From contig NZ_JALXXL010000005.1 in the NCBI RefSeq assembly GCF_025152525.1, positions 124,001 to 188,000 of the forward strand: a DNA stretch of 64,000 bases. Direction: 5' to 3'. A program made the translations under genes and the position numbers. This document shows, piece by piece, positions 1 through 64,000 of the stretch. This stretch comes from Corynebacterium sp. p3-SID1056 (GTDB lineage Bacteria; Actinomycetota; Actinomycetes; Mycobacteriales; Mycobacteriaceae). The notes beneath the pieces are model-generated. The model worked only from the letters and a program-made list of their open reading frames with translations, was not told where the DNA came from and made no database searches. Each line of letters begins with the position of its first letter. The stretch's first letter is position 1.

Positions 1-496
1 CCGGCGAGCCGTCGGTGACGTTATCGCGAATCACCGCCCAGCCGACGAGCACAGGCATGCAGCCGGCAGCGCCGCCCCAGATCACGTTCTGCCAAGTCCT
101 TCGCTTCAGCCACTTGGTGTAGACGAAGATGTAGAAGAAGTTGGTAAAGACAATGAAGGCCGCAGCGAGCCAGGAGTTGCACAACACCCCAAGCCACAAC
201 ACGCTGACGATCAGCAGCACCCAGGCGAAGACGGCGGCGCGCGCCTTGGTGACCTTTGCGCGAACCAGCGGGCGGGCGCGTGTGCGGCCCATCTTCTGGT
301 CGATGTCGTAGTCGGCCACCATATTGAAGGTGTTGGCCGCGCCGGCACCCATCCAGCCACCGAGCAGCGTGGCCAAGATTAGCCACACATTGACGCTGCC
401 GCGGTCCGCCTGCAGCATGGCCGGAATTGCCGCCACCAAGAGAAGTTCAATGACCCTCGGCTTCGTCAATGCGAAATACGCCTTTACGGTCTCCAA
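1..496 (-). CDS. ctaB: Protoheme IX farnesyltransferase (haem O synthase), 3' end outside window
   Basis: Membrane prenyltransferase that adds a farnesyl group to haem b to give haem O, the precursor of haem a for cytochrome oxidase. The visible 165 residues show the UbiA-family first Asp-rich motif: N55/N58 followed by D62-Y-D-I-D66 and then a conserved RTRARP stretch, flanked by hydrophobic helices. The start chosen is TTG at 496, with GGAGG 8 nt upstream; a GTG further upstream is possible. The gene runs off the left edge, so its C-terminus is missing. It is divergent from tkt, as in other corynebacteria. The family call is firm; the start is moderately sure. Confidence 0.93.
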
Positions 497-610
497 AAAC
501 TTCTCCTCCAAACAGACACGCCGCACTCCCGGCGGCCTTGCTCATTGCTAGGTTGACGGACACGTATGCCTTGCTCGATAGCGTCTGACGCGCCACCTGT
601 ACGGCACAGT

Positions 611-647
611 GACTTGAGGTGACTCGAGGTAACTCGAGGTGACTCGT
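611..647. repeat. 10-bp tandem repeat, about 3.7 copies
   Basis: Consecutive 10-bp units read GACTTGAGGT, GACTCGAGGT, AACTCGAGGT and then GACTCGT. The period equals about one helical turn, so every unit faces the same side of the DNA. This arrangement suits cooperative regulator binding, but no regulator with this motif is recognised. Confidence 0.85.
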
Positions 648-797
648 GATACTAGTCGGAACGTCAGGCCGGAAAGTTCCCGTCTGCGCCGAGCACATCA
701 TTCCTTTGGTTGATGTTAACCCCCAGACCTGCTGAGCACCCAATCAGACACGCGGCGCGAAAACCGATGAGTAGAACACTGCCGTGGTGGAGCCGAC

Positions 798-803
798 TAC
801 ACT
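798..803 (+). promoter_or_regulatory. Candidate -10 box for tkt
   Basis: TACACT matches the corynebacterial TANANT -10 pattern and lies about 115 nt before the tkt start. No good -35 element is seen 16-18 bp upstream, so this is only a candidate. Confidence 0.35.
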
Positions 804-919
804 GTGACACGCAAGCGCGCGACCGGGCGGGCGAGCCCGCTCCGGGCCCCGGCGTCGTGCCGGGTTCATGCGCGTCTGAACAGCACTTATTACATCGCGA
901 ACGATTGAGTGAGGATACT

Positions 920-3037
920 GTGACACAGTCGACCCTGCCCCCGGAACTGCAAGCCATGACCGTCCGTAATTACCCGGACGATTGGACAGAGACTGACACT
1001 CGCGCGGTCGACACCGCCCGTATCCTCGCCGCCGACGCGGTCGAGCGCTGCGGCTCCGGGCACCCCGGTACCGCAATGTCGCTGGCGCCTTTGGCTTACA
1101 CGCTCTACCAGCGCGTCATGCGTCTGGATCCGACCGACCCGCACTGGGTTGGCCGTGACCGCTTCGTGCTGTCGAACGGGCACTCCTCCCTTACCCAGTA
1201 CGTGCAGCTTTACCTCGGCGGCTTTGGCCTCGAGCTGGAAGACCTCAAGCAGCTGCGCACGTGGGGCGCGAAGACCCCGGGCCACCCCGAGTACAACCAC
1301 ACAGATCACGTGGAAATCACCACCGGCCCGCTCGGCCAGGGCCTAGCCTCCGCCGTAGGTATGGCTATGGCCGCGCGCCGCGAGCGTGGCCTGTTCGATC
1401 CGGAGACCCCGGCAGGCGAAAGCCCGTTTGACCACTACATCTACGTCGTTGCCGGCGACGGCTGCCTGCAGGAGGGCGTCACGTCCGAGGCTTCTTCGCT
1501 GGCGGGCACCCAGCAGCTGGGCAACCTGATTCTCTTCTGGGACGACAACCGCATCTCCATCGAAGACGACACGCAGATCGCGTTCACCGAGGACGTCATG
1601 GCGCGCTACGAGGCCTACGGCTGGCAGACGCTCACGGTCGAATCCGGCGAGGACATCGCGGCTATCGAGGAGGCTGTGGCGAAGGCGCAGGCAGAAACCA
1701 CGAAGCCGACGATCGTGCGTGTCAAGACCGTCATCGGCTACCCCGCCCCGAACCTGCAGAACACGGGCGCGGCGCACGGTGCAGCACTCGGTGCCGAGGA
1801 GATCAAGCTGGTCAAGGAAGCACTTGGCTTCGACACCGACGTCGACTTCCCCGAAGAAGACGAGGTGATCGCGCACACCCGCAAGCTCGGCGAGCGCGCG
1901 GCCGCTGCTCGCAGCGAATGGCAGGAGCGCTTCGACGCGTGGGCGGAAAAGCACCCCGAGCACAAGGCCCTGTTCGATCGCCTGACCGCGCGCGAACTGC
2001 CCGCCGGTTGGAAGGACGAGTTCCCCACCTGGGAGCCGGACGCGAAGGGCGTGGCGACTCGTAAGGCGTCGGCCGCGGCAATCCAGGCGGCAGCGGCCGC
2101 GCTTCCGGAGCTGTGGGGCGGCTCGGCTGACCTTGCCGGTTCCAACAACACCCTGATCAACGGCGCGCCGTCGTTTGGCCCAGAGTCCATCACCACCGAG
2201 ATGTTCACAGCAGAGCCCTACGGCCGCAATCTGCACTTCGGTATTCGCGAGCACGCCATGGGAGCAATCATGAACGGTATCGCGCTCCACGGCGGCACCC
2301 GCGTCTACGGCGGTACCTTCCTCATCTTCTCCGAGTACCTCTACCCCGCCATCCGCGTCGCGGCGCTGTCCGGCATTGACGGCTACTACGTCTTCACCCA
2401 CGATTCCATTGGCCTCGGCGAGGACGGCCCCACCCACCAGCCGGTGGAGACGCTCACCGCGCTGCGCGCCATCCCGGACCTTGCGGTGATCCGCCCCGCC
2501 GACGCAAACGAGACCTCCGCCGCGTGGATTGCCGCGCTCGAGGGTCGCGAGCAGCCGAAGGCGCTTGCCCTGTCGCGCCAGAACCTGCCGGTGCTCGAGG
2601 GCACGAAGGAGAAGGCCTTCGAGGGTGTGGCCAAGGGCGGCTATGTGCTTGTCGACGGGGCGAAGCCCACCCCCGACGTCATCCTCATCGCTTCCGGTTC
2701 CGAGGTCCAGTACGCCGTCGAGGCAGCCCAAGCACTGGCGAAGGATAACGTCACCGCGCGCGTGGTCTCCATGCCGTCGATCGACTGGTTCCTGGAGCAG
2801 CCCGCTGAGTACCAGGAGGAGGTCTTGCCGGCTGCAGTCAAGGCCCGTGTATCCGTGGAGGCAGGCACCGCGATGCCGTGGTACCGCTTCACCGGCGATC
2901 ACGGCCGCAACGTCTCTCTGGAGCACTTCGGTGCCTCCGCGCCGGGCGCTGAGCTCTTTGAGCGCTTCGGATTCACCACTGAGCACGTTGTGCAGGCAGC
3001 CCGCGAATCGCTCGCATCTGTTGCAGCACAGAAGTAA
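920..3037 (+). CDS. tkt: Transketolase
   Basis: Thiamine-diphosphate enzyme that moves two-carbon ketol units between sugar phosphates in the non-oxidative pentose phosphate pathway. The 705-residue protein has the usual length. Visible motifs are the substrate-binding GHPG (47-50), the ThDP motif starting GDGCLQEG (around 170) and ending DDNRI, and the pyrimidine-domain GLGEDGPTHQPVE. GTG at 920 was chosen because TGAGGA lies 5 nt upstream and the resulting N-terminus aligns with C. glutamicum Tkt; an upstream in-frame extension to 710 looks non-coding. It is first in an operon with tal, zwf and opcA-pgl, although a hairpin separates it from tal. Confidence 0.97.
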   Translation: MTQSTLPPELQAMTVRNYPDDWTETDTRAVDTARILAADAVERCGSGHPGTAMSLAPLAYTLYQRVMRLDPTDPHWVGRDRFVLSNGHSSLTQYVQLYLGGFGLELEDLKQLRTWGAKTPGHPEYNHTDHVEITTGPLGQGLASAVGMAMAARRERGLFDPETPAGESPFDHYIYVVAGDGCLQEGVTSEASSLAGTQQLGNLILFWDDNRISIEDDTQIAFTEDVMARYEAYGWQTLTVESGEDIAAIEEAVAKAQAETTKPTIVRVKTVIGYPAPNLQNTGAAHGAALGAEEIKLVKEALGFDTDVDFPEEDEVIAHTRKLGERAAAARSEWQERFDAWAEKHPEHKALFDRLTARELPAGWKDEFPTWEPDAKGVATRKASAAAIQAAAAALPELWGGSADLAGSNNTLINGAPSFGPESITTEMFTAEPYGRNLHFGIREHAMGAIMNGIALHGGTRVYGGTFLIFSEYLYPAIRVAALSGIDGYYVFTHDSIGLGEDGPTHQPVETLTALRAIPDLAVIRPADANETSAAWIAALEGREQPKALALSRQNLPVLEGTKEKAFEGVAKGGYVLVDGAKPTPDVILIASGSEVQYAVEAAQALAKDNVTARVVSMPSIDWFLEQPAEYQEEVLPAAVKARVSVEAGTAMPWYRFTGDHGRNVSLEHFGASAPGAELFERFGFTTEHVVQAARESLASVAAQK

Positions 3038-3049
3038 CCGCGACAGGTA

Positions 3050-3077
3050 AAAAGGGGCTGGGACACCAGCCCCTTTT
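3050..3077 (+). terminator. Hairpin terminator/attenuator between tkt and tal
   Basis: GGGGCTGG (3054-3061) pairs perfectly with CCAGCCCC (3066-3073) across a 4-nt loop and is followed by TTTT; AAAA precedes it, so it is symmetric. It sits inside an operon of same-strand genes, so it probably gives partial termination or 3'-end stabilisation of tkt mRNA. Confidence 0.7.
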
Positions 3078-3105
3078 GTCGACCCTACAACGAAAGGCAC
3101 ACACT

Positions 3106-4236
3106 ATGGCACACGAGAAGCACAACGGCCAGCACACCACCGTCGCGACCAACCGTCTGTACGACATCGGCACCTCAGTGTGGCTCGATGATCTCTCCCG
3201 CGACCTGCTCCACGGCACGGAGAACTTCGAGCTGTTTCTCTTAGAGCGCAACATTTTGGGCATTACGACGAACCCGGCAATCTTTTCCGCCGCGATCAGC
3301 GCCGGCGGCGACTACGATCGCCAGCTGGATGAGCTGCGGGAAGAGAACGTCACGGCGGAGGAAGCCGTGTACCGGATGAGCATCCGAGATGTGCAGGAGG
3401 CGTGCGACGTCCTTGCCGGGGTGTACCAGGACACGCACGGCCGCGATGGACGTGTCTCCATTGAGGTCGACCCGCGCTACGCGCATGACGAAGAAAAGAC
3501 CATTGCCCAGGCGCGCGAGCTGTGGAAGCAGGTGGCCCGGCCCAACGCGATGATTAAGATCCCGGCCACCGACGAGTCCCTGCCCGCGGTTACGACGGCG
3601 TTGTCGGAGGGCATCAGCGTCAACGTCACCCTGATCTTCTCCGTGGACCGCTATAAGCAGGTCATTGACGCGTACAAGGAGGGCCTGAAGCGTGCAGCTG
3701 CGCAGGGCCGCGATCTGGAGGAGATCCACTCCGTCGCTTCGTTTTTCGTTTCCCGCATGGACGTCGAGGTGGACAAGCGCCTCGAAACCATCGGCACCCC
3801 CGAGGCGCTCGCGCTGCGCGGCAAGGCGGGTATTGCCAATGCGCGCCTGGCCTACCACCTGTTCCTGGACTCTTTCACCGACGTCGACGAGTTGCCCCCG
3901 CGGGCCAATAAGCAGCGCCCCTTGTGGGCGTCCACCGGCGTGAAGAACCCCGAGTACCCGCAGAACATGTACGTGGTGGAGCTCGCCGGCCCGGACACGG
4001 TCAACACGATGCCCATGAACACAATCAACGTGGTCAACGAATTGGATCAGCTCAAGGGCGATACCTTGACCTACGCCGATGAGCAGGCGCGCGAGGTCTT
4101 CGATGGTCTGGAGCAGGTCGGCATCGACCTCGCCGACGTGGTTGCGGTACTCGAGCGTGAAGGCGTGGAGAAGTTTGTCACGGCGTGGCAAGACCTGCTT
4201 GACTCCACCGAAGAAAAACTCAACGCGGCGAAGTAA
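3106..4236 (+). CDS. tal: Transaldolase
   Basis: Transfers a dihydroxyacetone unit between sugar phosphates in the pentose phosphate pathway through a lysine Schiff base. The 376-residue protein belongs to the longer actinobacterial/cyanobacterial type. TNPAIF is at 55-60, the Schiff-base lysine is K151 in MIKIPAT, and the late motif LWASTGVKNP is present. The ATG at 3106 follows GAAAGG. It sits 68 bp after tkt, with a hairpin between, and is followed by zwf after a 16-nt gap. Confidence 0.97.
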   Translation: MAHEKHNGQHTTVATNRLYDIGTSVWLDDLSRDLLHGTENFELFLLERNILGITTNPAIFSAAISAGGDYDRQLDELREENVTAEEAVYRMSIRDVQEACDVLAGVYQDTHGRDGRVSIEVDPRYAHDEEKTIAQARELWKQVARPNAMIKIPATDESLPAVTTALSEGISVNVTLIFSVDRYKQVIDAYKEGLKRAAAQGRDLEEIHSVASFFVSRMDVEVDKRLETIGTPEALALRGKAGIANARLAYHLFLDSFTDVDELPPRANKQRPLWASTGVKNPEYPQNMYVVELAGPDTVNTMPMNTINVVNELDQLKGDTLTYADEQAREVFDGLEQVGIDLADVVAVLEREGVEKFVTAWQDLLDSTEEKLNAAK

Positions 4237-4252
4237 AGGAGACGCGTACAAG

Positions 4253-5800
4253 GTGAACGAAGAACGGGATGCCCAGGTGCAGGGAGGTAATCCGCTGCGC
4301 TCGGCCGTCGACAAGCGGCTGCCCCGCATCGCCGGCCCGTCCGGACTGGTGATTTTCGGCGTAACCGGCGATCTGGCACGCAAAAAGCTTCTGCCGGCGG
4401 TGTACGACCTGGCGAGTCGCGGGCTGCTCCCGGCCGGCTTTGCCCTCGTCGGTTTTGGCCGGCGCGACTGGTCGAAGCAGGAGTTTCAGGACTACGTGCG
4501 CCAGGCCGTGCAGGCACGTGCCCGCACCGAGTTCGACCAAAATGTCTGGGATCGACTCGCCGACGGCATGCATTTCGTCTCCGGTGCATTCGACGACGAT
4601 GCCGCTTTTGATGCGCTGGCCGCGACCCTCGCAAAGGCCGATCGCGCCCAGGGCGTCGGCGGCAACTGGGCCTTCTATCTGTCTGTCCCTCCGGAGCATT
4701 TCGCGAATGTCGTGCACCAGCTCGACCGCTGTGGGATGGCGCAGCCGGGTAAGGACGAGTGGCGCCGCGTCATCATCGAGAAGCCCTTCGGCCACGATCT
4801 GGCCTCTGCGAAGGAACTCAACAAGGTAGTCAACACGGTCTTCCCAGAACACGCCGTGTTCCGTATTGATCACTACCTGGGCAAGGAAACCGTGCAAAAC
4901 ATTATGGCGCTGCGGTTTTCCAACCAGCTTTTTGAGCCGATCTGGAACGCGAACTTTATCGACCACGTACAGATCACAATGGCTGAAGACATCGGGCTCG
5001 GCGGTCGCGCGGGCTACTACGACGGTATTGGTGCTGCCCGTGACGTCATCCAGAATCACCTTATCCAGCTGCTCGCCCTCGTCGCCATGGAGGAGCCGAC
5101 CTCCTTCTCCCCACGCCAGCTGCGCGCCGAGAAACTCAAGGTTTTGCGCGCTACCTCCGCCACCGGCCCGTTTGCTGAGACGACCGCCCGCGGCCAGTAC
5201 ACCGCGGGCCTGCAAGGATCAGTCCCCGTCGTTGGTCTGCGCGAGGAGGAGGGCTTCGACCCGGCCTCGAAGACAGAAACGTTTGCCGCGTGCACGTTAG
5301 AGATCAACTCGCGGCGCTGGGCCGGTGTGCCCTTCTATCTCCGCACCGGCAAGCGCCTCGGACGACGGGTAACCGAGATCGCCCTCGTGTTTAAGCGCCC
5401 GCCCTATCAGCCCTTCTACCCGGATCAGACGAACCTGCTCACCAACAACGCGGTGGTGATCCGCGTGCAGCCGGACGAGGGCGTGCTCATGCGCTTCGGC
5501 TCTAAGGTTCCGGGCGTGGGCCTGGAGGTGCGCGACGTCAACATGGACTTCTCCTACTCGGAGGCGTTTACCGAGCAATCCCCCGAGGCCTACGAGCGGC
5601 TCATCCTCGACGCCTTGCTGGACGAGTCCAGCTTGTTTCCCACCAACTCTGAGGTCGAGCGGAGCTGGGAGATCCTCGACCCGATCCTGGAGTACTGGGA
5701 TGCGCACGGCGAGCCGGACGAGTACCAGGCCGGCACCTGGGGTCCGGAATCAGCCGACCGCATGTTGGCAAAAGACGGCCGCACCTGGCGGCGCCCCTAA
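4253..5800 (+). CDS. zwf: Glucose-6-phosphate 1-dehydrogenase
   Basis: Oxidises glucose-6-phosphate to 6-phosphogluconolactone with NADP, the entry step of the oxidative pentose phosphate pathway. The 515-residue protein has the dinucleotide-binding GVTGDLA (36-42) and the active-site motif RIDHYLGKE (about 204-212), followed by a conserved C-terminal domain ending TWRRP. GTG at 4253 was chosen because AAAGGAG lies upstream and the protein then aligns at its N-terminus with corynebacterial Zwf. In corynebacteria Zwf works with OpcA, which is encoded next. Confidence 0.96.
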   Translation: MNEERDAQVQGGNPLRSAVDKRLPRIAGPSGLVIFGVTGDLARKKLLPAVYDLASRGLLPAGFALVGFGRRDWSKQEFQDYVRQAVQARARTEFDQNVWDRLADGMHFVSGAFDDDAAFDALAATLAKADRAQGVGGNWAFYLSVPPEHFANVVHQLDRCGMAQPGKDEWRRVIIEKPFGHDLASAKELNKVVNTVFPEHAVFRIDHYLGKETVQNIMALRFSNQLFEPIWNANFIDHVQITMAEDIGLGGRAGYYDGIGAARDVIQNHLIQLLALVAMEEPTSFSPRQLRAEKLKVLRATSATGPFAETTARGQYTAGLQGSVPVVGLREEEGFDPASKTETFAACTLEINSRRWAGVPFYLRTGKRLGRRVTEIALVFKRPPYQPFYPDQTNLLTNNAVVIRVQPDEGVLMRFGSKVPGVGLEVRDVNMDFSYSEAFTEQSPEAYERLILDALLDESSLFPTNSEVERSWEILDPILEYWDAHGEPDEYQAGTWGPESADRMLAKDGRTWRRP

Positions 5801-5827
5801 ACGCGTATAAGGAAAGGAAGCTGCGAC

Positions 5828-7516
5828 GTGATTATTTCGCTGCCGGATACCACTACCCGCCAAATCGCCGGCGCGCTGCTGAAAGCCCAGGAGAACTTTT
5901 CCATGGCCACGGGCCGCGTGCTCACCCTGCTCGTCGCCGCGCCTGATACGCAGGACTCGGAGACCATCCTCGAGACGGTACGCACTGCGACACGCGAGAA
6001 CCCGGCCCGCGTGATCGTGCTGCTGCTTGGCGACGCTTCGGCGCCCACAAGCATGAACGCCGACCTCATCGTCGCCGCGCATTCCGGTGCCTCCGAGATG
6101 GTCGTCATGCGCTTGTTCGGCGAGCTCACCCAGCACCTCGACGCGGTGGTGACTCCCCTGCTGCTGCCGGATACGCCAATCGTCGCGTGGTGGCCCGGCC
6201 AGGCGCCCGCGCGACCTGTCGAGTCGCAGCTCGGCGCAATCGCGCAGCGACGTATCACGAATGCGCTCGCCGACGACGCGGATGCGCCACTGCGGACCTT
6301 GGTCGAGGGCTACCACCCCGGGGATTCGGATATGGCGTGGTCGCGCATTACGCCATGGCGCGGGGTTGTCGCCTCGGCCCTCGACCGCTACGCCGACGAC
6401 CCGGTGCGGTCAGTCTCGATCGCTGGCGACCCGGCCGACCCGGCAGTGCTGCTCGCAGCCGGCTGGCTCGCCGCGTGTTTGGACGTGGAGGTCACGCGCG
6501 CCCCCGTGACGCGGCCCCGCAAGGGCGTGCCTGTCGAACACCTCGCGTTGCATTGCGCCAATGGCGACATCACCGTTGATGTCCTCGACGCGCATACCGC
6601 ACGCGTGGCGGTGCCGGGAAGCCCCGCATCGCACGTGGCGCTCGGCGCACGCTCGGACGCGTCGTGCCTGGCTGAGGAGCTACGCCACCTCGACGACGAC
6701 GTCACCTACGCCCGCGCACTGCAAGCCACGACGCTCGTGCGGGAGACGAACCGCGCTCCCTCGTCGGCACCTGCAGTCGACATCGTGCGCGCTGATGATC
6801 GTGCGGCGCTCGTCGAGGCCGCGGCCGACCGTCTCATGCGGCTGCTCGCAGACATCCAGGCGGACGGCACCGGTGGGCTGCACGGCGACGGCGTCCCGCG
6901 CGTGGTGCTCACGGGCGGCACTGCAGGCATAGAGCTGCTCTCAGTCCTCGCCGACCACGCCCAAGGCGGAGAGAGCCACGGTGTCGATTTTGGCGCAATC
7001 GAGTTGTTCTTCGGCGACGAGCGCAACGTGCCGGTGACCCACCCAGATTCGAACGAGGGCCAGGCCCGTCAGGCGCTTCTCGACCGCATTGGGGTGCCTG
7101 CCTCCCGCGTCCATGGTTGGGGCCTTGACGGTGGCGATATGCAGGCGGCAGTCGCCGACTATGAACGCATGCTCGACGTCGCCGCGCCGCGTGGCTTTGA
7201 CCTCCATCTTCTGGGCATGGGTGGTGAGGGGCACATCAATTCGCTGTTCCCCCACACTGACGCGGTCCGCGAGGCGAATGCGCGAGCATGCGCTGTCACC
7301 GACTCTCCGAAGCTTCCCGTACAGCGCACCACGCTCACGTTGCCCGCAGTGTGCAGCGCCGAGCGCGTGTGGCTGCTCGTCTCCGGCGCTGAAAAGGCGG
7401 AAGCCGCGGGCCACGTTGTTCGCGGTGCTGCCGCCGAGGACTGGCCCGCTGCGGGCGCACACGGCCGGCAAGAGACAGTGCTTTTTGTTTCTGAGGACGC
7501 CGCGGGCGAACTCTAG
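5828..7516 (+). CDS. opcA-pgl: Fused OpcA (G6PDH assembly protein) - 6-phosphogluconolactonase
   Basis: One uninterrupted 562-residue frame covers two proteins that are separate in C. glutamicum. Residues 1 to about 305 match OpcA, the glucose-6-phosphate dehydrogenase assembly/activation factor (N-terminal SLPDTTTRQI, PLLLPDTPIVAWWPG, RIAQRRIT-like stretch, AEELRHLDDD). After a short Pro/Ala/Ser linker, about 317-562 match 6-phosphogluconolactonase, which hydrolyses the Zwf product (FFGDERNVP, LLGMGGEGHINSLFPHTD, LLVSGAEKAEAA). There is no stop codon between the halves; in-frame GTG codons near residues 303 and 320 could give a separate Pgl by internal initiation. The GTG start at 5828 follows GGAAAGGAAG. 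The fusion would link consecutive steps physically. A sequencing error at the junction is the alternative. Confidence 0.9.
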   Translation: MIISLPDTTTRQIAGALLKAQENFSMATGRVLTLLVAAPDTQDSETILETVRTATRENPARVIVLLLGDASAPTSMNADLIVAAHSGASEMVVMRLFGELTQHLDAVVTPLLLPDTPIVAWWPGQAPARPVESQLGAIAQRRITNALADDADAPLRTLVEGYHPGDSDMAWSRITPWRGVVASALDRYADDPVRSVSIAGDPADPAVLLAAGWLAACLDVEVTRAPVTRPRKGVPVEHLALHCANGDITVDVLDAHTARVAVPGSPASHVALGARSDASCLAEELRHLDDDVTYARALQATTLVRETNRAPSSAPAVDIVRADDRAALVEAAADRLMRLLADIQADGTGGLHGDGVPRVVLTGGTAGIELLSVLADHAQGGESHGVDFGAIELFFGDERNVPVTHPDSNEGQARQALLDRIGVPASRVHGWGLDGGDMQAAVADYERMLDVAAPRGFDLHLLGMGGEGHINSLFPHTDAVREANARACAVTDSPKLPVQRTTLTLPAVCSAERVWLLVSGAEKAEAAGHVVRGAAAEDWPAAGAHGRQETVLFVSEDAAGEL

Positions 7517-7531
7517 CGGCCCCTCAACGCC

Positions 7532-7569
7532 GCGAGCCCCTCCCAGCTGTATCGCTGGGAGGGGCTCGC
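7532..7569. terminator. Bidirectional terminator between pgl and secG
   Basis: GCGAGCCCCTCCCAGC (7532-7547) pairs perfectly over 16 bp with 7554-7569, leaving a 6-nt loop. It lies between two convergent transcription units and should stop both, although T runs are short on either side. Confidence 0.8.
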
Positions 7570-7586
7570 CGCTATTGCGTCTGGTG

Positions 7587-7823
7587 TTACGCGGAATACG
7601 TCTGAATCAGGTTCAGCGCGATGATGCACGCCAACCAGATCAGAGAAATCAGGATGGTGTAGCGATCCAGGTTCTTCTCCACGATGGTCGAACCGGACAG
7701 GTTCGACTGCACGCCGCCGCCAAAGAGGCTGGACAGGCCGCCGCCTTTACCCTTGTGGAGCAGGACGAACACGGTCGCAAGCACCGATGCGATTACGAGC
7801 ACGATCTCCAGAGCCAACGTCAT
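7587..7823 (-). CDS. secG: Preprotein translocase subunit SecG
   Basis: Small membrane subunit of the SecYEG channel. The 78-residue protein has two predicted transmembrane helices (about 3-23 and 54-72) joined by a glycine-rich loop containing HKGKGGGLSSLFGGG, the SecG hallmark. It follows tpiA after about 120 bp and ends the gap-pgk-tpiA-secG run. In C. glutamicum ppc lies between tpi and secG; it is absent here. Confidence 0.95.
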   Translation of the reverse strand: MTLALEIVLVIASVLATVFVLLHKGKGGGLSSLFGGGVQSNLSGSTIVEKNLDRYTILISLIWLACIIALNLIQTYSA

Positions 7824-7945
7824 GTGGGGCTATCCTCCACTTTCACTTTGGGAAATTTCTTGAACCTGCATAAGCCTACACCATCACCTTTTCGGGCCCC
7901 GCGGCGGACACACGGCTTCTCAAGCGTCCGCCGCGATCCGCGCGG

Positions 7946-8728
7946 CTAGGCGACGGCGTTGGCCGCAGCGGCTGCCAGTTTGGCAAAGTCGTCGCCCTTG
8001 AGCGACGCGCCGCCAACCAGCCCGCCGTCGACGTCCGGCTGACCGACGATCTCGGCGACGGTCTCGGTCTTGACGGATCCGCCATACAGGATGCGGATGC
8101 CATCGGCCGTCGCATCGTCAGCAAGCTCGCGGACCAGCTCGCGGATGGCGTGGCAGACTTCCTGCGCATCCTCCGCAGAGGCGACCTTGCCGGTACCGAT
8201 GGCCCACACCGGCTCGTAGGCGATGACCGTGCGGTTGAGTTCCTCCGTGCTCAGTCCGGCCAGCGAAGCGCGGGTCTGCTCCTCGACGAAGCTCACGTGC
8301 TTGCCTTCCTCGCGCACCTCGAGCGGCTCGCCCACGCACACGATCGGCGAGATGCCGTGCGCGAGAGCCTTCTTCGCCTTCGCGGCGACGAGCTCGTCGC
8401 TCTCGTTGTGGTACTGGCGGCGCTCGGAGTGGCCGACGACGACCCAGCTGCACCCCAGCTTCTCCAGCATGGCGGCGGAGATTTCGCCGGTGTATGCGCC
8501 ATTGTCGTGCTGGGACACGTCCTGGGCACCGTAGGTGATCTGCAGCTTGTCGCCCTCGACGAGCGTCTGCACCGAACGCAGGTCGGTGAACGGGACCGTC
8601 AGCGCGACATCGACAAGTTCGTAGCCGTCCTTCGGGAAGGCAAAGGCGAGCTTCTGTGCGCTGGAGATTGCCTCAAGGTGATCGAGGTTCATCTTCCAGT
8701 TGCCGGCAATGAGTGGCTTGCGTGCCAT
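7946..8728 (-). CDS. tpiA: Triosephosphate isomerase
   Basis: Interconverts dihydroxyacetone phosphate and glyceraldehyde-3-phosphate in glycolysis. The 260-residue TIM barrel has the substrate-binding lysine in GNWKMN (9-14), catalytic H100 in VVGHSERR, catalytic E172 in [11 protein letters not shown], and the phosphate-binding YGGSVK. The ATG at 8728 gives the standard N-terminus [14 protein letters not shown] with GAGGAG 9-10 nt upstream; the frame stays open further upstream but that part is not family-like. It lies 46 bp downstream of pgk. Confidence 0.97.
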
Positions 8729-8774
8729 AGGTATGTACTCCTCTTTCAAGTAAACGGGATACGTGGGGTAAGGA

Positions 8775-9992
8775 CTACTTCGACAGGACGACGACGCCCG
8801 GCAGTTCCTTGCCCTCGATGAGTTCCAGGGAGGCGCCACCGCCGGTGGAGATGTGGGAGAACCCATCCTCGTCGAGGCCGAGGGTGCGAACGGAGGCGGC
8901 AGAGTCGCCGCCACCGACGACGGTGAAGGAATCGTTGTGCTTCGTTGCCGCGATCATCGCCTCGGCGACCGCCTTCGTGCCGTCGGCAAACTGCGGGAAC
9001 TCGAACACGCCCATCGGGCCGTTCCAGAACACCGTCTTCGAGTCCTCGATAGCCGCGGCGTACAGCTTGGCCGTCTCCGGACCGATGTCCAAGGACATCC
9101 AGCCCTCCGGGATACCGTCCAAATCGACGGTCTTCTTTTCCGCATCCTTGTCAAACTTCTCTGCGACAGCCAGGTCGACTGGCAAGACGAGCTTATCCCC
9201 GTAACGCTCGATGAGCTCCTTGCAGGTTGCAATCATGTCTTCCTGCAGCAGGGAATTCTGGACGTTGTGGCCCTGCGCTGCGAGGAAGGTGTAGCACATG
9301 CCACCGCCGATGACGACCTTGTCTGCCTTTTCCGCCAACGCTTCAATCACACCGAGCTTGTCCGAGACCTTGGAGCCGCCCAGCACGACGACGTAGGGGT
9401 GAGCCGGGGCATCCTTGACCGACGAGAGCGTAGAGACTTCCTTCTCGACCAAGTAGCCGGCGTAGGCCGGGAGCTTCTTCGCAATGTCGTACACCGAGGC
9501 CTGCGCGCGGTGCACCACGCCGAAGCCGTCAGAGACAAAGGCACCGTTATCAGCGGCCAGGGCGGCCAACTCTGCCGCGAATTCCTCTCGTTCCGCCTCG
9601 TCCTTGGAGGTTTCGCGCGGATCGAAGCGTACGTTCTCCAGCAGTAGGATCTCGCCTTCGGTCAGGCCGTTGGCGCGCTCGTGCGCGTCTTCGCCAGAGA
9701 CGTCCCCGGCGAGCGCGACGAACTGGCCAAGACGCTCGGAGAGCGCTTCCGCCACAGGCTTCAGCGAAAAGGCGGGGTTGACCTGGCCCTTCGGGCGCCC
9801 CAGGTGCGCCATGGCGATGACCTTCGCGCCGCCATCGAGGAGTGCGCGAAGGGTCGGCAGAGAGGCGTCAATGCGACCCGCGTCGGTGATGTTGCCGTCC
9901 TCGTCGAGGGGGACGTTGAAGTCGGATCGGACGATGACGTGGCGGCCGTCCACGCCTTCGTCGAGAAGCTGCTGCAGTGTTTGCGTGGTCAT
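8775..9992 (-). CDS. pgk: Phosphoglycerate kinase
   Basis: Transfers phosphate from 1,3-bisphosphoglycerate to ADP in lower glycolysis. The 405-residue two-domain protein shows the N-terminal substrate motif [12 protein letters not shown], the GGSKVSDK nucleotide region and the C-terminal GGGDSAASV phosphate loop. The ATG at 9992 is preceded by AAGGAGCA. It lies 114 bp after gap, with a hairpin in between, and ahead of tpiA. Confidence 0.98.
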
Positions 9993-10051
9993 CGGTGATT
10001 GCTCCTTACAAGTGTGTCTTTGGGTGCCATGATACGCAGTTCTACGCCGAA

Positions 10052-10084
10052 GGCCCGGTGCATGCGATGTGCACGCACCGGGCC
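10052..10084 (-). terminator. Hairpin between gap and pgk
   Basis: GGCCCGGTGC (10052-10061) is perfectly complementary to GCACCGGGCC (10075-10084) around a 13-nt loop. There is no long T run, so it may be an intra-operon attenuator or an mRNA processing/stability hairpin rather than a full stop. Confidence 0.5.
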
Positions 10085-10106
10085 CATCAGCTGAACCGCG
10101 AAAGGT

Positions 10107-11508
<1,402 letters not shown>

Positions 11509-12501
11509 TCACACTTCGGGTTCATGCGACTTTTCGTCGTCAATAGCGGCGGTCGTCGACGGAATTCCCAGTTCTTTTGCCCGCTTATCCGCAAGTGACA
11601 ATAGCCGGCGAATTCGACCCGCCACCGCGTCTTTCGTCATCTGCGGATCAGCGAGCTTACCCAGCTCCTCCAGGGACGCGTGGCGGTGTTCTGCGCGCAA
11701 GTACCCTGCTTCCGCGAGATGCTCTGGTACATCATCGCCGAGGATGTCCATCGCCCGCTCAACGCGCCGCGCTGCGGTGGCAGCAGCCTGCGCCGAGCGG
11801 CGAGTATTCGCATCGTCGAACGTTGCCAATCGTTGACCCGAGCGCGCCCGGAGCTGCTTGCGCCGCCGCTTTTCGTCCCATTCCAGGCGAGCAAGGGGCG
11901 CCCCCATCCGGCTGAGCAAAATGCCGATGGTCTCTCCGTCACGAATGTAGACGCGTTCAATGCCTCGCGTCTCTTTCGTCCGCGTCGCAATATCAAGCCG
12001 CCGGCCCAGGCCGACGAGCGCGAGCGCCGACTCTTCAGACGGGCACGCAACCTCGAGCGCAGAGGTCCTTCCCGGCTCAGTCAGCGAACCTCGCGCAAGG
12101 AACGCCCCGCGCCACGCAGCCTCGACGTCGGCAACAGGGCCGGAAACGATGGTGTGGGGCATGCCCACAACTGGGTGCCCGGACGCGGTGACCAGGCGCA
12201 GTTTGCGCACCACCTCTCGCATCCCGTCACGCACGGTGACAACGCACTTTCGCTCCTTCGTGGCGGAGCCGGGGGCGACGATGCCGAGTTCCGGCTCCAC
12301 GCCAGTGGTGGCGCGCAGCATGGTCACCAGCCGACGGGCAACCTGTTCTTCGCCGAACTCCATGACCAGTGCCACGCCTTGAGGCGTGTCTTGGAAGCTG
12401 CCGGCGTAACGGATCATGGCGGTGGCCTCTGCTAGCTGCGTACTCGCCTGAGTGAGGCGAACGTTGAGCAGCTCATCTTTGACTTTTGCGGTCAGCGCCA
12501 C
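11509..12501 (-). CDS. whiA: DNA-binding protein WhiA
   Basis: Conserved Gram-positive regulator of cell division genes, called a sporulation regulator in Streptomyces but also present in non-sporulating corynebacteria. The 330-residue protein has an N-terminal LAGLIDADG-homing-endonuclease-like fold (GAFLARGSLTEPG) and a C-terminal helix-turn-helix domain (about 235-310, ending in RIRRLLSLADKR). The GTG start at 12501 has AAAGGGA upstream. It follows yvcK and rapZ, the standard trio, and precedes gap. Confidence 0.95.
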   Translation of the reverse strand: MALTAKVKDELLNVRLTQASTQLAEATAMIRYAGSFQDTPQGVALVMEFGEEQVARRLVTMLRATTGVEPELGIVAPGSATKERKCVVTVRDGMREVVRKLRLVTASGHPVVGMPHTIVSGPVADVEAAWRGAFLARGSLTEPGRTSALEVACPSEESALALVGLGRRLDIATRTKETRGIERVYIRDGETIGILLSRMGAPLARLEWDEKRRRKQLRARSGQRLATFDDANTRRSAQAAATAARRVERAMDILGDDVPEHLAEAGYLRAEHRHASLEELGKLADPQMTKDAVAGRIRRLLSLADKRAKELGIPSTTAAIDDEKSHEPEV

Positions 12502-12618
12502 CGTTGCTGTCCCTTTCTCTTTCGTCTCGGCTGGATAGCCCCGTTTGAAAACGCAGGCATGCGCGCGACCTCGCTATCGGGGCTATCGGGGCGAGGGCGC
12601 GCGTATCGACGCTTGATT

Positions 12619-13596
12619 CTAGCGTGCCCGGTACAACTCCAAAATTGCCTCGGCCAATTTCGCCGGATCGTGCTTGTCAACGAGCTGTCCTTCTGCCGCA
12701 GGAACGTGAACGTCACGAAACGCGATACCAGCACTGACCCGCTCCGCCGCGCGCTGCAGATGCCTCCGCTCACCAGCTGAGTGAGACGTGTGGTTGTCGG
12801 CGAGAAAATAGTCCACGCGCAACTCAGGGGCATGCTGATTAAACACCTGGATATGCCGCTCAGTACTAAAGCCCAGGGTTTCGCCCGCCTGCGGCAGAAG
12901 GTTCAGCATCACGACGACCATCGCGTCGGTCGAATTCAACGCGTCCACGATTCGCGGCACCAGCAGGTGGGGAAGCACTGAGGAAAACCACGACCCAGGT
13001 CCGATCGACACGATGTCAGCGGAGTGGATCGCCTCAATCGCCTCGGCCGAAGCCTCTGGACGACTTGGCAGCAAGCGCACTCGGCGCACTTCACCCGAGG
13101 TGGAGGCAACGGCTGCCTGCCCCCGCACCGAACGCAGCACTCGCGGGTCGTCGTCCAACCCGGAAACATCCGCCTCGATGTCTAATGGCTGCGGGCTCAT
13201 CGGAATGACGCGACCGACCGACCGGGTCCACCTCGCGACGATGTCGAGGGCGTTTTGCATGCCGCCGAATTTCTCGGCCAAGCTCACGAGCATGAGGTTG
13301 CCGAGGGGATGGCCGGCCATCACGCCATTGCCGCCGAAACGATGCTGCAGCGCCTCCTGCCACAGCCTGCCCTCTTCATCGTCTGCAGTCAGCGCGGCGA
13401 GCGCCATACGCAAGTCACCCGGCGGAATGATGGGAAACTCCCGGCGCAACCGGCCTGAAGATCCCCCGTCGTCCGCGACGGTGACCACCGCATTGATCTC
13501 AGTGGCCTTGGCTTCGCGGGCGGCAAGCAGGGTTTGGTACAAGCCGTGTCCGCCTCCCAGGCAAGTCATTGCAAGTCGCTGCTGGGACTCGCTCAT
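12619..13596 (-). CDS. yvcK: Gluconeogenesis factor YvcK/CofD-like protein
   Basis: Member of the YvcK family, which binds UDP-sugars and links carbon metabolism to cell-wall synthesis and cell shape in other bacteria. The 325-residue protein begins with the nucleotide-binding glycine motif LGGGHGLYQTL (13-23) and has ADDGGSSGRLRREF and GNLMLVSLAEKFGG. The ATG at 13596 follows AAAGGAGC with ideal spacing. The whiA/yvcK/rapZ neighbourhood is diagnostic. Confidence 0.94.
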   Translation of the reverse strand: MSESQQRLAMTCLGGGHGLYQTLLAAREAKATEINAVVTVADDGGSSGRLRREFPIIPPGDLRMALAALTADDEEGRLWQEALQHRFGGNGVMAGHPLGNLMLVSLAEKFGGMQNALDIVARWTRSVGRVIPMSPQPLDIEADVSGLDDDPRVLRSVRGQAAVASTSGEVRRVRLLPSRPEASAEAIEAIHSADIVSIGPGSWFSSVLPHLLVPRIVDALNSTDAMVVVMLNLLPQAGETLGFSTERHIQVFNQHAPELRVDYFLADNHTSHSAGERRHLQRAAERVSAGIAFRDVHVPAAEGQLVDKHDPAKLAEAILELYRAR

Positions 13597-13679
13597 TGCA
13601 AGCTCCTTTCACATGGGAAAGACAACGTATCGGGGTGCCTGTCGCGCCGAAGTGTCGTACGCATGGGCCGAAAAACCTC

Positions 13680-14591
13680 TTAGTCTCTTGTCAAATCCCT
13701 ATGCAAGACACTGACATCAAGCTCGGGCTTTTTGCGCAGCCGCTTTCCAATCTCTTCTGCCACCGCAACCGAGCGGTGATGCCCGCCCGTGCAGCCGACG
13801 CCCACCGTGATGAAGTCCTTGCCCTCATGCCGGTAGCCTTCAAGCGTACTGCTGAGCAGCCGCACGAAATTCTCAATGAAGGGCTCGGCGTCCGCTTGGC
13901 CGAGTACATAGTCAGACACCGGCTTGTCCACACCGCGGAACTCTCGGAGCTCCTCGACCCAGTAGGGATTAGGCAGGAACCGGACGTCGACGATGAGGTC
14001 CGCGTCGCGCGGCGAGCCGTGCTTAAAGCCGAAAGATTCGACGGTGACGTGTTGACGCCCGGAGGCAAGCTCGCCTATCGACGCCTCAATCGAGCGCCGC
14101 AGGTCATGCACCGACTGGTTCGTCGTGTCGATGATGACATCGGCAACCTCGCGAACTGGTTCCAGCTCCTTGCGTTCCCGCTCTATACCGTGCTTCAGCG
14201 TGTCCTTGCCCTGCAGAGGGTGGGTGCGGCGGACCGAATCAAAGCGCTGCATCAGCACCCCGTCACGTGCCTCGAGGTAAAGCACGAAGGGGTTGTAGCC
14301 ACCCTCTTTGATCTTGGAGATGGTCTCCATCAGCGAGCCGTTGAACATGCGCGCTCGCACGTCGGTGACGACAGCAACCTTCGCCACGGGCGAGTGCTCT
14401 CCCGTCGACATCTCGACGAGCTCAAGAATGAGCTGCGGCGGCAAGTTCTGGGAAACGAAATACCCTTTGTCCTCGAAGATTTTTGCCGCCGTGGACAGGC
14501 CGCCGCCGGACAAGCCGGTGATGATGACGGGGTGCAACGTTTGCGCTGACTGGCCCACGGATTGGGTCTGAAGCTGGTGCGACTGCGTCAT
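13680..14591 (-). CDS. rapZ: RapZ/YvcJ-family nucleotide-binding protein
   Basis: Member of the RapZ (YvcJ) family; E. coli RapZ is an RNA-binding adaptor controlling GlcN6P synthase, while actinobacterial roles are less defined. The 303-residue protein has an N-terminal P-loop-like domain and a conserved C-terminal domain containing [18 protein letters not shown]. The P-loop reads GLSGGGLST (26-34), so the usual GKS/T lysine is a leucine. Start ATG 14591 is preferred over GTG 14597 because of spacing from TTAGGA; either is possible. It sits 49 bp downstream of uvrC. Confidence 0.93.
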
Positions 14592-14640
14592 ACTCACATC
14601 CTAACGGAGCGGAGCCTGCGGCGCGGGTGCCTTTGGCGCT

Positions 14641-16713
14641 TCAGCGACCTTCGTGCAGGTGCGCGTAGATGGTCGCGGCGAGCTTCGGACCGACTCCGTC
14701 GACCTCCTGGATTTCTTCCACTGTCGCCGCCTTGATCTTTTTCACAGAACCGAAGTGCTTGACCAGCTCCGTTCGTCGTGCTGGGCCGAGCCCGGGAATG
14801 GAGTCGAGCGCGGACGCGCGCATCCGCTTGGAACGTTGCTGCCGGTGGTACGTGATGGCGAAGCGGTGCGCCTCGTCACGGATCTGCTGGAGCAGGTACA
14901 TGCCCTCAGAGTTGCGCGGCAGGATCACCGGTTCATCATCGTCGGGAACCCAGATCTCCTCCAAACGCTTCGCCAGTCCGATGAGTTGGACGTCGACGAC
15001 GCCGAGTTCGTCGAACACCGCCTGTGCGGCATCGACCTGCGGCTTACCACCGTCGACGATGAAAAGCTGCGGTGGGTAGGCAAAGCGCTTGTTGTTCGTG
15101 GTTTCCACCTCGGCGGCTTCTTCGGCAAACATCAGCGCAGCGCTCTCCTCATCGGGGTGCGCCAGCTTGTCCTCGTTATAGCGTTTAAACCTGCGACGGG
15201 TGACCTCAGCGATAGAGCCCACGTCGTTCGAATGACCGTCGCCGGCGGCCTCCTTGATGCGGTAGCGTCGATAGTCCTGTTTTTTCGGCAGGCCGTCCTC
15301 GAAAACTACGAGCGAGGCGACCACATCCGTGCCCTGAATGTGCGAAATGTCGGTGCATTCCATCCGCAGCGGTGCCTCCTGCATCCCCAGTGCATCCTGG
15401 ATGTCCTGCAGCGCCTGCGATCGCGCGGTGAGGTCACCGACTCGCTTGAGCTTGTGCTGGTGCAACGCCTCAACTGCGTTCTTGTGCACAGTTTCCATCA
15501 GGGCCGCCTTGTCGCCGCGCCGAGGCACCCGGATGTCCACCTGCGCGCCGCGCAAGCCCTCGAGCAGCTCGGTCACCTCGGCAAGCTCGTCTGGCATTTC
15601 GGCAACGAGGATCTCCCGGGGCACTGGCTGCGGCGCGCGTATCGACGTCCACGATTCCTGATCCACACCGCGCCGCCGGATCTTTTCCTCCTCGCGCTTG
15701 CGGTCTTCCGCAAGTTCCTGGCGCTGCCGCTCCACCGCATCCGAGTAGTACTGCACAAGGAAGTTCTGCATCAGGACGGGCAACGCGGGGTCCGTATCCC
15801 CGTCTTCGAGCCGTTCGGTCGAGCCGGGTTCGTCACCGGTTTTCTCCACCACCCAGCCGCGCTGGGCGCGGATTCGCCCGCCGCGGACGTTGAAGATCTG
15901 GACGGCGGCCTCGAGTTCGTCGGTGTCGAAGGCGATGATGTCCGCGTCGGTATCTTGGCTCAGCACTACGGTCTGGCGTTCCATCACCTTGTTCACCGCG
16001 CCGAGGTCATCGCGCAGGCGCGCCGCTTTTTCAAACTCTAGGTTCTCCGCGGCCTCCTCCATTTGCTTTGTCATGCCGCGCACGAGGGAATCCGTGTTGC
16101 CGGACATAAAGCCGAGGAAACCGGCAACGATGGCTGCGTACTCTTCTTCGTCCACACGCCCAATGCACGGTGCAGCGCACTTGTCAATGTAGCCGAGCAG
16201 ACACGGTCTGCCCAGAGACTCGTGGCGGTTGTACACGCCATTGCTGCACGTGCGGATTGGGAACACGCGGGTGAGCAGGTCGAGTGTTTCGCGCACCGCC
16301 CACGCGTGCGAGTAGGGCCCGAAGTAGCGCACCCCCTTGCGCTTCGGACCGCGGTAGAAAAAGGCGCGTGGGAAGCGCTCCCGCACACTGACCGCGAGCA
16401 TGGGGTACGTCTTATCGTCCCTGTACATCACGTTGAACCAGGGATCGAACTTTTTAATCCAGGTATATTCGAGCTGGAGCGCCTCCACCTCGCTGGAGAC
16501 CACTGTCCACTCCACCGACGCGGCCGTGAAGACCATCTGGCGGGTCCGAGGGTGCAAGTGCTCTGGAGGCTGGAAGTAGTTGTTCAGCCGCGAGCGGAGG
16601 TTCTTCGCCTTGCCCACGTACACGACGCGCCCGTTCGCATCGCGGAACTTGTACACACCCGGGTCGGTGGGAATTGTGCCTGTCGCCGGGCGGTAGTCCT
16701 GCGGGTTCGCCAA
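14641..16713 (-). CDS. uvrC: Excinuclease ABC subunit C
   Basis: Makes both incisions in nucleotide excision repair with UvrA and UvrB. The 690-residue protein has the GIY-YIG nuclease motif ([20 protein letters not shown], about 19-38), a UVR domain (about 205-240, [14 protein letters not shown]), the RNase H-like C-terminal nuclease ([12 protein letters not shown]), and a terminal helix-hairpin-helix pair ([18 protein letters not shown]). The start is TTG at 16713, giving the expected short N-terminus. It heads the uvrC-rapZ-yvcK-whiA unit. Confidence 0.97.
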
Positions 16714-16734
16714 CCTGTCAGTCCCTTTCCGTAG

Positions 16735-17313
16735 TTAGGCTGCTGAGTCCTCCGGCATGTACTGCGCTTCAAGCTCGCGGAACTTGGCGACGGCGTCCAA
16801 CGCCTGTTCCTTGTCGCCAGCCTGAATGGCCCAGAGCGGCACATACTCGAAATCTGGCAGCTCGAGGCGAGCCATGCGCGAGCCCTTGGGGAAGGACAGC
16901 CCGTAGATAACCAGCCAGGGGTAAAAGCGAGTGCCGATGATGTTGGCCACCTCTACCCCATCCTCGTTGGCGCGGACCCGCGGGCGGGTCAGGCAGACCC
17001 ACGACACAATCGAGATGATGATGCCTACACCAACGAAGGCAAATTTATCGATCCCTGTAATCGCGACACCGGTAAACTCCACGTCCACTACTGCGGCCAT
17101 GAAAATGTGCACCGCCATGACGAGCACAACCCACGCGAGAGCGACGCGGCGCAAAAAGCGCGACTTCACGGTGAGTTCCCAGGGCTTGGTCGAGGTCTGC
17201 GCATGCGGGTCAAGGGCGTTGAGGTAGATAAGCTCCTCGTCGCTCAGCTTGCGCGTCTGCGCCGCGCGCTGCGCGCTGTTGCCTTCCCCCATCGTTCCAG
17301 TGTCCCCTGTCAC
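16735..17313 (-). CDS. PH domain-containing membrane protein
   Basis: A 192-residue protein of unknown function with two predicted transmembrane helices (about 54-76 and 88-108) followed by a bacterial PH-like domain (VRANEDGVEVANIIGTRFYPW onwards). Homologues lie between rib genes and uvrC in other corynebacteria, which is how it is recognised. GTG at 17313 has AAGGACG upstream. It lies 21 bp before uvrC and is probably cotranscribed; nothing in the sequence suggests a catalytic role. Confidence 0.85.
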   Translation of the reverse strand: MTGDTGTMGEGNSAQRAAQTRKLSDEELIYLNALDPHAQTSTKPWELTVKSRFLRRVALAWVVLVMAVHIFMAAVVDVEFTGVAITGIDKFAFVGVGIIISIVSWVCLTRPRVRANEDGVEVANIIGTRFYPWLVIYGLSFPKGSRMARLELPDFEYVPLWAIQAGDKEQALDAVAKFRELEAQYMPEDSAA

Positions 17314-17378
17314 GCGAACGTCCTTTCCTTCCCGCGGCTCAACCGAAAGATTGAGCGTCAGTTGCTTTCCTTGGGATC

Positions 17379-17864
17379 CTAGTCCCGGGCGCGCAGCGCG
17401 CGCACTTTGCCCAGCTCTACGGCCGCGCCGAGCGCCGCACGGACGGCCGCTTGCCCCTTGTCCTCCTTCGAGTCTTCCCCGCCGGAGCGCTCGTAGGCCT
17501 GATCCTCGTCTTCCACAGTCAGCACGCCGTTGCCCACGGGTACGCCCTCGTCAAGCGCGACGCGGGTCAGCCCGCTCGTCACCGAGTCGCACACGACCTC
17601 GAAGTGCGGCGTCTTGCCCCGGATGACGCACCCAAGTGCGACCACGGCGTCGTAGCGACGGGCGCAGGCCTGCACCAAAACAGGCAGCTCCATCGCGCCG
17701 TCAACCAGGTATTCGTCTACCTTCGCGCCGAGTTCGCGCGCTGTGGCTTTCGCACGCTCACGCAAGGTATCGACGATGCGCGCGTTCCAGCGCGTGGCCA
17801 CGATGGCCACTGTCAGGCCCTCAGCCTGCGGGGTATAGGGTTCCGGCTCACCAGAGGAGGCCAT
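17379..17864 (-). CDS. ribH: 6,7-dimethyl-8-ribityllumazine synthase
   Basis: Condenses the ribityl-aminouracil intermediate with dihydroxybutanone phosphate to lumazine, the penultimate riboflavin step. The 161-residue protein has VAIVATRWNARI near the N-terminus, GAMELPV, the conserved GCVIRGKTPHFEVVCDSV (active-site His in the PHFE region) and PVGNGVLTVEDEDQA. ATG 17864 follows AAGGAG at about 10 nt. Fourth gene of the ribD-ribE-ribBA-ribH order. Confidence 0.97.
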   Translation of the reverse strand: MASSGEPEPYTPQAEGLTVAIVATRWNARIVDTLRERAKATARELGAKVDEYLVDGAMELPVLVQACARRYDAVVALGCVIRGKTPHFEVVCDSVTSGLTRVALDEGVPVGNGVLTVEDEDQAYERSGGEDSKEDKGQAAVRAALGAAVELGKVRALRARD

Positions 17865-17909
17865 AGGTTTTCCACTCCTTTTTAAGTCGTAGCTCGAGGA
17901 TACGCGCAA

Positions 17910-19196
17910 TTAGCCAGCCGAGGGCGCGCCGTCGCCGGCAGCCGGTGTGTGTTCGTTCATCCAGCGCTCGACGGCCGGCAGGTCGTGCCCCATGCGGTCG
18001 CGCTTGGTGCGCAGGTAACCGATGTTGTCGTGCGAGGGCACGATCTCGATCCGGGTACGGCCGGCGACTCGCGGGCCGAAGCCGCTGAGCGCGTGCACCT
18101 TGTCCGGATTGTTGGAGAGCAACTGCATCGACTCGATGCCCAGGTCGGCGAGGATTTGGCCGGCAACTGAGTACTCGCGGGCGTCGATAGGCAGGCCCTG
18201 CTCCAGGTTTGCATCCACGGTGTCAAGGCCCCGGTCCTGCAGCGCATAGGCCTGCAGTTTTGCCAGCAGCCCGATTCCGCGCCCCTCGTGTCCACGCACG
18301 TAGACCACCACGCCGCGGCCCGCCTCGTGGATGCGGCGCATGGATTCGTGCAGCTGCGGGCCACAATCGCAGCGGGCCGAGGCGAAGGCGTCGCCGGTGA
18401 GGCACTCGGAGTGCACGCGCACGAGCACCTCCTCCGTACCGTCGAGCTGCGCGGGGTCGCCGGCAATGAGCGCGACGTGCTCGCTGCCGTCGATGTCGTT
18501 GCGGTAGCCCACGGCATGAAACTCGCCAAACTCCGTGGGCAGGCGGGTCTCGGTCACCCGGCTGACAAAGCGTTCATGGCGGCGTCGGTAAGCGATGAGC
18601 TGGTCGATGGAGATCATCACCAGCCCGTGGGTGTCGGCAAACTCGCGCAGCTCATCGAACCGGGCCATATCGGTCGGTTCCTGCTCGGAGACGATTTCGC
18701 ACAGCGCTCCAGCCGGGCGCATCCCCGCCAAACGAGCGAGATCCACGCTCGCCTCGGTGTGCCCGTCGCGGACGAGCACGCCCCCAGCACGCGCACGCAG
18801 CGGCACCACGTGGCCGGGGCGAGTGAAGTCGCCAACGGTCGTCGACGCGCTCGCGAGGCGGCGCAAGGTTTCGGCGCGAGAGGTGGCGGAAATACCGGTC
18901 GTTCCCGTCGCCGCGTCCACGGTCACGGTGTAGGCGGTACCGCGAGCGTCTTGGTTCCGCGCCACCATGGGCGGCAGGTCGAGCCGGTCCGCGTCTTCGT
19001 CTTCCAGGGCCACGCAGATGTAGCCGGAGGTGTAGCGCACCATAAAAGCCACGAGCTCCGGGGTAGCCGCCTCGGCGGCGAAGATGAGGTCGCCCTCGTT
19101 TTCGCGATCCTCATTATCCACCACAACCACCGCTTCCCCACGGGAAATGGCGGCGATTGCGTCTTCGACAGCGTCCAAGCGGGAACCGTTACTCAT
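17910..19196 (-). CDS. ribBA: Bifunctional 3,4-dihydroxy-2-butanone-4-phosphate synthase / GTP cyclohydrolase II
   Basis: Makes both riboflavin precursors. Residues 1 to about 205 are the DHBP synthase domain with the acidic metal-binding [13 protein letters not shown] (27-39) and [10 protein letters not shown]...GHTEASVDL. Residues about 206-428 are GTP cyclohydrolase II with the zinc cysteines in [18 protein letters not shown] and [10 protein letters not shown]. The total of 428 residues is normal for the fused enzyme. ATGAGTAA overlaps the end of ribE by 8 nt, indicating coupled translation. Confidence 0.97.
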
Positions 19197-19815
19197 ACTC
19201 GTTTACCTTAGCCCGCACCATATTCTCGACGTACTTGGCTACCTGGTCGACCTCCACGTTCACCGGATCGCCGACTTGCAGTTCGCCGGCGGTGGTTTCT
19301 GCAAGTGTGGTGGGAATCAGGGAAACCTCGAAGTACCCCTCACCGACCGCCGAGACTGTCAGGGACGTCCCGTTCACCGCGATCGACCCCTTCTCCACGA
19401 CGTAGCGCCCCAGCCCCTGCGGCAGACTAAAGCGCAGGACGTCCCATCGCGGGCCCGGCGTGCGCGAAAGCAACTCGCCGACGCCGTCGACGTGGCCCTG
19501 CACGATATGGCCGCCGAGCCGATCGCCGACCTTGAGAGCCCGCTCCAGGTTCACGCGCTGCCCCGCCTGGCCGAGGCGGGTGCGGCGCATCGTCTCCGGC
19601 ATCACATCGGCCCAAAAGCATTCTGGCTGCGGCGCACCTGCCTCAGGTTGCTCTGGCAGCCCGGTCACGGTCAGGCACACCCCGTCGACGGCGATGGAGT
19701 CGCCGTTGCGCGCATCTTCAATCACTTTGCGTGCGCGGATGCACACGCGCGCATCCTTCTCACCAGCTTCGATGGCCTCGATCGTGCCGACTTCTTCAAT
19801 AAGTCCAGTAAACAC
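19189..19815 (-). CDS. ribE: Riboflavin synthase alpha chain
   Basis: Dismutates two lumazines to riboflavin and the pyrimidine substrate of RibH. The 208-residue protein has two lumazine-binding repeats, each with a GxxIAVdGxxLTV-type core ([14 protein letters not shown] and [14 protein letters not shown]), and starts with the family signature [13 protein letters not shown] is the start codon. It overlaps ribBA by 8 nt and follows ribD after 21 bp. The gene is also called ribC in corynebacteria. Confidence 0.97.
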
Positions 19816-19836
19816 TGCTCGTCCTGTCTCTTCTTC

Positions 19837-20853
19837 CTACTCCAGCAAGTCTTTCCGCGCCATCTCGATGAGCACATCATCTCCCAGCCGCACCACGCGT
19901 TCGAGGCGGAAGCGCTGCGCCTTGGCGATCGTCCCCGCGACTTGTCCGCCGAGCACCCCTCGCCCGTCACCGAGCAGTGCCGGCGCGACGTATGCTTGGA
20001 TCCGGTCGATAAGACCCGCGGTGACAACACTGTGCGCGAGCCGCGCGCCTCCCTCGACGAGCACGTCACGCGCTCCCTGCTCCCACAGCGCCGCCAGCGC
20101 GGCCTGCGGGTCCGGGTATTGCGCGTAGCCAAGACGAGCCAGGTTGCCCTCGCCGATGTCGCTGGTGCCCACGACCACGCGGCGCGGTTGCGTCGGGTAG
20201 AGCTCACCGTCGGGGCGGCGCGCAGTGAGCTGAGGGTCGTCCGCAATCGCCGTGCCCGTACCCACAATGATTGCGTCGCGCCGCGCTCGATCGCGGTGCA
20301 CGTGCGCCCGCGCCGCCTCGCCGGTAATCCACTTGCTCGTGCCATCCACCGCGGCGGTGAACCCGTCCAGGGTCGCCGCGTACTTCCAGGTCACCGCGGG
20401 TCGCCCCATGCTTATCGACGCCCGCCACGCCGCCAGCGCGACCACCTCCGTGGGCCGATACGTCACCTCTACTCCCGCGCGCCGCAGCACGTCGGCTCCC
20501 CCCGCAGCCTGCGGGTTTGGGTCTTTGGTGAGGTAGATGACGGCGGCCACGCCGGCGCTGGCCAGCGCGTCCGTGCACGGTCCGGTGCGCCCGGTGTGGG
20601 CGCAGGGTTCAAGCGTGACGATCGCGGTGGCGCCTTGCGCACGGCTACCGGCCGCGGCCAGCGCGTTAACCTCGGCGTGCGCACCGCCTGCAGGAGAGGT
20701 CGCCCCGATTGCGATGAGTTGCCCGGTGGCGTCGATAAGCGCGCAGCCGACCGGCGGGTTTGGCGAGGTCGTGCCCCGCACCCCCTCGCCCGCAGAGATT
20801 GCCGCGGCAATTCCAGCCTCGATTGCGGCCGGGTCCGGCCAAACATGAGCCAT
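19837..20853 (-). CDS. ribD: Bifunctional deaminase/reductase RibD
   Basis: Deaminates and then reduces the pyrimidine intermediate early in riboflavin synthesis. The N-terminal half is the zinc deaminase with HAEVNAL and EPCAHTGRTGPC; the C-terminal half (about 150-338) is the NADPH reductase with KYAATLDGFTA and VEGGARLAHS. The 338 residues are typical. The ATG at 20853 follows AAGG. It is cotranscribed after rpe; the 40-bp spacer has a 12-bp tandem duplication and no room for an FMN riboswitch. Confidence 0.96.
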   Translation of the reverse strand: MAHVWPDPAAIEAGIAAAISAGEGVRGTTSPNPPVGCALIDATGQLIAIGATSPAGGAHAEVNALAAAGSRAQGATAIVTLEPCAHTGRTGPCTDALASAGVAAVIYLTKDPNPQAAGGADVLRRAGVEVTYRPTEVVALAAWRASISMGRPAVTWKYAATLDGFTAAVDGTSKWITGEAARAHVHRDRARRDAIIVGTGTAIADDPQLTARRPDGELYPTQPRRVVVGTSDIGEGNLARLGYAQYPDPQAALAALWEQGARDVLVEGGARLAHSVVTAGLIDRIQAYVAPALLGDGRGVLGGQVAGTIAKAQRFRLERVVRLGDDVLIEMARKDLLE

Positions 20854-20863
20854 GTCGCACCTT

Positions 20864-20887
20864 CACACAGTTTTGCACACAGTTTTG
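20864..20887. repeat. 12-bp perfect tandem duplication
   Basis: CACACAGTTTTG occurs twice, back to back, in the 40-bp rpe-ribD spacer. It lies just upstream of the ribD ribosome binding site on the minus strand and probably arose by slippage. Confidence 0.85.
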
Positions 20888-20893
20888 AGGGCG

Positions 20894-21553
20894 CTAGCTG
20901 CGCGCCTCTCGCGCGAGCTCGCGGAGGCGCTCAACCGCCTCGGCCGGGTTCTCGGCACCGAAGACCGCAGAGCCCGCGACAAAAGCATCGACGCCGGCCT
21001 CCGCCGCCTGCGCGATTGTCGCATTCGCAATGCCACCGTCGATCCCGATGATGGTGTCGAGCCCCTCGGCAGCGATGTGATCACGCAGCGCCATGACCTT
21101 GCCCAGCACCTCAGGCATGAACTTCTGGCCTCCGAAACCGGGCTCCACGCTCATCACCATGACCTGGTCAAATTCACCCACGGAGTCCAAGTAGGGCTCG
21201 ATGGGGGTGCCGGGTTTGACCGCAAATCCCGACTGCACACCAAGATCGCGGCACTTTCGTCCCGCCGCGACGTGGTCCTTCGTCGCCTCCACGTGGAAGA
21301 TCAGCCGGTCGCCGCCTGCCTTGACGTACGTGGCAAACCAGCGCTCCGGCTCCTCGATCATCAGGTGCATATCCAAGAACTGATCCGTGACCCCGTCGAC
21401 TGCCTTGGTCACATCTGGTCCAAACGACAGGTTGGGCACGAAGTGACCGTCCATGATGTCAACGTGGAGCAGGTCGGCGTTAGCGACCTTGCGCACGTCG
21501 TTGCCAAGATGTGCGTAGTCAGCCGCGAGGATTGATGGGGCGATGTAAATCAT
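20894..21553 (-). CDS. rpe: Ribulose-phosphate 3-epimerase
   Basis: Interconverts ribulose-5-phosphate and xylulose-5-phosphate, supplying the pentose pathway and the RibBA substrate. The 219-residue TIM barrel has IAPSILAADYAHL at the N-terminus, the metal motif HVDIMDGHFVPN, VMSVEPGFGGQKF and IDGGIANATI. ATG 21553 was chosen for this N-terminus; the frame stays open upstream within rsmB but without homology. It lies 10 bp after rsmB. Adjacency to the rib genes is standard in corynebacteria. Confidence 0.97.
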   Translation of the reverse strand: MIYIAPSILAADYAHLGNDVRKVANADLLHVDIMDGHFVPNLSFGPDVTKAVDGVTDQFLDMHLMIEEPERWFATYVKAGGDRLIFHVEATKDHVAAGRKCRDLGVQSGFAVKPGTPIEPYLDSVGEFDQVMVMSVEPGFGGQKFMPEVLGKVMALRDHIAAEGLDTIIGIDGGIANATIAQAAEAGVDAFVAGSAVFGAENPAEAVERLRELAREARS

Positions 21554-21563
21554 GGTGCTAAGC

Positions 21564-23015
21564 CTACTTCTTCCGCAGCACCGCAAAGAACATGGCATCA
21601 GTGCCGTGCCGGTGCGGCCACATCTGCACGCTCTTTGCCTCGCCCGTCTCAGCCATCCCGCAGGCGTACTCGCAGGCCTCAAGCTCCTCGACCTCTCCTC
21701 GCTCGAGCGCGTCATCGACCACGCCGCGAGTCTCTCGCACATCGGGAGAGCACGTCGAGTACACGACGACGCCACCCGGGCGGGCGAGCGCAATCGCGGA
21801 GGCTAGCAGGGACTTTTGCAGCGGAACAAGCTCGTCGATATCGCTTTCCTGCTTGCTCCAGCGAGCTTCGGGGCGACGTCGCAAAGCACCGAGCCCGGAG
21901 CACGGCGCGTCCACCAGCACCCGGTCGTAGCCGGGCTCCAACCCGGGCGCGCGCCCGTCTGCGGTGTGCACCGTGACCGGTAGACCCTGGGTCGCCTTGC
22001 GCACCAGGTCCGCGCGGTGCTTGCTGGGCTCAACCGCGTCCACAGTAGCGCCGTCGATGCGAGCGAGCGCACCCATCAGCGCAGCCTTGCCACCCGGACC
22101 GGCGCACAGGTCAAGCCAACGCCCTTGATCGTCGGCGACCTCCGTTTCGACAACGGCGCGGGCGATGAGCTGCGAGCCCTCATCCTGCACGGCAGCGATC
22201 CCCTCACGCACCGGTGCCAGCTGCCCCGGGTCACCCTCATCCAGGTACACGGCGTAGGGCGAGAATCGGCCTTGCTCGCCCCCGATGGCCAGCGCGAGCT
22301 CCTCTGCGCTGAGTTCACCGGGGCGAGCGACCAAGTGCACCCCTGGTCGTCGTGAATCGGCCTCAAGCGCATCACCGAGCTCATCCGCGTGCGCGCCGAG
22401 CGCGCTCTTGAAGCTTCTCGCGATCCATGCCGGGTGCGCGTGCTGGAACGCGAGCGCATCGAGCTTGTCCGACGGCATGAGGCGATCGAACCACTGCTGG
22501 GCAGTCGAGCGGCCAATTGTGCGCAGGATCCCGTTGGCGAATCCCTTCGCCTTGCCCTGGCCGGCGGCCTCCACCAGTCGAACGGAGGTGTCCACCGCCG
22601 CGTGCGGCGAGACTCGCGTGTAGAGCAGCTGGTAGGTACCGAGCCGCAGTGCGGCGAGCACCCACGGGTCGATCTTGTCGAGCTCGCGGGAAGAATTCGC
22701 CGCGATGACCGCGTCGAGTACCCCCTGCGTACGGAGCGTGCCATAGGTCAGCTCGGTGGCGAACGCCGCATCACGTCCGGTGATGTGCCGCTCGCGGAGC
22801 AGCGCGGGCAGCACCAGGTTGGCGTAGGCGCCGTCTGTCGCGACACGGTGAAGTACGTGTAACGCAGCCTCGCGGGCGGGGTCGTTGCTCTGCGTGCCGC
22901 GTTGACGCTTGCGCCCGCCTTGTTTCGACGTCCTCGGCTTTCGTTGATCCGTAGCTGGGACCGACTTCTTCGGCTCGCGCCTGCCTGCGGCCCGGGACCT
23001 GAATCCTCCGCTCAC
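21564..23015 (-). CDS. rsmB: 16S rRNA m5C methyltransferase RsmB/Fmu (Sun family)
   Basis: SAM-dependent cytosine-C5 methyltransferase acting on rRNA. The 483-residue protein has a basic N-terminal tail, a NusB-like RNA-binding domain (about 45-180), and a methyltransferase domain with the SAM motif LDLCAGPGGKAA, catalytic DAPCSGLGALRR and YSTCS. The GTG start shares GTGA with the fmt stop, a 4-nt overlap, so translation is coupled to fmt. Confidence 0.95.
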   Translation of the reverse strand: MSGGFRSRAAGRREPKKSVPATDQRKPRTSKQGGRKRQRGTQSNDPAREAALHVLHRVATDGAYANLVLPALLRERHITGRDAAFATELTYGTLRTQGVLDAVIAANSSRELDKIDPWVLAALRLGTYQLLYTRVSPHAAVDTSVRLVEAAGQGKAKGFANGILRTIGRSTAQQWFDRLMPSDKLDALAFQHAHPAWIARSFKSALGAHADELGDALEADSRRPGVHLVARPGELSAEELALAIGGEQGRFSPYAVYLDEGDPGQLAPVREGIAAVQDEGSQLIARAVVETEVADDQGRWLDLCAGPGGKAALMGALARIDGATVDAVEPSKHRADLVRKATQGLPVTVHTADGRAPGLEPGYDRVLVDAPCSGLGALRRRPEARWSKQESDIDELVPLQKSLLASAIALARPGGVVVYSTCSPDVRETRGVVDDALERGEVEELEACEYACGMAETGEAKSVQMWPHRHGTDAMFFAVLRKK

Positions 23016-23944
23016 TCAAACACCACTCCTTGCGCAACCACGTCTGGCTGGAGCCCGCGGCCCCAGTCTGCTGCAGCCATCATCTTCTTCCCCGGCGGCT
23101 GCACGGTGCCCAGGACCACGTCTTGGGTCGCCGTGCCGACGCGCACTTCGTTCTTCTCGACGCTCACGTGACCCGCTGCCAGCGAATCCGCGTTCCCCAC
23201 CCGCACCGGTCCGATTTTCACGCGTTGGCCTTCCCACGTCGTCCACGCGCCCGGGCCGGGAGTGTGCGAGCGCACGGCGCGATCAATTTCCGCGGCGGAG
23301 CTGTGCCAATCGATGCGCGCGTTGTCGGTGGTGAGTTTCGGTGCGTACGTTGCCTCGCCCTCTTGCGCAGCCGGAACGATGCTGCCGTTGTCAAGGCCGG
23401 TCATCGTCTCGACGAGCAGGTCGGCACCCGCGTACGCAAGCCGGGTAAGCAGCGAATCTGCGGTGTCGTCTGCACCGATGTGTTCAGTTAGCGTCGCCAG
23501 TACCTCGCCCGTGTCCAAGCCCTCGTCGATGCGGAACGTCGTGGCACCGGTGACCGAATCGCCCTCCCGGATAGCTGCCTGCACCGGCGCCGCGCCGCGC
23601 CAACGCGGCAGCAGAGAGAAGTGCAGGTTTACCCACCCGTGCTTGGCAAGCGCGAGCATGTCTTCCGGGATCAAGTTGCCGTAGGCCACCACGGGGATCG
23701 CGTCTGGGGCAAGTGCCTGCAGACGCTCACGCACCTCCGCGTTGTCGCGCAGCGACTCGGGCGTAAGCACCTCGATGCCGTGCGCTTCGGCCAGTGCCTT
23801 GACCGGTGAAGGATGCAGCGTCCTGCCTCGACCACGTCGGGCGTCGGGTCGGGTCAGCACCGCCACCACCTCGTGCTCGGAATCAATGAGCCGCTGCAAT
23901 GCCACCACCGCTGGCTCCGGGGTCCCGGCAAATACCACTCGCAT
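23012..23944 (-). CDS. fmt: Methionyl-tRNA formyltransferase
   Basis: Formylates initiator Met-tRNA. The 310-residue protein starts MRVVFAGTPEPAV and carries the N-H-D catalytic region in NLHFSLLPRWRGAAPVQ, plus the C-terminal OB-fold domain. It begins immediately before the def stop codon and is cotranscribed with def, whose product removes the formyl group, the usual pairing. Confidence 0.97.
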   Translation of the reverse strand: MRVVFAGTPEPAVVALQRLIDSEHEVVAVLTRPDARRGRGRTLHPSPVKALAEAHGIEVLTPESLRDNAEVRERLQALAPDAIPVVAYGNLIPEDMLALAKHGWVNLHFSLLPRWRGAAPVQAAIREGDSVTGATTFRIDEGLDTGEVLATLTEHIGADDTADSLLTRLAYAGADLLVETMTGLDNGSIVPAAQEGEATYAPKLTTDNARIDWHSSAAEIDRAVRSHTPGPGAWTTWEGQRVKIGPVRVGNADSLAAGHVSVEKNEVRVGTATQDVVLGTVQPPGKKMMAAADWGRGLQPDVVAQGVVFE

Positions 23945-24445
23945 TTATTTCTCCTTCCACCAATTCGACGCGTAGATTTCCGCCATCGCCGCGTTTTTCT
24001 CCTCGCGCTCCATCCGCTGCATGAACATGACTCCGTCGAGGTGATCCGATTCGTGCTGGATACACCGCGCCAACAGCCCCGATGCGGCTATCGCTACCGG
24101 GCGCCCGTCAACGTCGCTCCCGGTTGCCAGTACATTCGCCGCGCGCGTGATCGTGCCCCGTACTCCAGGTACCGACAGGCACCCCTCGGTGCCCGTTTGT
24201 GTCTCTGTGCCGACCTGGTGCCAAACTGGGTTGACCAGGTGACCACGCATGCCGTTGCATTCGTAGACGAACATCCGAATCTGCAGGCCCACCTGGTTGG
24301 CAGCCAACCCCACGCCACCGGAAGCATCCATGATCTCGAGCATCTCCGCGGCAGTGCTTCGCAGCCCGTCCCCAAACTTTTCGACGGGACGCGCCGGGGT
24401 CTTCAGTATTGGGTCGCCAAAAAGGCGCAAGCTCAGCGCAGTCAT
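23945..24445 (-). CDS. def: Peptide deformylase
   Basis: Metalloenzyme that removes the N-formyl group from new proteins. The 166-residue protein has all three motifs: GVGLAANQVG (44-53), EGCLSVPG with metal ligand C89, and HESDH (130-134) with catalytic E131. ATG 24445 was chosen because the longer upstream frame lies inside priA in another frame. TACACT sits 8 nt before the ATG, so a leaderless transcript is plausible. Short for the family but complete. Confidence 0.96.
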   Translation of the reverse strand: MTALSLRLFGDPILKTPARPVEKFGDGLRSTAAEMLEIMDASGGVGLAANQVGLQIRMFVYECNGMRGHLVNPVWHQVGTETQTGTEGCLSVPGVRGTITRAANVLATGSDVDGRPVAIAASGLLARCIQHESDHLDGVMFMQRMEREEKNAAMAEIYASNWWKEK

Positions 24446-24453
24446 GACTGCCA

Positions 24454-24459
24454 AGTGTA
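24454..24459 (-). promoter_or_regulatory. Candidate leaderless -10 box for def
   Basis: TACACT on the minus strand ends 8 nt before the def ATG, the spacing expected if transcription starts at the start codon. No clear -35. Confidence 0.4.
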
Positions 24460-24488
24460 CTGACTGTCCAACAGGTGCGCGCAGCCCA

Positions 24489-26495
24489 CTACCCCACATC
24501 AATGGGGTTGACTTGGATGCGCAGCGGCAGGGTCTGCTTGCGCGCTGCCCGGTGCACCGCGCCCGCCCGCAAAGCCCGCCCCAACTCCGTGCGACCGCGC
24601 AAAGGCGAACGCACAAGCATGCGCTGCGCCTGGCCAAAGCGGGGCACGTCCCACTCGCCCGGCAAGGTGACGCCGGCTGGCAGGTCCACGGGGCCAAGCA
24701 CCTCTGCGTGCTCTGGCAGCTCAACGTGATCGAAGAAGTCTTCCAAGGCATGCCGTGGCGCGTCCACGACGGCAATGTGGACGGCAGGTGGGAAGCGCGC
24801 ATCCTTACGGTGCGCGAGCTCAAGCGCGGCGTGCCCGACCACGTCCCACCGAATGAGGTGCTGCACGATCGGCAGCGCCGGGTCTGCCACGACCACCACC
24901 TCGCCGCCTGCACTATGCGGTCGCACGAGCGCTGCCGCTTGCAGCCATTTGGCAAAGGTGTCCTCAGTCGCTCGCAGATCTGGGCGCTGCAAAAGCGCCC
25001 ACACATCCAACAGCACCGCGGCGCCGTAGCCTCCTGCAACGCTCGGTTCAGCCCCCGGTGTGGCCACGATGATGGCGGGCTCGTCTGGCACCGAATCCAG
25101 CACCTTCTCGCCCCAGGAAGTACGCACCCGAAATTGCGCAAACGCCCGACCGAGTTCTTCCGCGGTTCTTTCGGTACCCAGCACCGTCGCCCGGACACGC
25201 CGCGATCCGCAGGCTGGACACACGTGCGCAGGATCCATCCGCCCGCACCACCGGCACGTGGGTGCCGCCGCTTCTTCGCCGGACGGCAGCCCCAGCGGAC
25301 CGTTGCACCACCGGCAGCGAGCCGGCGTCCGGCACTGCCCGCAGGCCAGCGATTGGATATAGCCGGTCCTTGGCACTTGGAAGAGCACAGGTTCACCGCG
25401 CTTGAGCGCACGACGCGCAGCCATGAATGCCTCGGAGGGAAGGCGCGCGTGGCGTGCGCGCGGATCGCGCTCAAGGGCTATGTCCGAATCACCAGCGGCG
25501 TGGATGTGCGGGCTCAGTTGGCGCAGCACCGGACGCGGCGCGACGAGCTCGTGCATCCAGCCAGATTCGACGAAGAGTTGGGTCTCTGCTGTCCTCGCCC
25601 AGCCACCAAGCACCAGCGGCACTCGCTCCATCGCGGAGCGCGTGGTTAACACTTCGCGCGCATGCACATACGGCGCGCGCGGATCCACCAGGTTCGCGTC
25701 ACCGTCGTGCATGAGCACCATGAGTCGCAGGTCTTGTACTGGGGCGAATGCCGCCGAGCGCGTGCCCACAACGATGCGCCCCTGGCCATGCAGGATTGAC
25801 AGGTAGCGAGAGTACCGAGCTTGCGGCCCCTGGCTCGCCGTCAGCGTCGTCACCTGCTTTGCGCTGACCAGCTCCCGTATCGCGCGCTCACACGTATCGA
25901 CGTCGCGTTGATCCGGCACAACGATCAGGACACCCCCACCGTCGCGAGCCAGCTTGACTCCTAAGGCTGCGAGCGCTGCTGCCCAGTCATCACCGGGTGC
26001 CACCTGCCACGCAGCGCGCGCCATCTTGCCTTCGACTACAGCGTCGACGAAGCTTTCGCCGAACTCGTAGCTGCTCCACGCGGAGAGGTCAGGTTCGGCC
26101 ACCTCGCCGAGCTGCGCCCACGGCGTCGACGTGTCCGTCTCCTCGGCCTTCGCGTGGCGCGCCGGGATGGCGGCGCGGTAGATGTCTGAGCGCACGCCGG
26201 CATAGCGCTGCGCCAGGGCGTCGATAAGCGAGCGAAGCTGCTCCGGGGCGACCTGCTCGGGCGAGATCACTCGCTCGATGAAACGGAGGCTGCCCTCGTG
26301 CGAAGAGGCCGACGTGCGCTCCAGCATTATCGCGTCAACCAGGCGGCCGGCGAAGCGGATCCGCACACGCACTCCCGGCTGCGCTACTTCCGAGTCCTCC
26401 TCGGTAACGAGGTAATCGAAAGGGCGATCAAGCTGCGGCAAGCCAAGCAGTGGCAGTACCCGTGCGACGGGAAGGCGAGCGGCAGGCTGGGACAT
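24489..26495 (-). CDS. priA: Primosomal protein N' (PriA-like), without helicase motifs
   Basis: Relative of replication-restart protein PriA. The 668-residue protein has the N-terminal DNA-binding domain and the paired zinc-binding cysteines (CGQCRTPARCRWC and CRWCGRMDPAHVCPACG, middle of the protein). The Walker A GxxGxGKT and the DEEH box of PriA are not found: the region expected to hold them reads GGGVLIVVPDQRD and LMHDGDANL. This loss is known for mycobacterial and corynebacterial PriA, so helicase activity is not expected. ATG 26495 was chosen over 26531 because TAGAAT lies 8 nt upstream, suggesting a leaderless mRNA. Confidence 0.9.
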   Translation of the reverse strand: MSQPAARLPVARVLPLLGLPQLDRPFDYLVTEEDSEVAQPGVRVRIRFAGRLVDAIMLERTSASSHEGSLRFIERVISPEQVAPEQLRSLIDALAQRYAGVRSDIYRAAIPARHAKAEETDTSTPWAQLGEVAEPDLSAWSSYEFGESFVDAVVEGKMARAAWQVAPGDDWAAALAALGVKLARDGGGVLIVVPDQRDVDTCERAIRELVSAKQVTTLTASQGPQARYSRYLSILHGQGRIVVGTRSAAFAPVQDLRLMVLMHDGDANLVDPRAPYVHAREVLTTRSAMERVPLVLGGWARTAETQLFVESGWMHELVAPRPVLRQLSPHIHAAGDSDIALERDPRARHARLPSEAFMAARRALKRGEPVLFQVPRTGYIQSLACGQCRTPARCRWCNGPLGLPSGEEAAAPTCRWCGRMDPAHVCPACGSRRVRATVLGTERTAEELGRAFAQFRVRTSWGEKVLDSVPDEPAIIVATPGAEPSVAGGYGAAVLLDVWALLQRPDLRATEDTFAKWLQAAALVRPHSAGGEVVVVADPALPIVQHLIRWDVVGHAALELAHRKDARFPPAVHIAVVDAPRHALEDFFDHVELPEHAEVLGPVDLPAGVTLPGEWDVPRFGQAQRMLVRSPLRGRTELGRALRAGAVHRAARKQTLPLRIQVNPIDVG

Positions 26496-26503
26496 GGTGC
26501 CAG

Positions 26504-26509
26504 ATTCTA
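26504..26509 (-). promoter_or_regulatory. Candidate leaderless -10 box for priA
   Basis: TAGAAT on the minus strand, 8 nt upstream of the chosen priA ATG. If used, the upstream in-frame ATG at 26531 would not be transcribed. Confidence 0.45.
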
Positions 26510-26547
26510 GCGCAGCGTTGTGCCGTGGCATGCCCCGCCGCTACCGG

Positions 26548-27762
26548 CTACTTGGCCGCGGCCTTGAGCTCTTCGACCTTATTGAGCTGCTCCCACGGCA
26601 GCTCCACGTCGGTGCGCCCGAAGTGGCCGTACGCGGCGGTTGGGCCGTAAATAGGACGCAGCAAGTCGAGATCACGAATGATCGCGGCCGGGCGCAGGTC
26701 GAAGACCTTGTCCACCGCCTGCTGGATCGAAGCATCGGTGTGGCCTTCGGCGGCCGTGCCGAACGTCTCCACGTACAAACCCACCGGGTTGGCGCGGCCG
26801 ATTGCGTAGGCAACCTGCACCTCCACGCGATCTGCAAGGCCAGCGGCGACGATGTTCTTCGCCACCCAGCGCATGGCATACGCGGCAGAGCGATCGACCT
26901 TTGAGGGGTCCTTGCCAGAGAATGCGCCGCCGCCGTGGCGAGCCATGCCGCCGTACGTATCCACGATGATCTTGCGGCCGGTCAGCCCCGCATCCCCCAT
27001 CGGACCGCCGAGCACGAATGAGCCGGAGGGGTTGACGAGTAGTTTGGTGTTGTCGTTGTAGAAGCGCTCCAGACCGGCGTCCTTGACCACCCACTCCAAC
27101 ACCTGCGTGCGCAGCGCCTCGCGGAGTGCATCGCCGTTGAAATCCGGGTCGTGCTGGGTGGAAATCACCACGGTATCCAGGGCGACTGGGCGGTCGCCAT
27201 CGTACGCGAACGTGACCTGCGTCTTGCCGTCCGGGCGCAGCCCCACGACCGTGCCCATCTTGCGTACCTCTGTCAGACGACGGGCAAGGCGGTGCGCCGT
27301 AGCGATCGGCAGCGGCATGTACTCCGGGGTTTCATTCGTGGCGTAGCCGAACATCAGGCCCTGGTCACCAGCGCCTGCCTGATCGTTTTCTTCTTCCGAG
27401 TCCTGCTCGCGCACCTCCTGCGAGGTTGAGACACCGTCGGCGATCTCGGCCGACTGGTCCCCGATGGCGATATTGACACCGCAGGTGCGCCCATCAAACC
27501 CAACCTCCGAGGAGGTGAAGCCGATACCGACGAGCTTGTCGCGCACGATCTTGGCAATGTTCGAGTACGCAGAAGTCTTCACCTCACCCACGACATGCAC
27601 CTGCCCGGTGGTCACCAGCGTTTCGACGGCCACGCGCGAATGCGGATCCTGCTGAAGCATGTCGTCCAAAATGGCGTCCGAGATCGCGTCGCAGATCTTG
27701 TCCGGGTGGCCCTCGGTGACGGACTCACTAGTGAACAAGCGGTAGTAGGGATCAGTAGACAA
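26548..27762 (-). CDS. metK: S-adenosylmethionine synthetase
   Basis: Makes SAM from methionine and ATP. The 404-residue protein has [16 protein letters not shown] near the N-terminus, the flexible-loop motif [12 protein letters not shown] and the P-loop-like [22 protein letters not shown] at 27762 is the chosen start: AAAAGGAGA lies 7 nt upstream and the protein then begins like C. glutamicum MetK; the ATG at 27870 would add a non-conserved tail. A promoter and McbR-type operator lie about 140 nt upstream, so control by sulfur status is likely. Confidence 0.96.
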
Positions 27763-27907
27763 TACGGTCTCCTTTTTCGATGCAGCAATAGCGTGTATTA
27801 CGCACCCGCGCCAACTGGGAACCACCAGACAACAACGCTGCTCTGTGGTGGCACCGTGGATGGAAACCATGGCGATGCGCGCACGCGTTGCGGCGGGAAC
27901 TTCACCA

Positions 27908-27936
27908 AGAATAGACCAAGCGGTCTAAAACTGCAA
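27908..27936 (-). promoter_or_regulatory. metK promoter
   Basis: On the minus strand, -35 TTGCAG (27931-27936) is separated by exactly 17 bp from -10 TATTCT (27908-27913). This predicts a transcript start near 27900 and a leader of about 140 nt before the metK TTG. The best complete promoter seen in the window. Confidence 0.65.
27912..27927. promoter_or_regulatory. McbR-type operator
   Basis: TAGACCAAGCGGTCTA is a perfect inverted repeat fitting the published McbR consensus TAGAC-N6-GTCTA. It overlaps the metK -10 and spacer, the place where a repressor would block polymerase. McbR represses metK and sulfur genes in C. glutamicum; mcbR itself is not in this window. Confidence 0.8.
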
Positions 27937-28152
27937 TGTTGCCCTGCAGACCAATTGGACGAGATACTGATTCGCTCCACTACCTCGAGGTTTGCAGCGT
28001 TGGCGAACGAGACAACACGATAATCCCGCGTGAGCACCCACACCGAACACCCCGTTACCAACGGGCTTTCCCGCGCCAAGAAGGACGGGTCACCCCGAAC
28101 GGTGCAGCAGACGGCCTACGCGTTTGCGTGTCACCGCCTGCCCAGTCAACTG

Positions 28153-28345
28153 CCAGACAAATTCCGCAGGGGCGGAAGATTTGCTTGCCGACACTCCGCC
28201 GTCCCGGCCGACTCGCTGCCGCTTCTCACCCAGCTGGTTCCCAGACTAATTCCGCATGGGCGGAAGTTTCGCTTGTCGACGCTCCACTGTCCCGGCCGAC
28301 ACCCCGCCGCTTCTCACCCAGCAGACTCCCAGGCTAATTCCGCAC
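28153..28345. repeat. 88-bp direct repeats, each with a TTCCGC-N4-GCGGAA palindrome
   Basis: The unit starting CCAGAC/CCAGGC occurs at 28153, 28241 and 28329, exactly 88 bp apart; the last copy is partial. Each begins with a perfect 6+4+6 inverted repeat TTCCGC-N4-GCGGAA, whose loops are AGGG, ATGG and ACAG. Between them the units share a CCGGCCGAC core and GCTTCTCACCCAGC. A more degenerate stretch lies just upstream. Confidence 0.85.
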
Positions 28346-28524
28346 AGGCGGAAAACCGGCCGTGCGTTCGGGCAGAATACACGCACCTGTAACAACGGTA
28401 GAAATAGGCGTTTAACTGGCATGTTCGAAACGTTCAGCACTCATGTTATGCATCCTTGTTAGCGTACGTACATTCGATCCACCCACCACAACACGCCACC
28501 ACACACCCAGGGGTGCCCACACCA

Positions 28525-29892
28525 ATGTCCGACACCAAAACACCGCCAAAGACCCCGACCCAAGTCCGAGAAGACATCATCGGCGTCTACACCGCGCTGA
28601 GCCAACACCACGCCCAAGTACTTTCCGCCATTAGCCAACTATGCGAGCGTGATATCCAAACCGAATACGCCTGCAAAAGCATCCCCGTCTGGCTGATCCG
28701 CTACTGCCGAATGAAAAAATCACGCGCCTACGAATACACCGCAGTCGCCATCAAACTCCGACGCTTCGCCTACCTGTGTGAAGCCTTCCATAGGGGCACA
28801 ATCGACTACTCCACCGTACGACTACTGCTCAAACACATCCACAAAGAAAACGAACACCGCCTCGTCGACATGGCCATCGAACTGGGCTACCACGGCCTTG
28901 AAGAAGCACTCGCCGGCCAAAAAGACACCGAAATCAACCCGACACCACCCGCCAAAGGCCTACACCTACGCGAAGACGGCAACATCACCCGCGGATGGTT
29001 CAGCATGAGCGCCGTCGACGGCGCACAATTCAAAGCCGCACTCAAAGCAGGAGCCCTCGCCTACCACGCAGGCCTGAACACCATGGCCGACTACGTCGAC
29101 GAGCACGGCAACTTCGACGAGACCAAACTCACCACCGCGTTAGAGGAAGCCACCACCCGGCCCGATACAAGCGGAGCAGACATCCTCAATACCGGCTTCG
29201 GACTACCACCCCAACGCTTCCTGCTCCACGCACTGATGGGCATGGTGCAATTGGTGCGCTCCGGCATGGCCAAAAGCACCCGCCTGGCACCAGCAGCACA
29301 AGTCAACATCATGATGAGCACCAGCGGCAACGGCTACCTGCCCAACAACAAAGCCGTACCCGCCTTCAACCTCGCCAACATCGCCGCCAACGCCGAAGCC
29401 CGCGGCGTGCTCTTCGACGACCACGGACTCATCATCAACTACGGCCGCAAACGCAGGCTTGTCTCCAAAATCCAAATGGAAGCGCTCATGTCCATGTGGG
29501 GGCACCAATGCGCAATGCCCGGATGCAATCATGACATGTTCATGCAAGCCCACCACATCGATGAATGGGTCAACGGTGGCCACACCGACCTAGACAACCT
29601 CATCCCCCTGTGCTCATCATGTCACTCCATGGTCACCGACCGCGAAATCCTGATTATGCGCCACGGCGCAGAAATCCACTTCATCGCGCCCGACGGAGCC
29701 CGCTGGGTCTCCAACAACCGCCAAACCCCACAACGCAACGACCACGCACGCCTCCAATGCGAACTCGAAGACTACGGCGACACCTTCGCCGACAAACCAA
29801 GCAACCACCACAACTGCAAACACGACAACTGCGACACCTGTCAGTGCCCGCCGGAACCAACACCCGACCGCAACGGCGCGCCCAGCACGTAG
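28525..29892 (+). CDS. DUF222 / HNH endonuclease-domain protein
   Basis: A 455-residue protein of the DUF222-plus-HNH family, multi-copy in many actinobacteria and thought to relate to mobile or homing elements; its true role is unknown. The N-terminal two thirds are the DUF222 helical region. The C-terminal HNH motif shows zinc cysteines C-x4-C, then HHIDEW, GGHTDLDNLIPLCSSCH (about 330-370). The C-terminal tail is rich in His, Asn and Cys. Codon use favours A- and C-ending codons such as AAA, CCA and ACA, unlike the neighbours. It interrupts the metK-coaBC order. Start ATG 28525 follows AGGGG; the frame is open back to 28456. Confidence 0.85.
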   Translation: MSDTKTPPKTPTQVREDIIGVYTALSQHHAQVLSAISQLCERDIQTEYACKSIPVWLIRYCRMKKSRAYEYTAVAIKLRRFAYLCEAFHRGTIDYSTVRLLLKHIHKENEHRLVDMAIELGYHGLEEALAGQKDTEINPTPPAKGLHLREDGNITRGWFSMSAVDGAQFKAALKAGALAYHAGLNTMADYVDEHGNFDETKLTTALEEATTRPDTSGADILNTGFGLPPQRFLLHALMGMVQLVRSGMAKSTRLAPAAQVNIMMSTSGNGYLPNNKAVPAFNLANIAANAEARGVLFDDHGLIINYGRKRRLVSKIQMEALMSMWGHQCAMPGCNHDMFMQAHHIDEWVNGGHTDLDNLIPLCSSCHSMVTDREILIMRHGAEIHFIAPDGARWVSNNRQTPQRNDHARLQCELEDYGDTFADKPSNHHNCKHDNCDTCQCPPEPTPDRNGAPST

Positions 29893-29933
29893 CCGCAGCG
29901 CGGTGTGCTTGCGTGCCGGCAAAATCCCTCATG

Positions 29934-31190
29934 TCACATGCCGATGTGCTCGATCGCGTCCCAGATCCTCGCCGCTACCTCGTGTTTGGTGCCATCGGTA
30001 ACCTCGGCTACGTTGCCGTCGCGAGTGAGTAGCCAACCGGAATTTCGAGGCTGTCCGAACACCTTGCCGCCGGAGACATCGTTGACCATAAGCATGTCCG
30101 CGCCTTTCCGCGCAAGCTTCGCTTTGCCGTACTCCAGAGGTTGGTCCGTCTCAGCCGCGAATCCCAGAATGCGCGCGCGTGTCTCCCCTGCGTCGCGCAT
30201 GGTGACCAGCCCACGTAGGATGTCCGGGTTTTCCACCAGGTGTAGCGTCTCGAGGTCCTCGTTCGCCTGCCCCTTTTTCAGCTTCGAGGTTGCCTCATGC
30301 TCCGGGCGGAAATCTGAAACTGCGGCAGCCATGATGATCACGTCTGCATCGGCGGCACGCTCATGCATCGCGGTATTCATCTCACGCGTGGAACGTACCC
30401 GCACGACCTCGGCACCAGCGGGCGTTTCTAAATCTTCGGTGTTCCCTGCCACGACGGTGACGTGTGCGCCCTTGTGCGCGGCGACGTCGGCAAGCGCGAA
30501 GCCCTGGCGGCCCGAGGACCGGTTACCGATGTACCGCACTGGGTCAATATTCTCCTGCGTGCCGCCCGCGCTAATAAGCACTCGAGTGCCAGAGAGCGAC
30601 TGCGTAAGCGGACCAGTGGCGAGTACCGTGCGCGCCATCTGCGCGATCACGTGCGGTTCCAGCAGACGCCCGGGACCTGTGTCCTTCCCCGTGAGGCGGC
30701 CATGCGCGGGCTCGAGTACCGTGATCCCGCGCTCGCGCAGGGTGGCGACGTTTGCCTGCGTGGCCGGGTTCTGCCACATCTCCGTGTGCATCGCTGGCGC
30801 GACCACGATCGGACAGGTGGCGACGAGCACCGTGGCCGTGAGCAGGTCGTCCGCGCGGCCTGCGGCGATCCGCGCAATCACATCCGCTGTGGCCGGAGCG
30901 ATAACGATCAGGTCCGCCTCTTGGCCGACTCGCACGTGCTGCACCTCGTCCACACGCGAAAATACGCCCGTATCAACGGGGTGGCCGGACAACGCCTCGA
31001 AGGTAGCCGGTCCGACAAACTCGAGTGCGCTAGGGGTCGGGACGACACGCACGTCGTCGCCCCCCTCTTTGAAATCCCGAATCAGGTGGCACGCTTTGTA
31101 CGCCGCGATGCCGCCGGCTACGCCCACGACCACCTTTAACGCATGTGCTGGGCTCTTGGACTCGGTGCGCTGTTTGTGAACTTGGCTCAT
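29934..31190 (-). CDS. coaBC: Bifunctional phosphopantothenoylcysteine decarboxylase / phosphopantothenate-cysteine ligase
   Basis: Catalyses two successive steps of coenzyme A synthesis. Residues about 17-190 are the FMN-binding CoaC decarboxylase (VGVAGGIAAYKA, APATADVIARIAAG, PAMHTEMWQNPAT). Residues about 200-418 are the CoaB ligase (SAGGTQENIDPVRYIGNRSSG, AAAVSDFRPE). ATG 31190 was chosen over upstream options because TATGCT sits 8 nt before it, suggesting a leaderless transcript, and a terminator lies just upstream. Convergent with the HNH gene. Confidence 0.95.
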   Translation of the reverse strand: MSQVHKQRTESKSPAHALKVVVGVAGGIAAYKACHLIRDFKEGGDDVRVVPTPSALEFVGPATFEALSGHPVDTGVFSRVDEVQHVRVGQEADLIVIAPATADVIARIAAGRADDLLTATVLVATCPIVVAPAMHTEMWQNPATQANVATLRERGITVLEPAHGRLTGKDTGPGRLLEPHVIAQMARTVLATGPLTQSLSGTRVLISAGGTQENIDPVRYIGNRSSGRQGFALADVAAHKGAHVTVVAGNTEDLETPAGAEVVRVRSTREMNTAMHERAADADVIIMAAAVSDFRPEHEATSKLKKGQANEDLETLHLVENPDILRGLVTMRDAGETRARILGFAAETDQPLEYGKAKLARKGADMLMVNDVSGGKVFGQPRNSGWLLTRDGNVAEVTDGTKHEVAARIWDAIEHIGM

Positions 31191-31198
31191 GGCCACCA

Positions 31199-31204
31199 AG
31201 CATA
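31199..31204 (-). promoter_or_regulatory. Candidate leaderless -10 box for coaBC
   Basis: TATGCT on the minus strand, 8 nt before the coaBC ATG and directly after the rpoZ terminator, so coaBC probably has its own promoter. Confidence 0.45.
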
Positions 31205-31214
31205 CGCAACGCAC

Positions 31215-31250
31215 AACGCCCACCTGCCGACAGGAAGGCAGGTGGGCGTT
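31215..31250 (-). terminator. Terminator after rpoZ
   Basis: AACGCCCACCTGCC (31215-31228) pairs perfectly over 14 bp with 31237-31250 around an 8-nt loop. It lies between the rpoZ stop and the coaBC start and ends the mihF-gmk-rpoZ unit. T runs are short. Confidence 0.75.
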
Positions 31251-31288
31251 TACAGCGTGGCTTGCGCCGAAACAGCGCGTCTTTGACG

Positions 31289-31597
31289 TTACTGCCCCTC
31301 TTCGTGCTCCAGGAGACCCGCCTGGATCTCGCGCAGCGCGATGGAAAGCGGCTTCTCGCCGGGCTCCGGTGTCACCAGAGGGCCGACGAACTCGAAGACG
31401 CCATCTTCGGAGTCCTGGTAGAAGCTGTTGATCTGGCGGGCACGCTTTGCCGCGAAAATCACGAGAGCGTACTTGGACGATACCTTCGTCAGCAGCTCAT
31501 CGATCGGGGGTGCGGTAATACCTTGCGGGGTGTCGTAGGTCTTCTGCTCCGGTGAATCCGCGGTGACCTGCGACTGATCCTCAGTAATATTGCTCAC
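31289..31597 (-). CDS. rpoZ: RNA polymerase omega subunit
   Basis: Small RNA polymerase assembly subunit. The 102-residue protein has the family core [10 protein letters not shown] followed by [17 protein letters not shown] (42-58) and the actinobacterial C-terminal region [12 protein letters not shown] start, 6 nt after gmk. The mihF-gmk-rpoZ order is standard. Confidence 0.95.
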
Positions 31598-31603
31598 AAA
31601 AAC

Positions 31604-32197
31604 CTACTCGTTTGTCTCGTTGTTAGTGCTGTTCATCAGGATGCTGGCAATTGCCGCGACGGCGTTGTCCACATCGTCGTTGACCACCACATCATCGAAC
31701 TCGTGTTGCGCATTGAGCTCTTCACGTGCAGTAAGCAGTCGACGCTGGATTACCTCTTCCGTCTCCGTACCACGGCCGGAGAGGCGCTGTACCAGAATCT
31801 CCCACGAAGGCGGGGCCAAAAAGACAGTCGACGCCTCAGGCATCAGCCGTTTGATGTTGCGCGCGCCTGCGAGGTCTACTTCCACCAGCACGGGACGGCC
31901 CGCATCGAGCGCCTCCTGCACCGGACCAGCCGGGGTGCCGGAACGCTGCAATCCGCCATGAATGTCGGCCCACTCCAGCATCTCGCCCGCATCAATGCGG
32001 CGCTGGAAGTCGTCAGCACTGACAAAGAAGTAGTCTTCCCCGTCGACTTCACCCGGGCGCGGTGCCCGAGTGGTCATTGAGACGGAGAAATACAGATCAG
32101 GGACATCGCTCACAAGCCTGTGCACCACTGTCGATTTACCCACAGCGGAGGGGCCGGCCAGCACGACCAGCCTGCCTCGCGGCGATACCTCAGTCAT
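31604..32197 (-). CDS. gmk: Guanylate kinase
   Basis: Phosphorylates GMP to GDP with ATP. The 197-residue protein has the P-loop GPSAVGKST (15-23), the GMP-binding [21 protein letters not shown] and the lid region around [14 protein letters not shown]. It starts 3 nt after mihF and ends 6 nt before rpoZ, a tight operon for nucleotide supply and transcription. Confidence 0.97.
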
Positions 32198-32200
32198 GCT

Positions 32201-32524
32201 TTAGTCCTCGGAGAAACCGAAGCGCTCGAGCAGGGCACGACGCTGACGCTCGCCCAGGCCACGCAGACGACGAGTCTGTGCGATCTCCAGCTCTTCCATG
32301 ATCTCGCGAGCCTTGACCTTGCCCACCTTCGGCATTGCCTCGAGCAGTGCGGAGACCTTGGTCTTGCCAATGATCTCGTCGGACTCAGCCTTTGCGAGCA
32401 CGTCCTTGAGGTTGGTGTCGCCGCGCTTGAGGGAAGCCTTCAGCTCGGCGCGCTGCTTACGTGCCTCGGCTGCCTTTGCAAGTGCTGCCTTGCGCTGCTC
32501 ATCAGTCAACTGTGGAAGTGCCAC
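32201..32524 (-). CDS. mihF: Actinobacterial integration host factor (mIHF)
   Basis: Nucleoid-associated DNA-binding protein, essential in mycobacteria. The 107-residue protein has a charged N-terminal helix and a conserved core (ALLEAMPKVGKVKAREIMEEL, then RRLRGLGERQRRALLERF) that forms the S13-like helix-hairpin DNA-binding fold. GTG 32524 was chosen over ATG 32536 because GGAGG then lies 5 nt upstream and the N-terminus ALPQLTDEQR matches C. glutamicum mIHF; the earlier ATG is part of that binding site. Confidence 0.93.
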   Translation of the reverse strand: MALPQLTDEQRKAALAKAAEARKQRAELKASLKRGDTNLKDVLAKAESDEIIGKTKVSALLEAMPKVGKVKAREIMEELEIAQTRRLRGLGERQRRALLERFGFSED

Positions 32525-32630
32525 TGGTTCCTCCATAAAGTAGTAGTACGTTTCGGTCCAGTCCTACCTAAACCTTCGCTCTGAAAGTACCGGGGCAAAA
32601 TACCACCGGTGCAACTCTCAGTTCTGGCTC

Positions 32631-32639
32631 AGTGTAGCA
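32631..32639 (-). promoter_or_regulatory. Candidate extended -10 promoter for mihF
   Basis: TGCTACACT on the minus strand is an extended -10 (TGN-TACACT) about 105 nt before mihF, which would drive mihF-gmk-rpoZ independently of the pyr operon. It lies within the short palindrome CAGTGCTACACTG. Confidence 0.45.
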
Positions 32640-32788
32640 CTGGGTTAGTTCCGCCGCGTTGAAGACGTGCCGGTGACGGCACCGCAACTCCTACCGCGCA
32701 CCGCGCAGTATTTCGCCACGTCAACGCTTTGACGGAACTAAACTACCAGGCTTTTTGACGAAAAGCGCAAACGCCCCCGCCAACTGCC

Positions 32789-33598
32789 CTATTTTGCCAG
32801 GTCGCAGGCTTGTTTTCGCAGTTCACCAACGACCGGCCCGGTCTTGAGCACAGAGCGCGACACGTTCGGAAATACGAGGTGTGCCTGGCTCCCTGCGATC
32901 CGGGCGACATCCTCCATTGTGGCGCCCTGCGCGCCCACACCGGGCATGAGCACCGGTGCGTTAAGGCCCTCGAGCACAGGCGGGTGTGCCACCGTTGCTC
33001 CGACCACGACGCCGACGTGACCGATCCCCTCGCCCGCGTTGTACTCCGCGCACCCGTCGACCATGTATTGCGCCACAGTGCGACCCTCCAACAACGAACT
33101 CTGGAAGGCCTCCGCCTCCGGGTTCGAGTTCGCCGCCATGACGAACACTCCCTTGCCGTTTGCAGCGGCGAGCTCGATCGCCGGAGCGAGCGAACCGACG
33201 CCAAGGTATGGCGTCAGGGTTAACGCATCCACCTCGAGCGGGGCACCAGGCGCGAGCCACGCTGCTGCGTAGCCAGCCATCGTCGAGCCGATATCGCCGC
33301 GTTTCGCGTCCGCAACGACGAGCGTATCGCGTTCCCGCAGCGCAGCAAGCGTCTCTTCCAGAACCGCGAACCCGCGCGAACCAAAGCGCTCGAAGAAAGC
33401 GACCTGTGGCTTCACAAGCGCCACGTGGCCAGCGAAAGCTTCCACGCAAATGCGGGAAAACTCGGCAAGGCCGTCCACGCTGTCCGGCAGGCCCCACTGT
33501 TGTAGTAGCGCAGCGTGAGGATCGATGCCGACGCACAACCTGCCGTAGCGCTGGCCGGCGTCGACAAGCCGCTGCCCGAATCCGGGATTTGGTGCCAT
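32789..33598 (-). CDS. pyrF: Orotidine 5'-phosphate decarboxylase
   Basis: Makes UMP from OMP, the last step of UMP synthesis. The 269-residue protein is of the longer mycobacterial/corynebacterial type, with LCVGIDPHAALL, KPQVAFFERFGSRG and the catalytic VADAKRGDIGSTM. ATG 33598 is 5 nt after carB. Last gene of the pyr operon. Confidence 0.96.
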   Translation of the reverse strand: MAPNPGFGQRLVDAGQRYGRLCVGIDPHAALLQQWGLPDSVDGLAEFSRICVEAFAGHVALVKPQVAFFERFGSRGFAVLEETLAALRERDTLVVADAKRGDIGSTMAGYAAAWLAPGAPLEVDALTLTPYLGVGSLAPAIELAAANGKGVFVMAANSNPEAEAFQSSLLEGRTVAQYMVDGCAEYNAGEGIGHVGVVVGATVAHPPVLEGLNAPVLMPGVGAQGATMEDVARIAGSQAHLVFPNVSRSVLKTGPVVGELRKQACDLAK

Positions 33599-33603
33599 GA
33601 AAC

Positions 33604-36600
33604 CTAAGCCTTCGCTTCCTCGCTCGAGTGCTCCAGCTCCTGCAGGCTCGTCACCGTGATCTCGTTGTCGCGGATCGCCTCGATCCCCTGCACCGCAGCG
33701 GTAACACCCTGCACCGTCGTCATGATCGGCACACCTGCTACCACGGCGGCGGCACGGATGTCGTAGCCGTCGTGACGGGCACCGGAGGAACCGGCCGGGG
33801 TGTTGAGAATCAGGTCGATCTCGCCCTCGCTGATGCGATCGACGATCGAGGTCCCTTCCCCACCTTCGCGGACTTCCGACGCCTTCTGCGCGACCTCGCA
33901 GTCGATGCCGTTGCGGCGCAGCATCTGCGCGGTACCTGAGGTTGCGACGATCTTGAAGCCCATTGTGGACAGCCGCTGGATCGGGAAAATGAGCGTGCGC
34001 TTGTCGCGGTTAGCCACGGACACGAACACCGTGCCCTCCGTCGGCAGCGGGCCGAAGGCAGCGACCTCGGCCTTGGCATACGCCACACCGAAGGAGGGTG
34101 CGAGGCCCATCACCTCGCCCGTCGATTTCATCTCGGGGCCAAGGATGGTGTCCAGCAGCGAACCGTCGGGGCGACGGAAGCGCGTAAACGGCAGCACCGC
34201 CTCCTTCACCGCGATCGGGTGGTCGAGTGGAAGGGATCCGCCATCGTACTCCGTGGGGATCAGGCCCTCCTCGCGCAGCTGCGCAAGGGTGGCGCCCATC
34301 ATGATGCGTGCCGCAGCCTTGGCCAAGTGCACGCCCGTGGCCTTGGACACGAACGGCACCGTACGGGACGCACGCGGGTTCGCCTCAATGACGTAGAGAA
34401 TGTCGTCCTTCAGCGCGAACTGGACGTTCATCAGGCCCTTCACACCAATGCCGTGCGCGAGTGCCTCAGCAGAGCGGCGCACCTGGGCGATGTCCTCCGG
34501 GCCGATCGTCATCGGCGGCAAAGCACAGCCCGAGTCGCCGGAGTGGATACCGGCCTCCTCGATGTGCTCCATCACGCCGCCGAGGTAGACTTCGTCGCCG
34601 TCGCAAAGCACGTCGACGTCAATCTCAATCGCGGAGTCGAGGAAGCGGTCCACCAGCACCGGGTGATCCGGCGACAGCTCAGTCGCACGATCGATGTAGT
34701 CGTGCAGGCTCGCCTCGTCGTACACGATTTCCATGCCGCGACCGCCAAGCACGTAGGAAGGTCGCACCAGCACCGGGTAGCCGATACCGGCCGCCACCTC
34801 GCGTGCCTCCTCAAAGGACGTCGCGGTGCCGTACGCCGGCGCCGGCAAGTTCGCGGCGGCGAGCACGTCACCGAACTCGCCGCGGTCTTCTGCCGAGTCG
34901 ATGGCCTCCGGGGTCGTGCCTACGACGGGCACGCCCGCGTCCGCGAGGCGCTGCGCCAGCCCCAACGGGGTCTGGCCGCCCAGCTGGACAATCACGCCAG
35001 CCACCGTGCCAGAGGCAGACTCGGCGCGGTAGATCTCCATGACGTCCTCGAAGGTCAACGGCTCGAAGTAGAGGCGATCCGCCGTGTCGTAGTCGGTGGA
35101 CACCGTCTCCGGGTTGCAGTTGACCATGACCGTCTCGTAGCCGATGCGGGAGAGCTCTAGCGCCGCATGCACGCAGGAGTAGTCGAACTCGATGCCCTGG
35201 CCAATACGGTTCGGGCCCGAGCCCAAGATAATGACCTTCTCCCGGCCGGTTTCCGCAACTTCGTTCTCGGCATTCGGGTCCATCTCGTATGCCGAGTAGT
35301 GGTACGGCGTCTGCGCCTCGAACTCGCCGGCGCAGGTATCGACGGTCTTGAACACGGGGTGGATGCCCAGCGACCAACGCAGGGAACGCACGCCGTCCTC
35401 CCCCGCCAGTTCAGGCCGCAGTGCCGCGATCTGGGCGTCGGACAGGCCGTACGCCTTTGCCTCGCGGAGGAGTTCGGCGTCGAGCACGGGGGCGTCGACA
35501 AGCTGCTGGCGGAAGTCCACGAGCGCTTGCAGCTCGGCGAGGAACCAGGGGTCGATGCCGCTGGCCTCGTGCACCTCGTCGATGCTTGCGCCGAGGCGCA
35601 GCGCGAGTTCGACGTCGTACATGCGCTTGTCGGTCGGGACCTTGAGGTCCTCGAGCACGGCGGGCAGGTCGCTTTCGCGCCCTTCGGCGAAGTACTCATC
35701 CGGGCGGGTCCAGAAGCCGTTCGGCTTGTCCTCCATCGAGCGCATCACCTTGTTCAGGCCCTGGATGTAGTTGCGGCCGATGCCCATGGCCTCGCCGACC
35801 GCCTTCATCGAGGTGCCGAGCGTGTCATCGCTGCCCGGGAACTTCTCGAAGGCGAAGCGCGGCATCTTCACGATCACGTAGTCAAGCGTCGGCTCGAACG
35901 CTGCAGGCGTCACACCGGTGATGTCGTTGGTGATCTCGTCGAGGGTGTAGCCGATCGCCAGCTTGGAGGCGATCTTGGCGATCGGGAAGCCGGTCGCCTT
36001 CGAGGCCAGCGCGGAGGAACGGGAAACGCGCGGGTTCATCTCGATCGTGATGATGCGGCCGTCTTCCGGGTTGACCGCGAACTGGATGTTGCAGCCGCCT
36101 GTATCCACGCCTACCTCGCGGATAATGGCGATGCCTTGGTCGCGCATCGTCTGGTACTCGCGATCCGTCAGCGTCAGCGCGGGGGCCACGGTGACGGAGT
36201 CGCCGGTGTGGACACCGAGCGCGTCGACGTTTTCGATCGAGGCGATGACCACGACGTTATCGTCGCCATCGCGCATCAGCTCGAGCTCGAACTCCTTCCA
36301 GCCGAGGATAGATTCCTCGATGAGCACGTTCGCCTCGGGGCTTGCCTCGAGGCCGCCGCCGGCGATGCGGTCGAGATCCTCCATGGTGAAAGCCAGGCCT
36401 GAGCCGAGCCCACCCATGGTGAAGGAGGGTCGCACGACAACGGGCAGGCCGAGCTCTTCGACAGTGTCGTGGACCTCATCCATGGTGTAGCAGACGCGGG
36501 AACGGGCGGACTCGCCGCCAATCTTTTCCACGATGTCCTTGAACTTCTGGCGGTCCTCGCCGCGCTCGATGGCGTCGATGTTCGCGCCGATGAGCTCGAC

Positions 36601-36948
36601 CCCGTGCTTAGCCAGGATGCCCTGCCGATCCAACTGGATTGCGGCGTTCAGCGCAGTCTGTCCACCCAGGGTAGCCAGGATGGCGTCGACAGGGGTGCCC
36701 TGCTTCGCCTCCTTTTCCAGAATCATGTCGATGTAGTGCGGCTCGATCGGCTCGACATAGGTGTGGTCCGCAAACTCCGGGTCCGTCATGATCGTGGCCG
36801 GGTTCGAGTTGATCAGGGTCACGCGCAGACCCTCTTCTTTGAGCACGCGGCACGCCTGGGTGCCCGAGTAGTCAAACTCGCAGGCCTGGCCAATTACGAT
36901 CGGTCCGGAGCCAATAACCAGGACGTGGTTGATGTCTTCTCGTTTCAT
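33604..36948 (-). CDS. carB: Carbamoyl-phosphate synthase large subunit
   Basis: Makes carbamoyl phosphate from bicarbonate, ammonia delivered by CarA, and two ATP, for pyrimidines and arginine. The 1114-residue protein contains two ATP-grasp halves, each starting with a similar GSGPxxIGQ motif ([12 protein letters not shown], about 10-21; [11 protein letters not shown], about 580), both with EMNPR/EANPR motifs, plus a C-terminal MGS-like allosteric domain (about 960-1100). It is slightly longer than the E. coli protein. It lies 34 bp after carA. Confidence 0.98.
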
Positions 36949-36982
36949 CGGTGATACTCCCTAGTACTTTCGTTCTTCCTGG

Positions 36983-38158
36983 TTATTTCGCGTTCGGGCT
37001 GTACTCACGCATCAGCGCAATGAACTGATCGAACAGCGGGTTCGCATCGTGCGGACCCGCGGCAGATTCCGGGTGGAACTGCACCGAGTACGCCATGCCG
37101 TTCTCCAGCGCCACGCCTTCGACGACGTCGTCGTTGAGGCAGGTGTGGGTAATCACGGCAGGGCCGAACTCGGTATCGAAGCGATCGCCCGGGCCAACGC
37201 CCTCGGGCGCGGCCAGCGCGAAGCCGTGGTTCTGGCTGGTGATGTCGATCTTGGAGGTCAGGTGGTTCTTCACCGGGACGTTGACCCCACGGTGGCCGAA
37301 CTTCAGCTTGTAGGTGTCAAGACCGAGCGCGCGCCCGAGAATCTGGTTACCAAAGCAAATACCAAACAGCGGCAGCTTGTCCTGGATGATCTTGCGGGTG
37401 ATCTCCACCATTTCATCCGCGGTGGCCGGGTCGCCCGGGCCGTTGGAGATGAACACACCATCCGGTGTGTACTGCGCAATGTCCGAGAAGGGAGTGTTCG
37501 CCGGCACGACAATGGTCTCCACCCCGCGCTCGGCAAGGTGGTTCGGCGTGGCGGTCTTGATCCCCATGTCGTAGGCCACGACGGTGAAGCGCTTCTCGCC
37601 CTTCGCCGCAATCGTGTACGCCTCGTCGGTGCTCACCTGGGCAGACAGGTCAGCCCCAGCCATGGAAGGCTGCGCGTTCACCTTCGCCACCAAGTCTTGG
37701 ACATCGCTTTGCGACGCCGCGCCCACGAACAGACCTGCCGGGGCGGAACCCTCGTTACGCAAGTGGCGCACCACGCTACGGGTGTCAATGCCCGAGATGC
37801 CGACGATGCCCTGCGCACGCATTTCCTCTTCGAGGGAGCGCGCTGCGCGCCAGTTCGAGACGCGCTTGGAAAGATCGCGCACGATGAGGCCGGCAACCCA
37901 GATGCGGCCGTCGTGGGACTCGTTGTCTTCGTCGTTCCAGCCGGTGTTACCGATCTGCGGGGCCGTCATCACCACGATCTGGCGGTGATACGAGGGATCA
38001 GTCATCGTTTCCTGGTAGCCGGTCATGCCGGTGGTAAACACCGCTTCGCCGTACACCGGGTCAATGTCGCTGTCGCGCTCAACTGCGCCGAAAGCGTAGC
38101 CACGGTAGACCTTGCCGTCGCCGAGCACGAGGGCCGCGGGGATTCGAGATTCAGTCAT
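36983..38158 (-). CDS. carA: Carbamoyl-phosphate synthase small subunit
   Basis: Glutamine amidotransferase that feeds ammonia to CarB. The 391-residue protein has the CarA N-terminal domain (GYQETMTDPSY) and a class I GATase domain with nucleophile Cys in LFGICFGNQ and the His/Glu of QFHPESAAGP. ATG 38158 is 19 bp after pyrC. Confidence 0.98.
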   Translation of the reverse strand: MTESRIPAALVLGDGKVYRGYAFGAVERDSDIDPVYGEAVFTTGMTGYQETMTDPSYHRQIVVMTAPQIGNTGWNDEDNESHDGRIWVAGLIVRDLSKRVSNWRAARSLEEEMRAQGIVGISGIDTRSVVRHLRNEGSAPAGLFVGAASQSDVQDLVAKVNAQPSMAGADLSAQVSTDEAYTIAAKGEKRFTVVAYDMGIKTATPNHLAERGVETIVVPANTPFSDIAQYTPDGVFISNGPGDPATADEMVEITRKIIQDKLPLFGICFGNQILGRALGLDTYKLKFGHRGVNVPVKNHLTSKIDITSQNHGFALAAPEGVGPGDRFDTEFGPAVITHTCLNDDVVEGVALENGMAYSVQFHPESAAGPHDANPLFDQFIALMREYSPNAK

Positions 38159-38177
38159 AGTTGCTTCCTTTATAAAC

Positions 38178-39500
38178 CTATTTCGTGCTGGTGATGGTCG
38201 TTTCTGCTGCAGTATCCTCTGCCCGGTAGGTCACCGTGCCACGCAGCATCGTCAGCGCAATGCTGGTCGCAAACTCGGTGCCTTCGTAGGGGGTGTTCGA
38301 GGCCTTGGAGCGCAGCTTGGCACCTTCGACGGTCCACGCCGCGCCCGGGTCGACAAGCACGAGGTTGGCTGGCTCCCCCTCGGCAATCGGGCGGCCTTGG
38401 TCCTTCAGACGCAGGATTTCGGCGGGGCGTTCGCTCATCACCTTCGCCACGAAGCGCCAGTCAGCCAAGCCAGATTCGACGAAGACCCGCGCGATGATTG
38501 GCAGCGAAGTCTCCAGGCCAAGCATGCCCGGCTTCGCGTGCTCGAACTCGACGCACTTGTCTTCGGAGCCGTGCGGGGCATGGTCGGTCGCGACCACATC
38601 GATCGTGCCGTCGAGCAGCGCGTCCCGCAGCGCGATCGTGTCGCGTTGCTCGCGCAGCGGCGGATTGACGCGGTACACGCCGTCGTAGGACTCGAGCTTT
38701 TCGTCGGTAAGCAGCAGGTGGTGCGGTGTTGCCTCGGCGCTGACCCCGATGCCCTGCGCTTTCGCCCAGCGCAGAAGCTCCACGGTGCCCTCGGTCGAGG
38801 CGTGGCAGATGTGCAGGCGCCCGCCGTAGTCGCGGGTCATGATCACATCGCGAGCAACGACGGATTCCTCCGCTACCCGCGGCCAACCGCCCAGGCCGAG
38901 CCGGGCCGCAGTCTCTCCCTCGTGCGCGACTGCGTCCTCGGTCATGCGGTGGTCTTCTGCGTGTTGGGCGAGCAACACGTCGTAGGCCTTGGCGTACTCG
39001 ACTGCCCGGCGCATGACCTGCGGGTCATTGACGCACTTGCCATCGTCAGAGAACATGCGCACGTGGCCTTGGCTCATCAGCCCAATCTCGCTGAGCTGTG
39101 TGCCCTCGAGGTTCTGCGTGATCGCGCCCACCGGGTAGACATCGCACTTGCCGTAGGCTTGGCCCTTTTCCCACACCGCATCGGCGAGGAAAGGCTGGTC
39201 AATCACCGGGCTCGTGTTCGCCATGGTAAACACCGCGGTAAAGCCGCCTTTGGCGGCTGCTTCGGAGCCGGTGGCGATGGTTTCCGTGTCTTCGCGGCCC
39301 GGCTCGCGCAGGTGCACGTGCATGTCCACGAGGCCCGGGAGCAAGACTTTGCCGCCCGCATCGATGACCTCGAAGGACTCATCTTCGATTTCGTCGAACT
39401 TGAGGTCTTTCCCGATAGCGGCGATGACGCCGTCGTCGATAAGCAGCTGTACCTCGTCCTCACCATACGGGCGGACGTTTGTGATTCCGATCTTTCCCAT
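38178..39500 (-). CDS. pyrC: Dihydroorotase
   Basis: Zinc amidohydrolase that closes carbamoyl-aspartate to dihydroorotate. The 440-residue type I protein has [17 protein letters not shown] with metal ligands, CHASTEG, and ATDHAPH with the catalytic Asp. ATG 39500 directly abuts the pyrB stop codon, consistent with coupled translation. Confidence 0.97.
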
Positions 39501-40421
39501 TTACTCTTCCTCTCCCGCGAGCAGCGTAAACAGCACCGCCATGCGGGTGTACACACCGTTTGAGACCTGCTGCAGTACCGCGGTGTTGTCTCGCTCCGCA
39601 ACAGCAAAGTTAATTTCCATCCCGCGCAGCATCGGGCCCGGGTGCATGATGATCGCGCCTTCTTTCATCCGGTCGGCACGCTGCGGGCTCAAGCCGTACA
39701 GCGTGGCGTATTCGCGATGCGAAGGGAAAAAGCCGCCGTGCATGCGCTCGGCCTGCACGCGCAGCATCATCACCACATCCGCGTCGACAACCTCGGCGTC
39801 CAAGTCGTATGCAACACGCGCCGGCCAGTGCTCCACCCCCGTAGGCAGCAGCGTCGGCGGCGCCACCAGCACAACTTCTGCTCCGAGCAGGTTGAGCAGA
39901 TCCACGTTGGAACGCGCGACGCGCGAGTGCACGATGTCGCCCACGATGACCACCTTGCGGCCGACGATCTCGCCGATGCGCTGGCGCATCGTCACCGCGT
40001 CGAGCAGGGCCTGAGTGGGGTGCTGGTGCTTGCCGTCCCCGGCGTTGACAATCGACGTGCCCGGCAGCCACTGCTTGAGCAGCTGCGCAGCTCCCGACGC
40101 CGGGTGGCGAACCACGATCGCGTCCGCGCCGACAGCCTGAACCGTAAGTGCCGTGTCTTTGAGCGATTCGCCCTTCTTCACCGAAGAGCTCGACGCGGAC
40201 AGGTTGATCACATCCGCGCTCATCCACTTACCAGCCGTCTCGAAAGACGAGCGGGTACGAGTGGAGTTTTCGTAGAAGAGGGTGAAGATGGTGCGGCCTC
40301 GCAGCGTGGGCAGCTTCTTAATCTCCCGGCCGTCGAGGGCTTCTTTGAAGCGGTCGGCCTCGTCCATGATGGCGATCGCCTCGTCCCGGCTTAAGTCTGC
40401 AATATCAATGAGGTGTTTCAT
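39501..40421 (-). CDS. pyrB: Aspartate carbamoyltransferase catalytic subunit
   Basis: Joins carbamoyl phosphate and aspartate. The 306-residue protein has the carbamoyl-phosphate motif STRTRSSFE, the [13 protein letters not shown] motif and [10 protein letters not shown]. No regulatory pyrI is present. It starts 3 nt after pyrR and abuts pyrC. Confidence 0.97.
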
Positions 40422-40424
40422 CCG

Positions 40425-40994
40425 TTAAGCCTCCCGGTGCAGCGTGACCGCATCAACTGCGTCGATCGGCGTGAGTGTCACGGTCACGTCCTCGGTCAAC
40501 GCGGTCGGAATGTTCTTGCCCACGTAATCCGCCCGAATGGGCAATTGGCGGTGCCCGCGGTCCACCAGGACGGCGAGCTGAATGGCTTGCGGCCGGCCGA
40601 TGTCGCGCAGCGAATCGAGCGCAGCACGAATGGTGCGGCCGGAGTAAAGCACATCGTCCACCAGGACAACGGTCGCCCCGTCGAGCGGTGCCGGAATATG
40701 CGTAGGGCGCAGCGCGCGGTGTGGTTTGTCGCGCAAGTCATCGCGGTACAGGGTGACATCGAGGCTGCCGACGGGCACGTTCACCCCAGAAAACTCTTCA
40801 ATGGCTGCAGCGATGCGCTGCGCCAGCGGGACGCCCCCAGAGGGAATGCCGAGCAGTTGCACCGGTGCGGTACCGGATTGCGACGCCGCGTCAAGCGCCG
40901 TCTTTTCAATTATTTGGTGCGCAATGCGTGCGATCGTGCGCCCGACGTCGTCTGCGCTCAGCAGTTCCACCGTCGTGCGGGAATCTCCACTCAT
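40425..40994 (-). CDS. pyrR: PyrR bifunctional pyrimidine regulator / uracil phosphoribosyltransferase
   Basis: Senses UMP and binds pyr mRNA in other bacteria, and carries uracil phosphoribosyltransferase activity. The 189-residue protein has the PRPP-binding motif [18 protein letters not shown] (about 100-117). First gene of pyrR-pyrB-pyrC-carA-carB-pyrF, so it likely controls its own operon through the short leader. Confidence 0.96.
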
Positions 40995-41088
40995 CTCGCC
41001 TCCTTCCCCGCCTCACTGTGCGGAATTTAAAGGATGCTGGATAAAAGCTGCATTCTGCAGTTGAAGTCGCTTCTTTGGACTGCCCCGA

Positions 41089-41097
41089 ATTCTAGCA
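41089..41097 (-). promoter_or_regulatory. Extended -10 promoter of the pyr operon
   Basis: TGCTAGAAT on the minus strand is an extended -10 with no good -35. It predicts a leader of about 85-90 nt before pyrR. The leader holds a small hairpin CTGCA-GAA-TGCAG (41049-41063 region) followed by TTTT, a possible PyrR or attenuation element; this part is speculative. Confidence 0.5.
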
Positions 41098-41205
41098 CTC
41101 CCCGCCGCTCACCGAGCCCGGACGATGACATCGAGGCCGCAATCGCCAACTCGACACCCCGTTTGGAGGGGCCGCGCCTCTCGCGTCAGCAGAAAGACAC
41201 GCAGG

Positions 41206-41211
41206 TACCAT
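41206..41211 (+). promoter_or_regulatory. Candidate leaderless -10 box for the first YbjN-like gene
   Basis: TACCAT lies 7 nt before the GTG at 41219, consistent with transcription starting at the start codon. It supports 41219 rather than the GTG at 41213. Confidence 0.35.
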
Positions 41212-41218
41212 CGTGGGC

Positions 41219-41770
41219 GTGAGTACCAACGACACAACACCGAAGTCCGCTGCTGGCGAGGTGCCGTCTACCGACGCACCCGACCCGGCAACTGTCGCTG
41301 AGGTCAACGCCGCAGCGCAGGCAGACCCCAACAACGAGGCAAAGCCGGTTACACCCGAGGCCGTCGCCGAAATCTTTAGCGCTGAGGGCCTCGAGCACCG
41401 CGTCGAAGATGGCACAGTCCGATCCGGTTTTATCAACGCGGCGATTGTGGTTGCCTTCGATGATGACCACCTCATCTTTGAATCGCTGTGGCGCGGCGAG
41501 ATCCCCAAAGAGATGGCCTCCCACATATTGCTCGCCACCAACGAGCACAACCAGACCCACTTCGCGCCCACGCTGCGCTTCTTTGAGCAGGGCGAGCAAA
41601 ACCTGGCAATTAGCGCGATCCGCACGCTCGATATCACGCACGGAGCGTCCTACAACCAGCTCGGCGCGTTCATCATGAGCTCGATCGACACCACCCTGCA
41701 AGCCTTCGACTTTTTGGCAACCTCATTCCCCACCCTCGTCACCTGGGAGGACCCGCACGATGAGCACTAA
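41219..41770 (+). CDS. YbjN-domain protein, first of a tandem pair
   Basis: A 183-residue protein with a disordered acidic/Ala/Pro N-terminal tail (about 1-45) followed by a YbjN-like domain resembling type III secretion chaperones (FINAAIVVAFDDDHLIFESLW, then LRFFEQG and a helical end). Function unknown; the fold usually mediates protein-protein contact. Start GTG 41219 was chosen on the -10 spacing; GTG 41213 adds two residues. It overlaps the second YbjN-like gene by 11 nt and is divergent from pyrR. Confidence 0.8.
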   Translation: MSTNDTTPKSAAGEVPSTDAPDPATVAEVNAAAQADPNNEAKPVTPEAVAEIFSAEGLEHRVEDGTVRSGFINAAIVVAFDDDHLIFESLWRGEIPKEMASHILLATNEHNQTHFAPTLRFFEQGEQNLAISAIRTLDITHGASYNQLGAFIMSSIDTTLQAFDFLATSFPTLVTWEDPHDEH

Positions 41771-42218
41771 CACCACGCAATTGGTCACCATCGACCGCGT
41801 CGCGAAGGCCCTGGAAGGCCTGGACATCACGGTGCAGACGGACGCTTCAGGTCGTGCCGCCCACGCCAACATCAACGGCTACAACGTGCTCTTCGTCCTG
41901 CTTGACTCCGTGCTCATCGCCCGCGCGGACGCCGCGACCGAGACCCCCTCAGATACCCCTGACCCCACCGTGTATCTGGCGGCGAATCAGGTCAACTCTT
42001 CGTTCTTAGATGCCCGCGCACTGGTCGTGAACAAGGCAAAGACCTTGGTCATTCGCACCGAGGCGGAAAACCAGGTCGCCGCCGGTATGACCGACGAGCA
42101 GCTGTCCAGCGCACTCAAGCGCAGCCTCGACGGACTCATGCGCGGCCAGGACGCGATGCACGCGCTGATCGAAGAGATCACAAGCGCCCGCGAATCCGCC
42201 GAGGAGCAGGACAACTAG
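41760..42218 (+). CDS. YbjN-domain protein, second of a tandem pair
   Basis: A 152-residue protein similar in layout to its upstream neighbour but without the N-terminal tail: a YbjN-like core (ANINGYNVLFVLLDSVLIARAD) and a long C-terminal helix of charged residues ending SAEEQDN. Its ATG lies inside the end of the first gene, so the two are probably coexpressed and may form a heterodimer. Function unknown. It converges on ppk2 with only 4 nt between stop codons. Confidence 0.8.
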   Translation: MSTNTTQLVTIDRVAKALEGLDITVQTDASGRAAHANINGYNVLFVLLDSVLIARADAATETPSDTPDPTVYLAANQVNSSFLDARALVVNKAKTLVIRTEAENQVAAGMTDEQLSSALKRSLDGLMRGQDAMHALIEEITSARESAEEQDN

Positions 42219-42222
42219 CGTC

Positions 42223-43065
42223 CTAGGAATTTTCCAGCCGGGCCAGCTCCGTCTCCTTGTCGAAGTCTCCTGCAGGCCACTGCGGGTCCAGCTGTTGCAG
42301 CGCGTCGACAAGCAGGGTCTTGACCACGGTCCGGCAGTACTTCTTGTTGTCAGAGGGGATGCAGTACCAGGGGGCAACGTCGGTCGACGTTCGAGTCAAC
42401 GCGATCTGATATGCCGCCATGAACTGCGTCCACAGCTTGCGGTCATCGATGTCACCCGGGTTGTACTTCCAGTGCTTCTCCGGGTTTTCGATGCGCTCGC
42501 GGAGGTTTTCCGCCTGGAACTCGCGCGAGATGTGCGGCATCACCTTGATTATCTTGGTGCCGTTTGCCGCAGCTTCCTTTTCGAACTCCACGATGGCATC
42601 GTAGCGGCGCTCGATCTCCTCTGGCGCAGCCATCTGCTTAACCCGCTGCACCAGCACGTCCTCGTAGTGGGAGCGGTCGAAGACACTGATTTGCCCCGGT
42701 TCCGGCAAGTGCGGAGCAATCCGCCACAAGAAATCGTGCTCGGCCTCTTCCTTCGTCGGCCGGCCAAATGCTTTGATATGCACGCCCTGCAGATCCATGG
42801 TCCCGCCGATCACGTGGCGGATGATCCCGCCTTTGCCCGCAGTATCCATGCCCTGGAGCACCAGGAGCACAGAGCCGGTATGCGGGGTGCCTGCCCGGCC
42901 GTTGGCATAGAGCTTCTTCTGCAGCTCGCCGAGGTCGTCGTCAAACTGCTCAAAGGCATCCTCGACGTCCTTGACCCCCGGGGTGGCCGCTGGATCGACG
43001 TCGTCGATTTGGAAGTCGGGGCCTACCCTGAATGCCTGCGCTTCCTCAATAGAAATCTTCGCCAT
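42223..43065 (-). CDS. ppk2: Polyphosphate kinase 2 family protein
   Basis: PPK2-family polyphosphate:nucleotide phosphotransferase, using polyphosphate to phosphorylate nucleotides. The 280-residue single-domain protein has the Walker A motif QGMDTAGKGG (about 71-80), Walker B SVFDRSHYEDVL and the conserved WKYNPGDIDDRK. By its sequence it resembles the polyphosphate:AMP/ADP subgroup more than ADP-forming PPK2A, but this is a judgement. ATG 43065 follows GGAGGAGGAAG; the open frame upstream runs into nusB antisense. A terminator separates it from nusB, and no promoter is obvious. Confidence 0.92.
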   Translation of the reverse strand: MAKISIEEAQAFRVGPDFQIDDVDPAATPGVKDVEDAFEQFDDDLGELQKKLYANGRAGTPHTGSVLLVLQGMDTAGKGGIIRHVIGGTMDLQGVHIKAFGRPTKEEAEHDFLWRIAPHLPEPGQISVFDRSHYEDVLVQRVKQMAAPEEIERRYDAIVEFEKEAAANGTKIIKVMPHISREFQAENLRERIENPEKHWKYNPGDIDDRKLWTQFMAAYQIALTRTSTDVAPWYCIPSDNKKYCRTVVKTLLVDALQQLDPQWPAGDFDKETELARLENS

Positions 43066-43097
43066 GTTTCTTCCTCCTCCTTCGCGGGTGGATATGC

Positions 43098-43127
43098 AAA
43101 AAGTGCCCGCGAGGTTTTCGGGCACTT
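43098..43127 (-). terminator. Rho-independent terminator after nusB
   Basis: On the minus strand, AAGTGCCCG pairs with CGGGCACTT (43101-43109 and 43119-43127) around a 9-nt loop, followed by a run of five T. The clearest intrinsic terminator in the window; it ends the aro-efp-nusB unit. Confidence 0.85.
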
Positions 43128-43135
43128 GAGGACGT

Positions 43136-43693
43136 CTACTCGACCGGTTGTTGCTCGTCCGCGGGCTGCGGGGGCTCCGATGCTGCGGGGACTGCTGCCT
43201 CCGACACGGTCTCGGTAACAAGCCTCTGCGCGTCGTCGGCAGCAAAGGGTGCATCCGGGCGGCCGCGCTGCGCAATGCCGTCGAGCACGACATTGACGTA
43301 GGGCGCGGCCTGCGCTGCTGAGTACTCGGCCGCCATCTCGACGCCTTCCTTAATGGAGACCGGCGCATCGACGTCGTCATTGAACATGATTTCCCACGCG
43401 CACACGCGCAAGATCTGACGGTCGACGGCGGGCAGACGGGACAGTTCCCAGTCCTCCACCAAAAAGCGCTCAATCGCGTCGTCGAGATCGTCGAGCTGCT
43501 CGGCGGCACCCGCCACGATCTGCTGCGTGTAATCCGCGACCGGGGCGACCGAATTCTGCGGGTTCTTTGCCAACTCGACGCGATCCTCGACGATACTGAC
43601 CGGGTCAATGTCGCGCGTTTCCGCCTCAAAGAGGATGTCTACTGCACGACGCCGCGCGCGGTAGCGAGCTCCGTGTCGCTTAAAGTCCGCCAT
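43136..43693 (-). CDS. nusB: Transcription antitermination factor NusB
   Basis: RNA-binding factor in rRNA antitermination. The 185-residue protein has the NusB helical domain (about 5-140: [35 protein letters not shown]) and a Pro/Ala/Glu-rich tail of about 40 residues that is longer than usual. Its ATG shares one base with the efp stop (TAATG), so translation is coupled. Confidence 0.96.
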
Positions 43694-44256
43694 TAGTTGC
43701 TCACGCGGGAGAGGTACTCACCCGTGCGGGTGTCTACCTTGACCACATTGCCGGTCTCCAGGAACAGCGGCACCTGGATCTCCGCTCCGGTTTCCAGCGT
43801 CGCCGGCTTGGTGCCACCGGAGGAACGGTCGCCCTGCAGACCCGGCTCCGTGTGCTCAACCTTCAGGTCGACCGAAATCGGCAGCTCGGCAAACAGGGCC
43901 TCGCCTTCGTGGAAGGAGACCTGCACACGCATGTTTTCCAGCAGGAAGCGGGCTGCGTCACCGAACTTGTCGGCCGGCAGCTCGAACTGCTCGAAAGTCT
44001 TATCATCCATCACAACGTAGGCGGTGCCGTCGTTGTACAGGTAGGTCATATCGCGGCGGTCAACGTTCGCGGTCTCAACCTTCACGCCGGCGTTCCACGT
44101 CTTGTCCACGGTCTTGCCGGTGACGACATCCTTGAGCTTGGTGCGCACAAACGCTGGGCCCTTGCCCGGCTTAACGTGCTGGAACTCAATAATCTGCTGG
44201 AGCTTGCCGTCATTCTTGAGTACAAGTCCGTTCTTAAAATCGGCGGTAGTTGCCAC
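43693..44256 (-). CDS. efp: Elongation factor P
   Basis: Relieves ribosome stalling at proline runs. The 187-residue three-domain protein has the loop [16 protein letters not shown] with the tip lysine flanked by PG/GP, typical of actinobacteria, and the C-terminal EF-P signature region ending RTGEYLSRV. The GTG start follows AAAGG. It lies 59 bp after pepQ. Confidence 0.97.
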
Positions 44257-44315
44257 GTGAAACCTTTCCTCTGATCCTCTGATATGTCAGTAGAGAGTGT
44301 GCAAACACAATAATG

Positions 44316-45407
44316 CTACAGCACGGTCAATTCCTTAGGGTACTGAGTAATCACCTTCGGTACTCCAGAAGTGATAATCAAGGTGTCCTCAATGCGCACC
44401 CCGCCTTTGCCCGGGACGTAGATCCCCGGCTCAATGGTCAGCGTCATCGATTCGCGCAGCTCGCCCTTACCCGACGTCGAGGCGTAAGGCGCCTCATGTA
44501 CGTCAAGGCCCACCCCGTGACCTGTCGAGTGGACGAAGTACTCGCCAAATCCGGCCTCTTCAATGACCCGGCGGCAGGCCGCATCCACGTCAACGAGTTT
44601 TGCACCGGCCACGGCAGCACGCACGCCGGCCTTCTGGGAAGCCAAGGTGACCTCGTAGATCTCACGGAGGAAGTCGTTTGGCTGGCCGATCGCAAAGGTC
44701 CGTGTCATATCGGAGTTGAACCCGAGGCGGTGCATGCCAAAATCGATGGTGACCAGCTCGCCTTCCTGCACGACCCGCTCGCCGGCACCGTGGTGCGGCT
44801 TCGCCGAATTCGGGCCAGAAGCGACAATGGTGTCAAAGCTGGGGCGCTCCGCGCCAAGTTTGCGCATTCGGTACTCCAGATCGGCCGCGATGTCGCGCTC
44901 TGTGCGTCCGGCTGCCAGTTCCCCTGCGCTCACAAGCTGCTCGAGCGCCTCGGTGGCAAGCGCTGCCGCTTCCTCGAGGCGGTGCAGCTCAAGGTTGTCT
45001 TTGGTCAGACGGATCTCCTCCACCGCCCCAGAGACAGGCACTAACGTGACATCTGCCGGGCACGCTGCCTGGAGCTGTTCCAACTGGCTCACGCTGAGGT
45101 AGTCCGCCTCAAAACCGACGCGGTGTCCCTCAACCACCTGGCCCAAGAGTTCCTCGGCGACTTTGCGGGTGATCGTCGCGGGCACATCCGGAACCTCTTC
45201 CGCGATCTGGGTGGTGTAGCGCCCATCGGTGGCGATCTTTGCCGTACGATCCTTCGAAATCAACAACGCACCGTTTGAACCGCTAAAGCCCGAGAGGTAT
45301 CGCACATGCGTGAGATGCGTGATCAACACATCATCAATGCGTTTTGCGGCTAAGGCAGAGGCAAGTTTGCGCCGCCGAGTTTCAAAACGAGTATCTGCCA
45401 GTGACAT
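44316..45407 (-). CDS. pepQ: Xaa-Pro aminopeptidase / M24 metallopeptidase
   Basis: Two-metal peptidase cleaving X-Pro bonds, conserved next to efp. The 363-residue protein has an N-terminal creatinase-like domain (about 1-130) and a pita-bread catalytic domain with metal ligands in VTIDFG, NSDMTRTFAIG, HSTGHGVGLDVHE, TIEPGIY and GVRIED. ATG 45407 follows GGAGGAAG at good spacing; an upstream ATG four codons earlier is less likely. Either prolidase or aminopeptidase P activity is possible. Confidence 0.92.
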   Translation of the reverse strand: MSLADTRFETRRRKLASALAAKRIDDVLITHLTHVRYLSGFSGSNGALLISKDRTAKIATDGRYTTQIAEEVPDVPATITRKVAEELLGQVVEGHRVGFEADYLSVSQLEQLQAACPADVTLVPVSGAVEEIRLTKDNLELHRLEEAAALATEALEQLVSAGELAAGRTERDIAADLEYRMRKLGAERPSFDTIVASGPNSAKPHHGAGERVVQEGELVTIDFGMHRLGFNSDMTRTFAIGQPNDFLREIYEVTLASQKAGVRAAVAGAKLVDVDAACRRVIEEAGFGEYFVHSTGHGVGLDVHEAPYASTSGKGELRESMTLTIEPGIYVPGKGGVRIEDTLIITSGVPKVITQYPKELTVL

Positions 45408-45431
45408 GTCTTCCTCCAAACGTGTGTGATT

Positions 45432-45878
45432 CTAAGCTTCGGTCGCTCCGGTCTGCGCAAAATGCTCGAGCGCGAGCAGGTAGCCATTCGTGCCCAACCC
45501 GGCTATCACGCCCTTGGCGATAGGCGAAAGGTAGGAGTGGTGCCGGAAAGGCTCGCGAGCGTGCACATTCGAGATGTGCACCTCGATAAAGCCGCATGCG
45601 TCGGTCAGCTCGACCAGCGCGTCGCGCAGTGCCACCGAGGTATGCGTCCAGCCACCCGGGTTGATGATGACGGGCACGCGCGCTTCCGCAGCCTCATGCA
45701 CCCATTCGAGCATCTCGCCCTCGTGATTCGTTTGGCGCAGCTCGACGCCCACCCCAAGCTCGGCCGCGCGCTCCTGGAGTTGACGCTCCACGTCTGCAAG
45801 CGTCGTGTGCCCGTATATCTCCGGTTGGCGCTTGCCTAACCGATTCAGGTTTGGTCCGTTGAGCACGAGAATCTTCAT
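45432..45878 (-). CDS. aroQ: 3-dehydroquinate dehydratase, type II
   Basis: Third shikimate-pathway enzyme. The 148-residue dodecamer-type protein has [19 protein letters not shown] with the active-site Arg/Tyr loop, [16 protein letters not shown] and [23 protein letters not shown] 45878 gives the standard N-terminus. It sits between aroB and pepQ; in C. glutamicum the equivalent gene (aroD) is elsewhere. Confidence 0.97.
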
Positions 45879-45928
45879 CGCTAGGCCTCCTTCATTCTTT
45901 CTAGAAAAAGTCCGCGTACTGCTACGCG

Positions 45929-46981
45929 CTACTGCGCAATCGCCTCGTAGGCCGCACGCATCTCCTCGATCGTGGCGTCCTCCAGGCGAGTGCACGAACC
46001 GAGTTTGTTCAGCACCACAAACCGGATTTGGCCATCGCGGTTCTTCTTGTCGTGCGTCATAGCCTCGTAGAGCTCGTCGAACGCACCCTCCTCGTAGGTG
46101 GTGGGAAGCCCGACTGCGCTGAGGACTTCGTGGTGGAGTGCGAGCAGTGAGTCGTCGATTAGCCCGCGATTGTGCGCGAGATGCGCGGCAAACATCATGC
46201 CCACCCCGACCGCATTGCCGTGGCGCCAGGTGTAGTGCTCGCGGCGCTCGATGGCGTGGCCCAGCGTATGCCCGTAGTTGAGGATCTCGCGCAGGCCCGA
46301 CTCCTTCAAGTCGCGGCTGACCACTGCCGCCTTGACCGCGACCGAGCGTTCCACGAGCTCGGCCCAGTGGGCGTCGGCACCGGCGCGGTAAAGCTCGAGA
46401 ATCTTCGGATCGGCAATGAAACCGGTCTTGACCAGCTCAGCGGAGCCAGACACGATTTCTTCCTGTGGCAACGTGTAGATGCGTTCCAAGTCGATAAACA
46501 CTGCGTCCGGCTCGTGGAACGCACCCACGAGGTTCTTGCCAATCGACGTATTGATACCTGTCTTCCCGCCGACGGCGGCATCGACCATGGCAAGCAGCGT
46601 CGTCGGCACCTGGATCACCTTGATCCCGCGCATCCAGGTGGCGGCAATGAACCCGGCGATGTCAGTCGCCGCGCCGCCGCCGAGACCAATGATCACATCC
46701 TGGCGCGAAAAGCTATGCTCGCCCAGCAGATCCCACAGGCTGCTGGCCGTCTCGAGCGACTTGCCGGCCTCTGCGTCGGGGATGGGGGCAAGCACCGCAG
46801 TCAGCCCCTCGGCCTCGATGTCCTGAGCGATCGAGCGCGCAACGGCCTGTAGCGGTCCCTGGTGCACGATCGCCGCCTTACGTGCGCCAATTGTCTTTAC
46901 CCTTGCCGCGACTTCACGAATGGTGTCGTACCCGATGTGAATGTCGTACGGGTCTGCTCCCGTCACTTGCACTGTGGCCAT
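45929..46981 (-). CDS. aroB: 3-dehydroquinate synthase
   Basis: Cyclises DAHP to 3-dehydroquinate using NAD and a divalent metal. The 350-residue protein has [38 protein letters not shown] and the metal-binding [15 protein letters not shown] 46981 lies 44 bp after aroK; part of aroC-aroK-aroB-aroQ. Confidence 0.97.
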
Positions 46982-47025
46982 GGTTGCTCCTTGGGTAGGT
47001 GAAACTCGCGGGGATGGTACGGAAA

Positions 47026-47643
47026 CTATTCCTCGGTGGACTCAATGATGCTGAGCACCTCAGCCACCACGCGCTGCGGCGGCCGGGAATCAGTCCGCAC
47101 CCGATAATTGGCGACCTCGCGGTAGTAAGGCTCGCGCGTGGCTAGCAGATCGCGATAGTGCTGCGCCGGGTCATCGGCCTGTAGGACGGGGCGCGTTGTC
47201 GAGCCGGCCGTACGGCGGATGCCTTCCTCCGCAGTCACGTCGATCCACACCACGGTGTGGCGCTGCAAAAGTTGACGCGTCGACGCAGTGAGCACCGCCC
47301 CACCGCCAAGGCTGACCACCCCGCCTGTTGCGAGCGCTTGGGCGACGCACGCCGCTTCCACCTCGCGGAAGCGCTCCTCGCCAAGCTCGCTGAAGATCTC
47401 GCCGCAGGTCTTGCCTTGCGCCTGCTCGATGAGCAGGTCACTGTCCACAATCGGCAGATTTAACGCGCTGGCAATACGCCTGCCGATGGTCGATTTACCC
47501 GCCCCCGGAGGCCCAACCAACACGACCCGCGGTGCGGATGCGACAACTGCGGCGTTCGTGTCCGCCTCGCTGGCGTCGAAAGGCGCTGCGAGGGCGTCTG
47601 GCTGTGTGGATTGTGGCTGTGTGGATTGTGTCTGTGCCGTCAT
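47026..47643 (-). CDS. aroK: Shikimate kinase
   Basis: Phosphorylates shikimate with ATP. The 205-residue protein is longer than the usual ~170: an N-terminal tail of about 37 residues rich in Thr, Gln, Ser and Ala, with the repeated unit STQPQ, precedes the kinase. The domain has the P-loop GPPGAGKST (about 44-52), the substrate residues in DSDLLIE and GGGAVL. The DNA coding the tail is a 15-bp tandem duplication. ATG 47643 was kept because it is 2 nt after aroC and no SD-supported later start is obvious. Confidence 0.95.
47600..47629. repeat. 15-bp perfect tandem duplication inside aroK
   Basis: GGCTGTGTGGATTGT occurs twice in succession; because 15 is a multiple of three it adds five residues without shifting the aroK frame. 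Confidence 0.85.
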
Positions 47644-47645
47644 CG

Positions 47646-48884
47646 CTACTGCCTTTCTTCCGTGTCTTCCGTGCCGTCTGCGTCAAACGCCAAGCGTTGA
47701 GCAATTGCTTCCTTGTACGCCGCGATGTTGCGCTTGGTTTCTTCCAGACTATCGCCGCCAAACTTCTCGAGTACAGCGCGCGCGAGCACGAGCGCCACCA
47801 TGGCCTCGGCCACCACGCCGCCGGCCGGTACCGCGCATACGTCGGACCGCTGGTGGATACCTGTCGCTGCCTCCCCGCTTCGCATGTCGACGGTCTGCAG
47901 TGCCCGCGGGACGGTGGAAATGGGCTTCAACGCTGCGCGTAGACGCAGCTGCTCACCGTTGGTCATGCCGCCTTCCAGGCCGGCGGCACGGTTCGTCAAG
48001 CGATGCACCCCGGTCTCGTCGCGCACCATTTCGTCGTGCGCGGCAGAACCGCGCCTCCGGGCCTCAGCGAAACCGTCACCGACTTCTACGCCCTTCACCG
48101 ACTGGATCCCCATTAGCGCGCCTGCAAGTTGCGCATCGAGGCGGTGCTCGCCGGAAATGTGCGAGCCAAGCCCGATCGGTAGCCCATCGACGATGACCTC
48201 GACCACGCCGCCGAGCGTGTCACCCGACTTTTTTGCATCCTCGATACACGAGATCATGGAGGCCTCCGCCGTCGAATCAAACGCGCGTACCGGCGAGGCA
48301 TCGATCGCCTCGATATCCGCAAAAGTGGGACGTTGACCATCCGCCGGAGCAGACTCCCCGATGGAGACCACGTGAGAGAAGACCTCCACGCCCAGTGTCT
48401 CGCGCAAGAACGCACGAGCCACCGCCGCCGCTGCGACGCGCGCAGCTGTCTCGCGGGCAGAAGAGCGTTCGAGCACCGGGCGCGCCGAGTCGAAACCGTA
48501 CTTGAGCATGCCGGCAAAGTCCGCGTGCCCCGGGCGCGGACGAGTCAACTTCGCCCCGCGCCCGGAAGACATCGCCTTCGCCACCTCGGGGTCGTCCATA
48601 TCCAGCGGGTGCGGCGACATGATCGTGGTCCACTTCGGCCACTCGGAGTTGCCAATCTGGATGGCAATCGGGCTTCCCAGCGTCCGGCCGTGCAGGATGC
48701 CAGTGAGCAGCGTGAGCGCATCTGCCTCAAACTTCATGCGCGCGCCGCGGCCATAGCCAAGCCGGCGCCGCGCGAGGTGGTGCGCAACCTCCTCTTCGGT
48801 GATTGGCACGCCAGCGGGCATATTTTCAATCAGAGCGATGAGCGCCTGTCCATGGGATTCCCCAGCGGTTGTCCAACGAAGCAT
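47646..48884 (-). CDS. aroC: Chorismate synthase
   Basis: Makes chorismate from EPSP using reduced FMN. The 412-residue protein starts [14 protein letters not shown] and has [45 protein letters not shown] and [14 protein letters not shown]. It ends 2 nt before aroK and follows the prepilin peptidase gene after 12 bp. Confidence 0.98.
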
Positions 48885-48896
48885 GCACGCATTGTC

Positions 48897-49331
48897 TCAC
48901 ACACTGGCGCAAACTGAGCCGTTTAGCCCAACAAACGTTCCCACGATCCAGGCCGCGCATAACATTTGCGGCCCGTGCGCAAGTCTGGGCACCCCGAGTG
49001 CCAACCCGAGCACCACGGTCGCGGCGCCTGATACTGCTACCGCCGCCAACACCGCCCCGGGCCCACCCAGCGCCGTGAGCACCACGCCAAGCGTGACCGC
49101 GAGCTTGACGTCGCCGCCCCCGATTCCCTTGCCAGCGACAGAATACAACCCTGCCCACAGCAGGCCCCACGCCAATACGGGTGCGAGCGCACATGCAACG
49201 AGACACGCCAGCGCAGGCGGCACAGTCAGCGCGTTTGGCAGTCTGCGCCGGCGGAGGTCGCTGCACGCAAGTGCCACGCTCCACGCGCAGAAGACTCCGA
49301 GCGCGAGAAAAACCAGTCCCCCATTCCCCAT
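48897..49331 (-). CDS. A24 prepilin peptidase
   Basis: Small membrane aspartyl peptidase of the type IV prepilin peptidase family. The 144-residue protein consists of about four hydrophobic segments and keeps both aspartates: one in ACSDLRRRRLPNAL and one in the GGGDVK motif, GKGIGGGDVKLAVTLG. It lacks the N-terminal methylase domain of PilD. ATG 49331 was chosen; the longer upstream frame lies inside aroE. No pilin genes are in the window, so its substrate is unknown. It lies between aroE and aroC, as in C. glutamicum. Confidence 0.88.
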   Translation of the reverse strand: MGNGGLVFLALGVFCAWSVALACSDLRRRRLPNALTVPPALACLVACALAPVLAWGLLWAGLYSVAGKGIGGGDVKLAVTLGVVLTALGGPGAVLAAVAVSGAATVVLGLALGVPRLAHGPQMLCAAWIVGTFVGLNGSVCASV

Positions 49332-49341
49332 GGGGTGAAGC

Positions 49342-50244
49342 CTAGCTTGTGGCAGGGTCCTTGTCTGGAGTTCTGTCTTGGGCATTGTCTTGGGCGCTGC
49401 CGTCACTTGCAGCTTCCCAGTGTGCAAACAGCGCAGCGCGCATCGCTGTGCGTGGCGCGGCGACGCCTGTGAACTGCTCGAACTGTGCGTAGGATTGCCC
49501 GGCAAGCATGGTCAGCCCGCCAACAGTGGGGTATCCGTTCGCCGCAGCGCGGACCGCCAGCGGGGTCGGCCACGGGTTGTAGATCACGTCGAGCACCGGC
49601 GCGTGCCCCAACTGCACAGCATAGGGCTCTACGGCTGCAGCGGGCACGGTCGAGATGATCACGTCTGCCCACACCGCGAGCTGGAAAAGATCCTCCGAGA
49701 AATCGACAAAGCGCGTCGCTACCCCGTCGACAAGCTCGGCGATCTCTGCGGAGCGGTCCGAGCGGTTGAGCACCACGATCTCGCTCACCCCCTGTTGCTT
49801 CAGCGCCCACAACGCGGGCCGCGCGGTGCCGCCGGCACCAACGACTAATGCGCGCGAGGCCTTGCTGTCCCCGAGCAGCTCCCGCAGCGCGGTGGTGATT
49901 CCTTCGCAATCGGTGTTATCGGCGCGCCAACCGTCGTTGGTGCGCACCAGCGTGTTCGCCGAGCCAATGGTGCGGGCCCGCTCGGTGGCCTCGGTGGCAA
50001 ATTGCAGGGCCGCGAATTTCGCCGGCATAGTGACGGAGAACCCGCGGAACTCCGGTGCTGCCCTGCCAACGATGTCCGGGAGCTGATCCACAGTACACTC
50101 GATTCGCTCGTAGGCCCAGTCTTCAAGCCCAGCAGCCTCGTAGCCTGCGTGGTGCAGGACCGGCGACAGCGAGTGCGCGATTGGCGAGCCCAATACGGCA
50201 GCACGGTGCCGCACGGTGCGTTGCGGCGGCGCGTCGTCAACCAT
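49342..50244 (-). CDS. aroE: Shikimate 5-dehydrogenase
   Basis: NADPH-dependent reduction of dehydroshikimate. The 300-residue protein has the substrate-binding GSPIAHSLSPVLH (about 19-31), the catalytic Lys in TMPAKFAAL and Asp in NTDCEGI, and the cofactor loop GAGGTARPA. ATG 50244 follows AAGGAGG. It follows mltG after 11 bp; the C-terminus ends in a charged tail. Confidence 0.96.
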   Translation of the reverse strand: MVDDAPPQRTVRHRAAVLGSPIAHSLSPVLHHAGYEAAGLEDWAYERIECTVDQLPDIVGRAAPEFRGFSVTMPAKFAALQFATEATERARTIGSANTLVRTNDGWRADNTDCEGITTALRELLGDSKASRALVVGAGGTARPALWALKQQGVSEIVVLNRSDRSAEIAELVDGVATRFVDFSEDLFQLAVWADVIISTVPAAAVEPYAVQLGHAPVLDVIYNPWPTPLAVRAAANGYPTVGGLTMLAGQSYAQFEQFTGVAAPRTAMRAALFAHWEAASDGSAQDNAQDRTPDKDPATS

Positions 50245-50255
50245 TGCTGTCCTCC

Positions 50256-51407
50256 TTAGCGTCGTGAGTCAAGGACGCCGGAGTCAATGGCGCGACGGGT
50301 GTCTTCCTGGTGCTGCTCGAAGGTGTCATTGAACACCGTCGTGCCGTCCTGATCCACGGTGACGAAGAACAGCCAGTTGCCCTCCGCGGGGTGCTCCATC
50401 GCATCGATTGCCTCAACCGACGGCGACGCAATCGGCGTTTGCGGCAGCCCGTCCATTGCGTAGGTGTTCCACGGCGTGACGCGCTCGCGGTCCTCGTCGG
50501 TGGTCGCCACCTCCACATTTGGCAGCCCGTAGTTCACCGTGGAGTCAAACTCCAGGCGCATCGGCTCGTCCAGGCGGTTGAGGATCACGCGGGCGACCTT
50601 GTCGAATTCCCCTGCCGGTGCCTCACGTTCGACCAGCGAGGCTGCAACAACCAGCTCGTAGGGGCTCAGGCCGACCTTCTCCGAGCGTGCCTCGATGTCG
50701 GTGGACTGATACACCTCAGCGGAACGAGTCACCAGGTCCGTGAGAATCTGCTCTGCGGTCGCGCCCGGGTCGATGATGTACTCGCCCGGCACGATCAGGC
50801 CCTCGAGGCGCTTTGCATCGCCCTTGCGCCCATCAACAGCCTCGCGCGCCCACTCGGGCACGCCGAGGGTTGCCGCATCGGTCTCAGCAGCCGCGTGCTG
50901 CAGGCGCTCAACATCCACGCAGTCGTGCGTTGCGGCGCCGCCGCAGGTGACATCCTGAATCATTGTCAAAATGCCGTGGCGCTTCTGTCCCCCAACGACG
51001 TCGATATCCATCAGCGTCGCGCCGCCGTACACCTGCAGAGGGGTGACCTTATTGTTCGGGTCAAGCAGCGCGGAGACGGCGCTCTTCGCGCTCATCTCGC
51101 CCTCCAGCCGGTAAAAACCAGGCTGGATGTTGTCCGAGTCCGGGTCGGCCGCAGCTGCCGACTGGAAGGCCTTATTGGAGGCGACGATCCCGCGCTCCTC
51201 GAGCTCCGGACCCAGCGCGGAGATGTTGGACCCCTCCGGGATCTCGACGACCTCTTCCTCGCCGTTGCCGTTGCCGCGGTAGTCACTTCCAGCACCATTT
51301 TGGTGCGCAACGGCGATCCAGGCAATCAAGCCGATGATAAGCAAGATCGAAGCAACAAGCACTGCGACGCCACGGGTCCGCCGGCGGCCATTCTGTCGGG
51401 GTGTCAC
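50256..51407 (-). CDS. mltG: Endolytic transglycosylase MltG (YceG)
   Basis: Membrane-anchored lytic transglycosylase that cuts new peptidoglycan strands. The 383-residue protein has one N-terminal helix (about 13-34, [20 protein letters not shown]), a LysM-like region, and the YceG catalytic domain with the Glu in [30 protein letters not shown] and [16 protein letters not shown]. The GTG start shares GTGA with the ruvX stop. Cell-envelope role. Confidence 0.95.
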
Positions 51408-51898
51408 GATTCATTCTCCTTTAAGTAGTTCTGCCGGCCGTCCAACCACGATTGCAAGATCTCCACCGCGGCAGCCTGATCAATCACCTCGCGCTGCGCT
51501 TTCTCACTACGGCCAGATGCCCGCATCGCGTGGGATGCAGCCACCGTGGTGAGACGCTCGTCGGCCATTCGCACCGGCAGCCCAGTGCGCCTTTTGATCC
51601 GGAACGCGATCTCCTTGGCGTGTTTCACGCTGCGCGAGCCGTTGCCCTGCAGGTCCCGCGGCAGCCCCACGATCACCTCAACAGCCTGGTAGTCCTCGGT
51701 CAGCTGCACCAGGCGATCAATATCCGCCCCGTCGCGGTCTTTGAACCCAGTCACGCGCTTGACGGTCTCCACTGGCATCGCCAGCTTCGCATCCCGATCC
51801 GAGGACGCGACTCCGATGCGCACCGTGCCCACATCGACGCCAAGGCGGCGCCCCGGTCCCGGGTCGTCCACCCCTGGGGTGTCAGGCTCAACCTTCAA
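51404..51898 (-). CDS. ruvX: Holliday junction resolvase-like RuvX (YqgF)
   Basis: RNase H-fold nuclease family with proposed roles in Holliday-junction resolution and 16S rRNA processing. The 164-residue protein has the active-site Asp in [14 protein letters not shown] (about 18-31), [12 protein letters not shown] and the late acidic residue in [10 protein letters not shown]. It overlaps mltG by 4 nt. The Pro/Asp-rich first 17 residues are not conserved, so a later start is possible. Confidence 0.93.
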
Positions 51899-51984
51899 AA
51901 GTTTCTCCGATCTTCTCGGGTCGGCTCGCTGGGGCTTGCCGCTTCTCGACGCTAGCGTTCACAGCTAAAATACCGGCTCCATAC

Positions 51985-52016
51985 AAAAAGGCCGGGACAC
52001 CCTCGCGGCGTGTCCC
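51985..52016 (-). terminator. Terminator after alaS
   Basis: On the minus strand GGGACAC and GTGTCCC (51994-52000 and 52010-52016) pair around a 9-nt loop, followed by GGCC and five T. It separates alaS from ruvX. Confidence 0.75.
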
Positions 52017-52043
52017 TTGACCATTTTGTTATATTCCGCAACC

Positions 52044-54713
52044 CTAGCGGTTGGCGAGCTCCTCCCGCAGCGCCTGCAGGCCAGCGTTGATGCCCTCCGG
52101 ATTCGCCCCGGAGCCCTGCGCGAGGTCAGGCTTCCCGCCACCCTTGCCGTCGATGTAGCCGCCAACAAGCTTGACCAGCTCACCAGACTTCACGCCTCGT
52201 GCCACAGCGTCCTTGTTCGCCGCAACTGCGAACGGCACCTTTGCGCCGTCCTTGGACGCGAGTGCAACCACAGCGGGCTCGGAGCCAAATTTGGCGCGCA
52301 CATCCTGCGCGATGGTGCGAATATCGCCGCCGGTGACGCCGTCGGGAAGCTGCACGGCCACGACCTTGAACTCGCCGCACGTCTCGGCCTTGTCCGCCAG
52401 CCCGGAAGTCTGGGAAAGCAACTGCTGGCGGTGCAGCGCCTCGATTTCCTTCTCGGCCGCGCGCAGACGCTCGGTCAGCTGAGCAATGCGCTCCGGCAGC
52501 TGCGCCGTCGGCGTCTTCAGCTCTGCGGCAAGCCCGGAGGCGAGCGCCGCTTCCTTGGAGAAGTAATCGAAGGAGTGCATGCCCGAGTAGGCCTCAATTC
52601 GGCGCGCGCCCGAGCCCACGGAGGATTCCCCGAGCACTGCCACCGGACCGATTTGCGAGGAGTGCTCCACGTGGGTGCCACCACACAGTTCGATAGAGAA
52701 CGGGCCGCCGATCTCCACGACGCGCACTTGGTCGCCGTAGTTTTCACCGAAGAGCGCCATCGCCCCCATCTCCTTCGCCTTCTCCAAGGAGGTCTCGATG
52801 GTGTTGACGGCGAAGTCGGCGTCGACCGCCTGGTTGGTAATCGTGGCGATCTCCTGCAGCTGCGCATCGCTGAGCTGGTCGGTGTAGTTGAAATCGAAGC
52901 GTAGGTAGCCGGGCTTGTTCAGCGAACCCGCCTGCACCGCCGTTGGGCCGAGCACCTGACGCAGCGCCGCGTGGATCAAGTGCGTCGCGGTGTGCGCCTG
53001 GCGTGCACCGTGGCGCCAGGCACCATCCACCTCAGTCGTCACCGTCTGGCCAAGGTCGAGCCCGCCCTGCGCCACCGTTGCCTTGTGGACCCAGAGCTTT
53101 TTGCCCACCTTCTGCACATCGTTGACGTTGAGGATCGTGTCCCCGACCACGATGCGACCACGGTCGGCCATCTGGCCGCCTGCCTCGGCGTACATCGGGG
53201 TGACGTCCAAGATCACCTCGACCTCGTCGCCTGCCTTCGCCTCGGTGACCTTTGCGCCGCCGCTCACCAGGCCAAGAACCTTGCCCTCGTGTTGCAGCTG
53301 GTCGTAGCCGACGAATTCGGTCGGATGCGCGTCCACCCACTCGCGGTAGAGCGACTCGTCGATGTTGCCCTGCTTCTTCGCCTTGTTGTCCGCCTTCGCG
53401 CGGGCGCGCTGCTCCTGCATCGCCGCGTCGAAGGCATCCATATCCACGTCAAGGCCGGCCTCACGCGCCATCTCCAGGGTGAGGTCGATGGGGAAACCGT
53501 AGGTGTCGTGCAGCTCGAATGCCTGCTCGCCAGGCAGCACCTTTGCACCGGACTCGCGCAGCGCGGCCGCGGCCTCGTCGAAGCGGGTGGTGCCGGAGGC
53601 CAGCGTCTTCAAGAAGGCGCGCTCCTCGGCGTTGGCCACACGCAGGATGCGCTCGCGGTTCTTTTCAATCTCCGGGAAGGACGGCGTCATCGTGTCCATG
53701 ATCGTGTTCATGAAGACTTCGAGCACGTTGCCCTCTGCGCCAAGCAGGCGCGCGGAGCGAACGATACGGCGCAGCAGGCGGCGCAGGATGTAGCCGCGGC
53801 CCTCGTTCGACGGGGTAACGCCGTCGAGGATGATCATCATGCCGGTGCGCGAGTGGTCTGCGATGACGCGGAAGCGTACATCGTCCTCGTGCTTGCCGGC
53901 GTCGTATTTCGTACCGGTCAGCCGCACTGCCTCATCGATGACGGGGCGCAGAAGGTCCGTCTCGTAGACGTTGTCCACGCCCTGCAGCAGGCAGGCCACA
54001 CGCTCGATGCCTAAGCCCGTATCAATGTTTTTCTTCGGCAGCTCCCCGAGCAGCTCAAAGCCGCCCTTCTTATCGCCCTCGCCGCGAATGGATTCCATGA
54101 ACACAAGGTTCCAGATCTCCATGTAGCGGTTATCGTCTGCGGCAGGGCCACCCTCCTGGCCGTAGTCAGGGCCGCGATCGTAGTAGATTTCCGAGCAGGG
54201 ACCGCACGGGCCAGGCACGCCCATCGACCAGAAATTGTCCTCCATGCCCATCCGCTGAATGCGAGCTTCCGGCACGCCGACCTTGTCGCGCCAAATCTCG
54301 AAGGCCTCATCGTCGTCCAAGAAGACGGTCACCCACAGCCGCTCCGGGTCGAGCCCGAAGCCACCATCTGCGACCGCACCGGTCAGCAGCTCCCATGCGT
54401 GCGTAATTGCGCCTTCTTTAAAGTACTGGCCAAAGGAGAAGTTGCCCGCCATCTGGAAGAAGGTGTTGTGGCGCGTGGTCACGCCAACTTCTTCAATGTC
54501 GAGGGTGCGCACGCACTTCTGAATAGAGGTCGCCAGCCCGTTCTCAAATGGCGGGTTCTGCTGCCCCAGAAAGTAGGGCTTGAAGGGCACCATGCCCGCG
54601 TTGACGAACAGCAGCTGCGGGTCATCCAAGATCAGCGACGCGCTCGGCACAGGGGTGTGCCCCGCCTTCACAAAGTGGTTGGTAAACCGCTCTCGGATCT
54701 CATGTGTCTGCAC
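52044..54713 (-). CDS. alaS: Alanyl-tRNA synthetase
   Basis: Charges tRNA-Ala. The 889-residue protein has the class II catalytic domain ([31 protein letters not shown]), the editing domain zinc motif [16 protein letters not shown] with the later [13 protein letters not shown], and a C-terminal glycine-rich oligomerisation domain. GTG 54713 was chosen because AAAGGA lies upstream and the protein then starts [14 protein letters not shown], matching C. glutamicum. Confidence 0.97.
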
Positions 54714-54802
54714 GAGGTGGTGTCCTTTCAACGCTTGCAAATTTGTCCCGGACTACTCTACCCCTGAGGTGCGGCAAGGTGGCAGTGCGCGTGGCTAAGC
54801 GG

Positions 54803-56173
54803 CTAGCTCTCGCCCCGCAAAATGCGGCGCAGGCGGCCGAGAAAATCCCGAATCCGCTTCTCCGCGCCGTGATCTGTGGGGACGTAATACTCCGCGCCCA
54901 CCAGCTCATCCGGCAGATACTGCTGGGCGAGCACGCCGCGAGGATCGTCGTGCGGATACTGGTACCCCACCGCGTTGCCCATCGCCTTTGCCCCCTCGTA
55001 GTGGCCGTCGCGCAGGTGCGGCGGCACCGCACCAACCTTCCCCTTGGCCACATCAGCCTGGGCCTTCGAAATCGACTGGATCACCGAGGGCGACTTCGGG
55101 GCGGTGGCGAGGTGGATGGTGGCCTGCGCGAGCGGCAGACGCCCCTCCGGCATGCCGATCAACTGCACAGCGTTCGCCGCCGCCGTGGCGACCTGCAGCG
55201 CGCTCGGGTCGGCCATCCCGATGTCTTCGGAGGCGTGAATGACCAGGCGGCGGGCGATGAATCGCGGATCCTCGCCGGCCTCGATCATGCGAGCGAGGTA
55301 ATGCAGCGCCGCGTCCACATCCGAGCCGCGGATGGATTTGATAAACGCGGATATCACATCGTAGTGCTGGTCCCCGTCACGGTCGTAGCGCACCACGGCA
55401 CGATTGACGTTCTCGCGCAGCGTATCGACTGTGATCCGCCCTCCCTGGGGCACAGCCTCGGCGGCGGCCTCCAAGTAGGTCAGCGCGCGGCGCGCGTCGC
55501 CGCCAGCGAGCGTGACCAGCTGCTCGCGGGCCTCATCCTCAAGTTCCACCGTGCCCGCGAGGCCGCGCTCGGCGGTGACCGCGTTGTCGATGACCTTGGT
55601 GAGCTCCTCGCGCGAAAGTGACTCCAATTTCAGCAGTAACGAGCGCGACAAGAGCGGGGCGACCACGCTAAACGAGGGGTTCTCCGTCGTCGCGGCCACC
55701 AACAGCACAGTGCGGTTTTCCACCGCTGCGAGCAGGGCGTCCTGCTGCGTCTTGGAAAAGCGATGCACCTCGTCGATAAACAGCACCGTTTTTTCGCCCC
55801 TCAGCAGGTCGCGCCGCGCCTGGTCGATCACCTGCCGGACCTCTTTGACCCCGGAGGATAGCGCTGACAGCCCGACGAAATTCTGCTCCATCGTCTGCGC
55901 AATCAGCGAGGCGATCGTCGTCTTGCCGGTCCCCGGCGGGCCGTAGAGGATCACCGAGGCCGCACCCGAGCCCTCCACCAGCCGACGCAGGGGCTTGCCT
56001 TCGGAGAGGAGGTGCGTCTGGCCGGCGATCTCATCCAAGCTGCGTGGCCGCATCCGGGCTGCGAGCGGCGCGGTGGCTCCGGCGTGGAAGAAGCTCGCGC
56101 CGCGCCGACCTGCACCTGGCAGCTCTGCTTCCCCAGCGTCGAGCCCTCCGCCGAAAAGGTCATCCTGTGCCAT
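54803..56173 (-). CDS. rarA: Replication-associated recombination protein A (RarA/MgsA AAA+ ATPase)
   Basis: AAA+ ATPase acting at stalled replication forks with SSB. The 456-residue protein has Walker [14 protein letters not shown] (about 75-87), Walker [11 protein letters not shown], sensor TTENPSF and the conserved C-terminal tetramerisation domain ([19 protein letters not shown]). It starts 43 bp after the kinase-fold gene and ends 89 bp before alaS. Confidence 0.95.
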
Positions 56174-56216
56174 GCCTGCGCACCTCCGTTTGTCCGTGTG
56201 CTCGAGTCGCTGCGCG

Positions 56217-57464
56217 CTACTTCAACCGCTTTGCGACGTCGCGCGCAAACTCCGCGATCACCAAGTACGCGGTGTCCCTGCCCGTCCCGGCGTACGAAGC
56301 GAGCGCGTCGAAGGTCTCCTCGAGGTCGCGCCGCACCATCTCTTCCTCGTGTGTGAAAGGCCCCTGGCTCTGCGGCCGCAGGATGTCCGCGCCCGTGCCC
56401 TGGGGTGAGATGGGCAGCGCGCTTTCCGACGCCTCGTTCGCAACATCGATCCCCGCCTCTGCGAACTCCGCGGCCAGCGCCTCATCTCGGGCGGCGAGCT
56501 CGGCGAGAGAGAACTGCCCCATCACCGACAAGCTGGACAATGCCCAGCTGACCATCGCTCCGGTGATGCGGGCCTGCAGTGTGTCCTCGTGCATGAACGC
56601 GGGCCAGGTGTCTTTGACCTCGTGCAACCAGGCGTCGATAAACGCATCCACGGCTTCTTCGTTGTACCCCCACGCGGACACGTAGAGGGGAAAACCTGCG
56701 ACGACGAAGGCGACGTCGAAAGCCACATCGCGGAAGCCCGCCCACTCGTAGTCGAGGAACTGGGTGCGATCGGCGTAGATGATGTTGTCCGGGGAGAGAT
56801 CAAAAGGCGTAAACGCGCGTGAACCACCTTTGAACAGGCGCGATTGCACGTTCGTCGCGGTAATTGCGACCTCGCCAGGCACGTCGATCCCACTCGCCTC
56901 GAGCATCTCCAGGCCGAAGCGGATGCGGTGCGCGAGAAGACGCTCTCGCAGCCGCTGGATAGTTTCGGCGCCGGAACGCTTCTGCGTCGCACGAGCAAAT
57001 AGCACGTCAAATGCCTGCTCCTGGCCAGCGGAACCCGCGTGCATGCGTCCGAGCGCGGTGCCGAGGTTGCGCAGGATCTGCACGTGGCTTTCGGCGTTGG
57101 TACCGTCCAGCAACGTGGCCAGCGTGTCACCCTCGCCAGAATCGCTGATGATCATGATGCGTTGATCCACGTCGTAGCCAAGCAGCACCGGACCCGGACG
57201 GACGTCCTCGCTGAGCGACGTGGTGAATTGGTAGGCCACGACCTCGCGCAAGAACGCGGCGTCCTCGATCACATTGCCGGTCTCCGGGGAGTACTTCACC
57301 ACCACCGACCGGTGCTGCAGGAAGGGGTTCGTCGCAACCCGGGCACGAAAGACGTGGGCAAACCCAGAGCCGCTAAGCGAGTCCACCCCGCTGAGTTTCT
57401 GCGCGCCCCCGTAGCGACGGGTGAGGATCTCCTCCGCCTGGGCGATGATCATCTCCTGGTCCAT
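56217..57464 (-). CDS. Aminoglycoside phosphotransferase-like (kinase-fold) protein
   Basis: A 415-residue APH/choline-kinase-fold protein. It has a nucleotide loop ([13 protein letters not shown]), a lysine in [11 protein letters not shown], the catalytic-loop equivalent FDLSPDNII where the usual HxD histidine is absent, and DYEWAGFRD in the metal-binding position. The C-terminal ~100 residues after the kinase fold look family-specific. The substrate is unknown; there is no reason to call it antibiotic resistance. ATG 57464 follows AAGGAGG at 7 nt. It is conserved between aspS and rarA. Confidence 0.82.
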
Positions 57465-57585
57465 CCGAACCCCTCCTTGTGGGTTTCGTGCCGATGCCAT
57501 AAGTCTGACATAGCGCAGCCCCGAGGTTGCGTGTTTGGCTACCCCGGGGCCTTCTCGCTCGACTCGTGCGTGGCTATACTTGGCT

Positions 57586-59400
57586 CTACTTAGCCGAGGC
57601 CGCGCTTTCAGCGTTCTGTGCGCCCTCTGCCTTCGGCTTGAAGTCGACGCCGGTCTCCTTGCGCTGCTCCTTGGTAATCGGAGCGGGTGCATCCGTCAGC
57701 GGGTCGACGCCGCCGCCGGACTTCGGGAAGGCGATAACGTCACGGATCGACTCGAAACCGCCGAGCAGGGAGACAATACGGTCCCAGCCGAAGGCGATGC
57801 CGCCGTGTGGCGGAGCGCCGAACGCGAACGCATCGAGCAAGAAGCCAAACTTCTCGCGTGCCTCTTCCTCCGTGATACCCATCACGTCAAACACGCGCTC
57901 CTGCACGTCACGCTGGTGGATACGAATGGAGCCGCCGCCGATCTCGTTGCCGTTGCAGACAATGTCGTACGCGTACGCCAGCGCCTCGCCCGGCTCCTTG
58001 TCAAAGGAATCCAGGTACTCCGGCTTCGGCGAGGTGAACGCGTGGTGCACGGCAGTCCACTTCGAGTGGCCAAGTGCGACGTCGCCGGAGGCGGTCGCAT
58101 CTGCGGCCGGCTCGAACAGCGGCGCGTCAACCACCCAGGTAAACGCCCAGTCGCCGTCCTTGATTAAGCCCAGCTTCTTCGCGATCTCACCGCGTGCCGC
58201 GCCAAGCAGCGCGCGCGAGGCCTTCGTCTCGCCAGCGGCAAAGAAGATGCAGTCGCCCGGCTTCGCGCCGACGTGGTCGGCGATGCCCGCCTTCTCCGCG
58301 TCGGTGATGTTCTTCGCCACCGGACCAGCCAGCGTCCCGTCTTCTTGCACGAGGATGTACGCCAGGCCCTTTGCACCGCGCTGCTTGGCCCACTCCTGCC
58401 AAGCGTCGAGCTGGCGACGAGGCTGGGAGGCACCGCCGTCCATAACCACTGCACCGACGTACTCAGCATTGAAGACGCGGAAGGTGGTGTCCTTGAAGAA
58501 CTCGGTGCAGTCCTTGAGCTGGATATCAAAGCGCAGGTCCGGCTTGTCGGAGCCGTACTTTTCCATCGCGTCCTTGTAGGTCATGCGCGGAATCGGCGTA
58601 GAAATCTTGTAGCCAATCAGGTCCCACAAGGCGACGAGAATCTGCTCAGCGAGCTCGATCACGTCATCCTGATCCACGAAGCTGGCCTCGACGTCCAGCT
58701 GGGTGAACTCCGGCTGGCGGTCGGCGCGGAAGTCTTCGTCGCGGTAGCAGCGCGCGATCTGGTAGTAGCGCTCCATACCGGCAACCATCAGCAACTGCTT
58801 AAACAGCTGCGGGGACTGCGGGAGCGCGTACCAGCTTCCCGGGCGCAGGCGGGCCGGCACAAGGAAGTCGCGCGCGCCCTCAGGGGTGGAGCGGGTCAGC
58901 GTCGGCGTCTCGATTTCCGTGAAGCCGTGCTCATCCAGCACGCGGCGCGCCGCCTGGTTTGCCTTGGAGCGAAGCCGCAGCGCCTCGGCTTGGCGCTCGC
59001 GGCGCAGATCGAGGTAGCGGTACTTGAGGCGGGTTTCCTCACCCACCTCGGTCGAGGAAGCATCCTCAATCTGGAACGGCAGAGCTGCTGCCGTGTTGAG
59101 CACGTTGAGCTCGGAGACGTTGACCTCGATCTCGCCAGAGGCCAAGTTCGGGTTCTCGGAGCCAGCCGGACGCGGCTCGACCACGCCGGTAACTTGGATG
59201 ACGTACTCGCTGCGCAGGTCGTGCGCGGCTTCGGCCACCTCAGACTCACGGAACACCACCTGGGCCAGGCCCGAGCGGTCGCGCAGGTCGATGAAGATAA
59301 CGCCGCCGTGGTCTCGGCGACGCCCGACCCAGCCGGTCAAGGTGACGGTCTGTCCATCGAGGTCTTTGCGGAGATCACCCGCAAGGTGAGTGCGCAGCAC
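57586..59400 (-). CDS. aspS: Aspartyl-tRNA synthetase
   Basis: Charges tRNA-Asp. The 604-residue bacterial-type protein has the N-terminal OB fold ([22 protein letters not shown]), class II motif 2 ([21 protein letters not shown]), a GAD insertion domain (about 310-430), and motif 3 ([12 protein letters not shown]). GTG 59400 was chosen because the protein then begins (M)LRTHLAG, as in C. glutamicum, with GGAAGAG upstream; the GTG at 59412 would add four residues. Confidence 0.96.
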
Positions 59401-59538
59401 GGTCTCTTCCACGTCCTTCCACGTGAGGGCAATACTTTAACCCCAAGCACTTTACCCGCCTTGCGGTTGCCGTGCCGAAGTGCCCCCATACACCCGCCGA
59501 TGCAGCGGCCGTCGTTGTTCTTTGGCAAGATTTGCAGC

Positions 59539-60447
59539 ATGACGTTTAAAAACGATTTTGGTCAGGGCCAGGGCAGGCGCGCCCAAACCAGTTCCGGTTC
59601 CGGGCGCAGAGGCGGCGGCGCGGGCATCCCTATCGCCGTCGGCGGCGGCGGGCTCAGCACGATTATCTTGCTCGCGCTTGTCTTCTTCCTCAACGGCGGT
59701 TTCGACGGCCTCGGTGGCGGCGCGGGTTCACAGTCTGCGCCGCAGAGCCAGGGCGAATACGACCTGAGCCACTGCGACGCGCCGGGGGCGGCTAACGAGC
59801 ACGAGGATTGCCGTGCCGAAGCTGTGGCCCGCTCCGTCGACCAAGTTTGGTCGCAGGTGCTCCCCAGCCAGGCGAATATGGAGTACAAACCGGCCGACAT
59901 CATGCTGTTCCGCGACGATGTCACGACCGGCTGCGGCTACGCTACGGCAGATACCGGCCCATTCTATTGCCCACGGGACACCACCGCGTACCTCGACGTG
60001 TCCTTCTTTGAGCAGTTAGGTCAGCTGGGCGGTTCGGACGGCGCGTTGTCCCAGGAGTACGTGACCGCGCATGAGATGGGCCACCACATCCAGAACCTCG
60101 AAGGTACGCTGGGTTTGAGCGACTACAAGAACCCCGGCGAGGATTCTGCGGCGGTAGCGATTGAGCTGCAGGCTGACTGCTACGCCGGCATCTGGGCGAA
60201 GCACGCCTCAGAGGGCCCGGATGCCGCGCTCGAGCCGATTACCGACGAGCAGCTGAGCCAGGCGATCCAGACCGCGCAAGCGATCGGCGACGACAACATC
60301 CAGCGCAAGTCCGGCGGCGACATCGACCCGGATGCGTGGACGCACGGTTCCTCCGAGCAGCGCAGCGAGGCCTTCATGTCCGGCTACAAGACTGGCCAGA
60401 TGGCGGCGTGCGACACGCTCAACCGCGGCGTGTACACCGAGGGCTAA
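59539..60447 (+). CDS. YpfJ-family neutral zinc metallopeptidase
   Basis: Membrane-anchored zinc metallopeptidase-like protein of the YpfJ family (302 residues). A Gly-rich N-terminal region is followed by one transmembrane segment (about 38-57, LSTIILLALVFFLNGGF) and an extracellular domain with the HEXXH motif in TAHEMGHHIQNLEG and downstream AIELQADCYAGIWA supplying the third ligand. Paired cysteines are present in the outer domain. The substrate is unknown. The start ATG 59539 gives the family N-terminus MTFKNDF; the much longer open frame upstream is antisense to aspS. Confidence 0.9.
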   Translation: MTFKNDFGQGQGRRAQTSSGSGRRGGGAGIPIAVGGGGLSTIILLALVFFLNGGFDGLGGGAGSQSAPQSQGEYDLSHCDAPGAANEHEDCRAEAVARSVDQVWSQVLPSQANMEYKPADIMLFRDDVTTGCGYATADTGPFYCPRDTTAYLDVSFFEQLGQLGGSDGALSQEYVTAHEMGHHIQNLEGTLGLSDYKNPGEDSAAVAIELQADCYAGIWAKHASEGPDAALEPITDEQLSQAIQTAQAIGDDNIQRKSGGDIDPDAWTHGSSEQRSEAFMSGYKTGQMAACDTLNRGVYTEG

Positions 60448-60480
60448 CCGCGCGCTTCGCCGCCCTTGCGCCAGCACCGC

Positions 60481-60486
60481 TACGCT
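60481..60486 (+). promoter_or_regulatory. Candidate leaderless -10 box for the HEPN-like/CBS gene
   Basis: TACGCT ends 7 nt before the ATG at 60494, the spacing of a leaderless transcript. Confidence 0.4.
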
Positions 60487-60493
60487 ATGGGGC

Positions 60494-61264
60494 ATGGATA
60501 GCGCGCCTAAAGCCCCTCAGGACACAGCGACTCCCGGCACCCCCGCTTCGGCCCCGCCGAACCGGGCGGTGCCGTTTTTGGCTGCTTTTAACGCCATCGA
60601 AGGCTTCCTCCGCGAGGAGCTTGGCGCCAAAAAATCCGATTCTTTCAAGTGGATGACCAACCTCGCCGCGAAAAAGAAGGTGCTCACACGGCATCAGGCC
60701 GACACCCTGATCGAATTCGCGGAGTTGCGCAACGCGATTTCTCACGGTGAATACAACAACCTGCGCCCGATTGCGGAACCATTGCCCGAAACTGTCGCCG
60801 AGATCACGCAGCTGCGCGACGCGCTGCTGCGCCCTGCACGCGCCCTCGACGTCATTCAGGCAGAGAAGGTGCTGACTTTCTCCCCCGACGATGACGTGCG
60901 CGAGCCTTTACGCGCACTCAGGGAGACCGGGCACAAACAATTCCCGATCTATCGCGATGAAACGTACATCGGCCTGCTCACCACCAACGCCCTTGCGCGC
61001 TGGGTCGCGCGCGAGATCGACGAGGACAACCACCTACGCCACGCCACCGTCGACGAAGTCCTCGAGCTTTCCGGACGCCACGACCAGCCCGTGTTCTTGG
61101 CGCGCGACGTCACTGCGGCAGCGGCCGTGGACGCGCTGACCACCCCGCTGGAATCAGGTGCACTGCCACGGCTGGCCATCATTACGGAGTCCGGAAACCC
61201 ACGGCAGCGGCCCCTCGCCGTACTCGTTGCCACAGAAATTCCCGCACTGCTCGCGGCCGCATAA
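60494..61264 (+). CDS. CBS-domain protein with an N-terminal HEPN-like domain
   Basis: A 256-residue protein. After a Pro/Ala-rich start, residues about 25-110 form a helical region carrying LRNAISHGEY; RNAISH fits the HEPN ribonuclease motif R-(N/D/H)-x3-H. Residues about 118-256 contain a pair of CBS-like segments (VLTFSPDDDV, GHKQFPIYRDETYIGLLTTNALA, then HDQPVFLARDVTAAAAVDAL), which normally bind adenine nucleotides. A nucleotide-controlled RNase is one possible reading, but no activity can be shown from sequence and many HEPN domains are inactive. ATG 60494 was chosen from the -10 spacing; the longer open frame is inside the YpfJ gene. Confidence 0.75.
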   Translation: MDSAPKAPQDTATPGTPASAPPNRAVPFLAAFNAIEGFLREELGAKKSDSFKWMTNLAAKKKVLTRHQADTLIEFAELRNAISHGEYNNLRPIAEPLPETVAEITQLRDALLRPARALDVIQAEKVLTFSPDDDVREPLRALRETGHKQFPIYRDETYIGLLTTNALARWVAREIDEDNHLRHATVDEVLELSGRHDQPVFLARDVTAAAAVDALTTPLESGALPRLAIITESGNPRQRPLAVLVATEIPALLAAA

Positions 61265-61287
61265 CTCTGTAGAAAGATTCGCTCGAC

Positions 61288-62409
61288 ATGCAGTTTGGCA
61301 TCTTCAGCATCGGCGATGTCACCACCGATCCGACGACCGGCAATACTCCGACAGAAAAGCAGCGTATCGATGCCATGACGCAACTCGCGCTGAAGGCCGA
61401 GGAGGTTGGCCTGGATGTCTTTGCCACCGGACAGCACCACAACCCGCCTTTCGTGCCCTCCGCGCCGACAACGCACCTGGCGTACATCGGCGCGCAGACC
61501 AAAAACATTGTGCTGTCGACTGCTACCACCTTGATCACTACGACGGATCCGGTGCGCATCGCGGAAGACTACTCGTTCTTGCAGAACCTGGTAGACGGGC
61601 GGATGGACCTCATGTTGGGCCGTGGAAATACCGGACCGGTCTACCCGTGGTTTGGTAAAAACATCCGCGACGGCATCGATCTGGCGGTAGAAAACTACCA
61701 CCTTTTGCGCCGTCTCTGGCGCGAGCAGCACGTCAATTGGCAAGGCCGGTTCCGCACGCCTCTGCAGGGCTTTACCGCGACCCCAGCCCCGCTCGAGGGC
61801 GTCGCGCCCTTCGTCTGGCACGGCTCGATCCGTTCGCCGCAGATCGCCGAGCAAGCGGCGTATTACGGCGACGGGTTCTTTCACAACAACATTTTCTGGC
61901 ACAAGGAACACACGGCGAAAATGGTGGGCCTGTACCGTCGCCGCTTTGCGGCCTACGGGCACGGTGCCTCAGACCAGGCAATCGTGGGGTTGGGCGGACA
62001 GACATACATAGCCGAGTCCGAGGCTCAGGCGGTGCGAGAATTCCGCCCCTATTTCGACAACGCTCCGGTCTACGGGCACGGGCCGAGTCTGGAGGAGTAC
62101 ACAGCACGTACACCGCTGACGGTGGGCACTGCCGAGATGGTGATCGAGCGGACGATGCAATTTGCCGACTGGGTCGGCGACTACCAGCGTCAGCTTTTCC
62201 TTGTCGACCATGCCGGTCTCCCCCTCGAGGTGGCGCTGCGCCAAGTTGAGCTGCTTGGGCGCGAGGTCGTCCCGGAGCTGCGCAAACGGATGGAGGCACG
62301 CCGCCCCGCGCACGTACCGAGCGATCCGCCGTCGTTTACTGCACTTGCCCAAGCCAAGCGGGAAGGGAAGAATCTGCCGCACTTTCGCGTTGCGCCTGCT
62401 GAGCAATAG
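61288..62409 (+). CDS. LLM-class flavin-dependent oxidoreductase, CE1758 type
   Basis: Luciferase-like monooxygenase (TIM barrel) expected to use reduced FMN. The 373-residue protein starts MQFGIFSIGDVTTDPTTG and has the family features EEVGLDVFATGQHHNPPFVPSAP, STATTLITTTDPVRIAED and LMLGRGNTGPVYPWFG. It belongs to the CE1758 family, first described from C. efficiens. The downstream gene encodes the matching FMN reductase, so the pair probably works as a two-component flavin system. The substrate is unknown. It lies 23 bp after the CBS gene. Confidence 0.88.
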   Translation: MQFGIFSIGDVTTDPTTGNTPTEKQRIDAMTQLALKAEEVGLDVFATGQHHNPPFVPSAPTTHLAYIGAQTKNIVLSTATTLITTTDPVRIAEDYSFLQNLVDGRMDLMLGRGNTGPVYPWFGKNIRDGIDLAVENYHLLRRLWREQHVNWQGRFRTPLQGFTATPAPLEGVAPFVWHGSIRSPQIAEQAAYYGDGFFHNNIFWHKEHTAKMVGLYRRRFAAYGHGASDQAIVGLGGQTYIAESEAQAVREFRPYFDNAPVYGHGPSLEEYTARTPLTVGTAEMVIERTMQFADWVGDYQRQLFLVDHAGLPLEVALRQVELLGREVVPELRKRMEARRPAHVPSDPPSFTALAQAKREGKNLPHFRVAPAEQ

Positions 62410-62440
62410 CCGGATCGCAGAAGGGCAGTGAAGGAGCAGC

Positions 62441-63007
62441 ATGAAGCAGTTGATCGTTGTGAGCGCGGGCCTGTCGACGCCCTCGACCACGCGGCATGTG
62501 GCAGATCAGATCGCCGCGGCGGTGCGCACGCAGGTGACTGCGCGCGGCGAAGACCTGCGCGTGCGCACTGTGGAGGTCCGCGACTACGCCCAGGATCTCA
62601 CCCAGCTGATGCTCACCTCAATCGATTCGCCTGCGCTCGAAGCGCTCAAGCGGGTGATTTCCCAGGCGGATGGTCTGGTGGCCGTCTCCCCTGTGTTTCA
62701 GGGCAGCTACAGCGGGCTGTTCAAGATGCTTTTCGACGCCCTGCACACCGATGCGCTCAACGCCATGCCCACCATCATCGCCGCGACCGGGGGCTCACAG
62801 CGCCATGCACTTGTCACCGAGTACGCGCTGCGCCCGCTGTTGACGTATCTGCACGCTCATGTCGTGCCAACGTCACTGTTTGCGGCGACTGCGGACTTCG
62901 GCAGCGACGGGGGCGACGAGGGCGCGGCGTTGACGCAACGCATTGAACGCGCGGCACGGGAGTTGGCGGAGCTGATGCTTGGGCGCCAGACAGGAACACG
63001 CGACTAG
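62441..63007 (+). CDS. LLM-partnered FMN reductase, CE1759 type
   Basis: NAD(P)H-dependent FMN reductase of the flavodoxin-like MsuE type. The 188-residue protein has the phosphate-binding loop SAGLSTPSTTRHVAD and the flavin contact VAVSPVFQGSYSGLFKMLFD, then ATGGSQRHAL. It belongs to the CE1759 family that accompanies CE1758-type monooxygenases. ATG 62441 follows AAGGAGCAGC, 31 nt after the monooxygenase; the two are likely cotranscribed. Confidence 0.88.
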   Translation: MKQLIVVSAGLSTPSTTRHVADQIAAAVRTQVTARGEDLRVRTVEVRDYAQDLTQLMLTSIDSPALEALKRVISQADGLVAVSPVFQGSYSGLFKMLFDALHTDALNAMPTIIAATGGSQRHALVTEYALRPLLTYLHAHVVPTSLFAATADFGSDGGDEGAALTQRIERAARELAELMLGRQTGTRD

Positions 63008-63036
63008 GCGCGCTGCAATGCGGGGCGGTGGGACTG

Positions 63037-63042
63037 TATTAT
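63037..63042 (+). promoter_or_regulatory. Candidate leaderless -10 box for sdaA
   Basis: TATTAT, close to the TATAAT consensus, ends 7 nt before the ATG at 63050. The clearest leaderless candidate in the window. Confidence 0.5.
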
Positions 63043-63049
63043 CGCGCGC

Positions 63050-64000
63050 ATGTCCCACAGCACAGTTAGTGTCGTAGACCTGTTCAGTATCGGCATCGGC
63101 CCGTCGTCCTCGCACACGGTCGGCCCGATGCGCGCTTCCCTTGCCTTCGTTGAGGCACTCGGGCAACTGCCTGCTTCCGTACGCATCGAGCTGCGCGGTT
63201 CCCTTGCTGCCACAGGCGTAGGCCACGGGACAGACCGCGCAGCCTTGCTGGGCCTCGTCGGTTATACGCCGACGACGACCTCTGCAGACATTTCGCCGAA
63301 ACCCGGCGAGCCGATCCCAGCGACGGGCACGATCACCGGCCCAGCAGGGACGGTGCACTACGAGGTCCAATTCAACCCCACCCCGGTATCCAAGCACCCC
63401 AACTGCCTCATCTTTGATGCCTGGGATGCAGCCGGCAACCGTATCGCCACTCGTTCGGAGTACTACTCGGTCGGTGGTGGGTTCATCTTGGACCGCGCCG
63501 GCATGGAGGAGCACGAAAACGAGGCCGGTGTGGCCACGGTGCGCGAGAGCGAGCCAGTGCCCTACGAGTTCGAAGATGCGAAGACCCTCGTCGCGCTGTG
63601 CAACGAAACCGGTTTGAGCATTGCGGAGTTGATGCGCGCCAACGAAGAGCACATTCACGGCCGGGAGCGTCTCGACGCCCACCTTGACGCCGTGTGGGAC
63701 GTGATGCAGGAGTGCGTCGCCCACGGGCTGAAAACAGAGGGCGTGCTGCCCGGCGGTCTCGGTGTGAAGCGCCGGGCGCACCGACTGCACCGCCTGCTCA
63801 CCGCCGAGTACGAGGAATCCACGGCCCGGGGCCTCGACGCCATGGAGTGGGTAAACCTCTACGCGCTCGCCGTCAACGAGGAAAACGCGGCACACGGCCA
63901 GGTCGTCACCGCACCGACGAACGGGGCCGCCGGCATTATCCCGGCGGTGATGCACTACTGCCGCGACTTCACCGAGGGGGCTTTTGGCATAGAGCAGGCG
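63050..64000 (+). CDS. sdaA: L-serine ammonia-lyase (serine dehydratase), 3' end outside window
   Basis: Iron-sulfur serine dehydratase giving pyruvate and ammonia. The 317 visible residues include the beta domain with GIGPSSSHTVGPMRA (15-29) and GSLAATGVGHGTDRAA, and the start of the alpha domain with LPGGLGVKRRAHRL and VVTAPTNGAAGIIPAV. It is a single-chain form. The remaining cysteine-containing C-terminus is cut by the window edge, so the cluster ligands cannot all be checked. In C. glutamicum sdaA is a separate gene with a similar role in serine breakdown. Confidence 0.95.
   Translation, partial: MSHSTVSVVDLFSIGIGPSSSHTVGPMRASLAFVEALGQLPASVRIELRGSLAATGVGHGTDRAALLGLVGYTPTTTSADISPKPGEPIPATGTITGPAGTVHYEVQFNPTPVSKHPNCLIFDAWDAAGNRIATRSEYYSVGGGFILDRAGMEEHENEAGVATVRESEPVPYEFEDAKTLVALCNETGLSIAELMRANEEHIHGRERLDAHLDAVWDVMQECVAHGLKTEGVLPGGLGVKRRAHRLHRLLTAEYEESTARGLDAMEWVNLYALAVNEENAAHGQVVTAPTNGAAGIIPAVMHYCRDFTEGAFGIEQA

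Follow-up and report, generated by a model that had tools for sequence, protein, structure and literature searches.

A fused opcA-pgl gene in the pentose phosphate operon of a Corynebacterium, with similar fusions in other actinobacteria

Do OpcA, the assembly factor of glucose-6-phosphate dehydrogenase (G6PDH), and 6-phosphogluconolactonase (Pgl) form a single protein in Corynebacterium sp. p3-SID1056, and what would such a protein do? The window (the whole stretch of DNA analysed, 64,000 nucleotides) had been predicted from its letters to hold opcA and pgl in one 562-residue frame with no stop between them. This is what we find. The frame at 5828-7516 on the forward strand is uninterrupted, carries three Pfam domains and has a calculated mass of 58.9 kDa. 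The gene and its upstream neighbours are as follows.

710..3037, forward strand: tkt (transketolase), operon neighbour; a listed open reading frame, within which the true start probably lies; named from operon order.
3076..4236, forward strand: tal (transaldolase), operon neighbour; a listed open reading frame, named from operon order.
4253..5800, forward strand: zwf (G6PDH), directly upstream; the listed open reading frame is 4079-5800, with GTG 4253 the likely true start by inspection.
5809..5818, forward strand: ribosome-binding site of the fused gene, AAGGAAAGGA; the upstream stretch forms a duplex of -10.3 kcal/mol with the 16S tail.
5828..7516, forward strand: opcA-pgl fusion gene; 562 codons, GTG start, TAG stop.
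5828..6736, forward strand: OpcA part, residues 1-303; PF10128 at 53-155 and PF20171 at 164-298.
6737..6781, forward strand: linker, residues about 304-318, VRETNRAPSSAPAVD; low model confidence.
6797..7480, forward strand: 6-phosphogluconolactonase domain, residues 324-551; PF01182, with GDER at 396-399 and GEGH at 466-469.

The fusion starts 27 bases past the zwf stop, as the next gene of the pentose phosphate operon. It is followed by a secG-like sequence (about 7588-7840, reverse strand) and tpiA (7946-8914, reverse strand), both named by reading, and no ppc is located between these and the fusion in the window. In genomes G002 and G091 ppc is found close to pgl; in G001, a near relative, it is on a different contig from the fusion.

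All three Pfam domains are matched across most of their models, the two OpcA domains in order, and score above the curated cut-offs: PF10128 with 96.5 bits (E 1.4e-27, cut-off 27.9), PF20171 with 125.3 bits (E 3e-36, cut-off 27.7) and PF01182 with 191.2 bits (E 3e-56, cut-off 27). The Pfam domains G6PD_N and G6PD_C are absent from the fusion; both sit in the separate upstream open reading frame. The NCBIfam model for pgl, TIGR01198, is also passed (177.8 bits, cut-off 124.45). The OpcA equivalog model TIGR00534 is matched over about its whole length with 172.1 bits, below its cut-off of 256.25. An unfused Corynebacterium protein (P0008, 194.1 bits) misses the same cut-off, as do all six fused proteins tested (172.1 to 253.5 bits), so the low score reflects divergence and not damage. 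R399 of GDER and H469 of the GxGH motif are invariant across 23 aligned fused proteins; we take both residues to be catalytic, from the T. brucei enzyme. The SPKPP motif of the window fusion has a leucine at residue 496 (7313-7315). The position is proline in 21 of the 23 aligned proteins and serine in one, and is proline in P0001, the relative with 99% identity. For the OpcA part, a profile search gave a match to the OpcA chain of 9emm, a complex with G6PDH (E 4.1e-11, positions 54-224). Foldseek paired the lactonase half with mycobacterial lactonases of solved structure (for example 4tm7, TM 0.92 by target length). The 50 Foldseek matches at E up to 0.001 comprise 47 lactonase or deaminase folds and three marginal ones, and no PDB match to the OpcA half is among the matches listed.

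That two genes appear as one through a missed stop or a frameshift in the assembly has a negligible probability in our judgement, and we reject an assembly artefact. We found no point in its favour. A protein search gave 1050 matches, the first three of which, P0001, P0002 and P0003 (99, 85 and 76% identity), are likewise fused; P0001 comes from ENA. Locus L001 (Corynebacterium sp. HMSC074A01), of which P0002 is a near-duplicate, belongs to a separate genome project and is also fused. The junction in the window contains neither a stop nor a ribosome site. Among the best 120 of the 1050 matches, 37 have at least 440 residues and every one of these has the three Pfam domains; the fused proteins of this set include ones from Brachybacterium and Ornithinimicrobium. 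The search of related genomes suggested in the original prediction thus recovers the same fusion in related Corynebacterium. Relatives that differ from the window by a frameshift alone were not encountered. Among unfused relatives the nearest found is C. gottingense (L010; identity 70% in OpcA and 69% in Pgl), which is set apart by a stop codon, spacer and ribosome site: at the place of the window's linker codons it has TAA, then AGAAGGAGG, then GTG. The window therefore contains a confirmed, genuine opcA-pgl fusion.

We also considered whether the fusion could be redundant, with a second free lactonase elsewhere, and rejected this on the content of G001. In G001, the nearest searchable fused genome, the fusion is the sole opcA and the sole PF01182 gene, and a profile search for a PF10282 lactonase gave no match. 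G017 has one PF01182 match in total. G002, G091, G134 and G472 each have a second PF01182 match with a lower score (86.8 to 94.1 bits), taken here for a putative NagB-type deaminase; G472 also carries a PF10282 lactonase.

A linker between the two parts had been predicted, and residues about 304-318 fit this description. In an AlphaFold2 model built on 23 fused sequences (mean pLDDT 86.7, pTM 0.55), pLDDT falls below 50 solely at residues 307-315, as for a disordered segment. The pTM fits two well-formed parts whose mutual orientation is not firmly predicted by the model. Between the window and L001, residues 299-323 (23 aligned codons) have dN 0.295, dS 1.01 and pN/pS 0.44, with an in-frame gap of two whole codons. 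The corresponding values are dN 0.048 and dS 0.65 for the OpcA part and dN 0.141 and dS 0.90 for the lactonase part. The junction thus shows, over a small number of codons (23), the pattern of a translated, loosely constrained linker. An open frame at the junction is by itself not improbable, since the DNA is GC-rich and one of the two other frames of the same strand is also open over the 130 bases around it; it is more than chance because relatives keep the frame while the length of the linker shifts by whole codons.

In-frame GTG codons near the junction had been taken to leave room for two products. The codons are present.

6737..6739, forward strand: internal in-frame GTG, residue 304; no Shine-Dalgarno sequence, duplex +0.1 kcal/mol.
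6785..6787, forward strand: internal in-frame GTG, residue 320; no Shine-Dalgarno sequence, duplex -1.7 kcal/mol.

In-frame ATG, GTG and TTG codons near the junction were scored by the energy of the duplex with the 16S tail. The background was 2198 in-frame start-like codons inside opcA (median -3.0 kcal/mol), and the best candidate pgl start in the 134 unfused loci has a median of -7.9 kcal/mol. Both GTG codons of the window are weaker than the background and than the unfused pgl starts, so dual products from the window gene are disfavoured on these energies. An ATG located 33 codons past the first GTG reaches -2.0 kcal/mol, and the best junction starts of L001 and L111 reach -2.8 and -3.2 kcal/mol. 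L001 shares the GTG at residue 304; the one at residue 320 aligns with an alanine there and is not kept. A start that dispenses with a Shine-Dalgarno sequence is conceivable on sequence grounds. That the window's frame yields a free lactonase by initiation at one of these GTG codons, in addition to the fusion, nevertheless seems to us improbable. Other loci give such initiation more room. C. uropygiale (L007) has, near 4964, an in-frame ATG preceded by AAGGAG (-8.3 kcal/mol, a value that 4.7% of the background attains), and L112 has a junction GTG at -9.8 kcal/mol (2.4%); L113 is borderline (-6.7 kcal/mol, 11.9%). Inside the fused frame, both L007 and L112 retain a start codon with a good ribosome site, from which a free lactonase could also arise. 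In these two loci, dual products are a live possibility judged by their start regions.

The fusion is rare yet recurrent. A single genome scan gave 80 loci, of which 78 could be scored (two fused, 76 split; L064 and L076 were left unscored). The genome counts come from the matches listed and are lower bounds; a long linker can also split one match in two. At least five of 242 Corynebacterium genomes (G001, G002, G091, G134 and G017) have an uninterrupted match over both parts. In a class sample of 394 genomes (348 with any match) at least two, G001 and G472, are fused, and in the order of G472 (297 genomes, 259 with any match) at least 23 are fused among the matches listed. Most fused loci of that order (L144-L166) have the linker motif FAtGKPxPtDvV in common.

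Trees point to several origins. Both were quick trees with SH-aLRT support only. The 73-row tree was calculated from OpcA and Pgl joined, with the linker excluded; 28 of 101 rows had been removed as near-duplicates (more than 85% shared four-letter words, P0001 exempt), most loci outside Corynebacterium were excluded, and six long end branches are present among the unfused rows. It requires four switches between the fused and the split state, each of them imposed by well-supported branches. The fused groups are the window with P0001, L001 and P0003; the pair L007 and L112; the pair L113 and P0006; and L111, a near-duplicate of C. kutscheri P0005. One ancestral fusion was rejected, as a single clade of the nine fused Corynebacterium rows has p-AU 1.4e-62. 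Joining the window group with L007 and L112 (p 0.00029) or with L113 and P0006 (p 4.5e-7) was also rejected; the groupings tested were chosen after inspection of the tree. A wider actinobacterial tree of 76 hand-picked rows (27 fused, 49 split) has ten changes, nine of them forced. Its fused tips P0038 (which lacks an N-terminal part), P0078, P0108 and P0120 were taken as single database protein sequences. The tree counts cannot separate gain from loss; we favour gains, given the predominance of unfused forms and the lack of similarity among the linkers.

The chief rival to a functional reading is neutral loss of a stop, in which co-transcribed close neighbours were fused by chance and the joined protein works like the separate ones. 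We give this a substantial minority chance. Unfused spacers are short (median 18 bases, quartiles -4 and 42, in 134 loci, measured to the candidate pgl start with the best ribosome site), and opcA and pgl share a frame in 53 of these 134 loci. Within the same operon tkt and tal are fused in one clade; C. sp. MSK297, C. pseudodiphtheriticum and C. propinquum (L041, L042 and L043) have them in one frame with an Ala/Ser/Pro-rich joint. Since short spacers ease fusion and a second pair of this operon is also joined, a neutral origin is possible. The internal ribosome site and start kept by L007 and L112 are as expected soon after a simple loss of a stop. The same caution on neutral origin has been voiced for eukaryotic fusions (PMC3148214). 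Set against this is the repetition of opcA-pgl. This pair is fused in 31 of 171 loci, a number inflated by fetching fused loci best first and by some duplicates, whereas zwf-opcA is fused in 0 of 130, although the gap between the homologous parts is shorter, tal-zwf in 0 of 81 and tkt-tal in 3 of 74. Counted as independent events, which are few and make the contrast statistically weak, opcA-pgl has about five, zwf-opcA and tal-zwf none and tkt-tal one. The presence of the fusion in at least 23 of the 297 genomes of G472's order, with a shared linker motif, also argues against pure chance. The contrast between operon pairs leans towards selection, though it could have arisen by chance. As the fusion is rare (at least five of 242 Corynebacterium genomes), any benefit would be at most mild or conditional.

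Fusion by stop loss with a functional consequence is the reading that we prefer and regard as probable: one OpcA-Pgl polypeptide would place the lactonase beside G6PDH at an OpcA:Pgl ratio of 1:1 and raise the local capture of lactone. The operon neighbours would have been joined by loss of a stop and the fusion fixed in a small Corynebacterium lineage, as far as sampled. By comparison with unfused relatives, the window has lost the stop of opcA, the spacer and the ribosome site of pgl, and a flexible linker of about 15 residues has taken their place. The product would be one 59 kDa OpcA-Pgl polypeptide, with little or no separate lactonase from the same gene, as the internal ribosome site is missing. 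The OpcA half is expected from its family to bind G6PDH, and each docked OpcA would bring a lactonase beside the enzyme making its labile substrate. Binding of OpcA to tetrameric G6PDH has been described in cyanobacteria (PMC13071761), and in C. glutamicum opcA is counted among the genes for glucose 6-phosphate dehydrogenase (PMC2230225). In the cyanobacterial complex, the known structure of this kind, a single OpcA sits on each G6PDH tetramer (PMC13071761), so stoichiometry and geometry may differ in the lineage of the window. Tethering of the lactonase to the Zwf-OpcA complex, as originally proposed, would be the likeliest consequence of the fusion. Channelling of the lactone, the other part of that proposal, would not be needed for a benefit: local capture of 6-phosphogluconolactone should rise even with no true tunnelling.

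Recurrence in other lineages suggests that the arrangement may be favoured. A bolder and more doubtful reading, which we offer tentatively, is that actinobacteria have repeatedly and convergently tethered Pgl to G6PDH via OpcA, at least four times in Corynebacterium. An OpcA-Zwf-Pgl assembly would then already be present in unfused species, and capture of the lactone at its source would raise oxidative pentose phosphate flux or prevent damage by the lactone. A ribosome site kept in the frame (C. uropygiale, G134) and one erased (the window lineage, the C. kutscheri-like G091) could represent stages of commitment. That operon neighbours fuse repeatedly is a classical sign of products acting together, and it predicts contact of OpcA with Pgl, or of Zwf, OpcA and Pgl, in unfused species, including the amino-acid producer C. 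glutamicum. The natural pairs of fused and split genes offer a means of asking whether tethering of the lactonase alters NADPH supply.

In C. glutamicum the gene order is tkt-tal-zwf-opcA-devB (PMC2230225), as in the window. The original prediction described opcA and pgl as separate neighbours in this species, in agreement with the same source, which has them as two genes, cg1779 and cg1780; in the window they are fused. Other actinobacterial fusions, in C. kutscheri (P0005), C. uropygiale (L007), Brachybacterium (P0063) and Ornithinimicrobium (P0089 and P0100), have the domain order of the window, but are located on separate tree branches and have dissimilar linkers of 16 to about 70 residues. 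Protein databases already contain the architecture, labelled for instance OpcA or 6-phosphogluconolactonase; among the titles and abstract openings listed in searches of open-licence PMC papers, none described an opcA-pgl fusion. The cyanobacterial OpcA of 9emm matches the OpcA half of the window by profile, but its 498-residue chain has no matched lactonase part; this OpcA is redox-controlled (PMC13071761). Eukaryotic G6PD-6PGL fusions (metazoan H6PD, Plasmodium GluPho, Giardia and Trichomonas G6PD::6PGL) likewise join 6-phosphogluconolactonase to the G6PDH step, and arose several times independently (PMC3148214); opcA has no occurrence in the main text of that source. In the eukaryotic proteins the lactonase is on the catalytic G6PDH chain, whereas in the window it is on the assembly or activator protein OpcA and Zwf is separate. 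In the NADPH-making pentose phosphate pathway, the opcA-pgl gene unites the second enzyme with a helper subunit of the first, and may keep the two steps adjacent. Bacteria would thus reach the pairing of G6PDH and lactonase through a helper subunit, more than once, and eukaryotes through the catalytic chain.
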